From the NCBI GenBank assembly GCA_017938885.1, contig JAGBAS010000066.1, forward strand, positions 1 through 56,957: 56,957 nt of DNA, in the 5' to 3' direction. The position numbers and the translations under genes were made by a program. This document shows positions 1 to 56,957 of this stretch, in pieces. Below the pieces are notes generated by a model. That model saw nothing but the letters and a program-made list of their open reading frames with translations, did no database searches and had not been told where the DNA came from. The stretch comes from Clostridia bacterium. GTDB lineage: Bacteria; Bacillota; Clostridia; Oscillospirales; CAG-272. The first letter of the stretch is position 1, and every line of letters begins with the position of its first letter.

Positions 1-50
1 AGCACTATAAAGCACTATCAGGAAAGGTTTTTATATGGAGGAAAGCAGAT

Positions 51-69
51 CATTTCCCTTCGGGAAATG
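51..69. repeat. short perfect hairpin
   Basis: An 8-bp inverted repeat (CATTTCCC / GGGAAATG) is separated by 3 nt. No T-run follows, so it is not a clear terminator. Bases 1-288 contain no supportable gene: they hold this hairpin, one copy of the dispersed palindromic repeat (about 83-138) and the promoter of the first gene. Confidence 0.35.
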
Positions 70-82
70 TCCATTTATCGGC

Positions 83-138
83 TACTCATCCACCGCTTCG
101 CGGTCCCCCTTCCCTCACAAGGGAAGGCTCACGAGGAA
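83..138. repeat. dispersed palindromic repeat, copy 1
   Basis: This copy has the core ACTCATCCACCGC-TTCG-CGGTCCCCCTTCC followed by AAGGGAAGGC. The same core recurs in both orientations near 15687, 15832, 19942, 20046, 22977 and 23180, always between genes. It behaves like a REP/MITE-type intergenic repeat; no function is visible. Confidence 0.7.
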
Positions 139-226
139 ACCCACCGCTAAACTCCAATTTGAAACTGAGCCGATCCTTCACCATTAATCTTCACCAAAAA
201 TTCACCACTTTCTACGCCTCACCCCC

Positions 227-255
227 TTGCATTTTTTTCGGAAATATTATATAAT
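227..255 (+). promoter_or_regulatory. sigma-A promoter for the oxidoreductase-coaE-transglycosylase operon
   Basis: TTGCAT (227-232), a 17-bp spacer and TATAAT (250-255) lie 34 bp upstream of the first ATG. The leader carries a GGAGG-type ribosome binding site. Confidence 0.7.
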
Positions 256-288
256 ATAAGCTGTATTTTTATAGGCAGGAGGCGGAAC

Positions 289-1425
289 ATGAAAAAAACG
301 CGAATCGGACTCGTTGGCATTGGCTTTATGGGCAAGACTCATTTGTGGTCGGTGCGGAATCTGCCCTTCTTCTATAAGACCGCCGATCTGGACTTTACCG
401 CCGAGGTTGTGGCGGTGTGCGCTTCCTCCCTCGCGAGAGCCGAGGTCTTTGCCGCCGAGTATGGGATCCCCCGGGCGGCGGCCTCTCCCGAGGAGCTGAT
501 CGCCGATCCCGAGATCGACGTGATCGACATATGCACCCCCAATCCCCTCCACTACCGGGTAGCTAAGGCGGCGATCCTTTCCGGGAAGTCGGTGCTGTGC
601 GAGAAGCCCTTGACCATGACCGCCGCCGAGGCCTTGGAGCTGGCGAGGCTGGCCGAGGAGCAAGGCGTGGTCTGTGGGACGGTGTTCAACAACCGCTTTC
701 TGGCTCCCATCATGCGGGCGCGACAGCTCATCGACGAGGGCAGGCTGGGGCGGATATTGTCCTTTGCGTTTACCTACAAGCATAATTCCTGCATCGACCC
801 CGACCGCCGCGTGGGGTGGAAGCAGACCGCCGAGGCGGGGGGCGGGACCTGGTACGATCTCGGCCCTCACGTATTGGATCTCTGCCACTACCTGTGCGGA
901 GAGCTCTCCTTCGTGCTGGGCAAGTCCCAGATCGCCTATCCTACCCATTTGAAGGTGGACGGTTCGGTGTGGGAGACCGACGCCGACGAGGCCTTTTACG
1001 TCATCTGCGGCACACGCGAGGGGGCTATGGGGACCGTGACCGTCTCCAAGCTGACTCAGGGGGCTAACGACGAGCTGAGCTTCTCGGTGAACGGGGAGCG
1101 CGGTTCCCTGTCCTTCTCCCTGATGGATCCCAACTATCTGGACTTCTACGATGCCACCGCCGTGGGTGCTCCCATGGGCGGGGTGCGGGGGTATACCCGC
1201 ATCGAGTGCGTGGGGCGGTATCCCTCCCCCGCCTCGGGCTTCCCCGCTATCAAGGCTCCCCAGGGCTGGCTGCGCGGGCATATCGGTTGCATGGTGAATT
1301 TTCTGTCTGCCGTGGCGAATGGAACTCCCTGCGAGCCGTCCTTTTCGGATGGAGCCTACGTGCAGATGATCCTGGAGGCCGCTTTGGAGAGTGACCGCAC
1401 CGGGCGGGAGGTGTCGCTATGCTGA
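289..1425 (+). CDS. Gfo/Idh/MocA-family NAD(P)-dependent oxidoreductase
   Basis: This cytoplasmic dehydrogenase-like protein has 378 aa, the usual length for the family. The N-terminal Rossmann fold shows a GxGxxG nucleotide-binding motif at residues 10-15. The family EKP motif, whose lysine is catalytic, is at 105-107. A C-terminal alpha/beta substrate domain includes the GGTWYDLGPHVLDL stretch. Family members oxidise or reduce sugars, inositols or related polyols; the substrate here cannot be read from sequence. A strong promoter and a ribosome binding site (GGAGG) precede the ATG. The 3' end overlaps coaE by 7 nt, so the two are translationally coupled. Confidence 0.9.
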   Translation: MKKTRIGLVGIGFMGKTHLWSVRNLPFFYKTADLDFTAEVVAVCASSLARAEVFAAEYGIPRAAASPEELIADPEIDVIDICTPNPLHYRVAKAAILSGKSVLCEKPLTMTAAEALELARLAEEQGVVCGTVFNNRFLAPIMRARQLIDEGRLGRILSFAFTYKHNSCIDPDRRVGWKQTAEAGGGTWYDLGPHVLDLCHYLCGELSFVLGKSQIAYPTHLKVDGSVWETDADEAFYVICGTREGAMGTVTVSKLTQGANDELSFSVNGERGSLSFSLMDPNYLDFYDATAVGAPMGGVRGYTRIECVGRYPSPASGFPAIKAPQGWLRGHIGCMVNFLSAVANGTPCEPSFSDGAYVQMILEAALESDRTGREVSLC

Positions 1426-2024
1426 CGATCGGACTGACCGGACCCAGCGGGGCAGGAAAGGGTGTCATGGCTTCCCTGTTCGCGGAATTCGGGGTTCCCT
1501 CCATTGATACGGACCAGGTGTACCATGATCTGCTGATCCCGCCTTCCGCTTGTCTCGGCGAGCTGGCGGGGCGGTTCGGGTCGGGTATTCTCCATCCCGA
1601 CGGGACGCTTGACCGAAAGGCTTTGGCCAACCTGGTCTTTGCAGAGGGTCATGAAAAGGATCTCGCCGATCTCAACGCTATTACCCACCGTTATATTTTG
1701 AAGCAAGTTCGTATCCTGCTGGCAGGCTATGAGAGCAAGGGCGTTCCCGCTGTGCTGGTGGATGCGCCCCAGCTCTTTGAGTCGGGGTTTGACGCCGAGT
1801 GCGGATTCATCCTGTCGGTACTGGCACCCTTTGAGGTCAGGCTTGCCCGCATTATGGCGCGGGACGGCTTGGACGAGAACCGTGCGCGGTCGCGGCTGGC
1901 AGCATCCCATGACGACGAATTCTTTAGGGAGCGGTCGGATGCCGTGATCCTGAATGGCGGCGATTTGCCTGCTTTGGAGAACGACGTGCGGCGTCTGCTT
2001 GCCTTGTGGGGGGTGCTTTCATGA
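1419..2024 (+). CDS. coaE: dephospho-CoA kinase
   Basis: CoaE phosphorylates the 3'-hydroxyl of dephospho-CoA with ATP, the last step of coenzyme A synthesis, in the cytoplasm. The 201-aa length matches the family. The N-terminal P-loop is GLTGPSGAGKG (about residues 5-15), and a DTD/V segment follows at about 29-32, typical of CoaE. The start overlaps the oxidoreductase gene by 7 nt, and the stop overlaps the next ATG by 4 nt (ATGA), so all three genes probably share one transcript. Confidence 0.88.
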   Translation: MLTIGLTGPSGAGKGVMASLFAEFGVPSIDTDQVYHDLLIPPSACLGELAGRFGSGILHPDGTLDRKALANLVFAEGHEKDLADLNAITHRYILKQVRILLAGYESKGVPAVLVDAPQLFESGFDAECGFILSVLAPFEVRLARIMARDGLDENRARSRLAASHDDEFFRERSDAVILNGGDLPALENDVRRLLALWGVLS

Positions 2025-2599
2025 AGATCGACTGGAAGAACCCGCCCCGCGCCCTGATGATCGCTCTCCTGGCGGTCATCGCCATCGGTCTGGGTTTTCT
2101 GGCGGATTTTATCATCACCTGCTTGGAAAAGAATGCCTACCCGAGAGAATACGCCGAATACGTGGAGGTCTACGCCGAGCAATACGGTGTACCCGAGGCT
2201 CTGGTCTTCGCCGTGATCCGCACCGAGAGCTCCTTTGATTCGGGGGCGGTTTCGGGTGCAGGAGCGGTGGGGCTCATGCAACTCATGCCCTCTACCTTTG
2301 AGTGGCTCACCGACGATATGCTCTTCGAGCATTTGGAGAGCGGGATGCTTTACGATCCCGAGACCAACATCAAGTACGGCACCTACTGCCTGTCCTATCT
2401 CTACGATCGCTACGGCGATTGGGAGCTGGCCCTCGCCGCCTACAACGGAGGGCTGGGCAACGTGGACGAGTGGCTGGAGAACGACCGCTATGCCGACGGC
2501 GAGGGGGGGCTGAAAAAGATCCCCTTCAAAGAGACGAGGCAGTTCGTGGCGAGGGTCACGGATGCGTGGGAAATGTATGACAGGCTATATGCCAAATAA
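2021..2599 (+). CDS. membrane-anchored lytic transglycosylase (SLT domain)
   Basis: This 192-aa protein has an N-terminal membrane anchor (about residues 11-35) and an extracytoplasmic SLT domain. The catalytic glutamate is E69 in the RTESSFD motif, followed by the GLMQLMPST motif typical of Slt70-like enzymes. Such enzymes cleave peptidoglycan between MurNAc and GlcNAc, forming 1,6-anhydro ends. An in-frame GTG lies 15 nt upstream, but the ATG at 2021 was chosen because it overlaps the coaE stop as ATGA. The same transglycosylase-after-coaE arrangement is familiar from other Firmicutes. Confidence 0.88.
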   Translation: MKIDWKNPPRALMIALLAVIAIGLGFLADFIITCLEKNAYPREYAEYVEVYAEQYGVPEALVFAVIRTESSFDSGAVSGAGAVGLMQLMPSTFEWLTDDMLFEHLESGMLYDPETNIKYGTYCLSYLYDRYGDWELALAAYNGGLGNVDEWLENDRYADGEGGLKKIPFKETRQFVARVTDAWEMYDRLYAK

Positions 2600-2605
2600 G
2601 ATAAT

Positions 2606-2678
2606 ATACAAGATATGAGATACAAGATATGACCGTATCCCGTAATCTTGTATCTCGTATCTTGTAACTTGTATCTCA
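2606..2678. repeat. inverted repeat built of GATACAAGATA units
   Basis: Two or more copies of ACAAGATA(T/C)GAGATACAAGAT face their reverse complement, ATCTTGTATCTCGTATCTTGT, across about 15 bp. The arms could form a long hairpin acting as terminator of the upstream operon. Similar units recur at 24318-24361 downstream of groEL. Confidence 0.6.
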
Positions 2679-2715
2679 ATCATTCAAAATATTCATGAAA
2701 CGAGGTTTGTTTACT

Positions 2716-4116
2716 ATGTCTGATAAGATCACTGCGACCGAGCTGGAGGCAAAGCTGGGTTACAAGAAGGCTAATTTCTACGAGAAGGCCGACGAGGCCG
2801 CCATCAAGGCCGTTTACGATTACGCCCCCGGCTACATGGCCTACCTGGACGCCGCCAAGACCGAGCGGGAGGCTGTGACCGTGACCATTGAAATGGCCGA
2901 AAAGGAGGGCTACATTCCCTACACCCTGGGCATGCCCCTGACGGTTGGCGGGAAATACTACTACAACAATCGAGGCCGCAACCTGTATCTGTTCCGTATC
3001 GGCTCCGAGCCCATTAATCAAGGTATCCGCATCGTGGCCTCCCACGTGGACGTGCCCCGTATCGACGTCAAGCAGTCCCCCCTCTACGAGGACGGCGGCA
3101 TGGCCTTCTTCAAGACCCACTACTACGGCGGTATCCGCAAGTACCAGTGGGTGACCATTCCTCTCGCCCTCCACGGCGTTGTGGTGAAGGCTGACGGCTC
3201 CGTAGTGAACGTCTGCATTGGCGAGGATCCCACCGATCCCGTGATCTACATCAACGATCTGCTCCCCCACCTGGCCAAGGATCAGTCCGCAAAGCCCCTG
3301 GGCTCTGCCATCCCCGCTGAGGGATTGAATCTTCTGATGGGCTCCCGTCCCTACCCCGGCTGTGAGGGCGGCGACGCCATCCGTCTCAACATTCTGGCTC
3401 TGCTCAACGAGAAGTACGGCATCACCGAGGAGGATTTCCTCTCCGCCGATCTCTCCGCCGTTCCCGCTGACAAGGCACGGGACGTGGGTCTGGATCGCTC
3501 TCTGATCGGCGCCTACGGTCACGACGACCGCGTGTGTGCCTATCCTTCTCTCACCGCTCTGTTCGGCACCGATGATGCTATCCATACCGCTATGGTCATC
3601 CTGGCCGACAAGGAGGAGATCGGCTCTGAGGGCAACACGGGTATGCAGACCGAGCTGCTGACCGATCTCATTGCTGAGATCACCGCCGCCCTGGGCGGTA
3701 ACTTTTCCACCGTGAAAGCCAATTCCAAGTGTCTGTCCTCCGACGTGGCGGCTTGCTTTGATCCCAACTTCGCCGAGGTCTTTGAGCGCCGCAACACCGC
3801 CCTGCTTAACTGTGGCGTAGCCATGTCCAAGTACACGGGTCACGGCGGAAAGTCGGGCACCAACGATGCTCCCGCTGAATTCGTGGCGTGGGTGCGCAGG
3901 ATCCTGGCCGATGCCGGTGTCGTCTGGCAGGCAGGCGAGCTGGGCAAGGCGGATCAGGGCGGCGGCGGTACCGTAGCCAAGTTCATTGCCAAGCACAACA
4001 TCGAAACCGTTGACCTCGGTGTGCCTGTGATCGCCATGCACGCGCCCTACGAGGTGGTCTCCAAGGCCGATCTCTATACCGCGCATCAGGCGTTTGAGGC
4101 GTTCTTTAAGGCGTAA
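2716..4116 (+). CDS. M18-family aminopeptidase
   Basis: This cytoplasmic two-metal aminopeptidase probably removes N-terminal, often acidic, residues from peptides. The 466-aa length fits the bacterial M18 branch. Diagnostic pieces are the SHVDVPRID segment (first metal ligands, His and Asp), DKEEIGSEGN (catalytic and metal-binding Glu), and the C-terminal HGGKSGTNDA and VIAMHAPYE motifs (metal His). An upstream in-frame ATG at 2695 exists. The ATG at 2716 is preferred because CGAGG at 2701-2705 is spaced correctly for it and would lie inside the longer version. The gene stands between two hairpins and is probably monocistronic. Confidence 0.88.
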   Translation: MSDKITATELEAKLGYKKANFYEKADEAAIKAVYDYAPGYMAYLDAAKTEREAVTVTIEMAEKEGYIPYTLGMPLTVGGKYYYNNRGRNLYLFRIGSEPINQGIRIVASHVDVPRIDVKQSPLYEDGGMAFFKTHYYGGIRKYQWVTIPLALHGVVVKADGSVVNVCIGEDPTDPVIYINDLLPHLAKDQSAKPLGSAIPAEGLNLLMGSRPYPGCEGGDAIRLNILALLNEKYGITEEDFLSADLSAVPADKARDVGLDRSLIGAYGHDDRVCAYPSLTALFGTDDAIHTAMVILADKEEIGSEGNTGMQTELLTDLIAEITAALGGNFSTVKANSKCLSSDVAACFDPNFAEVFERRNTALLNCGVAMSKYTGHGGKSGTNDAPAEFVAWVRRILADAGVVWQAGELGKADQGGGGTVAKFIAKHNIETVDLGVPVIAMHAPYEVVSKADLYTAHQAFEAFFKA

Positions 4117-4140
4117 GAGCGAGAGAGCAGCCTCCGGCGG

Positions 4141-4169
4141 CTCAAACCTTTTTTGGAAAAAGGTTTGAG
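4141..4169. terminator. perfect 13-bp palindrome between the aminopeptidase and prfA
   Basis: CTCAAACCTTTTT and AAAAAGGTTTGAG pair perfectly around a 3-nt loop. It lies 25 bp after the aminopeptidase stop. The following bases are not T-rich, so termination is plausible but unproven. Confidence 0.5.
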
Positions 4170-4198
4170 AATCCCAAAAACTTCAAAAGGATTCAACT

Positions 4199-5275
4199 AT
4201 GTTCGAAAAACTCATTCCCATTGCCGCCAAATACGAGGACATCGAGTTCCGTCTCTCCCTTCCCGAGACGGCGGCTGATCCCGCTGTGTACACGGCACTC
4301 ATCAAGGAATACCATAATTTAACCCCCTTGGTAGAGGCCTACCGCCTGTACAGGGGGCTGGAGAATGCCCGTGCCGAGGCTTTGGAACTGGCCTCTATGG
4401 GTGACGACCCCGAGCTGAAGGCACTGGCCGAGGACGAGGCCGAGATGCTCAAGGGCAAGCTGGCCGAGGCCGCTGACGAGCTGCAAAAGCTGCTTATCCC
4501 TAAGGATCCCGAGGACGATTGCTCGGTCATCATGGAGCTTCGCGCCGGAACGGGCGGTGAGGAGGCCGCGCTGTTCGCAGCGGATCTCTTCCGTATGTAC
4601 AGTATGTATGCCCAAAGCAACGGCTTCAAGGTCAGCGTGACCTCGGTGAATGAGACCGAGCTGGGAGGCTACCGAGAAATCACCTTCCTGGTAGAAGGCA
4701 AGGGCGCGTATTCCCGTTTCAAGTTTGAGTCGGGTGGACACCGTGTTCAACGGGTTCCCGTGACCGAATCCCAGGGACGCATCCAGACCTCGGCGGCTAC
4801 GGTTGCGGTGCTGCCCGAGGTGAGGGACGTGGAGATCGAGATCAAGGACTCTGATCTGGTTTTCGAGTCCTGCAAATCCAGCGGTGCGGGCGGTCAGCAT
4901 ATCAACAAAACCGAGTCGGCGGTGCGGCTGACACACAAGCCTACAGGTATTGTGATCGAGTGTCAGCAGGAGCGTTCGCAGTTCCAGAACAAGGACAAGG
5001 CTCTGGAAATGCTGAAGGCCAAGCTCTACCACATCAAGAAGACCGAGCAGGACGAGGCGAGAGCCTCTGCGCGTAAGTCCCAGGTGGGCTCAGGCGACCG
5101 AAGCGAAAAAATACGCACCTACAACTACCCCCAGAGCCGTGTGACCGATCACCGCATCGGGTTATCCATTTTTGACCTGGATGGGTTCATGAACGGGAAT
5201 ATTGGCTCCATGATCGAGGCTCTGACCGCCGCAGATACGGCTGAAAAGCTGAAAGAGCAGGAGGAAACCCTCTGA
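4199..5275 (+). CDS. prfA: peptide chain release factor 1
   Basis: RF1 reads UAA and UAG in the ribosomal A site and triggers peptide release. The 358-aa protein shows the stop-codon-recognition tripeptide PVT at 187-189 (RF1 type; RF2 would have SPF). The catalytic GGQ is at 231-233 inside SGAGGQHINKTES. The AAAAGG ribosome binding site is at 4184-4189. Its stop codon overlaps the start of the next gene (TGATG). In Bacillus and relatives prfA is followed by the methyltransferase gene prmC, which modifies the GGQ glutamine. Here that position is taken by a glycoside hydrolase. Confidence 0.95.
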   Translation: MFEKLIPIAAKYEDIEFRLSLPETAADPAVYTALIKEYHNLTPLVEAYRLYRGLENARAEALELASMGDDPELKALAEDEAEMLKGKLAEAADELQKLLIPKDPEDDCSVIMELRAGTGGEEAALFAADLFRMYSMYAQSNGFKVSVTSVNETELGGYREITFLVEGKGAYSRFKFESGGHRVQRVPVTESQGRIQTSAATVAVLPEVRDVEIEIKDSDLVFESCKSSGAGGQHINKTESAVRLTHKPTGIVIECQQERSQFQNKDKALEMLKAKLYHIKKTEQDEARASARKSQVGSGDRSEKIRTYNYPQSRVTDHRIGLSIFDLDGFMNGNIGSMIEALTAADTAEKLKEQEETL

Positions 5276-6573
5276 TGAAATACCGTTATTTTGATACGGA
5301 GACCGTACTGACCTTTACGGTCATGCCTCCCCTGTATCGGCCCTATTACAACGGCTGGGGCTCCAATGTCTACGCTACCTACGATCCCTTCTGTCAGGAT
5401 CCCTTCACCATCAATGCCAGCAGTACCTCGGGCTCACCCGTTATTTTGGCCTGTCATAAATTTTTCGGATTCATGAACCAGGTAGGCGGTAGCTTTTCCT
5501 ATGACGGTGCTTACCGTCTAACCGTCACCTGCCCTGCGGGACAGGGGCTTTGGGTCAACGAGGACTGCGAGCCCTTCTCCGAGTGGCTCGCCTATAACGA
5601 GGCTGTCCTGGCTACGCTTCCCCCTACGCAAAAGCCCGAAGATTTCTGGAGCGGGTTGGAATACTGTACCTGGGTGGATCAAAAGAACCGCGCCGTATCC
5701 TTGGGCTATTCTGAGGTGCAAAAGGCCATTACTTCCGATTTCGTGTATGAGTATATGCGCCGCGTGGACAAGCTGAAGCTTCCCAGGGGTAAGCTGACCA
5801 TCGATGACGGTTGGGACGTGCGCGACAAGGCTCCCGACGGTAAGCCCTGCTTTGGGAACTGGATCGTGGATCGGGAAAAATTCCCCAATATGCGCGGGCT
5901 TGTATCCGACATGAAAAACGAGGGCTTTATTCCCGGTCTTTGGTTCGCTCCCTTCACGGTCACCCCGAACTGTGAGCTGATTCGTAAGTATCCCCGGCTT
6001 TTGGGTAAGTATTTTCCCTGCGGTGCGGAGTTGGAGGAGAGCCGCAAGCTGTCCTTTCTGCTTCCCGATCCCGTTCTGGAGGACTACTACCGCAGCATAT
6101 TCGAGCCCTATATCGACATGGGCTTCAAGAAATTTAAGATGGATATGTCCTACGGCAACAAGCGGGAGATGCAGGAGCTCATGCGCTTGATGCACAAGGT
6201 CATCAAGAGCCTGGACTCCACGGTGGAGATCGAGGGACATATCGGCGATCTCTTCGCCTCACGCTACTGCGACACCGTCCGCATCAACGACGTCAATTTC
6301 AACATCCGCGATTGGCGTGCCGTCACCACCGAGCACTACAAGGTCTGTCGCTATTCCTCCCATGACAAGGTGCTGAATTTCGACCATATCGGTACCAATA
6401 CCCCCATGCCCCGCGAGGAGGATTATCTGGATCACGCGCGGATGCTCTGCCGCATGGAGGGTGGCTTCCCCTGCGTATCCCTCCTCCCAGACGTGTTTCG
6501 TGTCCATGCCGCCGACGTCCTGCGGGGGGAGCTTTTGGAATGGGAGCAGGAGAGACGCATTCGTGGCAAATGA
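5275..6573 (+). CDS. clan GH-D (GH36-like) glycoside hydrolase
   Basis: This 432-aa protein without a signal peptide looks like an alpha-galactosidase-type TIM-barrel enzyme. The barrel begins near residue 125 and shows LTIDDGWDVRD (about 175-184), GLWFAPF (221-227) and KFKMDMSYG (286-294). D290 aligns with the nucleophile of the GH36 KWDxN motif. D333 or D339 in the SRYCDTVRINDV stretch is a candidate acid/base. The substrate is unknown. The start overlaps the prfA stop by one nucleotide, so the two are translationally coupled, an odd pairing of a translation factor with a sugar hydrolase. Family identity is inferred from motifs only. Confidence 0.72.
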   Translation: MKYRYFDTETVLTFTVMPPLYRPYYNGWGSNVYATYDPFCQDPFTINASSTSGSPVILACHKFFGFMNQVGGSFSYDGAYRLTVTCPAGQGLWVNEDCEPFSEWLAYNEAVLATLPPTQKPEDFWSGLEYCTWVDQKNRAVSLGYSEVQKAITSDFVYEYMRRVDKLKLPRGKLTIDDGWDVRDKAPDGKPCFGNWIVDREKFPNMRGLVSDMKNEGFIPGLWFAPFTVTPNCELIRKYPRLLGKYFPCGAELEESRKLSFLLPDPVLEDYYRSIFEPYIDMGFKKFKMDMSYGNKREMQELMRLMHKVIKSLDSTVEIEGHIGDLFASRYCDTVRINDVNFNIRDWRAVTTEHYKVCRYSSHDKVLNFDHIGTNTPMPREEDYLDHARMLCRMEGGFPCVSLLPDVFRVHAADVLRGELLEWEQERRIRGK

Positions 6574-6624
6574 AATCTCCTTTTCTATCAACACTTTTAA
6601 AATTTCACCACATCGGAGGCTGTT

Positions 6625-7674
6625 TTGCATACCGAAATCATTCACATAACCGACCTTACCGGCTCTTCTGCTGAGATCAGTCTTGCCGCCGCCGTTATAC
6701 GCGCCGGTGGATTGGTGGTCTTCCCCACCGAGACGGTGTATGGCCTGGGGGGAAACGGTCTGGACGCCGAGGCTTCCCGAAAGATTTATGCCGCCAAGGG
6801 TCGTCCTTCGAATAACCCGCTCATCATTCATATTCACGACCCTGCCGAGGCGGATAAATACGCCTACACGGGAAATCTGTACAACCGTCTGGCGGCGGCC
6901 TTTATGCCGGGGCCTCTGACGGTCATCCTTCCCAAGCGGGAGTGCATTCCCTACGCCACCACGGGAGGACTGGATACCGTGGCGGTGCGCTGTCCCGATC
7001 ATCCCATCGCTCACGCCCTTCTCAAAGAGTGCGGTGACGTCCCCGTGGCCGCTCCCTCGGCCAATCTGTCGGGCAAGCCCTCTCCCACCGTGGCCGAGCA
7101 CGTCATTGCCGATCTGTCGGGTCGGGTGGATATCATCATCGACGGCGGAGAGAGTGACATCGGTCTGGAATCCACCATCGTGAGCATCGGCCACGATCAT
7201 GAGGGCGAATACCTGACCCTGCTCCGTCCCGGTGCCGTTACCGCCGATGCTTTGACCTGCGTCTGCGAGCGGGTGGTCATCGCCCCCGCCGTGCTGGAGC
7301 AGATGAAGGAGGGGGAGCGCCCCCTGTCCCCCGGTATGATGTACAAGCATTATGCCCCCGCCACCCCTCTGGTGCTGTTGGACGGCGCCCCCGAGGACGT
7401 ACTGGCGTTCCTGCAACGGGAGCAGGCGGAGAGGTCTTGCGCCATCCTCTGCTATCTGGAGGAGATGCCCTTTCTCAAAAACGAAAATCTTTTCCCCGTC
7501 GGAGGCAAGGACGATCTCGCCACCCAAGCCCACTGTCTCTTCTCCCTCCTGCGCGAGGCTGACAAGGCGGAGGCCTCGGTCATGTACGCCCATCTGCCCG
7601 ACAAGAGCGGGCTGGGGCTTGCGCTCTACAACCGCATGATCCGCGCCGCCGCACATACCATTCGTCGTGTTTGA
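6625..7674 (+). CDS. threonylcarbamoyladenylate synthase, Sua5/YwlC type
   Basis: The enzyme makes threonylcarbamoyl-AMP from threonine, bicarbonate and ATP for t6A modification at position 37 of ANN-decoding tRNAs. The 349-aa length indicates the two-domain Sua5 form rather than short TsaC. The N-terminal YrdC domain contains VVFPTETVYGLGG and the KGRPSNNPL substrate-binding motif. The C-terminal Sua5 domain starts near residue 215 with the SPGMMYKHYAP linker. The start is a TTG at 6625, supported by CGGAGG at 6614-6619 with 5-nt spacing; no better ATG exists. It completes the prfA neighbourhood commonly seen in Firmicutes. Confidence 0.9.
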   Translation: MHTEIIHITDLTGSSAEISLAAAVIRAGGLVVFPTETVYGLGGNGLDAEASRKIYAAKGRPSNNPLIIHIHDPAEADKYAYTGNLYNRLAAAFMPGPLTVILPKRECIPYATTGGLDTVAVRCPDHPIAHALLKECGDVPVAAPSANLSGKPSPTVAEHVIADLSGRVDIIIDGGESDIGLESTIVSIGHDHEGEYLTLLRPGAVTADALTCVCERVVIAPAVLEQMKEGERPLSPGMMYKHYAPATPLVLLDGAPEDVLAFLQREQAERSCAILCYLEEMPFLKNENLFPVGGKDDLATQAHCLFSLLREADKAEASVMYAHLPDKSGLGLALYNRMIRAAAHTIRRV

Positions 7675-7771
7675 CGCGCCGAATGGAGTGAAATTCCCGC
7701 ACGGCGGGGGTGAAATCCGCTTCGCGAAAGCCTGTTTTGAATTGAAAATAAAAGAATAGGATATAGATTAT

Positions 7772-10018
7772 ATGGCAAAGAAAAAGAAAGATCCCGTAAT
7801 TGAAGAATTACCCCCCGCGCCCATCCGGTACCAGCCCATTACCGAGACGCTGGAGACCAACTATATGCCTTACGTCATGACGGTCATCGTCTCCCGCGCC
7901 ATCCCCGAGATCGACGGCTTCAAGCCCTCTCACCGCAAGCTCCTGTACACCATGTACAAGATGGGACTCATGAACGGCCCCCGTATGAAATCCGCTACCA
8001 TCGCGGGCCGTACCATGGCCATCCATCCCCACGGCGACACGGGTATCTATGAGACCATGGTGCGTCTGACTCGGGACTACGAGGCCCTGCTCCACCCCTT
8101 CGTGGACTCCAAGGGTGCCTTCGGTAAGCAGTATTCCTCCAACATGAAGGCCTCGGCTCCCCGTTACACTGAGGCGCGGCTGGAGTCCTTCTGTACCGAG
8201 ATCTTCAAGGGCATCGACAAGGATGCCGTGGACATGGTGGACAACTACGACGGCACCATGCAGGAGCCTGTCCTGCTCCCCACCACCTTCCCCAACGTCT
8301 TGGTGACTCCCAACATGGGTATTGCCGTTGGTATGGCATCCAACATCTGCTCCTTTAACCTGGCTGAGGTCTGCGACGGTACCATCGCCATGCTTAAAAA
8401 GCCGAGCATCACCACCGAGCGTCTTATGGAGCTCATCAAGGGGCCCGATTTCCCCGGGGGCGGTCTGCTCCTTTATGACGCCGCCCAAATGCGGCAGATC
8501 TTTGAGACGGGTGTTGGCCCCGTGCGTCTGCGCGCCCGCTACCGCTACGACAAGGACGCCAACTGCATCGATATCCTCCAGATCCCCTACTCCACCACCA
8601 TTGAGCAGATCATCGACAAGATCGCCGATCTGGTCAAGTCGGGCTCCCTCAAGGAGATCACCGATTTCCGCGACGAGATCGATATCTCGGGCTTCAAGCT
8701 GACCCTTGATCTGCGCCGAGGGGTTGACCCGGACAAGCTCATGGCCAAGCTCTTCAAGGTAACGCCTCTGGAGGACTCCTTCAAGTGCAACTTCAACATC
8801 CTCATCGACTCGGTGCCGCGGCAGATGGGCATTGCCGAGATCCTGCGGGAATGGATCGTCTTCCGCATGGGCTGTGTCCGCCGCGAGCTGACCTTTGAGT
8901 TGAACAAGAAGAAGGAAAAGCTTCACCTGCTGGAAGCGTTGGCCAAGGTTCTTTTGGACATCGATCTGGCCATCCACATCATCCGTAAGACCGAAAAGGA
9001 GGCTGAAGTCATTCCCGCTCTGATGGAGGGCTTTGACATTGATGAGGTACAGGCCAACTACATCGCCGAGATCAAGCTTCGTGCCCTCAACCGCGAGTAC
9101 ATCCTCAACCGTATTGCGGAAATGGAGAATCTGCGAAAGGAGATCGCCGAGCTGGAGGCCATTCTGGGTGACGATCTCAAGATCAAGGCCTATATCGCCG
9201 CTCAGCTCACCGAGATCAAGAAAAAATACGGCAAACCCCGTCTCACCCAGATCATGGATGCGGGAGACGCCAAGACGTTCAACGAAGAGGACGCCGTGGA
9301 GAATTATCCCGTCAAGCTGCTCATGACCCGCGAGGGTTACTTCAAAAAGATCGCCATCACCCCCAGAACCCAGTTCTCGGTGGAGGATCAGAAGATGAAG
9401 GACGGAGATATCGTCAAGACAGTGCTGGATGCCGAGAATCGGGACGAGCTGGTGTTCTTTACCGACAGATGCCAGGTCTACCGCGCCGCCGTGGATGACT
9501 TCGACTGTCTGAGGGCCGCCAATATGGGCGATTACCTCAACACCAAGCTGAAAATGGACGAGGGAGAGAAGCCCATCTACATGGAGGTCCGCAAGAATTA
9601 CCCTGAGGGCGAGAACTATATCTTCGTCTTTGAAAACGGCAAGGCGGTCCGCGTTCCCGTTACCGCTTACGTCACAAAGGGTACCCGCCGCAAGCTGACG
9701 GGTGCTTACTCGGACACCTCCCCCATTGTCTCTGTCTTTACCGATACCGACAAGAAGCCCATCGACATTCTCATGATCTCCTCTCTGGATCGCGCCATTC
9801 TGGTAAAATCCACCCTGATTCCCATCAAAACCACCCGCACGTCGGGCGGCGTTCAGATCATGACCCTGAAGAAGGGGCATCTGGCCAAGGCTACAGCGGA
9901 TTTCGGGGACAACTACCAGAACGTTAAATCCTACCGCAAGCTGAAGGTGCCCGCCTCGGGGACTCTGCTTGAGGAAAAGAACGTGGAGATCCAGCAGATC
10001 AAGATCGATACCGATTGA
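7772..10018 (+). CDS. type IIA DNA topoisomerase subunit A (ParC/GyrA-like)
   Basis: This is the DNA breakage-reunion subunit of a type II topoisomerase. In 748 aa it shows the winged-helix/active-site region with the catalytic tyrosine at Y132 (APRYTEARL) and the HPHGDTGIYE segment at 85-94. The beta-pinwheel C-terminal domain runs from about residue 510. I see no canonical GyrA box (QRRGGRG-like), which favours a topoisomerase IV-type or divergent paralogue over gyrase. The positions equivalent to E. coli GyrA S83 and D87 are Thr90 and Glu94. No gene for an ATPase subunit B is adjacent: upstream is Sua5, downstream a pseudouridine synthase. Confidence 0.85.
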   Translation: MAKKKKDPVIEELPPAPIRYQPITETLETNYMPYVMTVIVSRAIPEIDGFKPSHRKLLYTMYKMGLMNGPRMKSATIAGRTMAIHPHGDTGIYETMVRLTRDYEALLHPFVDSKGAFGKQYSSNMKASAPRYTEARLESFCTEIFKGIDKDAVDMVDNYDGTMQEPVLLPTTFPNVLVTPNMGIAVGMASNICSFNLAEVCDGTIAMLKKPSITTERLMELIKGPDFPGGGLLLYDAAQMRQIFETGVGPVRLRARYRYDKDANCIDILQIPYSTTIEQIIDKIADLVKSGSLKEITDFRDEIDISGFKLTLDLRRGVDPDKLMAKLFKVTPLEDSFKCNFNILIDSVPRQMGIAEILREWIVFRMGCVRRELTFELNKKKEKLHLLEALAKVLLDIDLAIHIIRKTEKEAEVIPALMEGFDIDEVQANYIAEIKLRALNREYILNRIAEMENLRKEIAELEAILGDDLKIKAYIAAQLTEIKKKYGKPRLTQIMDAGDAKTFNEEDAVENYPVKLLMTREGYFKKIAITPRTQFSVEDQKMKDGDIVKTVLDAENRDELVFFTDRCQVYRAAVDDFDCLRAANMGDYLNTKLKMDEGEKPIYMEVRKNYPEGENYIFVFENGKAVRVPVTAYVTKGTRRKLTGAYSDTSPIVSVFTDTDKKPIDILMISSLDRAILVKSTLIPIKTTRTSGGVQIMTLKKGHLAKATADFGDNYQNVKSYRKLKVPASGTLLEEKNVEIQQIKIDTD

Positions 10019-10121
10019 TTCGGTCAAACGGGGACGGGAGGCCTTCCTTCCGTCCTTGGTTTTTTGATGGTATCCTCTCAGGGATTCCGGCATAAACTAT
10101 ATCGAAAGGAGCAGCCCCGCC

Positions 10122-11198
10122 ATGACCATTCACATTCCCCCCGAATACGACGGCCGACTCCTGCGCTCCTATCTCAAGCTCACCCTCGGCTTGTCCACAG
10201 CGGTGCTGGCAAATCTCAAGAACCATGAGCGGGGGATCCTCGTCAACGGTCAGAGGGTGACGGTGCGGTACGTACTGCGCGCGGGGGACGTATTGGAGCT
10301 TTTCGATCGGGACACCGAGGCCAACGCCTCCGAAACCGTCATCCCCTGCGAGCATCCGCTGGATATTCTCTACGAGGATGATTTCATCATTGCCCTGAAC
10401 AAGCCCCCCTTCATGCCGACCCATCCCTCCCACGGGCATCTGACCGACACGCTGGGGAATGCCCTGGCCTTCCGCTATGCCGCAGCTTCCGAGCCCTTCG
10501 TGTTCCGTCCCCTGGGGCGGCTGGATCGCAACACCAGCGGCGTGGTGGTAGCGGGCAAAACACGCGCCGCCTCGGGGTGCTTGTCCCGTTCTCTGCAAAA
10601 GGGGGAGGTCACCAAGCGGTACGTAGCGGTTACGGTGGGCGAAATGCCTATCGATGACGCCGTACACACCGTGAAAGCCCCTATTTATCGCATCGCGGAG
10701 CCTGTGGAAGGCGGATTCATCGGTATCAAACGGGCGGTGGGAGATGCGGATCGGGACGGAGCGGTATATGCCGAGACCCGCTTTCGGGTGCTGGCGGCCG
10801 GGGGCGGGCATTCCCTTGTGCTCTGCGAGCCCGTGACGGGGCGGACCCATCAATTGCGGGTACATCTCTCTCATCTGGGCTATCCCATTCTGGGAGACGA
10901 TCTGTACGGTGAGATTTCGCCCCGCATGGATCGGCACGCCCTTCACGCCCTGTCCTTGTCGGTCCCTATGCCCTTCTCGCGTATGAGGGAGGACGTGCAT
11001 ACAGCAGTGATCCCCTTTTCAGGATGCAGGGAGGACAGCCCTCTGAATCTTCCCTCTCCCGACGGATTTCTTCACGTCCTGGCGGGTCTGCCTGCTGACA
11101 TGGCCGCCGTTGTGGGTGAGCTGTTTCCCGGTATCTCTTTGCTCCGAAGCCCACCTACGGTAGGTCTGCTCCGCGCTTTGACCCTGTCCGAGGCTTGA
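10122..11198 (+). CDS. RluA/RluD-family RNA pseudouridine synthase
   Basis: It isomerises uridine to pseudouridine in rRNA or tRNA. The 358-aa protein has an S4-like N-terminal RNA-binding portion (about 1-65), the catalytic motif GRLDRNTSG with Asp135, and the downstream GRTHQLRVHL motif. The C-terminal ~80 residues (about 280-358) extend beyond the core catalytic domain and are not recognised. The ribosome binding site AAAGGAG lies just upstream of the ATG. The RNA position modified cannot be deduced. Confidence 0.88.
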   Translation: MTIHIPPEYDGRLLRSYLKLTLGLSTAVLANLKNHERGILVNGQRVTVRYVLRAGDVLELFDRDTEANASETVIPCEHPLDILYEDDFIIALNKPPFMPTHPSHGHLTDTLGNALAFRYAAASEPFVFRPLGRLDRNTSGVVVAGKTRAASGCLSRSLQKGEVTKRYVAVTVGEMPIDDAVHTVKAPIYRIAEPVEGGFIGIKRAVGDADRDGAVYAETRFRVLAAGGGHSLVLCEPVTGRTHQLRVHLSHLGYPILGDDLYGEISPRMDRHALHALSLSVPMPFSRMREDVHTAVIPFSGCREDSPLNLPSPDGFLHVLAGLPADMAAVVGELFPGISLLRSPPTVGLLRALTLSEA

Positions 11199-11251
11199 CA
11201 AGGCTGTCCGGCCTGCCACCGTTTCGCCAAACGAAAGGACTTTGATATTCT

Positions 11252-12349
11252 ATGAAAACCCAAAACAAATACGAACGCCTGCCGCCCGTCTGCCTGGTTC
11301 TGTACGGGCTGGCAGCGGTGAGTCTGATCCTGTACGTAGTCATGATGAACAGCGTCTCCTTTGCCGATTGGTTCAATGAGACGGTCTCGGCGGCTCTGCG
11401 CTCGGTGTTCGCAATACTGACTAATTGGATCCCCTTTTCCATGGGAGAGGCTGTGATCCTGCTCTCCCCCCTCATTCTGTTCCTGGTTCTCCGTCACGCC
11501 ATTTTGCACCGTTGCGGCTCCTGGAAAGCGGCTTTCGCCTACATCGGCATTCTGCTTTCTTGCGTGGCGACCCTGTTTTCGGTGTTCACCCTGAACTTCG
11601 CAGCGGGCTACCGCGGCTCGACGCTGGACCAAAAGCTGGAGCTGGATCGGGCGAAGGTCTCGGCGCAGGAGCTTTACGATACCGCTTCCATCCTCATTGA
11701 GAGCATCAACCGTGAGACCGATGGAGTGGATTTCGGGAAGAGCGGATTCTCCTCCATGCCCTACACGCTGGACGAAATGAATGACAAATTGGCTACTGCT
11801 TACCGTGATTTCTCGGAGGAGCACGACTTCATCACCCATGTGAACAGCCGTGTCAAGCCCGTCCTTGTCAGCGAGGTCATGTCCTATATGCACATCACGG
11901 GGGTCTACTCCTTCTTTACGGGTGAAGCCAACATCAACGTGAATTTTCCCGACTACACCATCCCCTACACCGCCGCCCACGAGCTGGCACACCAGCGGGG
12001 GATCGCCCGCGAGGACGAGGCCAACTTCGTGGCCTTCCTGGTCTGCATCGGCTCCGACGATCCCTATATCCGCTATTGCGGCTACCTCAACGCCTACGAG
12101 TACGTGGCCTCCGCCCTGTACCGCGCGGATCAAGAGCTGTACTATAAGGCCTCCGCCCGACTGAACGGCGAGGTCAAGGCCGAGATGGCGGCTTACAACG
12201 AGTTCTACGACAAATACCGGGAGTCCACGGTCAGCGAGGTCTCGGGCACCATCAACAACTCCTACCTGCAAAGCCAGGGCACCCCCGGCACCGTCAGCTA
12301 CGGTATGGTGGTGGATCTGGCGGTTGCCTACTATAAGGCGCAAAAATAA
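11252..12349 (+). CDS. DUF3810-like membrane protein with zinc-protease motif
   Basis: This 365-aa protein has three predicted membrane segments in the N-terminal third (about residues 14-34, 62-82 and 95-117), then a soluble domain. The soluble domain contains HELAH at 243-247, a gluzincin-type HExxH zinc motif, followed by acidic residues (REDEANF) that could supply the third ligand. This matches the DUF3810 family, whose substrate is unknown. The ribosome binding site GAAAGGA is at 11233-11239. A hairpin with a T-run follows at 12359-12400. The protease role is inferred from the motif alone. Confidence 0.75.
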   Translation: MKTQNKYERLPPVCLVLYGLAAVSLILYVVMMNSVSFADWFNETVSAALRSVFAILTNWIPFSMGEAVILLSPLILFLVLRHAILHRCGSWKAAFAYIGILLSCVATLFSVFTLNFAAGYRGSTLDQKLELDRAKVSAQELYDTASILIESINRETDGVDFGKSGFSSMPYTLDEMNDKLATAYRDFSEEHDFITHVNSRVKPVLVSEVMSYMHITGVYSFFTGEANINVNFPDYTIPYTAAHELAHQRGIAREDEANFVAFLVCIGSDDPYIRYCGYLNAYEYVASALYRADQELYYKASARLNGEVKAEMAAYNEFYDKYRESTVSEVSGTINNSYLQSQGTPGTVSYGMVVDLAVAYYKAQK

Positions 12350-12358
12350 GGAAGCACG

Positions 12359-12400
12359 ATCCGATCGATTCGCCCCGACGGGCTTGATTCGATCGGATTT
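12359..12400 (+). terminator. intrinsic terminator after the DUF3810-like gene
   Basis: ATCCGATCGA (12359-12368) pairs with TCGATCGGAT (12389-12398), with inner GCCC/GGGC pairing, and runs into TTTT. It isolates the upstream genes from the murA promoter. Confidence 0.75.
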
Positions 12401-12451
12401 TCCTACCCTTGATTGTTATGTAAATTATTTGTTAACTGTACGCAGTTATAC

Positions 12452-12480
12452 TTGTCAAAATTGTGCAAATGTGATATGAT
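12452..12480 (+). promoter_or_regulatory. sigma-A promoter of murA
   Basis: TTGTCA (12452-12457), a 17-bp spacer and TATGAT (12475-12480) lie 79 bp before the murA ATG. Confidence 0.72.
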
Positions 12481-12558
12481 ATTATTGATATAGCAAGACC
12501 TACCACCCTGCTTCTGCCCGATGCCCGTCCTTCGCGGCGGGTACGGTACATATATACC

Positions 12559-13860
12559 ATGGATAAATTATTGATTCGCGGCGGCCGTCGGCTGAACGGC
12601 ACCATTGAGATCAGCGGCATGAAGAACGCCGCCCTTCCCATCCTCTTCGCCTGCGCCCTCAACACCGAGACCTGTATTCTGCATAACGTTCCCGAGGTCA
12701 GCGACGTGGACACCACCCTGGAGATCCTGTCCGGGATGGGCTGCATCATCCAGCGTCTTTCTCCCACCACCGTAGCCATCAACGGCGTGGGATTCAAGGC
12801 CGGCACCTCCTCGGAGGCTTTGGTCAGCTCCATTCGCGCCTCCTCCTACCTCATGGGCGTGGAGCTCGGCCGCTTTGGCTTTACCAAGATCGCCTTCCCC
12901 GGCGGTTGTAAGTTCGGCGTAGCCCGTCCTCTGGATTACCATACCCGTGCCTTTGAGATCATGGGTGCTGAAATGGAGACCACGGGCCAAGGCTTTCGAG
13001 GAGAAGCCCCCAACGGGCTTCACGAGGGAAAGATCATTCTGGACATGGCATCGGTCGGTGCTACCGTCAATATCATCCTGGCCGCTGCCTTGACCCCCGG
13101 CACCACCATCATCGGCAACGCTGCCAGAGAGCCCCACATCGTGGCTCTGGCTAACTTCCTGAATATGTGCGGAGGCCGTGTCCTTGGCGCGGGCACATCC
13201 GAAATTCGCATTGATGGCGTTAGTAAATTGCACTCTTGCACCTACACGGTCATTCCCGATATGATCGAGGCGGGCACCTATATGTGCGCCGTCGCGGGAA
13301 CCGGCGGACGGGTCACTCTCACAAACGTGATCCCCAAGCATTTGGAATCCATCATCAGCAAGCTCACCGAGATGGGCGTGTCCATCGAGGAGGGAGAGGA
13401 TTGGGTCACCGTGACCTCCTCGGGCAGACTGAAGGGTGCCGCTATCACCACCGCCGTTTATCCCGGCTTCCCAACGGATATGCAGCCCCAGTTCGGCGTG
13501 CTTCTCTGCGTCGCCCAGGGCATGAGCACCATCAATGAAAAGATCTGGGACAACCGCTTCGCCTACCTGGACGAGATTATCCGTATGGGCATCACGGTCA
13601 CCCGTTCCTCCAACACCGCCTGGTTCCCCGGGAATCAGAAGCTCTACGGCTCCTCCGTCGCCGCTACCGATCTTCGCGGAGGCGCGGCTATGGTCATCGC
13701 GGGTCTCATGGCCGAGGGTGTCACCGAGATCTCCAACCCTCACTTCATCGACCGTGGCTACGACGACCTGATCGGCAAGCTCCGTATGCTGGGTGCCGCC
13801 ATTGACCGCCGCGAGGTTTTTCCTGAAAGCACTCCAGTCTCCGTCAATGCCCGGTCGTGA
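12559..13860 (+). CDS. murA: UDP-N-acetylglucosamine 1-carboxyvinyltransferase
   Basis: MurA transfers enolpyruvate from PEP to UDP-GlcNAc, the first committed step of peptidoglycan synthesis, and is the fosfomycin target. The 433-aa protein has the substrate-binding Lys22-Asn23 pair in the GMKNAALPIL motif. It also has the catalytic loop cysteine C117 in FPGGCKFGVARP. The Cys, rather than Asp, predicts fosfomycin sensitivity of this enzyme. A dedicated promoter precedes it, but the ribosome binding site before the ATG is weak. A bidirectional hairpin follows at 13958. Confidence 0.93.
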   Translation: MDKLLIRGGRRLNGTIEISGMKNAALPILFACALNTETCILHNVPEVSDVDTTLEILSGMGCIIQRLSPTTVAINGVGFKAGTSSEALVSSIRASSYLMGVELGRFGFTKIAFPGGCKFGVARPLDYHTRAFEIMGAEMETTGQGFRGEAPNGLHEGKIILDMASVGATVNIILAAALTPGTTIIGNAAREPHIVALANFLNMCGGRVLGAGTSEIRIDGVSKLHSCTYTVIPDMIEAGTYMCAVAGTGGRVTLTNVIPKHLESIISKLTEMGVSIEEGEDWVTVTSSGRLKGAAITTAVYPGFPTDMQPQFGVLLCVAQGMSTINEKIWDNRFAYLDEIIRMGITVTRSSNTAWFPGNQKLYGSSVAATDLRGGAAMVIAGLMAEGVTEISNPHFIDRGYDDLIGKLRMLGAAIDRREVFPESTPVSVNARS

Positions 13861-13957
13861 GTGCCGACTGCCAAAAACCGCAAAGCTCAGGACCGTTCAT
13901 AGACAAAATCACCAACTCCACTCCCGTTCACCCCAATAATTGAACCAAACGGGAGTA

Positions 13958-13999
13958 AAAAGCACCGCAAAACCGAGTTTTCGGGGATGCGGTGCTTTT
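13958..13999. terminator. terminator between murA and the chromate-transporter genes
   Basis: AAAAGCACCGCA (13958-13969) and TGCGGTGCTTTT (13988-13999) form a 12-bp stem ending in a T-run on the plus strand and equally on the minus strand. Confidence 0.8.
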
Positions 14000-14324
14000 C
14001 CTTTCTCTTCTTGTATATAAATTTTGATATGCCCAATTTTCGGCATATCATTTTTCATATATCTAAAATCCGACATATTATTTTTGATATATGACTGTTT
14101 TGAGGTCGTTTTATGAAAAGTCAAGGCGGAAAATCTGCCCCAAAACCGTTGGCAGGCAGGACCGTTTGGCTCGGGAAAGGGGGAAATTTGCACAAAAAAG
14201 GATACCTCCGCAGAAGCATCCTTACTTGTATTCTGTTTGTTTTTCTGCCATGGGGAGTAGCTTCACAGTGGGAATGTGAAAGTTGATGACGCTATTATCC
14301 GATAGCCTAAAAGAGGGCAAGGCG
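14000..14324. other. gene-free AT-rich stretch with short imperfect repeats
   Basis: This gap between murA and the chromate transporters holds no convincing gene. At about 14022-14095 a ~31-bp AT-rich unit of TTTTTGATATATG / CATATCATTTTTC type is repeated imperfectly two to three times. At about 14199-14224 an imperfect hairpin pairs AAGGAT with ATCCTT. A 62-codon open frame at 14091 lacks a ribosome binding site and was not called. Confidence 0.5.
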
Positions 14325-14360
14325 ACGTGCGCAACATACGGGTGGCAGGCTTGCGCACGT
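14325..14360 (-). terminator. hairpin after the second chromate-transporter gene
   Basis: A perfect 10-bp inverted repeat, ACGTGCGCAA / TTGCGCACGT, lies 9 bp beyond the stop codon of the minus-strand gene. On that strand it is followed by a pyrimidine-rich stretch rather than a pure U-run. Confidence 0.5.
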
Positions 14361-14369
14361 AGTCCTTTC

Positions 14370-14957
14370 CTACGGCACGTAGAGGATCATGCCCATGACT
14401 GCCGAGAGCAGGATGAGGAAAATGGGGGACACGGGCTTTTTGGTGAGCTTGCGGATCGACAAGGCAACGAGCGCCAGAATGACCAAAATCACGGCTCCTC
14501 GGAGATCCGGGGCGGTCAGTCCCACCTCCCGTAGGGTGGAGAGGTCACCGAAGCCTCCCACACGGCTCAGGAGCATGGTGACGGCGGTGGCCAGGATCAG
14601 GCCCACCACGCAGGGGCGGATGCCGCCGAGGAAGGCCTTGACCCCCGCGTACTTCATGAGCCCCCGCAGGGCCATGGCGATGATGAGGATGATGATAAAG
14701 GAGGGCAGGACCACTCCCAGGGTGGCGATGGCCGCGCCGAGGACACCGCCTTGGGAGGAGCCCACGAAGGTGGCCATGTTGACGGCAATGGGGCCGGGGG
14801 TGGATTCCGCCACGGCGATCATATTGAGGAGGGCATCCTCGGTGAGCCAACCGTGGGCCAGGGCCTCCTCGCGGATGAGGGAGATCATGCCGTAGCCGCC
14901 GCCGAAGGAAAAGGCACCGATCCGCAGAAAGGTCAGAAACAGCTCAAGATAGATCAT
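14370..14957 (-). CDS. chromate transporter (CHR) half-protein, second of pair
   Basis: This 195-aa hydrophobic membrane protein belongs to the short-chain CHR family. The signature FSFGGGYGMISLI is near the N-terminus and AESTPGPIAVNMATF at about 48-62. Family members export chromate or related anions, with two half-proteins forming one transporter. Its ATG overlaps the stop of the upstream paralogue by 4 nt (ATGA), so expression is coupled. The frame stays open upstream into the paralogue, but the ATG at 14957 fits homology and coupling. The physiological ion is not known from sequence. Confidence 0.87.
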   Translation of the reverse strand: MIYLELFLTFLRIGAFSFGGGYGMISLIREEALAHGWLTEDALLNMIAVAESTPGPIAVNMATFVGSSQGGVLGAAIATLGVVLPSFIIILIIAMALRGLMKYAGVKAFLGGIRPCVVGLILATAVTMLLSRVGGFGDLSTLREVGLTAPDLRGAVILVILALVALSIRKLTKKPVSPIFLILLSAVMGMILYVP

Positions 14958-15538
14958 GCTTCCCCTCCCTTCTTCCCATGGCGCAGGCGGCGGATCAACC
15001 ACAGAGCCACGCCCGCCACACCTCCAGCCAGTATGTAGACAATCGTGGAGAGCTTCACCGACAGAAGGGTGAGGGTGACCATACCGATCAGGGTGAGAAG
15101 GAGGACGGCCCACGAAAAGGGGGTCTTTTCCATCTTCTTCAGCATCCGCAGGCCTGCCGACAGGATGAGGTAGAGCACCGCGATCTGGATGCCCCGAAAG
15201 GCGCAGGCCACCGCCGTAAGGGACAGGAAGGCGTCGAAGAACAGCGAGATGGCGTAGATGATGCAGAAGGAGGGGAGGGTCATGCCCAGGGTGGCCACGA
15301 CCGAGCCGAGGATGCCCGCCTGCTTGAAACCTATGTAGGTGGCGGAATTGATGGCGATGGGGCCGGGGGTGGACTCGGCGATGGCCGCCACGTCCAGAAA
15401 TTCCTCCTGCTCCAGCCATCTCCGTTTGGTGACGAACTCGTTTTCCAGCAGGGCGATCATGGCGTAGCCGCCGCCAAAGGTGAAGAGTCCGATCTTCAGC
15501 ATGGTGAAGAAGAGGGTCGGTATGGTCTTGGATTTCAT
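14954..15538 (-). CDS. chromate transporter (CHR) half-protein, first of pair
   Basis: This 194-aa membrane protein is paralogous to its neighbour. FTFGGGYAMIALL lies near residue 20 and AESTPGPIAINSATY at about 54-68. The start at 15538 has a CGGAG ribosome binding site 8 nt upstream and a near-perfect promoter just beyond. The open frame extends to 15751 upstream, but that part runs through the promoter and a dispersed repeat, so it is not coding. The two half-proteins probably assemble as an antiparallel heterodimer. Confidence 0.87.
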   Translation of the reverse strand: MKSKTIPTLFFTMLKIGLFTFGGGYAMIALLENEFVTKRRWLEQEEFLDVAAIAESTPGPIAINSATYIGFKQAGILGSVVATLGMTLPSFCIIYAISLFFDAFLSLTAVACAFRGIQIAVLYLILSAGLRMLKKMEKTPFSWAVLLLTLIGMVTLTLLSVKLSTIVYILAGGVAGVALWLIRRLRHGKKGGEA

Positions 15539-15569
15539 GGTATACTCCGTTCTTGGGGGATCACGGATT

Positions 15570-15598
15570 ATTATAGCACAGAGGGGCAGGGTTGTCAA
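15570..15598 (-). promoter_or_regulatory. consensus sigma-A promoter of the chromate-transporter pair
   Basis: On the minus strand TTGACA, a 17-bp spacer and TATAAT are a perfect match to the housekeeping consensus, 32 bp from the start codon. Confidence 0.88.
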
Positions 15599-15686
15599 TG
15601 GGGGAGGGGCGGTTTGGTGGATATGAAGTAAGGGGATAATGTGATGCAACCAGTATTTCAAATTGAGGTTTTTCGGGCTGTTGGCT

Positions 15687-15746
15687 TTCCTCGTGAGCCT
15701 TCTCCAGCGGAGAAGGGGGACCGCGATAGCGGTGGATGAGGAGAGC
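15687..15746. repeat. dispersed palindromic repeat, copy 2
   Basis: Reverse orientation relative to copy 1: CCTTCTCC...GGAGAAGGGGGACCGCG..GCGGTGGATGAGGAGAG. The 15539-15993 gap holds the promoter above, this copy, copy 3 and a terminator, and no gene. Confidence 0.75.
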
Positions 15747-15831
15747 CGCATAAGTTTTGGTTATTGGTCTGGAAAACGCTTTTCATATATAGCCATTTTA
15801 AATTGGACACCAGTTAGAATATCTTAATCCG

Positions 15832-15900
15832 CTCTCCTCATCCACCACCTGCGGTGGTCCCCCGCATCCGCTTGCGGATGGCACCGCATGGGGAAGGCAA
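15832..15900. repeat. dispersed palindromic repeat, copy 3
   Basis: CTCTCCTCATCCACCACC...GGTGGTCCCCC, an inserted CGCATCCGCTTGCGGATG hairpin, then GGGGAAGGC. It is inverted relative to copy 2, with about 85 bp between them. Confidence 0.75.
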
Positions 15901-15937
15901 AGATAAACCCAAATTTGATTTCCCTGGACCCAACACC

Positions 15938-15979
15938 AAAATGCCCGCCAAGGTGGAAGACCTCCTTTGACGGGCATTG
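15938..15979 (-). terminator. intrinsic terminator of the GH38 gene
   Basis: On the minus strand AATGCCCG..CAAAGG and CCTTGGCGGGCATT pair and are followed by TTTTGG. It lies 15 bp beyond the GH38 stop. Confidence 0.7.
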
Positions 15980-15993
15980 GATTTTTCAAGGGA

Positions 15994-18387
15994 TCACAGA
16001 TCCAGCATAGACCGCTGCTCGGTCAGCTCGCCGTTCTTGTACAGCAGGGTCTTGACCTCGAACTTACCGAAGGACAGGTCAAGGGACTTATCGAAGACGG
16101 TGCAGGTGCAGGTCTTGTCTCCGTCTACGCCGTTGAAGAGGCGCACCATGTAGGTCTCGGCATCGGTCTTGCGGAAGCAGGAGAGGGCGACCGTCTCGTC
16201 GGAGAGGGTGACGGCAGGGGTTTCGCGGCGCGCACCTGTGCCGTGAGGATAGAAGTTGAGGGCGTAGGGCTTTTGGGTGAAGGCGGCGGCCTTGCGTTCC
16301 AGGTCGGTCTTACGGCAAAGCTCCAGGCGGAAGGTGAACTCGTGGCGGCCCAGATCAATATAGCGTTGGAAACGGTCTTCGTCGATAATGGGAAGATCGC
16401 CGATGGGATGGGCGCAGTAGACCGAGCCGTTCAAGAGATCGAGGTAGAGCACCCCGTCCTCCAGAGAACAGCCGTAGGTGCCGTCCTTGAAGACTGTCAG
16501 CACCCCGTCGCCGTTTTCAATGCCCACGAAACGCTGGGAGCATTCCTCCAGATTCTCGGTATAGGTTTGGATGCCGAAGGCTGTCTGGCCGATGAATGTC
16601 CCGATATCCGCCACGGGAATGGCCAGCTTCAGCCCTTTGCCCTCGTCGTTCCAGTAGGCGTTGACCGTGACGTCGACGTAGTCGGAATCCTTGTACAGCG
16701 TGTAGGCCACGCGGATATCCGATTTGCCCGTGTCATAGAGGCTCTCTACGGTGGTAAGGAGGTCGCCCCGTTCGATGACACGAAGGGAGGTCTTGCAGGG
16801 GACCGGAGTGTAGTTCTTCCCTACCGTTCTCATGTACCAACCCCAGGGGTCGGGGTTGTCGTCGTAGACAATCGGGGTAAAGGCACTGCCCTTGAGGTAT
16901 TCCATGCCATCCACCGTAAAGGAGGTCAGCGCACCCGTGGCGACGTCGAAGGTGGCCTTGGTTCCCTGCTTCGTGGTGAACTCGGTCTGGGGAGTACGAT
17001 CCAAGAGCTTCTTGGTACTGCGGCACACCTCCACGTCGAAGCGGGTCATGGACAGAGGATTGAGGGTGGTATTGATGGCCATGCGCTTACTGCGGTCCAG
17101 GTTGATGCAGGAGGATTCCTTGACGAGCTGGAAGGGGACGGGTTCTCCGTCTCGCTTGACGGTAAACTCGTAGCCTTCAGTCTCGGAGCAGATGCCGTCC
17201 AGAAGGAAGAAGTCGGCTGTGAAGATGGACTCCTCGGCGTAGGGATTGGGGTTGTAGACGAAGATGGGGTACTTCAGGGGGACGGCCTTTTCATAGTCGC
17301 GGCACAGGGCCATGAAAGCCTTGGTGAACTCCTTATCCAAAAGCTCCAGGGCGTAGTCCATCTTCTGCATACTGCTCTTCTCTCCCTCGATGATGCAAGT
17401 GCCCGACAGGACATCATGGAACTGCACCATGGCCATGCGCTTCTGGGCGTCGTCGAAGGCGACGAAGTTGTAGTCGTACAAGCCCTCAGCATCGGCGTAG
17501 GCGCAGATCTTCTCAGTCATGAGGAGCTTGTTCTCCAGCTCGGCGTAGCGACGCTTGAGGCGGGCGATGGAGGTATAGCACTTGACGAAGCAGGGCTGGA
17601 GGGCGGCGTCCCACTCCGCTTTGGGAGCGGAGGCGGCGAAGAAGGCCTCGGGGGTGGAGTGGAAGATCTCCACGCCCTCGGTTTTCTGCTCCTCCATGAA
17701 GACGGCCAACTCGGAAAGGTCCTTGCGAGAGGCACCGCCGCCGTGGTTACCCACGCCCCAGAGGGCAAAGGCGATCTCCTCGCCCTGCTCGAACCAAGGC
17801 TCCATCTTGCGCTTGACCGCCGCCACCGCGTCGCCCAGGCCGTTGGTGTAGATGGTCAGATCGTCGAAGCGGGCGGTCTTGACCGAGCTGCCGTCAAAGC
17901 CCTTCCAGTCGACGTAGTTGGCGGGCAGCTCCATGAATGCAGGCATGGGACGGCAGCAGATGTAGCCGCTGTAGCCGCACTTGGAGAGGATCTGGACCAG
18001 GCCCCGGGTGTGGCCGAAGGAGTCGAAGTTGACCGCTGCCGTGGGGATCACGCCGAACTTCTCCTTGAAGTAGGTAAGTCCCGACTCGATCTGACGGACA
18101 AAGCCCTCGCCGGAGGGGATATTGCAGTCGGGCTGGACGTACCAGCCGCCCATGATATGCCACTTGCCCGCCTTGACCAGGCCTTTGATGCGTGCAAAGA
18201 GGGCGGGGTCGTAGGTCTCCACAAACTCGTAGAGGAGGGCTTCGTTGTGGCAGAAGATGTAATCGTACTCCTCGGCGATTTCACAGGCGGCGTAGAAGGT
18301 GGCCAGGGCGGCGGTGGCGCCCTCGTTCCAGTCCCATTGCCAGACAGGGTCGAGGTGTGCGTTGCAGATGAGGTGAAGCTGTTTCAT
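15994..18387 (-). CDS. GH38-family alpha-mannosidase
   Basis: This 797-aa enzyme without a signal peptide is probably cytoplasmic. It should hydrolyse alpha-linked mannose with retention using a zinc ion. The first zinc ligands are in HLDPVWQW (H11, D13), and the nucleophile is D122 in NFDSFGH. The C-terminal half is beta-rich as expected for GH38. An ATG 9 nt upstream directly abuts the AAAGGAG, so the ATG at 18387, with a 9-nt spacing, is preferred. It has its own consensus promoter. Neighbouring plus-strand genes encode other glycan-active proteins, suggesting a mannose-containing glycan utilisation locus. Confidence 0.87.
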   Translation of the reverse strand: MKQLHLICNAHLDPVWQWDWNEGATAALATFYAACEIAEEYDYIFCHNEALLYEFVETYDPALFARIKGLVKAGKWHIMGGWYVQPDCNIPSGEGFVRQIESGLTYFKEKFGVIPTAAVNFDSFGHTRGLVQILSKCGYSGYICCRPMPAFMELPANYVDWKGFDGSSVKTARFDDLTIYTNGLGDAVAAVKRKMEPWFEQGEEIAFALWGVGNHGGGASRKDLSELAVFMEEQKTEGVEIFHSTPEAFFAASAPKAEWDAALQPCFVKCYTSIARLKRRYAELENKLLMTEKICAYADAEGLYDYNFVAFDDAQKRMAMVQFHDVLSGTCIIEGEKSSMQKMDYALELLDKEFTKAFMALCRDYEKAVPLKYPIFVYNPNPYAEESIFTADFFLLDGICSETEGYEFTVKRDGEPVPFQLVKESSCINLDRSKRMAINTTLNPLSMTRFDVEVCRSTKKLLDRTPQTEFTTKQGTKATFDVATGALTSFTVDGMEYLKGSAFTPIVYDDNPDPWGWYMRTVGKNYTPVPCKTSLRVIERGDLLTTVESLYDTGKSDIRVAYTLYKDSDYVDVTVNAYWNDEGKGLKLAIPVADIGTFIGQTAFGIQTYTENLEECSQRFVGIENGDGVLTVFKDGTYGCSLEDGVLYLDLLNGSVYCAHPIGDLPIIDEDRFQRYIDLGRHEFTFRLELCRKTDLERKAAAFTQKPYALNFYPHGTGARRETPAVTLSDETVALSCFRKTDAETYMVRLFNGVDGDKTCTCTVFDKSLDLSFGKFEVKTLLYKNGELTEQRSMLDL

Positions 18388-18428
18388 GGGTTGCATCTCC
18401 TTTTTCGGATTTTCGTGCTTACAGAAAT

Positions 18429-18457
18429 ATTATAACGGGGAATGCTGCATTTGTCAA
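18429..18457 (-). promoter_or_regulatory. consensus promoter of the GH38 gene
   Basis: Minus-strand TTGACA, 17-bp spacer, TATAAT; 42 bp upstream of the start codon. Confidence 0.85.
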
Positions 18458-18468
18458 GAACTTCCCTC

Positions 18469-18497
18469 TTGATTATTTTCGGAAATTGTGATACAAT
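18469..18497 (+). promoter_or_regulatory. divergent promoter pointing into a decayed frame
   Basis: TTGATT (18469-18474), a 17-bp spacer and TACAAT (18492-18497). It is back-to-back with the GH38 promoter and reads into the remnant at 18560-18844, and possibly on to the beta-propeller gene. Confidence 0.6.
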
Positions 18498-18559
18498 GGT
18501 AATGATATCCAAATTATGTAGCTTATCAGCCGGTATGACACCGATGAGTTGAACGATGA

Positions 18560-18844
18560 CGGAAAGGTAGAGGTCAGTTTTCGTGGAACACTGCGGATGC
18601 TTCTGTTTTCGGAGAGTGCGAAGGAATCCTTGAACAGATTAATGGTGCGTTCCACGGTAACACAGTGCCTATAGAGATCATCCCCACGTGCTGTATTTCG
18701 CGGAACACCGGGACAGAGACGGAAATCCTTGCCCGGATAGGTATAGACACACCGCCCATAGGAAGAATCTGTGCAGGGTGTCTCACAAGCGACATCGGAT
18801 TCTCAGAGACATCGACCTTCTTGGAGTTTCTCGGATTCATGTAA
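18560..18844 (+). pseudogene. possible decayed coding sequence, unrecognised
   Basis: A 94-codon stretch stays open from 18560 to the TAA at 18842-18844 with protein-like composition. It contains, for example, an EIIPTC segment, a TETEILARIG segment and a final TFLEFLGFM. It has no start codon with a ribosome binding site. A second frame is open over about 18518-18669 and looks continuous with it if one frameshift is allowed near 18600. A promoter (18469-18497) precedes it. I do not recognise the family. It may instead be chance open sequence in a long leader. Confidence 0.3.
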
Positions 18845-18900
18845 TAACCGCCCGAGCAACGCCAAACTTGTTTTGATCATAGAATAGATGTCTTAGGAAT

Positions 18901-18940
18901 CGAATGCCGCATCGCCGAGAAAGGCGTAGGGGTGCATTCG
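18901..18940 (+). promoter_or_regulatory. structured leader hairpin before the beta-propeller gene
   Basis: CGAATGC (18901-18907) pairs with GCATTCG (18934-18940), and CGCC (18913-18916) with GGCG (18923-18926), forming a nested stem 11 bp before the AAAAAGGAG ribosome binding site. There is no T-run after it, so it is more likely a leader structure than a terminator. Its function is unknown. Confidence 0.4.
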
Positions 18941-18970
18941 GTAAAAAAATTAAAAAGGAGATCTACAACC

Positions 18971-19864
18971 ATGAAAAACATGAATTACTCGTTTGACAAG
19001 CATCCCACCCCCGTATTCGGTGACGAGACCACGGGCACCGTGTTCGATGCCTATGTCTGGGAGCAGAACGGCAGACTGCGTATGGATTTTTCCTGGAGAC
19101 CCCGAAAGGCTCTGGGCGTGACCTTCTCGGATGACGGCATACACTGGGAGGAGCCTGTGGTCACGCTGGACCTCTCCGAAGCCAATGCGTGGGAAAATAA
19201 TCTCAACCGCAACTGCGTCATCCCCGACCCCAAGGGCGATGGCTACCTGATGTGGTACACCGGCCAATGGTGGGACGAGAGAGGTGGATCTTCCAAGATC
19301 GGCCTGGCCCGCTCGGAGGACGGCATCCACTTTTTGCGTTGCAGCATGGAGCCCGTCATGATCCCCGAGGCAGACTTCGAGGGTGCGTCTGTGATGAACC
19401 CCTTCGTGATGTACGAGGATGGCAAGTTCCGTATGTGGTACGCCGCAGGCGAGACATACGAGCCCAACGTCATCTGCTACGCCGAGTCGGAGGACGGCAT
19501 CCACTGGGAGAAGTATGCCCAAAATCCCATCTTCAGCTGTAACCCCGAAAAGGAGTACGAGCAGAATCGCATCGGTGCCTGCCAGGTGCTTCATGAGGAG
19601 GGTGGCTACCTCATGTTCTACATTGGCTATCGGGACATCCATACTGCCTGCGTCTGCGCCGCCCGCTCGAAGGACGGCATCACGGGCTGGGAGAGAGTTC
19701 CCGAGAATCCCCTGGTCATGCCTACCCCCGGCTCATGGGACGAGTTATCCTGCTATAAGCCCACCGTCATCCGCGACGAGGATGGCAGTTACCGCCTGTG
19801 GTACAACGGACGGAACAATCGCGTCGAATACATCGGCTACGCCAGCGGTAAGCTGGATAAGTGA
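18971..19864 (+). CDS. five-bladed beta-propeller glycosidase/phosphorylase-like protein (GH43/GH130-like)
   Basis: This 297-aa protein has no signal peptide. Its blades are marked by the recurring S(E/D/K)DGI(H/T)xW/F element at about residues 52, 113, 175 and 230. The recurring element and MWYTGQW/MWYAAGE/MFYIGYR/LWYNGRN strands indicate the GH32/43/68/130 propeller fold. Exact family and substrate are not certain; GH130 mannoside phosphorylase would fit the GH38 context. The ATG at 18971 was chosen because AAAAAGGAG (18952-18960) ends 10 nt before it. An in-frame start at 18932 lies inside the leader hairpin. Confidence 0.75.
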   Translation: MKNMNYSFDKHPTPVFGDETTGTVFDAYVWEQNGRLRMDFSWRPRKALGVTFSDDGIHWEEPVVTLDLSEANAWENNLNRNCVIPDPKGDGYLMWYTGQWWDERGGSSKIGLARSEDGIHFLRCSMEPVMIPEADFEGASVMNPFVMYEDGKFRMWYAAGETYEPNVICYAESEDGIHWEKYAQNPIFSCNPEKEYEQNRIGACQVLHEEGGYLMFYIGYRDIHTACVCAARSKDGITGWERVPENPLVMPTPGSWDELSCYKPTVIRDEDGSYRLWYNGRNNRVEYIGYASGKLDK

Positions 19865-19941
19865 CCCATACATTAGGCGATTGTAAATTGGTCAGTTTAG
19901 ACGTATAGACCCGTTTGAAAGTGCTGACTTTTCAACGCGCA

Positions 19942-19988
19942 TTCTCCCTCATCCACTTCGCGGGAACTCCCCCCCTGAGGGAGCCTTA
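19942..19988. repeat. dispersed palindromic repeat, copy 4
   Basis: CTCCCTCATCCAC-TTCG-CGGGAACTCCCCCC followed by TGAGGGAGCC. The 19865-20217 gap contains copies 4 and 5, a hairpin at 20005-20028 and no gene. Confidence 0.6.
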
Positions 19989-20004
19989 AATGCTTGACTC
20001 ACGG

Positions 20005-20031
20005 AAATACTTTTTCCGACAAGTATTTTTT
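20005..20031 (+). terminator. terminator-like hairpin
   Basis: AAATACTT (20005-20012) pairs with AAGTATTT (20021-20028) and continues into T residues. It lies 140 bp after the beta-propeller gene. Confidence 0.5.
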
Positions 20032-20045
20032 GCCCGCGCCCCAAA

Positions 20046-20093
20046 AGCCTCCTCCGGAAGGAGGCTCCGCCCGCAGGCGATGGAGGAGGATGC
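20046..20093. repeat. dispersed palindromic repeat, copy 5 (divergent)
   Basis: AGCCTCC-TCCGGA-GGAGGCTCCGCC followed by GCGATGGAGGAGG. It is a more diverged member of the family, in opposite orientation to copy 4. Confidence 0.5.
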
Positions 20094-20217
20094 GTGCGTA
20101 AGGATAGGATTTTCTTACTGGATAAAATGAGTTTTTTGACCCGCTAAATACTTTATACGTCAATGCTTTTTGCGTTTTGCAATTGCCTCACATCCCAATA
20201 TCCAAAGGAGGCTTTCC

Positions 20218-22296
20218 ATGCGTATCTGCACAGACACCGGCATGATCCTATCCGTGGACTTTTCTGCGGGACATATCACGTCCCTGCTCATAAACGGTAC
20301 GGAGCGTGTCATCGCTCACACCCCCTTGTTCCGTGTCCGTCTCCGTGACGGGGCGGGACAAGCCTACCACTGCACCGCCTATGAGGCAGGCACCCGCGCC
20401 GAGACCGAGTTTGGCGGTCTTTACTGCGATTTCCCCGCTCCCTTTGAAGAGCTGACCGTCACCGTGACCCTATCCGAGGCGGATGGCGGTGCCTGCTGGG
20501 GCATTTCGGCAACCCCCAACACCAAGGATGCCTTTGTCGAGTGGGTGGACTTCCCCCGTGTGACCCTTCCCGATCTCAAGCGGGAAAATCCCAAGACGGG
20601 CGGTGAGATACTGCTCCCCTACAACGAGGGCATTCTGGTCTCCAGCCATCTCGAGCGTGACTGCACCGACTTCCGCTTCTGGGAGCCTGAGTACCCCTCC
20701 ATCGGGTGCTACTCCCTGTTTCCCAACATGATCTCCTCCCAGATGATGGCCTACCTGTGGAAGGACGCGGGACTTTATATCGGTATTCACGATCCCGAGC
20801 GTGGCGTCAAATCATTGGATTTCTTCCGTGACGGTGACGGCACCACCATGCAGCCTCGGCTGTTCTGCGGCATAGATTTCGGCGAGACCTTTACCACCGA
20901 TTATCCCGTGGTCTGGAAGGCCACCGACGGGCGGTGGGAGTCTGCCGCCGAGATCTACCGCGCGTGGTTCGAGGGGCATCTGCCTCCCAAGGCGAAAAAG
21001 GTCGTGGAGGATGCAACCCTGCCCGCGTGGTACGAGGATTCCCCGCTGATCGTGACCTACCCTGTTCGTGGGTGGCATGATACCGACGTCATGGATCCCA
21101 ATCCCATGTTCCCCTACACCAATGCCCTGCCCGTGCTGGACAGCATCCGTAAGGCCACTGAGAGCCGTCTCATGGTGATCCTCATGCACTGGGAGGGGAC
21201 CGCTCCCTGGGCGCCCCCCTTCGTCTGGCCTCCCTACGGCGGAGCGGAGAGCTTCACCCAATTCAGAGATGCTCTCCACGGTCAAGGGGATATGCTGGGC
21301 GTGTACTGCTCGGGCTTCGGCTACACTACGAAGAGCCGTTTGGTGGATGACTACGCTCCCGTGGACTACTATGAGAAGAACGGCCTGGCGGCGGGCATGT
21401 GCTCGGGGCCCGACGGTAAGGTGGCCATCAGTAAAATTTGCACCGCCCAGCGCGAGGGCTACGACGTCTGCCCCGCCTCCCCCGTGGGGCGCAAGCTGCT
21501 GGACGAGGCCTACGCCCCCCTCTTTGAGGAGAGCGGGCTGGATTACGTGCAGATTTTGGATCAGAATCACGGCGGCGGGCAGTATTTCTGCTACGCCAAG
21601 GATCACGGCCATCCCCCCGCGCCCGGGGCGTGGATGACGGGGGCCATGCAGGATATGCTGAGCGGCTGGAACGAGAAGGCTCCCTCCATGCTCTTCGGCT
21701 GTGAGTCGGCAGCGGCGGAGCCCTTTATCGGGAACCTCCGCTTCAGCGACAACCGTTTCGAGCTGAACTACTTCACGGGCCGTCCCGTACCGCTCTACGC
21801 CTATCTCTACCACGAATACCTCCGCAACTTCATGGGTAACCAGGTCTGCGGAGACCTGCGGGGCGAGTACGAAACGCTGACCCACCGCATCGCCTACTCC
21901 TTCTCGGCCGGGGATTGTATGACCCTGGTCCTCTCTCCCGACGGGCGCATCCAGTCCTACTGGGGTCAACGTGACCTGTCCGACCTTCCCGACGAGGGGA
22001 AGGTGCTGACCCTCATTCGAAACCTCACCCGATTCTATCGTGAGGAAGGCAAGCCCTACCTCTACGCAGGACGCATGATCCCTGCCCTTCCCGTGGATTG
22101 CGGCGAACGTGCCTTCATCGGCAACTGGGGAACCCGTTCCTTCACCATGCCCTTCCTCCATTCCACGGCGTGGGAGGCGGGCGACGGACGGCGGGCGCAG
22201 ATCGTGGTCAATCCAGAGGATCGCGATATGAACTGCCGCGTAGGGGATGCGGAGGTGACCGTACCTGCTCTGGGGGCGTTGCTGGTTGAGCTTTGA
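20218..22296 (+). CDS. DUF6259-type glycoside hydrolase-like protein
   Basis: This 692-aa protein lacks a signal peptide. A beta-rich N-terminal domain (about 1-240) precedes a TIM-barrel-like region (about 260-560) with acidic residues in LMVILMHWEG, GLDYVQILDQNHGGG and FGCESAAAEP, and then a C-terminal beta domain. This matches proteins annotated DUF6259 in Clostridia and Planctomycetes, thought to be sugar hydrolases; the activity is unknown. The strong AAAGGAGG at 20202-20209 fixes the ATG at 20218 over an upstream start at 20170. It follows the propeller gene with an intervening terminator-like hairpin. Its proximity to GH38 suggests a shared glycan substrate. Confidence 0.75.
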   Translation: MRICTDTGMILSVDFSAGHITSLLINGTERVIAHTPLFRVRLRDGAGQAYHCTAYEAGTRAETEFGGLYCDFPAPFEELTVTVTLSEADGGACWGISATPNTKDAFVEWVDFPRVTLPDLKRENPKTGGEILLPYNEGILVSSHLERDCTDFRFWEPEYPSIGCYSLFPNMISSQMMAYLWKDAGLYIGIHDPERGVKSLDFFRDGDGTTMQPRLFCGIDFGETFTTDYPVVWKATDGRWESAAEIYRAWFEGHLPPKAKKVVEDATLPAWYEDSPLIVTYPVRGWHDTDVMDPNPMFPYTNALPVLDSIRKATESRLMVILMHWEGTAPWAPPFVWPPYGGAESFTQFRDALHGQGDMLGVYCSGFGYTTKSRLVDDYAPVDYYEKNGLAAGMCSGPDGKVAISKICTAQREGYDVCPASPVGRKLLDEAYAPLFEESGLDYVQILDQNHGGGQYFCYAKDHGHPPAPGAWMTGAMQDMLSGWNEKAPSMLFGCESAAAEPFIGNLRFSDNRFELNYFTGRPVPLYAYLYHEYLRNFMGNQVCGDLRGEYETLTHRIAYSFSAGDCMTLVLSPDGRIQSYWGQRDLSDLPDEGKVLTLIRNLTRFYREEGKPYLYAGRMIPALPVDCGERAFIGNWGTRSFTMPFLHSTAWEAGDGRRAQIVVNPEDRDMNCRVGDAEVTVPALGALLVEL

Positions 22297-22317
22297 TCTG
22301 CATTGTTTTAACGAAAA

Positions 22318-22347
22318 AAAGAGAGGCTGTACCGATGGCCTCTCTTT
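22318..22347. terminator. bidirectional terminator (family of three)
   Basis: AAAGAGAGGC (22318-22327) and GCCTCTCTTT (22338-22347) form a 10-bp stem between convergent genes. Very similar stems occur at 23287-23315 and 24263-24291. Confidence 0.85.
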
Positions 22348-22375
22348 CGTTTGGGTATTTCTCTCTGTACGCGCG

Positions 22376-22666
22376 TTATGTAATCTGCATGGAATCCCGT
22401 TCCCTTACCGTGTCCTCGGCCATGGCCGCGCCCAAGGCGTACCCTGCGCGAAAGGCGGCGATCTCAGAGGCCTCGGAGAGCTTCATCTCGGCGGTCTCCA
22501 TCTCGTGGAACAAACGGCGGGTCTCCTCGTCGGTGATGCGGCCCTCCAGCTCCTTTCGGAGCTTCGACCAAGCATCGACCAGCTTTTGATTCTCGGGATT
22601 ACGGAGTAAGAAGCTTTCAGAGGGACGAAGCTTACCGTACCAGAGGGCGTTCAATGCGGGTTCCAT
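22376..22666 (-). CDS. small DUF6809-like protein
   Basis: This 96-aa soluble, mostly helical protein resembles DUF6809 proteins, small Clostridial proteins of unknown function. Shared features are the LWYGKLRPSE start, a central Glu-rich helical pair and an A..AGYALGAAMAED end. No catalytic motif is visible. The start at 22666 is set by AAAGGAGAT just upstream. The frame is open further back to 22819, but that stretch is occupied by a structured RNA and terminator. It lies 36 nt beyond the terminator of the candidate RNA, so it may be expressed by read-through or attenuation. Confidence 0.65.
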   Translation of the reverse strand: MEPALNALWYGKLRPSESFLLRNPENQKLVDAWSKLRKELEGRITDEETRRLFHEMETAEMKLSEASEIAAFRAGYALGAAMAEDTVRERDSMQIT

Positions 22667-22702
22667 AGAGTATCTCCTTTTCATATGAAATAGGAGCGCA
22701 AT

Positions 22703-22733
22703 AAAAAAGTGCGCCCTGCAACGCAGAACGCAC
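22703..22733 (-). terminator. intrinsic terminator of the candidate RNA
   Basis: An 11-bp stem with a 3-nt loop is followed on the minus strand by six consecutive U at 22708-22703. The DUF6809-like start lies 37 nt further on. Confidence 0.85.
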
Positions 22734-22895
22734 CCAACAGTACTTCCACATTGCTGCGACACAATTTCATACATGCTTCCAAGGCAACGATTCGCATAGC
22801 GAAAAGAGTCTGTCCACACATACTAGTGAAAGTACATGCTGGCAAACTGACATTGCCTTATAAAAAAGCATATAGAGATATGAAATTGTGTCGCA
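22703..22895 (-). ncRNA. candidate structured RNA or attenuator with own promoter and terminator
   Basis: This ~193-nt transcript reads leftwards from a consensus promoter (22901-22929). Its 5' end, GCGACACAATTTCATA (22879-22894), pairs perfectly over 16 bp with 22756-22771. Inside, AAGGCAA (22853-22859) pairs with TTGCCTT (22781-22787), with further hairpins TTCGC-TAT-GCGAA and GCATGTACT/AGTATGTGT. GTACTTTCAC (22826-22835) can pair 10 bp with GTGGAAGTAC (22740-22749), outside the closing stem. It ends in an 11-bp GC-rich stem (22709-22719 / 22723-22733) and six U. It could be a free-standing RNA (6S-like size and closed rod) or a regulated leader of the DUF6809-like gene. I cannot match it to a known family. 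Confidence 0.6.
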
Positions 22896-22900
22896 AGGGT

Positions 22901-22929
22901 ATTGTACCACAAATACGGGCGGTTGTCAA
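22901..22929 (-). promoter_or_regulatory. consensus promoter of the candidate RNA / DUF6809-like unit
   Basis: Minus-strand TTGACA, 17-bp spacer ending TGG (extended -10), TACAAT. Transcription should start near 22894, at the first base of the closing stem. Confidence 0.85.
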
Positions 22930-22976
22930 GGGGTTTGGGGGGATTTTCAAATTTGGGTTTGTCGGGGCGTTCTTTT

Positions 22977-23024
22977 GCCTTCCCCAGCGGGGAAGGGGGA
23001 CCGCGAAGCGGTGGATGAGGAGAG
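22977..23024. repeat. dispersed palindromic repeat, copy 6
   Basis: GCCTTCCCC-AGC-GGGGAAGGGGGACCGCG..CGCGGTGGATGAGGAGAG, same orientation as copy 2. The stretch 22930-23285 holds copies 6 and 7 facing each other and no gene. Confidence 0.78.
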
Positions 23025-23179
23025 CATTTGTAGACCAGCTTTCTGGGTGAGAGGCTAACCTTCATACCGCTTTTTTCGTTTCCGAAAATTAAAAAGATAA
23101 CCGCATCAACCGTTTTGTTACCTCCAACCGCATGGTTGTAGGAACGTAATTATACACCCGATAGGTGGACCTTCATCCG

Positions 23180-23230
23180 ATCTCCTCATCCACCGCCTCG
23201 CGGTCCCCCTTCTCCGCTGGAGAAGGCAAG
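23180..23230. repeat. dispersed palindromic repeat, copy 7
   Basis: ATCTCCTCATCCACCGC-CTCG-CGGTCCCCCTTCTCC then GGAGAAGGC. It is inverted relative to copy 6, about 155 bp away, so the pair could form a large cruciform or be ends of a lost insertion. Confidence 0.78.
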
Positions 23231-23286
23231 GGAGCGGTCAACTCACCTACAAACCCCAATTTGCAGGTCTCATTCTATCAACCCAG

Positions 23287-23315
23287 AAAAGAGAGGCCAC
23301 AATGACCTCTCTTTT
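23287..23315. terminator. terminator after the XRE gene (second of family)
   Basis: AAAAGAGAGG (23287-23296) and CCTCTCTTTT (23306-23315). Its loop, CCACAATGA, is nearly identical to the loop of the copy at 24263-24291 (CCGCAACGA). Confidence 0.85.
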
Positions 23316-23330
23316 CTGTATGCAATCGAT

Positions 23331-23555
23331 TTATTTGTGAGCATTCTCGATACGCTTCATAAGCTCCGAAGCAGGCATATCCAACGCCTCGGCAATTTTG
23401 AAAAAGGTCTCCAAGGTAGGCTTGCGAACCCCTCGCTCAATGGCACTCAAATGAGTACGCCCGATCCCCGCCAGACCACTGACCACCTCTTGGGAGAGTC
23501 CCTTTTCCTCGCGGACGGCTTGGATCACGGTCCCTACCTTGTTTGTCTCTGCCAT
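23331..23555 (-). CDS. single-domain XRE-family HTH regulator
   Basis: This 74-aa protein is essentially one Cro/C1-type helix-turn-helix domain (about residues 9-65), with the recognition region GLAGIGRTHLSAIERGVRKP. It has no effector domain. AAAAAGGAG precedes the ATG with good spacing. It is divergent from the AT-rich membrane-protein gene at 23672, with only 116 bp between starts. A palindrome, AACACA-AA-TGTGTT, covers the spacer/-10 of that gene's promoter. It is therefore a good candidate repressor of its neighbour and of itself. Confidence 0.85.
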   Translation of the reverse strand: MAETNKVGTVIQAVREEKGLSQEVVSGLAGIGRTHLSAIERGVRKPTLETFFKIAEALDMPASELMKRIENAHK

Positions 23556-23613
23556 ATCGTACTCCTTTTTTCTTGATTATACTATACCCAAGAAAAAACG
23601 CTGAATACATATG

Positions 23614-23642
23614 TTGACAAACGAACACAAATGTGTTATAAT
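23614..23642 (+). promoter_or_regulatory. perfect promoter with embedded operator-like palindrome
   Basis: TTGACA (23614-23619), 17-bp spacer, TATAAT (23637-23642). The palindrome AACACA-AA-TGTGTT (23624-23637) occupies the spacer, and ACATATGT (23608-23615) overlaps the -35. A protein bound here would block RNA polymerase; the adjacent XRE protein is the obvious candidate. Confidence 0.8.
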
Positions 23643-23671
23643 GAATCAGAAAGAACCGTTTGGAGGCTTAT

Positions 23672-24241
23672 ATGTTTAAGATCATAATTGGGGTAGTATT
23701 TACTATTGCCATCGTTGTTGGTGCTTGCATATTGTGTGTAAGGCTTGAAAAGAAAGCATCGGAGGAGGCAGCACAAAAGAAGCAGATGGTAGAAAGAGAG
23801 CGATCAGCACGGGTAAAACGCATATTGAATAATCCCGCTTTTCAAAAAATGATGGATCACTGTGTGCGTATCTTTTTTGATGATTTGTTGTTTTGCGAAC
23901 AAAGAAGAGACAGTGTTTTTTGGGTTCGCATATATGTATACGGTAATAGAATTGAAGTACATCATTCATATAAAAATAGGGAAATTACATTCCGGCAATA
24001 TGATATGGAAAATATAAAAGAATTGGATATTCTATTTGCATTTATGGAGTCAGCAAAGCAATATTTGCCCCAAAAAATTATAACAGAATTAGAGAATCGA
24101 GGGTTCCATAACTGCACTTGTACTGTAACATGGGAAAGGAAAACAGAAAGAGACCTGGGCAACGATGATAAATGGCATGAGTATACTTTCAATAAGATCG
24201 ATGTTACATGCAAGTTTATTTATGAATTAAATCAATGGTAA
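23672..24241 (+). CDS. hypothetical single-pass membrane protein, AT-rich
   Basis: This 189-aa protein has one N-terminal membrane helix (about residues 2-23), a charged helical linker rich in Lys/Glu/Arg (about 26-55) and a soluble C-terminal domain rich in aromatic residues. I recognise no family. The base composition is clearly lower in GC than that of neighbouring genes, which suggests acquisition. TGGAGG at 23661-23666 fixes the ATG at 23672. It is paired divergently with a small XRE regulator and bracketed by two near-identical terminators. Toxin, immunity or defence roles are possible but unsupported by motifs. Confidence 0.65.
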   Translation: MFKIIIGVVFTIAIVVGACILCVRLEKKASEEAAQKKQMVERERSARVKRILNNPAFQKMMDHCVRIFFDDLLFCEQRRDSVFWVRIYVYGNRIEVHHSYKNREITFRQYDMENIKELDILFAFMESAKQYLPQKIITELENRGFHNCTCTVTWERKTERDLGNDDKWHEYTFNKIDVTCKFIYELNQW

Positions 24242-24262
24242 TAGAAATAGTGTTCATATACG

Positions 24263-24291
24263 AAAAGAGAGGCCGCAACGACCTCTCTTTT
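24263..24291. terminator. terminator after the AT-rich membrane protein (third of family)
   Basis: AAAAGAGAGG (24263-24272) and CCTCTCTTTT (24282-24291), almost identical to 23287-23315. Confidence 0.85.
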
Positions 24292-24317
24292 CCTTATGCG
24301 GTAAAGTGTTCCGAAGA

Positions 24318-26001
<1,684 letters not shown>

Positions 26002-26028
26002 TTACCTCCAAAAATGTGCTTTGCGGAA

Positions 26029-26316
26029 TCAGTCCACGACTGCGAGGATATCATCCTCGGAAAGAATGGTGTACTCGGTACCGTCCAGCTTGACGGCGGT
26101 GCCTGCGTACTTGCTGGCGATGACCTTATCGCCGACCTTGACGGTCATGGGGGCCAGCGCGCCGTTGTCGGTGACCTTACCGGGGCCGATGGCGATAACC
26201 TCGGCTACCTGGGGCTTCTCCTGGGCGGCGGCCGTCAGAAAGATGCCGCCCGAGGTCTTCTCCTCCGCCTCGACGAACTTGATGACGACACGGTTGGAAA
26301 GGGGATTGAGCTTCAT
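26029..26316 (-). CDS. groES: co-chaperonin GroES (10 kDa)
   Basis: GroES caps the GroEL chamber as a heptameric lid. The 95-aa protein shows the PLSNRVVIK start, the mobile loop [11 protein letters not shown] that contacts GroEL, and a [12 protein letters not shown] segment. The ATG at 26316 follows GGAGGCAATCAACT; the frame is open upstream but runs through the leader and CIRCE. It is first in the groES-groEL operon. Confidence 0.97.
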
Positions 26317-26393
26317 AGTTGATTGCCTCCTATACTGTGCGAATGTCGCATTTTTTACATATTTTGCCCCCCTAACGGGGCTTTTGTCGGGTT

Positions 26394-26420
26394 TTAGCAC
26401 TCTTTTGTTTCGAGTGCCAA
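26394..26420 (-). promoter_or_regulatory. CIRCE operator (HrcA site) of groES-groEL
   Basis: TTAGCACTC-N9-GAGTGCCAA, one mismatch from the canonical inverted repeat. It lies downstream of the -10 in the transcribed leader, as in other Firmicutes. HrcA binding represses the operon until heat stress. Confidence 0.95.
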
Positions 26421-26431
26421 CCACATACCAT

Positions 26432-26459
26432 ATTGTACACCATTTCCCAAAAAAATCAA
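26432..26459 (-). promoter_or_regulatory. promoter of groES-groEL
   Basis: Minus-strand TTGATT, 16-bp spacer, TACAAT, immediately upstream of CIRCE. Confidence 0.75.
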
Positions 26460-26527
26460 GGGCTTTGGCCGATAATTCACAAAATATTAACAGACGAAAA
26501 AGTGGTTCATAATTCCTTTTTTCTATG

Positions 26528-26559
26528 AAAACTCCCCCCGAGCAAAGCCGAGGGGAGTG
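26528..26559 (-). terminator. intrinsic terminator of the glpK-lipase-GH operon
   Basis: On the minus strand CACTCCCCTCGG and CTCGGGGGGAGT pair around a short loop and run into TTTT. It lies 11 bp past the stop of the last gene. Confidence 0.8.
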
Positions 26560-26569
26560 CTATTCGGAA

Positions 26570-28990
26570 TCAGCTCAAAGCCCGATACAGGATACCCAGA
26601 TCGTTCTCATCCGTGATCTCGCTGTCGGCAATGACCACCAGGCCGTCGGGAGTCACGGTGATGGCCTTGCCCGCGCTCTTCACGAGGTCGGTGGCCTTGA
26701 CGTAGGGAATACCGTAGTGGTCGTAGGCGGTCTCACCCGAAGCGTCGATGTCCAAAGCCGATTTCAGAAAGTCTACGGGGAGCCAGATGTCGCCGCCCGA
26801 GGCCAGGAGCACGCCGTTTGTGTTGTCCTCCACCAGTCTGACCTGCTTCCCTCCCACGAAGGCGTTGTAGGAACGGGATTTGAGAACCACCATGGAAGAC
26901 AGATCGCCTTTCAGCTCAGTGGGGTACTTGACTGCCTGCTCGGTAAGGGTATAGCGATAGGTATACCGTCCGTTGGGAGCGGCATCTCCCTGATCCAAAA
27001 ACTCCATGATCTGACCCGTGGGGGTAGAGTTGTCCGCCCACTTGAAGTCCAGAGTATCGGAAAAGCCGATCATGGCCTTGGGGAGCTTGACCTGCATGAC
27101 GTTGCCGTCGCGGGTATATGTTGCCGCTCCAACGGTTTCGAACGCCCAAGTATCCACACCCGTAAACTTCTCCACAAGAACGGCGTTATCGGTGCGATTG
27201 CGGTTGATGAGGTAATCGAAGCCATACCAGCCCGTGGAGTCGTCGCAGTCGGCATTGATGAACAGGTTCATCCAGTTGCTTCCTTCGGGGTCGGTGATGG
27301 TATCGGCGCATTCGACGTAGAAGTAGAGGTGATCGGTGTCGCTCGATACCTTTGCGGTGACGATGTCGTTTCGTCCGCTGTTGTTCATGTAAAAGCCATA
27401 CTCATTACCACCCACGTGGCCGGGGGAGAGGCGGTGGGTCACGTCGCCCTCGTAGTCGCGGTACTCGGGACCGACGGCGTACCATTGACCCACAGAGCCC
27501 TCGATATCGATGGCCCACTGACCGAAGGCGGTCTCAATGCTGCGGGAGCCCTTGTATTCGCGGACACGCTCGGCCATCTGGTAGAGATAATTGTCGCCAA
27601 ATCCGCCCTTCATGGGCTCGATATCACGGGAATACTCGGGGTTGAAGGAATCCACGAAGTAGGTCGTCTCGCGGTCGCCGGGGGTAGCCGAGACGGTATA
27701 CTGCCCTGCGATGACCTGACCGCCGGCACCCGCGCCTGCGCCCACGTTGTCCCAACGGCCCGTGATCCACTCGTTCCAGCCCGTAATCATGATGAGGGGC
27801 GGGTCACGGTCGATGGCTTTATCGAAATGCTGGCCAAACATAAGGCCCTTGGAGGTATATTCCTCCATGAGAGGAAATCCAAAATCCCAAGGAGTCCCTC
27901 TCTCCAGGCGGGGCATACTGTTTCGGTAGAGGCTACGGCCAACCGTTGCGCCCGAGCCGCACATGACGACGGTCTGCTCCAGATCGTCACGGCTGTCTCC
28001 GTAGCCGGGAAGCTGAGGCCAAGAGGCGTTCCAGGGCCAGCATTTGATGCCCTTGCGGTCACCGTACCAGTTGGTCACGCCAACCGCCCAGGAATAACGC
28101 AGGGTAAAGAAATCTCTGGCTTCATCCGACATGGGAAAATCGCCCGTGACCAGTACCAGGGGCTTGCCCTCCCAGTAGTACCAGAGATCCTCGTAGAGTC
28201 CCTTCTTGTATATGGTGTTGTACAGCTCGGCAAACTCCGCCTCGTAGCTGCCCACCATGAAGCAGATCTTAGGCACCTCATAGCCCTCCTGTCTGACCTC
28301 CTCCCAAACCTTCAAAAGGGCCATGTGAGAGACGGTATGGAGGTTATTGTTGGTGGTATCGAAGAAAACGAAGTCCACACCCGCCTCGGCCAGCATATAA
28401 GCGTGCTTGCGAAGGACCCATTCGTCGTTGGAGGAATAGTAGCCGAAGTAGGGCTCCGCCCAGTAGTGGGGGTGGCCCTCGCCGCCCTCCATCATGCAGT
28501 CCCAGAGGGCTTCCTCGCCACCCTCCAGCCAAGCGGCGTAGTGATCCGAGGGGGAGATGGGTGAGACGCTGTCCTGGTCGCGGTCACGCCACAGGAAGTA
28601 GAAGATGCCCACCTGGCGGTTGGTGGGGGCACGGGTATCCGCAGCGGAGGGCATGGAGCGGTCGGCACCGTCGGTGCCCGTCCAGGTATCCGCCCAGACG
28701 TCGCGGGTGGCAGGGAGGATGCCGTTGTTATCCGTGCTGTCCACGGCGTAGGTGTAGTCGGGGATCACCAGATCGGTGGTGGTGGTGTAGTTCCCTGTTT
28801 TGGGGATATCGGAGGGGCTTTGCACCGTGGGGGCGTCGGTCTCCCCCTCGGTGTCGGCGGGGGTGTCCACGGTGGTATCCTCGGTATCGTCGGGCGTCCC
28901 CGCAGGGGTACAGGCGGCGAGGACCGAGAGGAGCATCAGGAGCGCGAGAGTCAGAGAGCCGAAGCGGCGGAGTCTGTTATGGTTCTTCAT
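26570..28990 (-). CDS. GH99-like lipoprotein with C-terminal beta modules
   Basis: This 806-aa secreted lipoprotein has the lipobox LAAC at C27, then a Thr/Asp-rich linker (about 28-65). A GH71/GH99-type barrel (about 125-490) shows GIFYFLWR, FFDTTNNN, ICFMVGSYEAE and ITGWNEW, resembling endo-mannanase-like GH99 proteins. A CBM9-like carbohydrate-binding domain (about 500-700) and a terminal domain similar to copper-amine-oxidase N-terminal 'stalk' domains (about 715-806) follow. It probably acts on extracellular glycans at the cell surface. It is last in the operon, 30 bp after the modular surface protein. Family assignment is by motif recall, and the substrate is unknown. Confidence 0.68.
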   Translation of the reverse strand: MKNHNRLRRFGSLTLALLMLLSVLAACTPAGTPDDTEDTTVDTPADTEGETDAPTVQSPSDIPKTGNYTTTTDLVIPDYTYAVDSTDNNGILPATRDVWADTWTGTDGADRSMPSAADTRAPTNRQVGIFYFLWRDRDQDSVSPISPSDHYAAWLEGGEEALWDCMMEGGEGHPHYWAEPYFGYYSSNDEWVLRKHAYMLAEAGVDFVFFDTTNNNLHTVSHMALLKVWEEVRQEGYEVPKICFMVGSYEAEFAELYNTIYKKGLYEDLWYYWEGKPLVLVTGDFPMSDEARDFFTLRYSWAVGVTNWYGDRKGIKCWPWNASWPQLPGYGDSRDDLEQTVVMCGSGATVGRSLYRNSMPRLERGTPWDFGFPLMEEYTSKGLMFGQHFDKAIDRDPPLIMITGWNEWITGRWDNVGAGAGAGGQVIAGQYTVSATPGDRETTYFVDSFNPEYSRDIEPMKGGFGDNYLYQMAERVREYKGSRSIETAFGQWAIDIEGSVGQWYAVGPEYRDYEGDVTHRLSPGHVGGNEYGFYMNNSGRNDIVTAKVSSDTDHLYFYVECADTITDPEGSNWMNLFINADCDDSTGWYGFDYLINRNRTDNAVLVEKFTGVDTWAFETVGAATYTRDGNVMQVKLPKAMIGFSDTLDFKWADNSTPTGQIMEFLDQGDAAPNGRYTYRYTLTEQAVKYPTELKGDLSSMVVLKSRSYNAFVGGKQVRLVEDNTNGVLLASGGDIWLPVDFLKSALDIDASGETAYDHYGIPYVKATDLVKSAGKAITVTPDGLVVIADSEITDENDLGILYRALS

Positions 28991-29020
28991 GTACAGTTCC
29001 TTCCTTTCGTAGAGTGCCGC

Positions 29021-32000
29021 TTACAGGCGGTCGCGCTTCTTGCCAAAGGTCACAGCGACGGCAAGAAGGATGAGGGTGATGAGCCCCATGGACAGAGACG
29101 AGCGGCATCCCTTTTTGGCAGGCTCGGTCGTGTCGGCGGGGTCATCGGTCACGGCGGGGACGCCCGTCTCCGGGTCATCGACACCGTCCTCCGAGGGGAG
29201 GGGCGGGACGTCGGGGACGTCGCTCTCGGCGGCGGGGGTGTAGACCGCGTTGATCGTGATATCGGCGTTTTGCAGGGTGTAGGGCTCCCACGCGCCGATC
29301 ATGCCGGGGAGGATGGGGACCACGGGCTCCTCCAGGGTGGTGTCACCCTCGCGGAACTCCACCCTGTAGAGGGGCTTGCCCTCCACCACAAAGGTGGCGG
29401 TGTAGGTGGCTCGCTCGGTGGGGAGGGTGTGGAGGTAGACCGAGGCCTCGTCGACGGTCTCGAAGAAGGCGATATACTCCACATCCAGGGTGGCGGTACT
29501 GCCCAGGCTGCTTTCGGAATGGAGGAAGTCGAAGCGGAGGTAGTTGACCTTGTCGGTATCGGCGTCGTAGTCGGCGGCCTTACGGAGGTCGATGATGGCG
29601 GTATGCCACTCGCCGTCGGATATATACTTGTAGGTCACACGGTCGGAGCGGCCGTTGGGATTGGTTTGCACCGAGCCCACAAAGATCTCACCGCCTACGT
29701 TGCGGGTAGTGGTGCGGTAGCGGATCGCCATGAAGGGGGCGATCTCGGTAGACTCGCGGTAGAGGTAGAAGGAGGGATCGCTTCCCTTAGCGGTGTAGGT
29801 GATGAAGCCCTGCCCGTAGCTGTAGGCAGCCTCCTGCATCTGGGTACCGCCCGTTACGTTGAGGCTTTCACCCTCCATAAGGATAACGGGCTTGACCGTA
29901 GCGGGATCGAGGGGACGGAGGGGGGGCTTGACCACGGTCTTGCCGTCCTCCTCTGTATACTCGGTGGCGGCGTACTCCTGCGCGGCCTTGGCGTTTGCGA
30001 AGAACTTGATATAGGCCACGTCGATGGTCTCCCCTGCGCCCTCGGGCTTCTCCAAGGGGTCGAAGCGGAGATTTTGCAGGGTCACACCGTAGACGTTACC
30101 CCAGACAGCAGAGGCGTCGATCACGGCGATCTGCCACTCTCCGTCGGCCTTCCAGTCCCAGATCACGTTGCTCTTCTCATAGGGCTGGCCCCACTTGACG
30201 CCGTCGGAGCGCTCCACGAAGAGCTCGCCGCTCTTGGCGGTGGACTCGGTGCGGTACTTGATGACGATGTGATCCATGAGGTTGGAGGTCACGGTGGGTT
30301 GGATCCCGAAGGAGAAGAAGGGGTCGTTCTGCTGGGCTTGGATATGGAGATAGCCCCGGTCGCAGAGGTCGGTAACGCTGACCCCCGAGAGATTGGCCAG
30401 GCCAAAGGTCTCGGTGACGCTGTCGTAGTGCTTGGTGAAGTCGTATTTGAAGGTGACCTCCGAGCCGTACTCGGTGCCCACGTCCACCAGGCCCTCGCCG
30501 GCGGTGAGGTAGCCCGCTACCAGCTGGGCATCATTGACGGCACCGTTGCGGAAGGAGACCGTCCCCTCGGTGGCCTTGCCGCCGGCGGTATTGAAGCCGG
30601 TATAGGCCTTGTCCCCGGGGGTGGTCATCTTGACCTCGAAGCAGTATTCCCCCGCTGGTAGCTCGTCCAAGGTAATGACCAGATCCTCGCCGTCCTTGAG
30701 GTTCTTGAGGTCTTGGGTGTAGAGGGGCTCGCCCGATACGGTGGTCTTGTAGTCCTTGCTCCATTTGAAGAGCTTGAAGTAGCCGCTGTTGTTGTTCGGG
30801 TCCGCTCCCCAGGTGGCGTGACCGGGGATGATGATGCCGCGCACGGGGCTCACGGCGGTGAACTTCTGCCCCATGGACTGGCCGCCGCTACAGAAGGGGG
30901 AGCCCAGGGTGGGGTCGGTGACGTTGTAGACGGGGACGTTGGTGGCGCCCAAGACGTACTGATGGTCGGTGAGGGTACCGGGATAGACGTACTTATGGGT
31001 ATACTCGGCCTTGGCAAAGAAGCCGATGTAGGCGAGATCCACCCAGCCCTCGGGGAGGGTCAGAGTCAAGCTATCTATGGGGGCATCAACCGATGCGATG
31101 GGAAGCTCCACCGTAACGAGGTGCCAGTAGCCGTCGGAGGGAATGGATATGCTTCCCTCGGCGGCGGTCTCGCCCTGCTTAGCGGTGATGGCGATCCCCT
31201 CGGTGACGGCGGGCGTCTCGGTACGGGCGGCCAAAGTCAGATAGCGGAAAGCAGGATCAACGGTAAGACCGCTGAGTGTGACGGCGGCGGCCGTATCGGC
31301 AGACAGGCGGGTGAAGTCTGCCTCGGTATAGACCGTGACAGCCTCCCCGACAGTCATGCCCGGGACGCGGGAGCCTGCACCCAAGTCGATGATCTCGGAA
31401 CCATCGGCCACCAGGAGAGCTTCATCCTCCTTGATGGCGACCTCACGGTCGGCGGCGTAGGACTGGGCGTAGAGCTTGTCTCCGAAGAACTTGATGGAGG
31501 CCACGTCGATGGAGTCCCCCGCCTTGGCCCCCGAGATCAGGGGATCGAAGCGGAAGGCATAGAGCTCGTCGTTGGGGTCGTTTCCCCAGACGTTTGAAGC
31601 ATCCACCACAACCGTGTGCCACTCACCGTCGGGGATATAATCCCAGGTGACGTAGGCGTTGGGATCCCCCCAATGGGCACCGCTTCGGCGGTTGGTGAAG
31701 AACTCGCCCGCGCCGATGGCCGCGTCGGTGCGGTACTCGATGACGGCGTAGGCCAGCTCCGAGGTCTTGGGAGTGGGCTGGTAGTTGTCGGCGAAGCGGA
31801 AGTAGGGGTCGTCACCCTCGGCGGTGAAGGTGACGTAGCCCTGCTTGTTCTCGATCTTGATCTGGTTCTTCTGGTTCACGTCCGCGCCGTCGGTCAAACC
31901 CTTGGAAAAGTCGTAGACGAAGGTGACCTTGGAGGAGGCGGACTTGTTCTCCATGTCGCAGACCGTGATGTTACAGGCGAAGGGGCTTGCGGGGTTGCCG

Positions 32001-32542
32001 CCCAGATAGGCCTGCATATCGGTGACCACGCCGTCAATGGGGTCAATGAGACCGCCCTCGGCGTTCCAGGGGGTGTAGGCGGTTCCCTCCAGGCAGATGA
32101 CTTCAAAGTAGAGAGGGCCTGTGGCCTTGTAGTCGGCGGGGATCTCCAGTGTAAGATCCGAATGATCGGTGTGGTTGATGATATCCCGCGCCGCGATGGG
32201 CCGCGCCGCGATGGGCCCCGCCGCCACGGTAGAATTACGGTCGCCCTTCCACTCATAGAGCTTGAAAGTACCCAAATTCGTATTATTTGAGTAGGTAGCG
32301 AAATCAGGGATGGTGATCTCCAGGAGCCGCACCTCGGGGTCCAGGGTGAAGGCGTAGCCCACGGGGTTATTCAACCCGCTCATGTAGGGGGTGCCGCCCA
32401 CGCCGTTTCGGGCGAATTCGATCTCGCGGATCCCGCTTAGGTCCTCCTCGGCGGCGGCGGTGAGGGTCAGGCATGAGAAAAGACCCGTCAGAGTGGACAG
32501 GAGAAAGAGGGCGGTGAGGGCCAGGGATAGTAGCTTTTTCAT
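29021..32542 (-). CDS. modular cell-surface protein with repeated beta-sandwich domains and C-terminal anchor
   Basis: This 1,173-aa protein has a signal peptide (about 1-31). Two paralogous modules with FKLYEWKG/FKLFKWSK cores (about 40-165 and 520-660) alternate with three copies of another beta-sandwich. The second type is marked by YDFSK/YDFTK, (I/V)xYRT and DGEWHT/QxxV(I)DAS...LRFD. An InlB-B-like repeat follows near 1065-1120. The C-terminus is Lys-Lys-Gly-Cys, a hydrophobic helix and KKRD, a putative sorting/anchor signal. No catalytic motif is seen; ligand or glycan binding is inferred. Upstream in-frame starts exist, but CAAAGGAG supports 32542. A 14-bp DNA unit is duplicated near 32190-32217. 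Confidence 0.7.
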   Translation of the reverse strand: MKKLLSLALTALFLLSTLTGLFSCLTLTAAAEEDLSGIREIEFARNGVGGTPYMSGLNNPVGYAFTLDPEVRLLEITIPDFATYSNNTNLGTFKLYEWKGDRNSTVAAGPIAARPIAARDIINHTDHSDLTLEIPADYKATGPLYFEVICLEGTAYTPWNAEGGLIDPIDGVVTDMQAYLGGNPASPFACNITVCDMENKSASSKVTFVYDFSKGLTDGADVNQKNQIKIENKQGYVTFTAEGDDPYFRFADNYQPTPKTSELAYAVIEYRTDAAIGAGEFFTNRRSGAHWGDPNAYVTWDYIPDGEWHTVVVDASNVWGNDPNDELYAFRFDPLISGAKAGDSIDVASIKFFGDKLYAQSYAADREVAIKEDEALLVADGSEIIDLGAGSRVPGMTVGEAVTVYTEADFTRLSADTAAAVTLSGLTVDPAFRYLTLAARTETPAVTEGIAITAKQGETAAEGSISIPSDGYWHLVTVELPIASVDAPIDSLTLTLPEGWVDLAYIGFFAKAEYTHKYVYPGTLTDHQYVLGATNVPVYNVTDPTLGSPFCSGGQSMGQKFTAVSPVRGIIIPGHATWGADPNNNSGYFKLFKWSKDYKTTVSGEPLYTQDLKNLKDGEDLVITLDELPAGEYCFEVKMTTPGDKAYTGFNTAGGKATEGTVSFRNGAVNDAQLVAGYLTAGEGLVDVGTEYGSEVTFKYDFTKHYDSVTETFGLANLSGVSVTDLCDRGYLHIQAQQNDPFFSFGIQPTVTSNLMDHIVIKYRTESTAKSGELFVERSDGVKWGQPYEKSNVIWDWKADGEWQIAVIDASAVWGNVYGVTLQNLRFDPLEKPEGAGETIDVAYIKFFANAKAAQEYAATEYTEEDGKTVVKPPLRPLDPATVKPVILMEGESLNVTGGTQMQEAAYSYGQGFITYTAKGSDPSFYLYRESTEIAPFMAIRYRTTTRNVGGEIFVGSVQTNPNGRSDRVTYKYISDGEWHTAIIDLRKAADYDADTDKVNYLRFDFLHSESSLGSTATLDVEYIAFFETVDEASVYLHTLPTERATYTATFVVEGKPLYRVEFREGDTTLEEPVVPILPGMIGAWEPYTLQNADITINAVYTPAAESDVPDVPPLPSEDGVDDPETGVPAVTDDPADTTEPAKKGCRSSLSMGLITLILLAVAVTFGKKRDRL

Positions 32543-32571
32543 GGGGTGATCTCCTTTGAATGGGTAACGTC

Positions 32572-33486
32572 TCAACTCAAAAAGTCCAGGATATCCGCCA
32601 CCACGCGGTCGTGGCTGGCGTCGTTGAGGATCTCGTGGCGGTAGCCGTCGTAGAGGCGGCAAGTGACGGGGTGGCCTGCCTTTTGGAGTTTGGCACAAAC
32701 CGTCTCCACGCCCTTACCGAAGTCTCCCACGGGGTCGTCGCGGCCCGATACCAGCAGGATGGGCAGGCCTTCAGAGAGGGACTTGAACCAGGCGCTTCGG
32801 TTGGAATTCTTGGTGAGACGGATGAGGTCGCCCATGGCGGACACGGTAAATTTATAGTTACAGAAAGGATCGTTTGCGTACTTCTCCCGCACGCCGCCGT
32901 CCTTAGTGAGCCAGGCGCGAGGGTCGCTGTCGCCGTCGTCGAACTTTTTATTGTAGCCTCCGAAGGCCATCTTGTCGATGAAAGGGGAGATGTGGCGGGG
33001 GCCCTTGCAGGCCTTGATGATGCCGATGAGGGCCAGCCCCACCCCCGCGATGGGGTTGGGGCCGCCCGTGCCCATGATGATGAGCTTATGGGGCTTCACG
33101 TACTTCTCGGCGGCCAGGCGGGCGATGAAAGAGCCCATGCTGTGGCCCATGAGGATGTAGGGGAGGTTCCCTCCGTACTCGGCGCGGACGGCATCCGAAA
33201 AGGCTTTGACATCGCGAAGCAGGAGATCGTGGCCTCCCGTTTCAGCGATGAAGCCCAGCTCGGAGAGGGCGTTTGCGGTGTTTCCATGACCTAAATGGTC
33301 ATAACCGCAGACGAGATAGCCCGCCTCAGCCATCTCCCGCATGAATACGTCGTAGCGGGCGATGTGCTCGGTCATGCCGTGAAGGACGTGGAGGATACCG
33401 ACGGGGGCTCTGTCGGGTATGTAGACCTTCCCCGCAAGATGATGTATTCCGTCGGATGATGGAACGCTGTAATCACGAATCTGCAT
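32572..33486 (-). CDS. alpha/beta hydrolase, monoacylglycerol-lipase/lysophospholipase-like
   Basis: This 304-aa cytoplasmic-type serine hydrolase shows the nucleophile elbow GHSMG (Ser116) and oxyanion HGMTEH (about 36-41). The YDHLGHG motif (about 62-68) is typical of monoglyceride lipases. The acid is in SGRDDPVG and the catalytic His in YDGYRHEI near the C-terminus. It probably releases glycerol or glycerophosphodiesters from lipids. It overlaps the glpK 3' end by 14 bp and is 29 bp from the surface-protein gene. Coupling of a lipid esterase to glycerol kinase suggests that glycerol is its product. Confidence 0.85.
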
Positions 33487-34990
33487 ACGAACCTCCTGAA
33501 AAAGCGCGGCAGGCGGCGACGGCTCTGTGCCAGCCATCCAGCAGACGGGCACGGTCATCCTCGCTCATAGTGGGTGTATAGGTCGTACCACCCTCACCGC
33601 CGCAGAGAGTCTCAGCGGGGGTCTTGAAGAATCCTACGGCCAATCCTGCCAGCGCGGCGGCCCCCCAGGCGGTGGCTTCGGCGGTGGCCGGACGGCGGAC
33701 GGAAAGGCTTGATATATCGCTCTGGAACTGCATGAGGAGCTTGTTATTGGAAGCACCGCCATCAGCCTTCAGGGAGGTGATAGTACCCACCCCCGAGACC
33801 TTCATATCAGCCTGCATAGCGGAAATGACGTCCTCGGTCTGGTAAGCGATGGACTCCAGGGCGGCGCGAATGATGTGATCCCGTCCGCTCCCTCGCGTAA
33901 GACCCAGGATACTCCCCCGGGCGTTCATGTCCCAGTAGGGTGCGCCCAGACCCGTGAAGGCGGGGACGACGTAGACACCTCCGCTATCCTCCACCTTAGA
34001 AGCGAAATACTCGCTGTCGCGGGAATCGTTGATGAGCTTCATTTCGTCGCGGAGCCATTGCACGACAGCACCGCCCACGAATACGCTTCCCTCCAGGGCG
34101 TATTGCAAAGCCTCGCCCTTACGGGTAGCCGCCACCGTTGTCAGCAGGTCGTAGGCACTCATGACGGGTTCGCCGCCCGTGTGGGTCAGAAGGAAGCAGC
34201 CCGTACCGTAGGTGTTCTTGGCCTGGCCGCGCGCCAAACAGCCCTGACCGTACAGAGCCGCCTGCTGATCGCCCGCGATCCCCGCAATGGGAATTTCGGC
34301 TCCCATGATATTGGCATAGCCATAGACCTCGGAGGAGGACTTGATCTCGGGAAGCATGGCGCGGGGAATATCCAGAAGGGCAAGCATTTCCTCGTCCCAT
34401 TCTCCGGTTCGGAGGTTCATGAGCATGGTGCGGGAGGCGTTGGTGACGTCGGTGGCGTGAATTTCACCACCCGTCAGCTTCCAGGTGATCCAGGTATCCA
34501 CGGTGCCGAACAACAGGTCTCCCGCCTCGGCTTTTGCGCGAACTCCGTCGATATTGTCCAGGATCCATCTGAGCTTAGTACCACTGAAGTAGGGGTCAAG
34601 GCGCAGACCCGTGCGCTCTCGGATAAGGTCGGCATATCCGTCCCGCTCCAGAGCGGCACAGAGGTCAGCGGTACGGCGGCATTGCCAGACGATGGCATTG
34701 CAGACGGGCTTACCCGTGTGCTGATTCCAGACCACCACCGTCTCCCGCTGATTGGTCAGACCGATGGCGGCGATCTCGTGAGGGTCAATGCCGCTCCCCG
34801 CCACGCACTCGGTCATAGCGGCGTACTGGGCGGCGTAAATGGCCATAGGGTCCTGCTCCACCCAGCCCGCTTGGGGGTAGATCTGAGGGAACTCATGCTG
34901 GGCCATGGCGACGATGCGGCCGTTTCGGTCAAAAAGGATGGCTCTGGCCGAGGTGGTTCCCTCGTCCAGGGCGAGAATGTATTTCTTCAC
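33473..34990 (-). CDS. glpK: glycerol kinase
   Basis: GlpK phosphorylates glycerol with ATP to glycerol-3-phosphate. The 505-aa FGGY-family protein shows the N-terminal phosphate-binding [13 protein letters not shown], the WVEQDP segment, [13 protein letters not shown], and [13 protein letters not shown] near the C-terminal FGGY signature. The start is GTG at 34990, preceded by GAAAGGAGG; the open frame extends to 35146 through the promoter but is not coding there. It is first in a four-gene operon with a lipase-like hydrolase and two surface proteins. No glpF or glpD homologue is nearby. Confidence 0.94.
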
Positions 34991-35024
34991 GGTAGGCCTC
35001 CTTTCGGGATGGTCGTTTTTATAT

Positions 35025-35053
35025 ATTATACAATAAAATATATTAAATTTCAA
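35025..35053 (-). promoter_or_regulatory. promoter of the glpK operon
   Basis: Minus-strand TTGAAA, 17-bp spacer, TATAAT, 34 bp before the GTG. Confidence 0.75.
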
Positions 35054-35163
35054 GACATTTACTGAACTTTTTACCAACATCCCTTCAAAAGCACACCGAA
35101 ACGTACAATCCGTCATACCGTATGGGCATAAAATAAGACCCGACACCCCAAGGCATCGGATCT

Positions 35164-35871
35164 TTATACCTGCGACAGAAACTCATACGCCACCTCGGCT
35201 GCCTCGATATCGGGGCGGCAGGTGAGGGTGAAGGCGGGGACATCCCGCACGGTCGCGCCGACCAGGGCGGCCATTTGGTCCTGTCCCACCTTATCGGGGG
35301 GCAGTACCGTAGCCTCCAGGAGGCGGGCGGCGGTATCAGCAGCAGAAGCGACGGTGACGCGGTTGTCGGTTCCCTGCTCCAAAAAGCAAACAGCGGTCAG
35401 AGGACACTTGCGGTTGACCTGCTTCCCTTCCTTGCCGCACCAGGGCGTGCCGTAGGCCCAGAAGCGGCCGTCGGGGGCACGGCGGATGAGGGGCTTATCG
35501 CCGTTGATGACGATTGCTCTTCCCTTGAAGTGGGTCTGCCACAGCTCGGTGTGGGTGGATTTACCCGTTCCGCGCCGCGCCGAGAAGGCGTAGCCCCGTC
35601 CGTCCATTTCCACCACGGCGGCGTGAAGGAGATAGACACCGTAGCGGGGCATTTTCTCGCAGATTCGGCGGTAGATCAAGTAGCTTTCGGCCTCGGGGAG
35701 GGTTACGGGACGTCCGCAGGAGGCTCGGTAGCTTTCCGTGTCGGCGGTGGAGACCGCTACGCGAAAGGCAGGAGTACTGTCAAAGCACAGATAGTCTACG
35801 CATTGCTCAAAAACGTAGTTATGACGGTTGTCGATCTCCACGGTGATCCCTGCCAGGCGAATACGGAACAT
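35164..35871 (-). CDS. HPr-kinase-related P-loop protein
   Basis: This 235-aa soluble protein has a Walker [11 protein letters not shown] at about residues 97-106. The following HTELW, the [10 protein letters not shown] acidic segment and GTPWCGK make it typical of the HprK-related kinase group, related to the phosphoenolpyruvate-carboxykinase fold. Relatives occur beside PqqD-like or lasso-peptide proteins, and some phosphorylate peptides. No precursor peptide or PqqD is visible here. It follows the 142-aa P-loop gene with a hairpin between. The actual substrate is unknown. Confidence 0.7.
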
Positions 35872-35906
35872 ACGAATCCCTCCTTTCCGAATTTGTCGTT
35901 TTCATG

Positions 35907-35962
35907 CACACAAGGCGAACAGAAAGCCCGATGATCTCGGCGGCCTCCGTTCGCCTGTGTGT
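35907..35962 (-). terminator. long hairpin between two P-loop genes
   Basis: ACACA-A-GGCGAAC (35908-35920) pairs with GTTCGCC-TGTGT (35949-35960). It sits after the 142-aa P-loop gene on the minus strand. There is no strong U-run, so termination may be partial. Confidence 0.5.
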
Positions 35963-35978
35963 ATGGCAGAAGCCCCGA

Positions 35979-36407
35979 TTACAGGTACTTCTTGAGATTC
36001 TCGGTCAGATCGGCAGGATCCACCGAGACGGTGATGGTGACGTTGATGTTTGCGTCGCGGATGATCTTCTCCAGATCGGAGATGAACTTCTCCAGGTCAG
36101 CCAGGAGTTGAGCCATCTCGACCTTCTCGTAGCCGAAGATCTTGCGGGTACCGTCGATGAACAGGTCGGTCACATCGCCGTTGCCTGCCAGAATACCGGC
36201 GACCATGCCGCCCAGAGCGACGCCGCCCTCGATGAGGTAATCGTCTGTATTGACAAGGCGCACCTTGTAGCTGATCTCATGGCGAAGGGTCGCGCCCTTC
36301 TCAATGCACACCACGTAGCCCTTGGAGGTCTCCAGAGCCTGGTTCACAGCCGCAATCAGGGTCTTGGTCTTACCGGTACCCTTAACGCCAACAAGTAACT
36401 TAATCAT
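35979..36407 (-). CDS. small P-loop NTPase-like protein
   Basis: This 142-aa soluble protein has the N-terminal Walker A GVKGTGKTKTL at about residues 7-17. An aspartate-containing strand, VTDLFIDGTRKIFG (about 79-92), is Walker B-like, and a helical C-terminus follows. It lacks the length of a full AAA+ or RecA domain. Small proteins of this kind are common in Clostridia without assigned function. AAGGAAG lies before the ATG at 36407, and a TGG-extended promoter is 77 bp further. It is probably expressed alone. Confidence 0.6.
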   Translation of the reverse strand: MIKLLVGVKGTGKTKTLIAAVNQALETSKGYVVCIEKGATLRHEISYKVRLVNTDDYLIEGGVALGGMVAGILAGNGDVTDLFIDGTRKIFGYEKVEMAQLLADLEKFISDLEKIIRDANINVTITVSVDPADLTENLKKYL

Positions 36408-36483
36408 ATCTATGTACTTCCTTTCTCTCTGCATCTCCCCCCGCGTATCGGGAAAAGACTTCCGCAGATTAGTTGTTTGATTA

Positions 36484-36512
36484 TTATACCATATTTTTTG
36501 CAAAATTGCAAG
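36484..36512 (-). promoter_or_regulatory. promoter of the small P-loop gene
   Basis: Minus-strand TTGCAA, 17-bp spacer ending TGG, TATAAT. Confidence 0.75.
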
Positions 36513-36577
36513 GGGTTTTGAAGAGTTTTTCGTGAAAAATCACATTTACCACAGGCGAGAACAAAGGCAAGGAAATA

Positions 36578-38053
36578 TCACTCGGCGTTCCGCTCATCCA
36601 AGAAGTCCGTCACCTTACTGATCTCCTTCAGTGCCACTCGCTCGTAACCCTTAAACGTAGAGGCGATACCGATACCTCCCTTTTTGTCCAGGAAAGCCTT
36701 CGTGATGGGGAAGCGCAGGCTCTCAAACCAAATGGTATCCCCCAGATCCACCGACAAGGTAGAGAGAATGATCTTCATCATATCCACCGAATCGGGGTCT
36801 CGGACGTACTGGGCGGTGAGGGCCTGGTCGTAGTAGGCCTTATAGACGGTTCCGTAGGAGTAGTAAGCCAAAGCCTGCATGATAACGCTTGTGCGCTCTG
36901 GGTTCTTGGTGTTGGTGGGCACGCAATGGAGCCAGGCATCACCGCAGCGGGAGACGTAATCCTCCTGCAATTCGTCGTACATGGGCCAAGGAAGAACACC
37001 GTAATCCAGCTCGGTGGCCTTGAGCTTGGACAGTTCACCGATACCCGTGGATAAAAAGAGCGCGTTCCCCTCCATGAAGGTCTGTAGACGCTTCTCGTCA
37101 GCTCCATAGACATCGAAAGCCTCGGTGGCGAACTGAGCAGCAGCCTCCTGCATGATGTCGATCATACGCTCATTGCCGTGGGCGGTATACACGGGGAGGT
37201 CATTTTCATCCTTAAAAATGAGCTTTTCGCCCGTACTGACCCAAAAGCAAGGGATGGTACGGTCGTAGTTTCCGATCAAACCCAGGACGTCCTCACCGAA
37301 GCGAATGCTTCCGTCTCCATTGGTGTCGCCCGTAGCCTCCGCTGCCAGCGTATAGAGACGGTCAAAGGTCCATTTTCGGTTCCGGACGTCGTCATAGAGA
37401 TTCCCCATGTTCTGCTCAGCAACGATCTCCTTGTTGTAGAAGAGGGCCGAGGACAGGGAGAATACGTTGATGTTTTCGGAACCGTAGGCAAAGAAGGTAT
37501 TGTTTCCGATCGTAAACTGGCTATTGATGTCCTCAAAGTAGTATTCCTTATCGGTGTCCACATAGGGAAGTCGGTCATAGTTGATGAGGAGATTGCGCAG
37601 AGCAGCACTGAAGGCGTTCCGGCTGATAAGCATAATCAGGTCATAGCCATCATCTCCCGAACCCGCCATGACCTGTTTTTCCATAGTGACATAGTTGGCG
37701 GTAATATCGGAGGTCTCGCATTGGAATTCAATATCGTACTCGTTTTCGATCCTGCGGTTGCGTTCATAGATCGAGTCGTTGACGGCTTCTCCCGTGAGCT
37801 TACCGGGATCAAGTGCAGTATAATGGGTCTCGCTGGCAATGCTGCAAACCCGGAAGACATAACCGTCGTAACTTACGTTGGGGTTTTCCAAGGTAGCGCG
37901 GGGATCCTCCTCAGTAGCGGTCTCGCCGGCAGAGCCGCTGACTGCTGTATCCTCTCCTATATCGGGTGAAGAACAGGAAACGGCTGTCAAACATCCGAGA
38001 AGCAAGCAAAGGGAAAGCAAAATAGATAGTATACGCCACATATTATTTTTCAC
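36578..38053 (-). CDS. solute-binding-protein-like lipoprotein (paralogue A)
   Basis: This ~491-aa secreted lipoprotein has a signal peptide, a Cys in LTAVSCSS, an acidic linker and then an ABC-type family 1-like substrate-binding fold. It contains NSIYERNRRIE, a DTNGDGSIRFGEDVLG stretch resembling a calcium loop, and LDYGVLPWPMYD. The latter segments recur in the paralogues at 49168 and 50767. The start could be GTG 38053 (preferred, giving a Lys-containing n-region) or ATG 38041; neither has a strong ribosome binding site. It lies 40 bp after pgi on the same strand and may be cotranscribed. No permease or ATPase gene is nearby. Confidence 0.75.
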   Translation of the reverse strand: MKNNMWRILSILLSLCLLLGCLTAVSCSSPDIGEDTAVSGSAGETATEEDPRATLENPNVSYDGYVFRVCSIASETHYTALDPGKLTGEAVNDSIYERNRRIENEYDIEFQCETSDITANYVTMEKQVMAGSGDDGYDLIMLISRNAFSAALRNLLINYDRLPYVDTDKEYYFEDINSQFTIGNNTFFAYGSENINVFSLSSALFYNKEIVAEQNMGNLYDDVRNRKWTFDRLYTLAAEATGDTNGDGSIRFGEDVLGLIGNYDRTIPCFWVSTGEKLIFKDENDLPVYTAHGNERMIDIMQEAAAQFATEAFDVYGADEKRLQTFMEGNALFLSTGIGELSKLKATELDYGVLPWPMYDELQEDYVSRCGDAWLHCVPTNTKNPERTSVIMQALAYYSYGTVYKAYYDQALTAQYVRDPDSVDMMKIILSTLSVDLGDTIWFESLRFPITKAFLDKKGGIGIASTFKGYERVALKEISKVTDFLDERNAE

Positions 38054-38093
38054 GACTTGATATTTATTCCGGTAAGCACTGAATTGTATAGAC

Positions 38094-39431
38094 TCAGCCA
38101 AGGCGTGCTTCCAGCTCGGCGCGCATATCCTCATAGCCGGGCTTACCTAACAGGGCGAACATATTCTTCTTATAGGCCTCCACACCGGGCTGGTTGAAGG
38201 GATTGACCCCCAGGATGTAGCCCGAGATGGCGCAGGCCAGCTCGAAGAAGTAGATGAGGTATCCAAGCGAGTAGGCAGACTTGTCGTGAAGCTCAATGAG
38301 CATATTGGGCACTCCGCCATCCACGTGAGCCAGGAGAGTGGCCTGCATAGCGGTCTTCTTGACCAGATTCAGATCCATACCCGACAGGAAATTCAGCCCG
38401 TCGATATTGGCGGGGTCGTTCGGAATGGGATAGATCACGGGGGACTCCTCAATGGCGATCACCGTCTCAAAGAGGTTGCGGTTTCCGTCCTGGATGTACT
38501 GGCCCAGAGAGTGGAGGTCGGTGGAGAAGATCACGGATGCGGGGAAGATACCGCGCTGATCCTTGCCCTCGCTCTCGCCGTAGAGCTGCTTCCACCACTC
38601 GTTGAGCATGGTCTGGTAGGGCTCGTAGCCAACCAGGATCTCGGTGGTCTTACCCTTGCGGTAGAGAATGTTGCGGATGGCGGCGTACTTGTAGCAATCG
38701 TTGGCGTTCAGATCGGGGTTCTTGTAGGCCTCCATGGCGGCGGCGGCTCCCTGCATGAGGCCGTCGATATCGATACCGGCAACGGCAATGGGAAGCAGTC
38801 CCACGGCAGTCAGCACCGAGAAGCGGCCGCCCACGTCGTCGGGCACCACGAAAGTCTCGTAGCCGGCCTCGTCGGAGAAGTGCTTCAGCGTACCTCTGGC
38901 CTTATCGGTGGTGACGAAGATGCGCTCGCGGGCTCCCTCCACGCCGTACTTCTGCTCCAGCAGAGCGCGGAATACCCGGAAGGCCACGGCGGGCTCGGTG
39001 GTGGTACCCGACTTGGAGATGACGTTGATGCAGATATCCTTGCCCTCGCAGATCTTCAGAAGCTCGTCAATGGCGAAGGCGGAGATGTTGTTGCCTGCGT
39101 AGTAGATATCGGGGGTGTCCTTTTTCGTATTGTTGTACAGGGGAGACTTGACGAATTCAATCACGGCGCGGGCTCCGAGGTAAGAGCCGCCGATACCGAT
39201 GGCGATGAAGATATCGCAGGACTTCTGGATCTTCGCAGCGGCAGCCTTGATGCGGGCGAACTCCTCCTTGTCGTAGTCCACGGGGAGGGTGGTCCATCCC
39301 AGGAAGTCGTTTCCGGCCCCCGCGCGGGAGGTCAGGAGATCATGAGCCAGGGTGACCTGGGGCTGGATGTTGGTCAGCTCCTCGGCGGACACAAAGGAGG
39401 AAAGGTAATTGGCGTTGAGGCGAACGGACAT
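38094..39431 (-). CDS. pgi: glucose-6-phosphate isomerase
   Basis: Pgi interconverts glucose-6-phosphate and fructose-6-phosphate. At 445 aa it is the short Firmicutes type. It shows [15 protein letters not shown], the SKSGTTTEP phosphate-binding loop and [14 protein letters not shown] with active-site residues near the C-terminus. A TTGAAA-17-TATAAT promoter and an AAAAGGTAGG ribosome binding site precede the ATG. It is separated from pyk by about 90 bp that include this promoter. Confidence 0.95.
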
Positions 39432-39469
39432 AGATATATACCTACCTTTTCAAAAATTTTATTGCTTGT

Positions 39470-39498
39470 ATTATACACGATTTCGGGAATTTTTTCAA
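39470..39498 (-). promoter_or_regulatory. promoter of pgi
   Basis: Minus-strand TTGAAA, 17-bp spacer, TATAAT, 38 bp before the pgi start. Confidence 0.72.
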
Positions 39499-39519
39499 GA
39501 GGATTTTCAAAAAAACATC

Positions 39520-40953
39520 TCACTTCAAGGGCTGTGGCACGACCTGCACCTTCAGCACGTCGGTGGTACCGCTCTCGCCGGTACCGCCTGCGGTAACCAC
39601 CACGCGGTCCCCCGCCTTGACATAGCCAAAACGCTTGGCACAATCCACGGCGTGGGTCACGAGGACGTTGGTATCGGGCTGGTAGATGGCGGGGATGGGG
39701 TACACGCCCCAGCAGAGAGCGAGCTGATTGTAGGTCTTCTCGTCGGGGGTGGCAGCCACGATGGGCTCCACGGGACGGAACTTGGAGAGGTGCTGGGCGG
39801 TATAGCCCGAGCGGGTGACGGTGAGGATGGCGGCGGCACCGAGGTCGCGGGCGGTGGTGCAGGCGGCGTCGCAGATGGCGTCGGTGGCGTCACCGGGATA
39901 ACGCTCGTGGCCCGCGATAGCGCGGTAGGCACCGATCTCAAAGGCATCCTTCTCGGCCTGGGCGGCGATCTTGCCCATGACCTTCACCACGCGAGCGGGG
40001 TGGTCGCCCATGGCGGTCTCACCCGACAGCATGACCGCCGATGTGCCGTCGAACACGGCGTTGGCCACGTCTGTGATCTCGGCTCTCGTGGGGGTGGTAT
40101 TGTGGATCATGGACTCCAGCATCTGAGTGGCGGTGATGACCACCTTACCCGACTGGTAGCAACGGCGGATAAACCGCTTTTGCAGACCCGGGAGCCGCTC
40201 GTAGTCCACCTCCACGCCCATATCGCCGCGAGCTACCATGATACCGTTGGCGGCCTCCAGGATGGACTCGAAGTTCTCAATGCCCTCGGCGTTCTCGATC
40301 TTGGCCAGTATGCGGATATTGTGGCCGCCGTAGTAGTCCAGATAGTTGCGCATGGCATACACGTCGTCGGCGGAGCGGACAAAGGATGCGGCGATGTAGT
40401 CCACGTCCATCTCCACGCCAAAGCGAAGATCGGCCATGTCCTGCTCGGAGAGGTAAGGGATATCCAGGTGTACGCCGGGAAGGTTGACCCCCTTGCGGTT
40501 GGTAACGTCTCCCCCGATGACCACCACGCAAGTGATGTCGGTTTCTGTCAAGTCGGTGACCCGAAGCTCCAGGCGGCCGTCGTCGATCAGCACGCGGTCA
40601 CCGACCTTGAGGCAGGCCGGCAGGTCCGTATAGGTGACCGACACGCGGGTGTTGTCCCCCTCGATCTCTTCGGTAGTGAGGATGAAGGTGCTTCCCTCCG
40701 CCAGCGTGGTACCGCCATCCTTAAAGGTACGGAGGCGCACCTCAGGGCCCTTGGTGTCCAGCATGATGGCGGCTGGGACGCCCAGACGGCCACGGGCGCG
40801 GCGGAAGGTTTCGATCATCTCACGGTGGTATTCGTGATCCCCATGGGAGAAGTTGAGGCGGGCGACGTTCATACCCGCTTTGAGCATTTCGGTCATGACC
40901 TTTTCGGATCGGGAGGCGGGACCGAGGGTGCAGACGATTTTCGTTTTGAGCAT
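39520..40953 (-). CDS. pyk: pyruvate kinase
   Basis: Pyk converts PEP and ADP to pyruvate and ATP. The 477-aa protein shows KTKIVCTLGPAS and NVARLNFSHG (nucleotide/PEP site), IMLDTKGPEVR and KIENAEGIENF with the catalytic Lys. MVARGDMGVE and the TQMLESM segment carry further conserved residues. The C-terminal allosteric domain is present; the extra PEP-utiliser-like domain of Bacillus enzymes is absent. AAGGAG precedes the ATG at 40953. The upstream TGG-TATAAT has only a weak -35. Confidence 0.95.
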   Translation of the reverse strand: MLKTKIVCTLGPASRSEKVMTEMLKAGMNVARLNFSHGDHEYHREMIETFRRARGRLGVPAAIMLDTKGPEVRLRTFKDGGTTLAEGSTFILTTEEIEGDNTRVSVTYTDLPACLKVGDRVLIDDGRLELRVTDLTETDITCVVVIGGDVTNRKGVNLPGVHLDIPYLSEQDMADLRFGVEMDVDYIAASFVRSADDVYAMRNYLDYYGGHNIRILAKIENAEGIENFESILEAANGIMVARGDMGVEVDYERLPGLQKRFIRRCYQSGKVVITATQMLESMIHNTTPTRAEITDVANAVFDGTSAVMLSGETAMGDHPARVVKVMGKIAAQAEKDAFEIGAYRAIAGHERYPGDATDAICDAACTTARDLGAAAILTVTRSGYTAQHLSKFRPVEPIVAATPDEKTYNQLALCWGVYPIPAIYQPDTNVLVTHAVDCAKRFGYVKAGDRVVVTAGGTGESGTTDVLKVQVVPQPLK

Positions 40954-40986
40954 ATGCAAGCTCCTTGGAAGTAGTATTTCAGGATT

Positions 40987-40992
40987 ATTATA
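40987..40992 (-). promoter_or_regulatory. extended -10 of the pyk promoter
   Basis: Minus-strand TGG-TATAAT, 34 bp before the pyk start. No good -35 at 16-18 bp, so it probably relies on the extended -10. Confidence 0.5.
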
Positions 40993-41147
40993 CCACATTT
41001 CTTTGGATTTGTATATAGCCAAAAAAATATTTCGATAATTTTTCAAAAGAACGTAATATTCCGGTGTTTTTTTGTGTCTTATAAGGTGAGAAGTCGTTCC
41101 ACCGTCTCTCCTTGGGATGATCGGTCGCATTTTGGGATGTTCGGTTG

Positions 41148-41176
41148 TTGACAGGAGGAGAGGGATGTAGTATAAT
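41148..41176 (+). promoter_or_regulatory. perfect promoter of the tandem DUF4190/BspA genes
   Basis: TTGACA, 17-bp spacer, TATAAT, 30 bp before the ATG at 41206 and divergent from pyk. Confidence 0.88.
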
Positions 41177-41205
41177 GGTATCAAACCTAAAGAAACGAGG
41201 TACAT

Positions 41206-42300
41206 ATGATGGACAACGAAAAGAACAGGGCATTCGAAACGGCCGCTGCTCCCGCCGTTCAGCCCGCCAAGGGCTTGGCTCTGGCCAGCTTTCTGTGCGG
41301 ACTGAGCTCTGTGGTGTGCTGTATGGGCGTGCCTGCCTCGGTGGTGGGGCTTGTGCTGGGAAGCGTAGCCAAGAAAAAGGGTAACCGTTCCGCCCTACGC
41401 AAGGTAGGCACGGTGTTCAGCATCATTGGTATCGTTTTCCACGTGCTTCTCATGGTGCTCGCCGCTACGGTGATGCCCGCTATTCTGGACGAGATCGCTC
41501 CCGGAATGTTCAGTGACGGATCCATGGAGAGCGTCACGAATTCCTCCGCTCATATTCCCGAGGAGGAGACCACCCGCGAGCTGACGGCGGTGGAGATGCT
41601 GGTCTACACGGCCAACGGGGACGGCACCTACGCGGTGTCGGTCCAAAGCGGCATGACCCTTCCCCAGGAGGTGGCCATCCCCGCCCGCTACAACGGCGGC
41701 ACTGTCACCGAGATCGCCCCGTCGGGGTTCATGGGACAGACCCGCCTGCGTAGGATCAGTCTTCCCGATACCATCACCGCCATCGGCGGAGCGGCCTTCC
41801 AGGGGTGCCGCAATCTGACCGGGATCGACCTTCCCAAGAGTGTGGCCTCCATCGGTCCCTTGGCCTTCTCCGAGTGTCGGAGCCTGGAGCGGATCAAGAT
41901 TCCCGAGGGCATCACCGAGATCCCCGACTCCTGCTTCGCGGGGTGTGTTTCTCTGGTCGAGGTACAGCTTCCCTCCACCCTGACCCGGGTCTCGGACTAC
42001 GCGTTTCTGGAATGCAAGCAGCTGATCGGCATGGTTCTGCCCGATTCCATCACCTATATCGGCGAGGGGGCCTTCCGTGAGATCACGGAGCCTCACTTCA
42101 CCCTGCCCGCCTCGGTGGAATACATCGGACGTGAGGGGCTGGCTATCCGCGAGCTGACCGCCATCGTCTACCCCGGTACTCTGGAGGAGTGGGAGAACAA
42201 GGTGGTCAAGGAGGAGGATTGGTACCGTCCCGTGCTGGATGGCGATAAGCTCCTCTACATTATCTGTGTAGACGGGACCATCGATCTGCGGGACAAATGA
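41206..42300 (+). CDS. membrane protein with DUF4190-like helices and BspA-type leucine-rich repeats (1)
   Basis: This 364-aa protein has two N-terminal membrane helices (about 22-50 and 66-92) separated by the basic VAKKKGNRS loop, as in DUF4190 proteins. An extracytoplasmic BspA-like leucine-rich region follows (about 160-315), with repeats of the form LPDTITAIGGAAFxGCxxLxxIxLP. Such repeats usually mediate surface binding. AAACGAGG lies before the ATG. The downstream gene is a clear paralogue 30 bp away, so this is a tandem duplication in one transcript. Confidence 0.8.
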   Translation: MMDNEKNRAFETAAAPAVQPAKGLALASFLCGLSSVVCCMGVPASVVGLVLGSVAKKKGNRSALRKVGTVFSIIGIVFHVLLMVLAATVMPAILDEIAPGMFSDGSMESVTNSSAHIPEEETTRELTAVEMLVYTANGDGTYAVSVQSGMTLPQEVAIPARYNGGTVTEIAPSGFMGQTRLRRISLPDTITAIGGAAFQGCRNLTGIDLPKSVASIGPLAFSECRSLERIKIPEGITEIPDSCFAGCVSLVEVQLPSTLTRVSDYAFLECKQLIGMVLPDSITYIGEGAFREITEPHFTLPASVEYIGREGLAIRELTAIVYPGTLEEWENKVVKEEDWYRPVLDGDKLLYIICVDGTIDLRDK

Positions 42301-42330
42301 CGCAAGCGAATGAATGAAAGAGGTACGACT

Positions 42331-43107
42331 ATGAATGACGATCGTTTCATCAACCCCAAGGTGCCCCCCGTGCCCCAGCATCAGCCCGCCAAGGGGCTGG
42401 CTCTGGGCAGCTTTCTGTGCGGTCTGGGCTCCCTCGTCTGCTGTATGCCCCCCGCCTCTGTCGTAGGATTGATCCTGGGCGGGATCGCCAAAAAGAAGGG
42501 CAACCGCTCGGGCCTGCGGAGAGCGGGTGTGGTTTGCAGTATCATGGGCTTGATCCTGACGGTGGCTGTGACCGTACTGGGCGTATTCGCGGTGATGGAC
42601 TACATGGAGACAGCCCATCTCACCTTCTCCAAGGCCGAGGGCGGTTGGGCGGTCTGCGTCAAGGCGGGTGAGTATCCCGAGCATATGGAGCTTCCCGCCA
42701 AATACAACGGCATCCCCGTGGTCGCCATCGGAGAAAACGCCTTTACCGACGCCGAGGGGATCGTGACCGTCACCATTCCCGACACCGTGACCGTCATTGA
42801 AGAAAACGCCTTTACCCATTCAGAAAAGCTGAAGGAGATCGTCATTCCCGAGGGTGTAACCGTCATTGAGAATTTCGCCTTCCGTGACTGTCCCAAGTTG
42901 ACCTCAATCGATCTGCCCGCCAGCCTGGAGAGCATCGGTGCCGCCGCGTTTTTTACGGATTCGAATCTGAAATCCATCCGCTACCACGGTACCATGGCCC
43001 AGTGGAAGCGGATTCGCAAAGCCCGCAACTGGTACGAACGGACGCAGTACGGATCCCTTGACATCATCTGCGAGGACGGAACCATTACCCTGACAGAGGG
43101 TTTCTGA
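42331..43107 (+). CDS. membrane protein with DUF4190-like helices and BspA-type leucine-rich repeats (2)
   Basis: This 258-aa paralogue of its neighbour has the same QPAKGLALGSFLCGL helix start and AKKKGNRSGLRR loop, then a shorter BspA region (about 115-215) with three or four repeats. It ends in the shared motif xWYERTQYGSLDIICEDGTI, matching WYRPVLDGDKLLYIICVDGTI in the first copy. The ATG at 42331 is preferred over 42310 because AAAGAGG is positioned for it. A strong terminator follows. Confidence 0.8.
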   Translation: MNDDRFINPKVPPVPQHQPAKGLALGSFLCGLGSLVCCMPPASVVGLILGGIAKKKGNRSGLRRAGVVCSIMGLILTVAVTVLGVFAVMDYMETAHLTFSKAEGGWAVCVKAGEYPEHMELPAKYNGIPVVAIGENAFTDAEGIVTVTIPDTVTVIEENAFTHSEKLKEIVIPEGVTVIENFAFRDCPKLTSIDLPASLESIGAAAFFTDSNLKSIRYHGTMAQWKRIRKARNWYERTQYGSLDIICEDGTITLTEGF

Positions 43108-43123
43108 TTCCGAAAGCTTCCAA

Positions 43124-43152
43124 AAAGCCCCGCCGAGCTTCGGCGGGGCTTT
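43124..43152. terminator. strong bidirectional terminator
   Basis: AAAGCCCCGCCG (43124-43135) and CGGCGGGGCTTT (43141-43152) around a 5-nt loop, between convergent genes. Confidence 0.92.
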
Positions 43153-43171
43153 GCGTTGCGGCCTTGGAGGA

Positions 43172-44500
43172 TCAGGAAAAGTCCTCTTCCTCGGCCCGAT
43201 ATGCATAGGCGGGGGTGAATACCATGACCTCATCGGCGTTCAACGGCAAAATATCCAGCGTGTCGCGGGTAACGGTCAGAGACTTCACGGTTCGACCGTT
43301 TCCCGTGATTCGAAAGAGGGTATCACCCGCCCGTATAAACAGGGCGTTTCCTCCGAAGCAGAGGGAGGAGGCGTCTCCTGCTTTCAAGATGGGGTGCTCG
43401 CCCGAAAGCTCCAGACGGTATTCTTCCCGTGCGTTTCGGTCGTAGACCGTCAGCACCGAGGCGGTCAGCTCTTCGGTCGCGGAGGCTAATACGGCTATAG
43501 TCCCCCATCCAATGGCGGCCAAGGCGGGAACACTTCCGGAAAAGATGGTTTCCCCCGTTACGGTGGCGTCCCCATCAAAAACCATAAGGCGATCCGAAAG
43601 GAGAACCGCGAAGCGGTCGTCCGTGACGAATCCGCAGGTGCTCCCCAGCGAACCCGATATGACCGCAGAGCTTTCGGTGATCCGATTACCGATGCGAATA
43701 ACCGTGATCTTTGTGACCCAAATACCGTTCTGCGCCTCGGCTGAGACAACACCCAGGCGGTCTCCCTCGGCATTCATGGCCAAGCCCGTTACGTAGCCGT
43801 TCAGGTGATAATCGGCCAGCCGCTCCATATTGCCGTCATAGAGCAGTACCTCGGAGGTATAGTCCCGCGAGCGGGTGACCACCGCAAAGCTTCCGTTTCC
43901 GCCTGCGGCGGCATCATAGATCGGGAACTCCGTGGTCTCGGCATGAACCCGGACAAAGGCGTTATACACGGCGAATGAGGACTCTCCCCGACCGAAGGTG
44001 ATGCAAAAGCGGTCGCCCGCCACGATGCACGGATCGGCATACGCCACGTTATCCGACAAGGTCTGCCGTCCCGAGCCGCTCATGACCGTAACGACCTCGC
44101 TGCCGGCAATCGCGATCCCGCCCCGAAACAGGGCGAAATCCCCTTCGGCTGAGGATATAGGATAGCTGATATGATCCGCCTCGGAATGGGCGGTAAGGGT
44201 TGACGCCCCGATGTCCTTAGCCAGATAGTACAGATTTTCGTAGGTGATGAGCCTGTGATTGCTGACCACCGTCACCACCACAAAAACCAAGAGCACCATG
44301 TACAGCACCACTCGGGCAAAGCTCATGCGGGCGGCCAGGCTTTCGTAGTAGGGGATGGAGGGGGATGAAAAGTCGATGGGCTCCCCCGAAAGCACCTCGT
44401 CGGTCTGCCTGCCGAAGCCGCGAACCGAGCTGTAGGCGCGTTCGTAGAGCTCTCTGAATAGCCGCTTCAGGCGGGGTATGGGATTGGCGGGCGGTTTCAC
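43172..44500 (-). CDS. DUF5711-like single-pass membrane beta-propeller protein
   Basis: This 442-aa protein has a cytoplasmic basic N-terminus (about 1-60), one membrane helix (about 63-82) and an extracytoplasmic region (about 95-442) of repeated beta strands consistent with a propeller. It resembles DUF5711 proteins of Clostridia, whose function is unknown. The start is GTG at 44500 with AAAGGAGG close upstream, 12 bp after the truA stop, so both are probably cotranscribed. Confidence 0.72.
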   Translation of the reverse strand: MKPPANPIPRLKRLFRELYERAYSSVRGFGRQTDEVLSGEPIDFSSPSIPYYESLAARMSFARVVLYMVLLVFVVVTVVSNHRLITYENLYYLAKDIGASTLTAHSEADHISYPISSAEGDFALFRGGIAIAGSEVVTVMSGSGRQTLSDNVAYADPCIVAGDRFCITFGRGESSFAVYNAFVRVHAETTEFPIYDAAAGGNGSFAVVTRSRDYTSEVLLYDGNMERLADYHLNGYVTGLAMNAEGDRLGVVSAEAQNGIWVTKITVIRIGNRITESSAVISGSLGSTCGFVTDDRFAVLLSDRLMVFDGDATVTGETIFSGSVPALAAIGWGTIAVLASATEELTASVLTVYDRNAREEYRLELSGEHPILKAGDASSLCFGGNALFIRAGDTLFRITGNGRTVKSLTVTRDTLDILPLNADEVMVFTPAYAYRAEEEDFS

Positions 44501-44512
44501 GGTACCCCTCCT

Positions 44513-45319
44513 TTACAGTGGAATGGTTGGATGGTATCCCTCTTTCTCGGGATGGTTATAGAACACCCGATCCAGGTACAGGCCATCGGCAGGTGCGGTG
44601 CGTCCGAGCCGGCCGCGATCCAAGGAGGCCAGACGGGCGGGAATGGAATCGGGATCAAGCTTGCCTTCCCCGACCTCGGCAAGGGTGCCCACCATGATGC
44701 GTACCATGTTATACAGGAATCCGTCGGCACGGACACGGAAGAGAAGGAAATCGCCCTCTCGGGTCAAAGATGCCGAAAACACGGTGCGGGTGGTATCCGC
44801 CACCTTGGAGCCCGAGGCCATACAAGCGGCGAAATCCCGTTTCCCTACGAAGGCGGCGGCGGCTTGTTGCATGGCGGCGAAGCCCGTCTCGCTGATGGGG
44901 CGGGGATAATGCCAGGCGCGGCCGGAATAGAAGGGATCGCGGTTCTGGGTATTCAGAATGCGGTACAGGTACTCCTTGGATGTCACCGAATAGCGCGCGT
45001 GGAAATCTTCGGGTGCCCAAAGAGCCGCGTAGGCGGCAACGGCCTCGGGTAGGTGAATATTCAGAGCGCGCGGAAGACGGTCGAGGGGGATCGTCGTATC
45101 CAGGCAATCCTCGCCGCGTGCGGTAACGGTGGCGCAGAACATATTGGCATGTACACCGCTGTCGGTGCGTGAACAGCCCGTAATATCGCAGGGATAGCCG
45201 AATAGGGCTTCAGTTCCCTCATTGAGGGCTTGCTGGACGGAGTAACCGTTCTTCTGAGCCTGGTAGCCGCAAAAGTGGCTTCCGTCATAGCGGAGATAGA
45301 GAAGTAGCTTACGGGGCAC
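44513..45319 (-). CDS. truA: tRNA pseudouridine(38-40) synthase
   Basis: TruA forms pseudouridine at positions 38-40 of tRNA anticodon arms. The 268-aa protein has the catalytic Asp53 in GCSRTDSGVHA, the DFHARY segment and the C-terminal FLYNMVRIMVGTL motif. The start is GTG at 45319 after GAAAGGAG. A TTGACA-17-TATACT promoter lies 45 bp upstream. It heads a two-gene unit with the DUF5711-like gene. Confidence 0.94.
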   Translation of the reverse strand: MPRKLLLYLRYDGSHFCGYQAQKNGYSVQQALNEGTEALFGYPCDITGCSRTDSGVHANMFCATVTARGEDCLDTTIPLDRLPRALNIHLPEAVAAYAALWAPEDFHARYSVTSKEYLYRILNTQNRDPFYSGRAWHYPRPISETGFAAMQQAAAAFVGKRDFAACMASGSKVADTTRTVFSASLTREGDFLLFRVRADGFLYNMVRIMVGTLAEVGEGKLDPDSIPARLASLDRGRLGRTAPADGLYLDRVFYNHPEKEGYHPTIPL

Positions 45320-45363
45320 GGAGGCTCTCCTTTCGGTCGTTCTTTCATGCGGAAAGTTCTATC

Positions 45364-45392
45364 AGTATACCATATTCCCCATGAAATGTCAA
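45364..45392 (-). promoter_or_regulatory. promoter of truA
   Basis: Minus-strand TTGACA, 17-bp spacer ending TGG, TATACT. Confidence 0.82.
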
Positions 45393-45411
45393 GAGCGGCC
45401 AAGGCCTTTTC

Positions 45412-46314
45412 TCAGTCACCCATAAAATCCGGGGTATAGGCCTTGGTGGCGGCATCCTTCCCTTGGCTGAAGCCCGTAAGCCCCAGGCGGTCGGCCTCCT
45501 CCAGCACCGAGGTATATTCAAACTCGGTCACACGGCGGCGAAGATTCTTGTGGGGGCAATCCATAGCGAAGTCAGGCGTGTACTGGCGCATGACCGACAC
45601 ACGGATCCCGCTCGGCGGAAGGAGGCCGGCGACGTGGCGAAGGACGGCTATGGAATCATTGCGGCAGCCCGGGAGAACCAGATGTCGGATCAAGACTCCC
45701 CTCTTTGCCAGGTGATCCTCTTCCCGGTACGCGCCCGTCTGGCGGTACATTTCCAGCAGAGCCTCGGTGGCTCTTTGGGGATAATCGGGAGCCGCAGAAT
45801 AGGCGGCGGCCAGATCGGCTGAGAGGTACTTGAAATCGGGAAGGTACACGTCCACCAAGCCCTCCAGTTGCCGCAGGGACTCGGTCGATTCATAGCCACC
45901 GCTGTTCCAGACCACGGGGATATGCAGACGGGGCTTGAGCTTCTCGAGCAGGCTCGCAAGGGGTGCGGTATAGTGAGTCGGCGTGACAAGGTTGATATTG
46001 TGTACTCCTTGCTCCTGTAGCCCGAGGATGGCATCGGTCAACTCGTCCTCGGATATCGTGCGCCCTCTTCCCTCTCGGCTGATCTCGCGGTTCTGGCAGA
46101 ATATACAGCGAAAATTACAGCCGGAAAAGAAAACAGTGCCCGAGCCCCGTTCTCCGCTGATAGGAGGCTCCTCCCACAAATGCGGGGCTATGCGGGCGAC
46201 GCGGTATGCGGCGGCTTCACCGCAAAAGCCCACCTGCCCGGCGGCGCGGTCGATCCCACAGCGGCGGGGGCAAAGAGTACAGGCAGTCATGGGAGTATTG
46301 TCCACAGGGTTCAT
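45412..46314 (-). CDS. radical SAM protein (COG1313/PflA-like)
   Basis: This 300-aa cytoplasmic iron-sulfur enzyme has the radical SAM cluster motif CxxxCxxC at C66, C70 and C73 (CNFRCIFC). An extra N-terminal cysteine set, CTLCPRRCG...GFCG (C12, C15, C19, C31), is typical of COG1313 proteins annotated as pyruvate-formate-lyase-activating-like. The true substrate of this group is generally unknown. GAGGAG precedes the ATG. It is divergent from cinA, with both promoters in the shared 200-bp gap. Confidence 0.85.
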   Translation of the reverse strand: MNPVDNTPMTACTLCPRRCGIDRAAGQVGFCGEAAAYRVARIAPHLWEEPPISGERGSGTVFFSGCNFRCIFCQNREISREGRGRTISEDELTDAILGLQEQGVHNINLVTPTHYTAPLASLLEKLKPRLHIPVVWNSGGYESTESLRQLEGLVDVYLPDFKYLSADLAAAYSAAPDYPQRATEALLEMYRQTGAYREEDHLAKRGVLIRHLVLPGCRNDSIAVLRHVAGLLPPSGIRVSVMRQYTPDFAMDCPHKNLRRRVTEFEYTSVLEEADRLGLTGFSQGKDAATKAYTPDFMGD

Positions 46315-46354
46315 GATGATCTCCTCGGCATCTTTCGTATTGCTCTATTGATTT

Positions 46355-46383
46355 ATTATACAACAAATCGGGACAGATTGCAA
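46355..46383 (-). promoter_or_regulatory. promoter of the radical SAM gene
   Basis: Minus-strand TTGCAA, 17-bp spacer, TATAAT. Confidence 0.72.
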
Positions 46384-46404
46384 GTTTTTTGTGATTATTT
46401 TTAG

Positions 46405-46433
46405 TTTACAAATTGCCCTTCCCGTGGTATAAT
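46405..46433 (+). promoter_or_regulatory. promoter of cinA
   Basis: TTTACA, 17-bp spacer ending TGG, TATAAT, 80 bp before the chosen ATG. Confidence 0.75.
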
Positions 46434-46513
46434 AGTATTTGGTTTATTGTATCCGCATACGGGTATAGTTCTCCTTCCGATGAAAGGATGCCCTCGGGCG
46501 CACGGTGATCTTC

Positions 46514-47806
46514 ATGGCCTCATTCGATACCCGTAATCGTACAGCTCCCATCCGCACGGCCGAAATACTCTGCGTGGGGACCGAGCTTTTGTTGGGTGAT
46601 ATCGTCAATACCAACGCCGCGTTTCTTTCCAAGGGGCTGGCTTCCCTGGGAATCGCGGTCTACCACCAGGCCGTGGTCGGAGACAGTTCCGAGCGGCTTC
46701 GCGTGGCTCTTGCGGATGCATTTGAAGGGCACGGGCGGCCTGCCGCCGATCTGGTGATCCTCAGCGGCGGCTTGGGACCGACCTACGACGACCTGACCAA
46801 GGAGACCGTTGCCGCCTATTTCGGGCGAGCTATGGAGCTCCACGAGGAATCCCTCGCCCGTATCCGTGATTTCTTTACCCGCACGGGTCGGGTCATGACC
46901 CCGAACAACGAAAAGCAAGCCATGATGCCCGAGGGCTGTGTGGTCTTTCCCAATGACTACGGTACCGCCCCCGCCTTGGCCATCGGCGACGGGACCCGCA
47001 CGGCGATCCTGCTTCCGGGACCTCCCGCCGAGCTGATCCCGCTCTTCAACGAGCAGGCGGTCCCCTTCCTGCGCCGCTTTACTGAAGGGATCCTCATCAG
47101 CCGCAATATCCATATCATGGGACTGGGCGAATCTACCGTGGAAGCCATGCTGCACGATCTCATGGTTTCCTCCGAGAATCCCACGGTCGCGCCCTACTGC
47201 AAATCCGGCGAGGTGCGCCTGCGCATCACCGCCCGCGCCGCTGACGAGAGCTCTGCGCGGGAGCTGTGCGACGGGCTCGTCTCACAGATCCTTCAGGATC
47301 CCCGCCTCGCTCCCTATATCTACGGGGTGGATTGCGACAACATTGAGACGGCTCTGGTACGGCTCTTGACCGATCGGGGAATGACGCTGGCTACTGCCGA
47401 ATCCTGCACGGGCGGAATGCTGGGACAGCGGCTCACCGCGATCCCCGGCGCATCGGCCGTCTATACGGGAGGTTTCATTACCTATACGAACGAACAAAAG
47501 ATCGTGCTTCTGGGCGTTGATCCCTCTACCATCTCAGCGCATACCGAGGTATCCGCCGAAGCCGCCGCCGAAATGGCGCAGGGAGCTCGCACCCGGCTGG
47601 GAACGGACATCGGCCTCTCTACCACGGGCTATGCCGGCCCCGGGGGCGGCACAGACGTAAATCCCGTCGGTACGGTCTATATCGGGATCGCCACAAAAGA
47701 CAATGTCGTCACCCACCGCCTGTACTTCCCCAACAAATCCCGCGATTACGTCCGCGAAGCCGCCGCTTCCCGCGTTCTGAGGGAGGCTGTCCACGCCGTG
47801 CTGTGA
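46514..47806 (+). CDS. cinA: CinA-family protein (competence/damage-inducible; NMN amidohydrolase domain)
   Basis: This 430-aa two-domain protein has an N-terminal MoCF/COG1058 domain beginning AEILCVGTELLLGDIVNTN and containing SGGLGPTYDD. The C-terminal PncC-type domain (about 270-430) has AESCTGGMLG and ATTGYAGPGGGT-like segments. The family takes part in pyridine-nucleotide recycling (NMN deamidation, ADP-ribose pyrophosphatase) and in some species in competence. The start is uncertain: ATG 46514 or GTG 46505, neither with a good ribosome binding site. The next gene, pfkA, has a separate leader. Confidence 0.9.
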   Translation: MASFDTRNRTAPIRTAEILCVGTELLLGDIVNTNAAFLSKGLASLGIAVYHQAVVGDSSERLRVALADAFEGHGRPAADLVILSGGLGPTYDDLTKETVAAYFGRAMELHEESLARIRDFFTRTGRVMTPNNEKQAMMPEGCVVFPNDYGTAPALAIGDGTRTAILLPGPPAELIPLFNEQAVPFLRRFTEGILISRNIHIMGLGESTVEAMLHDLMVSSENPTVAPYCKSGEVRLRITARAADESSARELCDGLVSQILQDPRLAPYIYGVDCDNIETALVRLLTDRGMTLATAESCTGGMLGQRLTAIPGASAVYTGGFITYTNEQKIVLLGVDPSTISAHTEVSAEAAAEMAQGARTRLGTDIGLSTTGYAGPGGGTDVNPVGTVYIGIATKDNVVTHRLYFPNKSRDYVREAAASRVLREAVHAVL

Positions 47807-47872
47807 TCCACGTTCTGCGTCTTTCGTTTTTTCACCAAACTAAAATTTTAAAAATACTATAACAAAAAGAAC

Positions 47873-47897
47873 GCTATCCCGTTCGGAAACGGATAGC
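47873..47897 (+). promoter_or_regulatory. leader hairpin before pfkA
   Basis: GCTATCC and GGATAGC pair with inner GTT/AAC, ending directly at the AGGAGG ribosome binding site (47898-47903). It could affect translation or mRNA stability; no terminator run follows. Confidence 0.45.
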
Positions 47898-47909
47898 AGG
47901 AGGTTTTTC

Positions 47910-49025
47910 ATGGCAAATTTCAGAAGAATCGGTATCCTTTCCTCGGGCGGCGATGCCCCCGGTATGAACGCGGCCATCCGCGCTGCTACCCGCCGCGCTC
48001 TCAGCCAAGGTCTGGAGGTCGTAGGTATTCTGGGCGGTTATTCCGGCCTTCTCAGCGCGGCTGACGAGCCGGATCCCGAGATCGTTCGCCAAAAGTATCT
48101 GCGTCCCTTCAACTCCGCCAGTGTATCCAACATCGTGACCCGAGGCGGCACCATCCTCTATTCCAGCCGCTGTCCCGAGTTCGCCACGCCCGCCGGAATG
48201 GACAAGGCTCTCCGCGCCTGCGAGAAATACCAGATCGACGCGGTCATCGCCATCGGCGGTGACGGTACCTTCCGCGGTGCCACCGATCTGACCAACCACG
48301 GCATTCCCTCCATCGGCATCCCCGCCACCATTGATAACGATATCTCTGCCACCGAGCAGACCATCGGCTTCGATACTGCGCTGAATACCGCGCTGGGGCT
48401 CTTCGATGCTCTCCGCGATACCGCAGAGTCCCACGCCCGTTGCATCGTCACCGAGGTCATGGGCAACAAGTGCGGCTTCCTGTCCCTGTACCTGGCCCTG
48501 GCTACGGGTGCTATTTCGGTAGCCATTCCCGAGGTGTCCTTCGACCGCGAGTACGCCATCAAGAAGATCCGCGAGGCCAGAGAGGTCAACGGCAAGCGGG
48601 GCATCATCGCCATTTGCAGCGAGGGTATGCCCAAGGTAGGCGGCAAGAATTACGGCGAGGATTTCAAGGATGAGATCATCCGGGAGACCGGCATCGACAC
48701 CCGCTTCACCAATCTGGGTCACACCATCCGTGGCGGTAACCCCACCCTGCGCGACCGTCTGACCGCTACCCAGATGGGTGTGGAAGCCGTCAACCATCTG
48801 CTGGAGAACAAAAGCAATCTGGTCATGTGCGTCCACGAGAACCGCATTACCTCCTGCGACATCAATTATGCGCTGACTTTGGATCATATGTACAAGGACA
48901 ACATCCAGGACGGTGAGTTGGATCGCTTTACGGGCTTTGAGATCGCTCAGATGAAGGCTCATTGTTTCGCCAGACGTGCCAAGGTCGAACGTCTGTATCA
49001 CATGGCTTACGACATTTGTATGTAA
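47910..49025 (+). CDS. pfkA: ATP-dependent 6-phosphofructokinase
   Basis: PfkA phosphorylates fructose-6-phosphate, the committed step of glycolysis. The 371-aa protein has SSGGDAPGMNAAIR at the N-terminus. GGDGTFRG at 116-123 has Gly after the Asp, indicating ATP rather than pyrophosphate use. PATIDNDI carries the catalytic base D142. It is about 50 residues longer than E. coli PfkA, with an insertion near residues 48-65 and a longer C-terminus. AGGAGG precedes the ATG by 6 nt. A terminator follows. Confidence 0.94.
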   Translation: MANFRRIGILSSGGDAPGMNAAIRAATRRALSQGLEVVGILGGYSGLLSAADEPDPEIVRQKYLRPFNSASVSNIVTRGGTILYSSRCPEFATPAGMDKALRACEKYQIDAVIAIGGDGTFRGATDLTNHGIPSIGIPATIDNDISATEQTIGFDTALNTALGLFDALRDTAESHARCIVTEVMGNKCGFLSLYLALATGAISVAIPEVSFDREYAIKKIREAREVNGKRGIIAICSEGMPKVGGKNYGEDFKDEIIRETGIDTRFTNLGHTIRGGNPTLRDRLTATQMGVEAVNHLLENKSNLVMCVHENRITSCDINYALTLDHMYKDNIQDGELDRFTGFEIAQMKAHCFARRAKVERLYHMAYDICM

Positions 49026-49042
49026 AAACGAAAAAAATTTAC

Positions 49043-49080
49043 AACTCCCGAGGCTTTTTTCCCTGCGGGAGTTCTTTTCT
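49043..49080 (+). terminator. terminator of pfkA
   Basis: AACTCCCG (49043-49050) and CGGGAGTT (49066-49073) followed by CTTTTC. Confidence 0.75.
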
Positions 49081-49084
49081 GCTC

Positions 49085-49113
49085 TTGCTTTTTTTTGAAA
49101 TATATGGTATAAT
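49085..49113 (+). promoter_or_regulatory. promoter of the first solute-binding gene of the pair
   Basis: TTGCTT, 17-bp spacer ending TGG, TATAAT, 54 bp before the ATG. Confidence 0.7.
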
Positions 49114-49167
49114 TAAAGGGCATGGCCATATTCAAATGGCATAAATACTTTATGAGGAGGTTTTTTC

Positions 49168-50664
49168 ATGACGAAAAAATTACTTTGCGTGTTCCTGGCT
49201 GCCTTTATGCTGGTCGGCACGCTCGCTTCCTGCGGCACAGGCGATCAGGGTACTGAGACCACCACCGCCGGAAACAACGGCGACAGCAACGTCGAGAGCG
49301 ATACCCGCGAGACTCTGGATATTCCCGACACCCGTTTCGACGGGGAAGAAATCTGTTTTTTGACACGAGATGAATCTGAGTGGTCCACCCTGGAGATCTT
49401 CGCTGAGAATCAGACCTCTGAATCCGACAATATCAGCAACGCTGTGTTTGAGCGGAATGACCGTATCCTCCAGGCCTACGGTGTCACCATTACGGAGCTT
49501 AAGAAAGTCACCACCGAACATCACGGTGCTCTGACCAACGAGGTCTCTGCTCCTACGGGTGACTTCCAGGCTGTTGTCACCAACACATCGAACTCCGCTT
49601 CCTTTGCCACCAACGGTTTCCTCTGGAATCTGAATTCCGACGAGGTAGAATTCATGGATTTCACCAAGCCCTGGTGGGATATCAACATGGCTGAGGGTAT
49701 GTCCATCGATGACCGTCTGTACTTCGCGACCGGCGATCTGCTGACCTCCGACAACGACGCTACCTTCGTCATTCTCTTCAACAAGAAGATCGTGGTGGAC
49801 TGCCAGATCCCCGACCTCTATTCTCTGGTCTCCAACAATCAGTGGACCATGGATAAGTTCTACGAGTTCGAGCAGCTCGCCGTCCAGGATAAGAACGGCG
49901 ACGGTAAGCTCACCTACGATTCCGACGTGTGCGGCTTTGCCTACACCGGAGACGTTCCCTACTGTATGCTCTTCGGCGGCGGTATCACCATGTGTACCAA
50001 GGATTCGGATGACATCCCCGTGTACGAGCTGAACGTGGAGCTGGCCCAGAACATCGCCGACAAGGGCAAGCTCATCTTCTCCAAGGATCACACCGTCGAT
50101 CTTAACGCCGCCGTCAATGCAGGCGGTATCACCATGTACGAGGTTGGCCAGAAGGCCTTCGGTGAGAACCACGCCCTGTTCATGGGTGAGGTCATGCAGT
50201 GCGTTACCCGTCTGCGCGGCTTTGAGGCTGATTTCGGTATCCTTCCCTACCCCATGTACAACGAGCAGCAGGGCTCCTACTATTCCATGATGCACCTGAC
50301 TGCCTCCTGCGTATCCATCCCCAAGAGCATCAGCGGTGACGACCTGGCCATGGTCAACTCCATGATCGAGGCGATGGCTTACCACTCCATGGATACACTG
50401 ACCGAGCAGTACTACGAGATCAACCTGAAGACCAAGGGTGCCAAAGATGAGCAGTCCGGCCCCATGATCGACATGATCCTCTCCAGCCGTGTTTGCGACC
50501 TGTCCTACTACTATCAGTGGGGTTCCAACGCTTTCGGTTCTCTGGCTTCTTGCCTGTTGCCCGGCAGTAATAAGGGTATTGCCTCCCAGACCAAGCGTTT
50601 CCAGTCCTCCATTGAGAGAAGCATCGCTCAGCTCCAGAGGGCTATGGACAAGTTCGATCAGTAA
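49168..50664 (+). CDS. solute-binding-protein-like lipoprotein (paralogue B)
   Basis: This 498-aa secreted lipoprotein has the lipobox LAS-C at about residue 22, then a Thr/Asp-rich linker and a periplasmic-binding-protein type II-like domain. The motif DKNGDGKLTYDSDVCG (about 246-261) resembles an EF-hand/dockerin calcium loop. AGGAGG precedes the ATG. It is nearly collinear with the next gene: TRETLDIPDTR, QTSESDNISNAVFERNDRI, TKPWWDxNMAEGMSID and the TEQYYEINLKTKGA segment are shared. No permease genes accompany it. Confidence 0.82.
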   Translation: MTKKLLCVFLAAFMLVGTLASCGTGDQGTETTTAGNNGDSNVESDTRETLDIPDTRFDGEEICFLTRDESEWSTLEIFAENQTSESDNISNAVFERNDRILQAYGVTITELKKVTTEHHGALTNEVSAPTGDFQAVVTNTSNSASFATNGFLWNLNSDEVEFMDFTKPWWDINMAEGMSIDDRLYFATGDLLTSDNDATFVILFNKKIVVDCQIPDLYSLVSNNQWTMDKFYEFEQLAVQDKNGDGKLTYDSDVCGFAYTGDVPYCMLFGGGITMCTKDSDDIPVYELNVELAQNIADKGKLIFSKDHTVDLNAAVNAGGITMYEVGQKAFGENHALFMGEVMQCVTRLRGFEADFGILPYPMYNEQQGSYYSMMHLTASCVSIPKSISGDDLAMVNSMIEAMAYHSMDTLTEQYYEINLKTKGAKDEQSGPMIDMILSSRVCDLSYYYQWGSNAFGSLASCLLPGSNKGIASQTKRFQSSIERSIAQLQRAMDKFDQ

Positions 50665-50677
50665 TCCCCCTACATTT

Positions 50678-50703
50678 CCCCGTCTCCCTAAGGCGGGGTT
50701 TTT
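50678..50703 (+). terminator. short terminator between the two solute-binding genes
   Basis: CCCCG and CGGGG with a run of T after. The stem is short, so read-through into the paralogue is possible. Confidence 0.6.
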
Positions 50704-50766
50704 GGATGGTTTGAAGCTCTTCGAAGCACATCCTTATATAAAATATTCTATGTGGAGGTCGATTTC

Positions 50767-52263
50767 ATGAAAAAATTCCTTTGTATGCTTTTGGCCGCTC
50801 TGATGTTGATCGGTACGATGACCGCCTGCGGAACGGGCGAGTCCGGCATCGAATCCACCGGTCCCGATTCAGGCGCGGCAACCGATCCCGAGGCCGACAC
50901 CCGCGAAACCCTGGATATTCCCGACACCCGTTACGACGATACCGAGCTGTGCTTCCTCACCCGCGACGGCGAGGATCAGTTTTCCTGGGCCACCATCGAG
51001 GTCTTTGCCGAGAACCAAACCTCGGAATCCGACAACATCAGCAATGCGGTATTTGAGCGCAACGACCGCATTTTCCAGGATTACGGCGTGACCATCACTG
51101 AGATCCGCAAGATCGCCAATGAACATCACACCACTGTCAGCAATGAGGTTGCGGCACCTACGGGAGATTTTCTGGCCATCACCACCGATGTCGGCAACGC
51201 CACTACCTTCTCCTCCAACGGGTTTCTGTGGGATCTGAATTCCTTTGAGATAGAGTACATGGACTTTACCAAGCCCTGGTGGGACGTCAATATGGCTGAG
51301 GGTATGTCCATCGACAATCGTCTCTTCTTTGCTACAGGTGACATCATGACCCTGGATAACGACGCGACCTTCATCGTCGTTTTCAACAAGCAGATCGTGG
51401 TGGACTGCGGCCTACCCGATATGTATACCCTGGTAGAAAACGGTGAGTGGACGCTCGACAAATTCTATGAGTTTGAGCAGGTGGCCGTGCAGGACAAGAA
51501 CGGCGACGGTAAGCTCTCCTTTGACACCGACGTCTGTGGCTACGCCTACACCCAGGACGTTCCTTACTGCGTGCTCTTTGGCGGCGGTATCACCCTCTGC
51601 AAGAAGGATGCAGATGATTATCCCATCTACAACTTTGACGTAGATCGCGCCCAGAGCATCGCCGACATCGGAAAGCTCATCTTCGCCAATGATCTCGCCA
51701 TCAACATGAGCGCAATTGCTCTGAGCACAGGCCCCGACATGGTGACCCTAAACCAGACCACCTTTGGCGAGAATCACGCCCTGTACATGAGTGAGGTCAT
51801 GCAATGTGTGACCCGACTGCGCGGCTTTACAGCGGATTTCGGCATCCTGCCCTTCCCCAAGTATAATGCCAGCCAGCCGGATTATTGCAGCATGATGCAC
51901 CCCACCGCCTCCTGCGTTGCCATTCCCCGCAGCGTGAACGGTAACGATCTGGTCATGGTCAACTCCATGATGGAGGCCATGGCTTACCACTCCGTGGATA
52001 CCCTGACCGAGCAGTACTACGAGATCAACCTGAAGACCAAGGGAGCACGCGATGAGCAGTCCGGCCCCATGATCGACAAGATTCTCTCCTCTCGCGTGTG
52101 CGATCTGGCCTACTACTATGGCTGGGGCGGTGCGTTTGGCTCTTTGGCAGGTTGCCTGCTTCCCAACAGCAATACGGCGGTCTCCTCCCAGAGCAGAAGC
52201 TTCAAGAATAGCATCGGGCGAAGCATCGAGAAGCTTATGAAGTCTCTCAACGAGCTTGACTGA
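50767..52263 (+). CDS. solute-binding-protein-like lipoprotein (paralogue C)
   Basis: This 498-aa protein is a tandem duplicate of paralogue B: same lipoprotein signal (TAC-GTGES), same linker, same DKNGDGKLSFDTDVCG loop and same C-terminal region. GGAGG at 50754-50758 supports the ATG at 50767 over 50752. Sequence identity is high at the ends and lower in the middle, suggesting divergence of ligand specificity. It may be cotranscribed with B through a short terminator. Confidence 0.82.
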   Translation: MKKFLCMLLAALMLIGTMTACGTGESGIESTGPDSGAATDPEADTRETLDIPDTRYDDTELCFLTRDGEDQFSWATIEVFAENQTSESDNISNAVFERNDRIFQDYGVTITEIRKIANEHHTTVSNEVAAPTGDFLAITTDVGNATTFSSNGFLWDLNSFEIEYMDFTKPWWDVNMAEGMSIDNRLFFATGDIMTLDNDATFIVVFNKQIVVDCGLPDMYTLVENGEWTLDKFYEFEQVAVQDKNGDGKLSFDTDVCGYAYTQDVPYCVLFGGGITLCKKDADDYPIYNFDVDRAQSIADIGKLIFANDLAINMSAIALSTGPDMVTLNQTTFGENHALYMSEVMQCVTRLRGFTADFGILPFPKYNASQPDYCSMMHPTASCVAIPRSVNGNDLVMVNSMMEAMAYHSVDTLTEQYYEINLKTKGARDEQSGPMIDKILSSRVCDLAYYYGWGGAFGSLAGCLLPNSNTAVSSQSRSFKNSIGRSIEKLMKSLNELD

Positions 52264-52276
52264 CCATACGATCCCA

Positions 52277-52311
52277 CCTCTCCCCCTCTCCGCCGAGGAG
52301 GGGGGGAGTTC
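52277..52311 (+). terminator. terminator after paralogue C
   Basis: CTCTCCCCCTCTCC and GGAGGGGGGGAG pair around GCCGA, then TTCTCTTTG. Confidence 0.7.
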
Positions 52312-52410
52312 TCTTTGAAAAACGGAATGCATTCTCTGTTGTCTTCGGTGATGAACGGAAATAACCGTGCAAAAATTCCGATTTTTCTTCAAAATTCTTT
52401 CAAAAACCTC

Positions 52411-52439
52411 TTGACAAACCGAATCGGATATGGTATAAT
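52411..52439 (+). promoter_or_regulatory. perfect promoter of tRNA-Glu
   Basis: TTGACA, 17-bp spacer ending TGG, TATAAT, 18 bp before the tRNA. Confidence 0.88.
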
Positions 52440-52457
52440 AATCAAGTCGCAAGGCAA

Positions 52458-52532
52458 GGCCCGTTGGTCAAGCGGTCAAGACGCTAGCCTCTCACGCTGG
52501 AAACATGGGTTCGATTCCCGTACGGGTCACCA
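52458..52532 (+). tRNA. tRNA-Glu (anticodon CUC), CCA encoded
   Basis: The 75-nt cloverleaf has acceptor stem GGCCCGT/ACGGGTC, the D-arm TTGGTCAAGCGGTCAAGAC, and anticodon stem CTAGC/GCTGG with loop CTCTCAC (anticodon CTC, reading GAG). The T-arm has the GGTTCGATTCC signature. The 3' CCA is in the DNA. Its own promoter and terminator flank it. Confidence 0.95.
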
Positions 52533-52537
52533 CTCAC

Positions 52538-52573
52538 AACCTAAATCGAATGATTCGGTTTAGGTTGTTTTTC
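52538..52573 (+). terminator. terminator of tRNA-Glu
   Basis: AACCTAAATCGAA (52538-52550) and TTCGGTTTAGGTT (52554-52566) followed by GTTTTTC. Confidence 0.88.
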
Positions 52574-52739
52574 TTTTTGTCTCAATGCGTTTTCAGATGG
52601 TGATCGTAAGCCGTATATTCTTCCGTCTCAGCTCATAGGAGTTCTGAATATGCGCCGGTATGGTCGTTTCCCTGTCACAACCAGAAAGGCCCTGACTTGC
52701 GTCAGGACCCGTCTGTAAGGGGCTATTGAAGTAGATGTG

Positions 52740-52961
52740 TTATTTATAGTAGTATGTACGCTCGCCCTGCTTGGTCTTACCACATTCGCCACTCATATTC
52801 TCGCCGCAGTAGCCGCACTTCATTTTTTGACGGAGTAGGTAGACCTCTGCGTTACTGTGCTTTCCTATTTTGTTGCATGACACCTTGGCTCGGACTTTGG
52901 CGAAGATCTCCGGATCCACAATGGGCGGATAGATCTTATCCACCACCTCGTCACCGTGCAT
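52740..52961 (-). pseudogene. C-terminal remnant of a large serine recombinase
   Basis: About 73 codons encode the region just before and within the zinc-ribbon domain of Tn-type serine recombinases. KIYPPIVDPEIFAKVRAKV is followed by KMKCGYCGENM, with a CxxC zinc pair. The catalytic resolvase and recombinase domains are missing, and the end is truncated before the second cysteine pair. The frame can be extended about 40 bp upstream, to a stop near 53003. It marks decay of an integrative element next to tRNA-Glu. Confidence 0.75.
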
Positions 52962-53391
52962 ATAAGTCCCCGAGTAGCATACCGAAATGTGATTGTCAAC
53001 TTACGGAACTGGCCGATTTTAATGATCTACTGGACAGATTTCACACGAAGACTGACGGGCATGATACGCGGGCTGACGATCTCACCCGGCGGTGCTCCAA
53101 CAAACGTCCAAAAATGAAATCTATCCAAAAAGCCGCCGAGCGTGATCGCGGATGTACGCCCAAGCGGCTCAGCGGGCGACTCCGCGACCGCTCGGCTTTG
53201 GATTTTTCTTTTTCGTTTGTTTGCGGTGCGGGCGTGTGCTTGTCTCGGCGAGCGCAGCGAGCCGACTTGTATAAGACAAGCACACGTCACGGTGCCAAAG
53301 GGCCAGATAGGATACCTCGATTGTTTGATATAACTTGCAAATTGTTCAAATAATTCAACCGTCAGTTAAAATCATGTTGCCTATGCTTCGC
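52962..53391. other. element-derived noncoding stretch
   Basis: No supportable gene. Overlapping arginine/serine-rich open frames at about 53027-53353 on both strands lack ribosome binding sites and resemble low-information frames often seen at ends of Clostridial mobile elements. Base composition changes abruptly near 53330, from GC-rich to AT-rich. Confidence 0.45.
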
Positions 53392-53419
53392 TTGCATTTC
53401 TTGGATTATGTGCTATAAT
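53392..53419 (+). promoter_or_regulatory. promoter of the XRE regulator gene
   Basis: TTGCAT, 16-bp spacer, TATAAT, 47 bp before the ATG. Confidence 0.65.
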
Positions 53420-53465
53420 AGAATCAGAAACGGGCCTGTTTACTTAACAAACAAGGAGAATCATT

Positions 53466-54533
53466 ATGGAACTGAATATTGGAATGAATATCAAACGCCT
53501 GCGCCTTGCCAGAGGGATGACACAGGAGCAGCTTGCAGAGCTTTTGACGATCTCAACGGCGGCGATAAGCAAATGGGAGGCTAAAAACACATACCCCGAT
53601 ATTACGATGCTGTTTCCTCTTGCAGAGATATTCGGCGTTACCATTGACGAGCTTTTGGGATATGACGAAGCAAAAGCCAAGGCAGATGTAGACAAAATTC
53701 TTGCTGAATATCAGCGGTTGTACGTAGATGGAAGATTCAGCGAAGGCAAGGAACTAATCGTTAATGCACGAAAGAAATATCCCCACGACTACCGCATTAT
53801 GAACACGTATATGTGGAATTTAGCAGGAGGAAGTGCAGGAAACGACCCTAAAATCTTGCTCAAGAACAAGGACGAAATAACACAGCTATGCGATTGCATT
53901 TTGGAAGGCTGTAAAGAGGAAGACCTTCGTGTCGAGGCGATCCATATGAAAGCAAAGCTTCTTCACGCGTCGGGTAATACCGAAGCGGCTCTTGAAATTC
54001 TTTCTAGGCTCCCTTCTTGGTATGCGCCAATCGTTAAAGAATGTCTTTTCGGCAAGGATACCGCCGAATTTCGGTATTGGAACAAAAAGAATTGTTTCGG
54101 TCTTATGGACGTACTGGCTGTCAAGCTCGCGCGGATCATTCGTTTTGATCCCTCGCTTTCTGTTGCGGAGAAGATCGAACGCATCGAATCAATGGCAGAA
54201 GCTTTTGGGGAAATGAGCAAACGGAAAGATCTTGAATTTTTCTGTATCGGAGAGAAAACCCTATATGAGACCTTTGTAGGCATGCTTACAGCGGACAACG
54301 CCCCCATCGAAGACGTGATCCGCATCAGAGAAAAACAATTTGCCGCCGTGGAGCGAGTAATGGCTTTCGCCGAAAACGACGATGTTCATAAAGAGCAAAT
54401 CAGGACTACCTATAAAACCGATGACCTAATTTCCTGGCACTTGAACCGTTTGCTGTATTCACCACATCCTCAATTTGCGAAGCTGAGAAAAAATCCGAAG
54501 TATATGGAAATGCTGAATAAGTGGGCAAGATAA
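53466..54533 (+). CDS. XRE-family regulator with helical C-terminal domain
   Basis: This 355-aa protein has an N-terminal Cro/C1-type HTH (about residues 6-60; MTQEQLAELLTISTAAISKWE). A long all-helical region (about 75-350), probably TPR-like, is the type that senses peptides or partner proteins. AACAAGGAGA precedes the ATG. A strong hairpin follows the stop. Codon use is less GC-rich than in the core genes, consistent with the accessory character of this end of the window. The target genes are unknown. Confidence 0.85.
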   Translation: MELNIGMNIKRLRLARGMTQEQLAELLTISTAAISKWEAKNTYPDITMLFPLAEIFGVTIDELLGYDEAKAKADVDKILAEYQRLYVDGRFSEGKELIVNARKKYPHDYRIMNTYMWNLAGGSAGNDPKILLKNKDEITQLCDCILEGCKEEDLRVEAIHMKAKLLHASGNTEAALEILSRLPSWYAPIVKECLFGKDTAEFRYWNKKNCFGLMDVLAVKLARIIRFDPSLSVAEKIERIESMAEAFGEMSKRKDLEFFCIGEKTLYETFVGMLTADNAPIEDVIRIREKQFAAVERVMAFAENDDVHKEQIRTTYKTDDLISWHLNRLLYSPHPQFAKLRKNPKYMEMLNKWAR

Positions 54534-54540
54534 ACGAATG

Positions 54541-54576
54541 CCGCCGAGAGCGACCAATTACGGTTACTCTCGGCGG
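54541..54576. terminator. bidirectional terminator between convergent genes
   Basis: CCGCCGAGAG (54541-54550) and CTCTCGGCGG (54567-54576), 10-bp perfect stem; TTCTGTTATTT follows on the plus strand. Confidence 0.8.
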
Positions 54577-54597
54577 TTCTGTTATTTATGAGTTGAA

Positions 54598-55236
54598 TCA
54601 GCCTTGCATGACCACATACCGCAGGTACTTCTTCTGTATGCTCTTTCTGCGACGCCAAACAGTCGTATTATTGACATTCTGCATCTGTGCAATGGCTACG
54701 AAACCAAGTCCGGCCATGTAGTAATTCAAGGTTTCTTCTTCAGCAATGGTCAAACGCATTTGATGGATGATGGTATCGACCTTGGTGTAGTCCTCGATCT
54801 CATACTGGGTCTCGAAGTCAATCGAAGCATCGGCGGGTGAGCATTCTTCAATACTGATTGTCTTATAACCGGAAAGATACTCCTTTTCGATATACCGCAG
54901 GGCGTGTCTGTAGCAAGCAAAGCGGACAGTCAGCAGTTCACCTTTACGGTTCTGACAGGCAAGGTCGTCCAGATTGTGTCCGATGTTGTGGCAGAGTAAG
55001 CAGATCACCTCGGATGCAAGATCGTAACCGTCCGAGAAGGTCGTGCCGTAGCCGTAGTTGCCGTAGATATCCTCGACCAATCCGGCATACAGCTTGTCCA
55101 GAGACCGCGGATGGTGTGCAAATCGCATCATTTTCTTGATGGCAGACAGCGCGATGCACTCACCGATATGCTGGACGTTTTCAGCGGTGATCCTGACGTT
55201 TTCGTTGGTGATTCTTACTTGGTTTTGGGTTTTCAT
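54598..55236 (-). CDS. sigma-70-like / HTH protein of mobile-element type
   Basis: This 212-aa soluble protein has a helical N-terminal region and a C-terminal segment, EEETLNYYMAGLGFVAIAQMQNV..TTVWRRRKSIQKKYL (in part). The latter looks like a sigma region 4 helix-turn-helix with basic recognition helix. The middle part (SDGYDLASEVICLL..) resembles region 2-like helices of sigma-like proteins carried by conjugative elements. GGGAGG lies upstream of the ATG. It may direct transcription of element genes. Assignment as a true sigma factor is inference. Confidence 0.6.
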   Translation of the reverse strand: MKTQNQVRITNENVRITAENVQHIGECIALSAIKKMMRFAHHPRSLDKLYAGLVEDIYGNYGYGTTFSDGYDLASEVICLLCHNIGHNLDDLACQNRKGELLTVRFACYRHALRYIEKEYLSGYKTISIEECSPADASIDFETQYEIEDYTKVDTIIHQMRLTIAEEETLNYYMAGLGFVAIAQMQNVNNTTVWRRRKSIQKKYLRYVVMQG

Positions 55237-55692
55237 TTTCTATACCTCCCGATTTTCTGAACAGCTTCGCTGTTCGCAGGCCATTTCGGCAGGGTCGGGG
55301 GAGCATAGGTCGGGAGGGATTCGGGCTCATTCCGAGTGAGGTGTGCAGATGTCAACGAGAGGTATAGATTGCTTTCAGTACACGAAAAAATATTGCGTGG
55401 GGATAAAGAAAAAGCCAAGTATTGCTACTTGACTTTCTCGGTTGTATTTCATTTTTGGGTTATATTTTTTCGCGTTGACAGCTGCGAGAGCTATGCTACA
55501 CTGGACCAGGACGAAAGGCAAAAATCGGGAAGTAAAAATATGTGCATTTAATATTTTCCGCAGAGTGATAGAACACCTTTAAATATTAAGGGATTTAGTA
55601 AAGCGAATAAGGCCGCCTCCGCAAGGGGGCGGCTGATGAGCAACAGCCTATGAGGCATAATGACGAAATAATGAGGCACCCTGCTTGGAGGC
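55237..55692. other. gene-free gap with several hairpins
   Basis: No convincing gene. Visible structures are a hairpin AAAGCCAAGTA/TACTTGACTTT (55411-55436, one mismatch) and a 9-bp GC-rich stem with a GCAA tetraloop at 55612-55633. There is also a direct repeat of ATGAGGCA shortly after. A 71-codon open frame at 55336 spans the first hairpin and was not called. Confidence 0.5.
55612..55633 (+). other. GNRA-tetraloop hairpin upstream of the RHS-like gene
   Basis: GCCGCCTCC and GGGGGCGGC pair over 9 bp (one G-U) around GCAA, a stable RNA-type tetraloop. It lies upstream of the 55693 promoter, so it belongs to a different transcript or is a DNA element. Confidence 0.5.
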
Positions 55693-55721
55693 TTGACATA
55701 ATATAACGTATATGGTATAAT
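55693..55721 (+). promoter_or_regulatory. perfect promoter of the RHS-like gene
   Basis: TTGACA, 17-bp spacer ending TGG, TATAAT. Confidence 0.88.
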
Positions 55722-55781
55722 ATGGATAAGTGAATGGGTATCTGTTCACTTCACGAAATATACGAGAGGAGGGAGAGTCCA

Positions 55782-55970
55782 ATGGCTCATTTAACTGTTT
55801 CGTTGCAGATTACAAACCGTGACAACATAAAGGAAATCTCATATGAAAAGCGAAAGCACTCGCTTGGTAAGCCGTGCGTGGGCTCCGTGGCTCAAGCTGT
55901 TGGCCTGCCTTCTTTCCGTGTTGCTGGTTCTGTATGCGGTTCCGACCAGCGTATATGCCGAACTGATTGA
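55782..55970 (+). CDS. possible short leader ORF overlapping the RHS-like gene
   Basis: A 62-codon frame starts at ATG 55782 with an excellent GGAGGG (55769-55774) at 7-nt spacing, the first start downstream of the promoter. It overlaps the 5' end of the secreted-protein gene in another frame. The first 20 codons read plausibly; the rest shadows the signal-peptide region. It may be a translational-coupling leader or an artefact. Confidence 0.3.
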   Translation: MAHLTVSLQITNRDNIKEISYEKRKHSLGKPCVGSVAQAVGLPSFRVAGSVCGSDQRICRTD

Positions 55971-56898
55971 AACCGTTGAATCAGCCCTTGACCAAGATAA
56001 TGAAGCCACCGCAAATGCGGCTGACGATGACAGGGATGCTGTATTTGAAATTACGGACCGCCGCGAAGAAACCGTAAAACACTTCCGCACAGAAGACGGC
56101 TCCTTTACCGCCGTTCAGTACAATATGCCCGTTCATGAAAAGGACGAGAACGGTGAATGGCAGGATATTGATAATACCCTGTCTGAATCGGGTAGTGAAT
56201 ATGCTACACCCAATGCTAAAATCAAGTTCACCAAAAAGATCCCGGGCAATGAAGGCATTTTCACACTCCACGACGGAAACCGCAAGATCACCATGAGCCT
56301 GTCCGGTGCCAACAAGAAGGTAGCAGGTCAGGTCACCAACACCCAGACCGAGTTCCCCGAGAATGCCACCCAGCTTCAGAAGATGATGACCCTGGATAAG
56401 CTGTCCTCCAAAATCCTGTACCCCGAAATTCTGGACGGCGTCGATCTTGAATACGTGGTGAATTCCTGCAACATTAAGGAAAACATCATCGTTAAGGAAC
56501 GTGCTGATTCCTACAGCTACACCTTTGAGATCCAGCTGAACAATCTGGAAGCCATGCTCTGTGAGGACGGTTCTGTTGCAATTTCGGATCCCGACATGGA
56601 CGAAGTTGTTTATACCATCCCCAAGGGTTATATGTATGATGCTACCGGTGAGTATTCCGATGCTGTGGAATATACCTTGACCAATGGCGGGAACGGTAAA
56701 TACTCCCTGACCGTGACGGCGGATGCGGAGTGGATCAATGCTGAAGAGAGAGTTTTCCCGGTAACCATTGATCCTCCTATCACGGTTAATTCCAATTCGC
56801 AAATGACCGATACCTATTTGCTGTTTGCTCAGATGAAACGAAGAGCATTGCCTACTTTGTTTGCATCGACAACAAACTGTACTCTGCATCAGAAATGA
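55843..56898 (+). CDS. N-terminal part of a large secreted RHS/WapA-like protein, frameshifted near 56820
   Basis: The 351-codon frame has a signal peptide (about residues 14-40, cleavage after VYA). An extracellular N-terminal region follows, of the type found before RHS/YD repeats and DNRLRE domains in wall-associated polymorphic toxins. Marks are FRTEDGSFTAVQYNMPVH, NGEWQDIDNTL and VFPVTIDPP. Homology-like sequence ends at DTY (about residue 325). The remaining ~26 codons look like an out-of-frame tail, while the frame starting TGC at 56826 is open to the window end with protein-like content. AAAGGAAAT precedes the ATG. Either a real frameshift (pseudogene or phase variation) or a base error. 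Confidence 0.6.
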   Translation: MKSESTRLVSRAWAPWLKLLACLLSVLLVLYAVPTSVYAELIETVESALDQDNEATANAADDDRDAVFEITDRREETVKHFRTEDGSFTAVQYNMPVHEKDENGEWQDIDNTLSESGSEYATPNAKIKFTKKIPGNEGIFTLHDGNRKITMSLSGANKKVAGQVTNTQTEFPENATQLQKMMTLDKLSSKILYPEILDGVDLEYVVNSCNIKENIIVKERADSYSYTFEIQLNNLEAMLCEDGSVAISDPDMDEVVYTIPKGYMYDATGEYSDAVEYTLTNGGNGKYSLTVTADAEWINAEERVFPVTIDPPITVNSNSQMTDTYLLFAQMKRRALPTLFASTTNCTLHQK

Positions 56899-56957
56899 TC
56901 AGGCTGAGCTATGCAGTCAGTTTGGAAACATCCGCCTTTTGGAAGCACTTTTTCCCT
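56826..56957 (+). pseudogene. continuation of the RHS-like protein in a shifted frame, running off the window
   Basis: The 44 codons open in the alternate frame read C-S-D-E-T-K-S-I-A-Y-F-V-C-I-D-N-K onward, plausible secreted-protein sequence with no stop. The junction is a direct repeat, TTTGCTG/TTTGCTC (56817-56830), where slippage could change the frame. Confidence 0.45.

Follow-up and report, generated by a model that had tools for sequence, protein, structure and literature searches.

A riboswitch-like leader RNA of a previously uncatalogued family, a probable transcription attenuator in gut Clostridia

The locus and the fold of its leader RNA

The window, that is, the whole stretch of 56,957 nucleotides analysed here (contig JAGBAS010000066.1), carries on its minus strand a compact unit in which a promoter, a highly structured RNA, an intrinsic terminator, a ribosome-binding site and the gene for a small DUF6809 protein follow one another (Table 1). 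A preliminary description of the locus had proposed a TTGACA-17-TACAAT promoter, a transcript whose first 16 nt pair with an internal segment, an inner 7-bp stem with two small hairpins, and an 11-bp terminator stem followed by six U residues. All of these features were recovered, the 7-bp stem and the two inner hairpins both appearing in the minimum-energy fold of the RNA, which is predicted to start at about position 22894. The 7-bp part of P2 joins 22871-22865 to 22779-22773, and a further 10-bp pairing within P2 continues from there. The fold reaches -84.8 kcal/mol compared with -51.2 +/- 4.2 kcal/mol for shuffled sequences (z = -7.9), and none of 200 shuffles was as good. The gene behind the RNA, earlier called DUF6809-like, is identified as such by Pfam, and its start codon lies 36 nt past the RNA end at 22703.

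Table 1. Features of the leader RNA and of the gene behind it, in window coordinates
Feature	Position	Strand	Basis or remark
-35 box TTGACA	22929-22924	minus	read directly from sequence
-10 box TACAAT, preceded by TG (TG-extended), 17-nt spacer	22906-22901	minus	read directly
Whole leader RNA, member of the new family	22894-22701	minus	covariance model R1
P1 closing stem, 5' strand, 16 perfect pairs	22894-22879	minus	minimum-energy fold; P1 co-varies in the family
P2, 5' side, 7 bp + 10 bp with internal loop	22871-22851	minus	minimum-energy fold; P2 co-varies
P3 inner hairpin, window subtype	22848-22807	minus	minimum-energy fold; P3 co-varies in the family
Pseudoknot strand inside P3 (CAGCATGTACTTTCAC)	22841-22826	minus	15 pairs with the linker
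P2, 3' side	22789-22773	minus	minimum-energy fold
P1 closing stem, 3' strand	22771-22756	minus	minimum-energy fold
Antiterminator, 5' arm (GCAATGTGGAA)	22754-22744	minus	11 bp with 22728-22718
Linker strand of the pseudoknot (GTGGAAGTACTGTTG)	22749-22735	minus	pairing with the P3 strand
Intrinsic terminator, 11-bp stem (22733-22723 with 22719-22709) and U6 (22708-22703)	22733-22703	minus	-19.1 kcal/mol
Antiterminator, 3' arm (TTCTGCGTTGC), overlaps the terminator	22728-22718	minus	11-bp pairing
Ribosome-binding site AAGGAG	22679-22674	minus	read directly
Putatively regulated gene, DUF6809 protein, 96 aa	22666-22376	minus	Pfam PF20648, E 1.1e-13

A 10-bp complementarity between the inner loop region and the linker ahead of the terminator had also been pointed out. 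This pairing is exact (22835-22826 with 22749-22740) and in fact longer than noted, joining 22841-22826 to 22749-22735 by 15 pairs with a single bulged base; its duplex energy, an estimate that excludes loop costs, is about -19 to -22 kcal/mol, and the 10-bp score was equalled in 0.75% of shuffled-linker trials. In the window subtype the GGTAAAA motif is absent, and it is the 5' arm and the loop of P3 that take part in the pseudoknot, in place of the 3' arm. The close orthologue in genome G008 keeps the pseudoknot even though its inner region is only ~70% alike. Absent from the earlier description was an 11-bp antiterminator, in which the linker pairs with part of the terminator; at -19.9 kcal/mol (terminator 3' arm blocked) it is nearly isoenergetic with the terminator itself.

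A GC-rich repeat occurs in inverted pairs at 15731-15846 and 23010-23194 of the window, with a degenerate copy at 82. Its core, GGTGGATGAGGAG, gives 5 matches where 0.08 would be expected and is REP/MITE-like, and one of the inverted pairs adjoins the RNA promoter, directly upstream.

A large RNA family in one order of Clostridia

Searches with the DNA sequence among 145 relatives returned a single close orthologue, in genome G008 (84%), together with several short matches that have the promoter, closing stem and terminator in common with the window. A covariance model, R1, built from an alignment (A2) of 10 relatives with both the window and G008 excluded, recognizes the window RNA at 62.8 bits (E 1.4e-11; genome-wide E 4.8e-10). 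R1 matches were found in 247 of 395 sampled genomes of the window's taxonomic family and, among its better genomes, in 56 of 71 genera; in the window's order they were found in 99 of 295 genomes, and across the phylum in 1 of 398, the window's own. Judged by sequence comparison, the window RNA is a member of a large, previously undescribed RNA family, and the stems, whose conservation in relatives had been named as a point on which the earlier proposal could fall, recur across hundreds of genomes. In the common layout, a sigma-70-type promoter is followed by a stem that the 5' end closes, then by an inner hairpin, the linker and an intrinsic terminator, with a ribosome-binding site directly after it. 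In 175 of 188 members the RNA start has a -10-like hexamer no more than 18 nt away, and a -35/-10 pair is present in 76 of 103 non-redundant members, with a 17-nt spacer in 66.

The family occurs in several copies per genome, in tandem arrays and also on viral contigs. At most 7 or 9 candidates were scored per genome and some genomes reach this maximum, so the copy numbers are minimum values. Genome G424 carries four tandem copies ~248 nt apart. Four tandem copies, each with its own promoter, also lie at L054:1466-2368, where copies 1-3 precede apparent decayed gene starts and an intact gene, for a Cys-rich protein, stands only behind the last. The window's genome holds a second member on contig C18 (~5119-5343, L211), of a longer and more divergent subtype, before an unrelated gene (MSHSLTPDMQKLL...). 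When the terminator pattern was run over named species genomes, at least 119 stretches matched, nearly all of them carrying the full RNA match; the matches listed were mostly from Oscillospiraceae, Ruminococcus or Clostridia MAGs, many of animal-gut origin. In viral contigs, the strict-TTCC form of this pattern found no match and a relaxed form found 17 contigs, with a full RNA match in 17 of 17; public phage and plasmid records gave no match to the queries tried. One viral contig, L194, is prophage-like: an integrase and a host-like gene on the flank were both named by eye from the sequences. At L194:8221-9003 a PASTA-like gene stands behind a family member, an arrangement reminiscent of a phage moron.

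Transcription attenuators are a known kind of regulator; this RNA family is new. Against Rfam 15, the window gave nothing at gathering score except a tRNA, the RNA region gave only sub-threshold matches at E <= 10, none of them to 6S RNA (RF00013), T-box or leader families, and ten relatives gave nothing credible, their best matches being sub-threshold. The weak matches (a sau-6072 terminator-like hit, McaS and others) fall below threshold and were judged to be chance. No description of the family was found in the literature searched, where an unnamed entry in the supplementary candidate lists of discovery papers is possible. The suggestion that this would be a new description, and the Rfam comparison, 6S included, that was to decide it, thus both came out in favour of a family not already known.

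Covariation and competing helices

Six helices recur in the family: P1, P2, P3, the pseudoknot between P3 and the linker, the antiterminator between the linker and the terminator 5' arm, and the terminator. To assess their covariation in 103 non-redundant members (<85% alike), the duplex energy of the two strands native to each member was set against that of strands swapped between members. With random-member swaps (n=103), the own partner was better in all six helices (p <= 1.7e-18), while two negative-control pairings were null and one showed a slight effect (p 0.018). When strands came only from the three members most alike, each of the six helices remained significant (p 6e-19 to 5.2e-7) and 4 of 4 negative-control pairings were null. 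With the register held constant, positions 5-7 of the pseudoknot are paired in 50/50, 50/50 and 49/50 type A members, compared with ~25 after shuffling, and the columns show GC, CG, TA and AT pairs. The antiterminator signal is weaker in this column test and clear in the swap tests, a difference that we suppose arises because its offset varies. In all helices GU exceeds AC oppositions, 2.7- to 133-fold; therefore, the minus-strand RNA is the acting form. This excess, together with the promoter/terminator logic, also disfavours a DNA-level element such as an attC-like site or inverted repeat.

The pseudoknot, antiterminator and terminator are three competing helices. Across the 103 members, antiterminator minus terminator energy is +1.35 +/- 2.8 kcal/mol, and shuffled linkers lose the antiterminator (-8.4 vs -15.4). 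An attenuator is recognized by helices of this kind, which co-vary, exclude one another and are evenly balanced. Some sequence motifs are conserved as well, although the apparent conservation of the GGTAAAA-like and TTTTTCG motifs is inflated because members were selected with these anchors. The unpaired flanks of P1 are conserved as NATA and RRCAA: ATA falls at nt 10-18 in 90 of 103 members, and RRCAA-type sequence, itself part of the member selection, follows P1'. Our best guess, drawn from this conservation, is that the flanks form a candidate binding site. The antiterminator loop, too, is almost invariant across the family.

Genes behind the RNA

A start codon with a Shine-Dalgarno-like motif lies 10-40 nt past the terminator in 67% of members, compared with 6% of 142 other terminator-like sites at the same loci; the ORF caller was lenient and was applied equally to both sets. 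The earlier suggestion of a leader is borne out by this position directly before ribosome-binding sites family-wide. The genes themselves are diverse. Among 94 downstream proteins scanned there was no common family, and those represented include PASTA, zinc-ribbon, HTH, LRR_5, SLOG (YAcAr, DprA-like), DUF6809, ABC transporter and T5orf172 proteins, phage families including superinfection exclusion, and lipoproteins (named by eye), with a few matches to defence-system models. A specific link between the RNA and DUF6809 was considered and rejected, the latter accounting for 4 of the 94. A small Cys-rich protein family (VIDITGVELTPGEPAVCLGNGEQGFECCCDECDY...; ITGVELTPGEPAVCLGNGEQGFECCCDECDY...) is often encoded behind the RNA, as at L054, L060, L061, L068, L089, L114, L144 and others. 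As the downstream genes share no pathway, no ligand can be named. It is unusual for a conserved platform to be coupled to accessory genes that are unrelated.

A model of pseudoknot-gated termination and its rivals

The RNA is very probably a cis-acting, riboswitch-like transcription attenuator of a previously uncatalogued family, given its leader position, its exclusive and conserved terminator and antiterminator, and its co-varying P3-linker pseudoknot. The earlier idea of an attenuator or riboswitch leader in which the 10-bp pairing is the alternative conformation is strongly supported: the pairing co-varies, and the antiterminator with which it competes shares sequence with the terminator. 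Comparative sequence analysis demonstrates that the family exists, that it has six helices with mutual exclusion among them and that the RNA is positioned before genes, and from it we infer that a signal acting on the P1/P2/P3 region sets the choice between conformations.

The order of folding suggests how this might work. Transcription would begin at the base of P1, and P1, P2 and the hairpin P3 would fold first; the purine-rich linker would emerge next, with two possible partners. If the linker invades P3, the resulting pseudoknot would leave the terminator 5' arm free, the terminator would form and transcription would stop (OFF). If the linker instead pairs with the terminator 5' arm, the antiterminator would allow the gene to be transcribed (ON). 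A small molecule that stabilizes the pseudoknot, such that the signal means OFF, is a tentative first guess, placed ahead of a protein or RNA partner. It is similarly plausible, if short of probable, that the family represents a novel class of riboswitch, belonging to a single order of gut Clostridia, through which a common signal sets a large and ever-changing complement of accessory, surface, defence-like and prophage genes.

The strongest of the alternatives, if a rather unlikely one, is that the same attenuator responds to a protein that binds RNA, to another RNA or to factors associated with RNA polymerase in place of a small molecule. The conserved unpaired P1 flanks and the near-invariant antiterminator loop could be protein sites, and the diversity of targets resembles that of a global protein regulator, but no candidate protein was found, and none is dedicated or linked to the RNA. 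The expression platform is also unusually conserved, beyond the norm for riboswitches, which counts against the preferred reading of a riboswitch-like attenuator.

A stand-alone regulatory sRNA, the other possibility raised at the outset, would make the gene behind it incidental. The promoter and terminator of its own, the very stable fold, a C/U-rich unpaired segment and the few tandem copies without an intact gene directly behind are in keeping with such an RNA, yet the start-codon spacing described above speaks against it, and a plain sRNA needs no terminator-overlapping antiterminator conserved by covariation; we consider it improbable. Still more so is a leader-peptide or T-box attenuator, which would share the overall terminator/antiterminator logic, since an SD-preceded ORF of >=10 codons lies inside the RNA in only 5 of 103 members, the T-box motif is found in 0 of 103, and the window region matches no T-box or leader model in Rfam at E <= 10. 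Finally, a 6S RNA or 6S paralogue, to which length and rod-like stem had earlier been likened, is scarcely credible in view of the failure to match RF00013 at E <= 10, the overlapping antiterminator, the many copies per genome and a separate 6S candidate elsewhere in the same genome (G000:C144:25027-25242, L022), whose score of 46.6 bits lies only just above the cut-off of 46.4, so that the current model may not represent 6S RNA of this lineage well.

If the family is the riboswitch class suggested above, the RNA would serve newly acquired genes as a portable means of control. Identifying the signal would reveal what these bacteria use to control acquired genes. The family has hundreds of members in one order of gut bacteria, mostly uncultured, and is absent from Rfam 15 and the literature searched; with its three competing, strongly co-varying helices, termination gated by a pseudoknot can be modelled in a clean and testable way. 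The family is similar to a multi-gene riboswitch regulon, except that the accessory genes it targets are unrelated to one another, some of them lying on prophages.

Comparison with known systems

In the fluoride riboswitch, whether transcription terminates or reads through depends in part on the formation of a pseudoknot (PMC11077080). The fluoride, ZTP and preQ1 riboswitches share pseudoknot-gated transcription termination with the RNA described here; they differ in being shorter aptamers with known ligands, whereas the new RNA has neither an Rfam match nor a named ligand. The likeness to 6S RNA (RF00013) is confined to the ~190-nt length and the long closing stem, and differs in the missing match and in the genome's own 6S candidate on C144. 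T-box leaders carry a conserved antiterminator that is exclusive with the terminator and stand before many genes, as does the new RNA, which differs in having no T-box motif and no Rfam match. The c-di-GMP riboswitches (GEMM-I/II) occur in many copies per genome before unrelated genes, prophage genes included, and act through terminator control. The new family resembles them in its multiple copies, unrelated genes and terminator control; however, it matches them in neither sequence nor structure, and it rests on a pseudoknot between linker and hairpin and on a terminator that is itself conserved.
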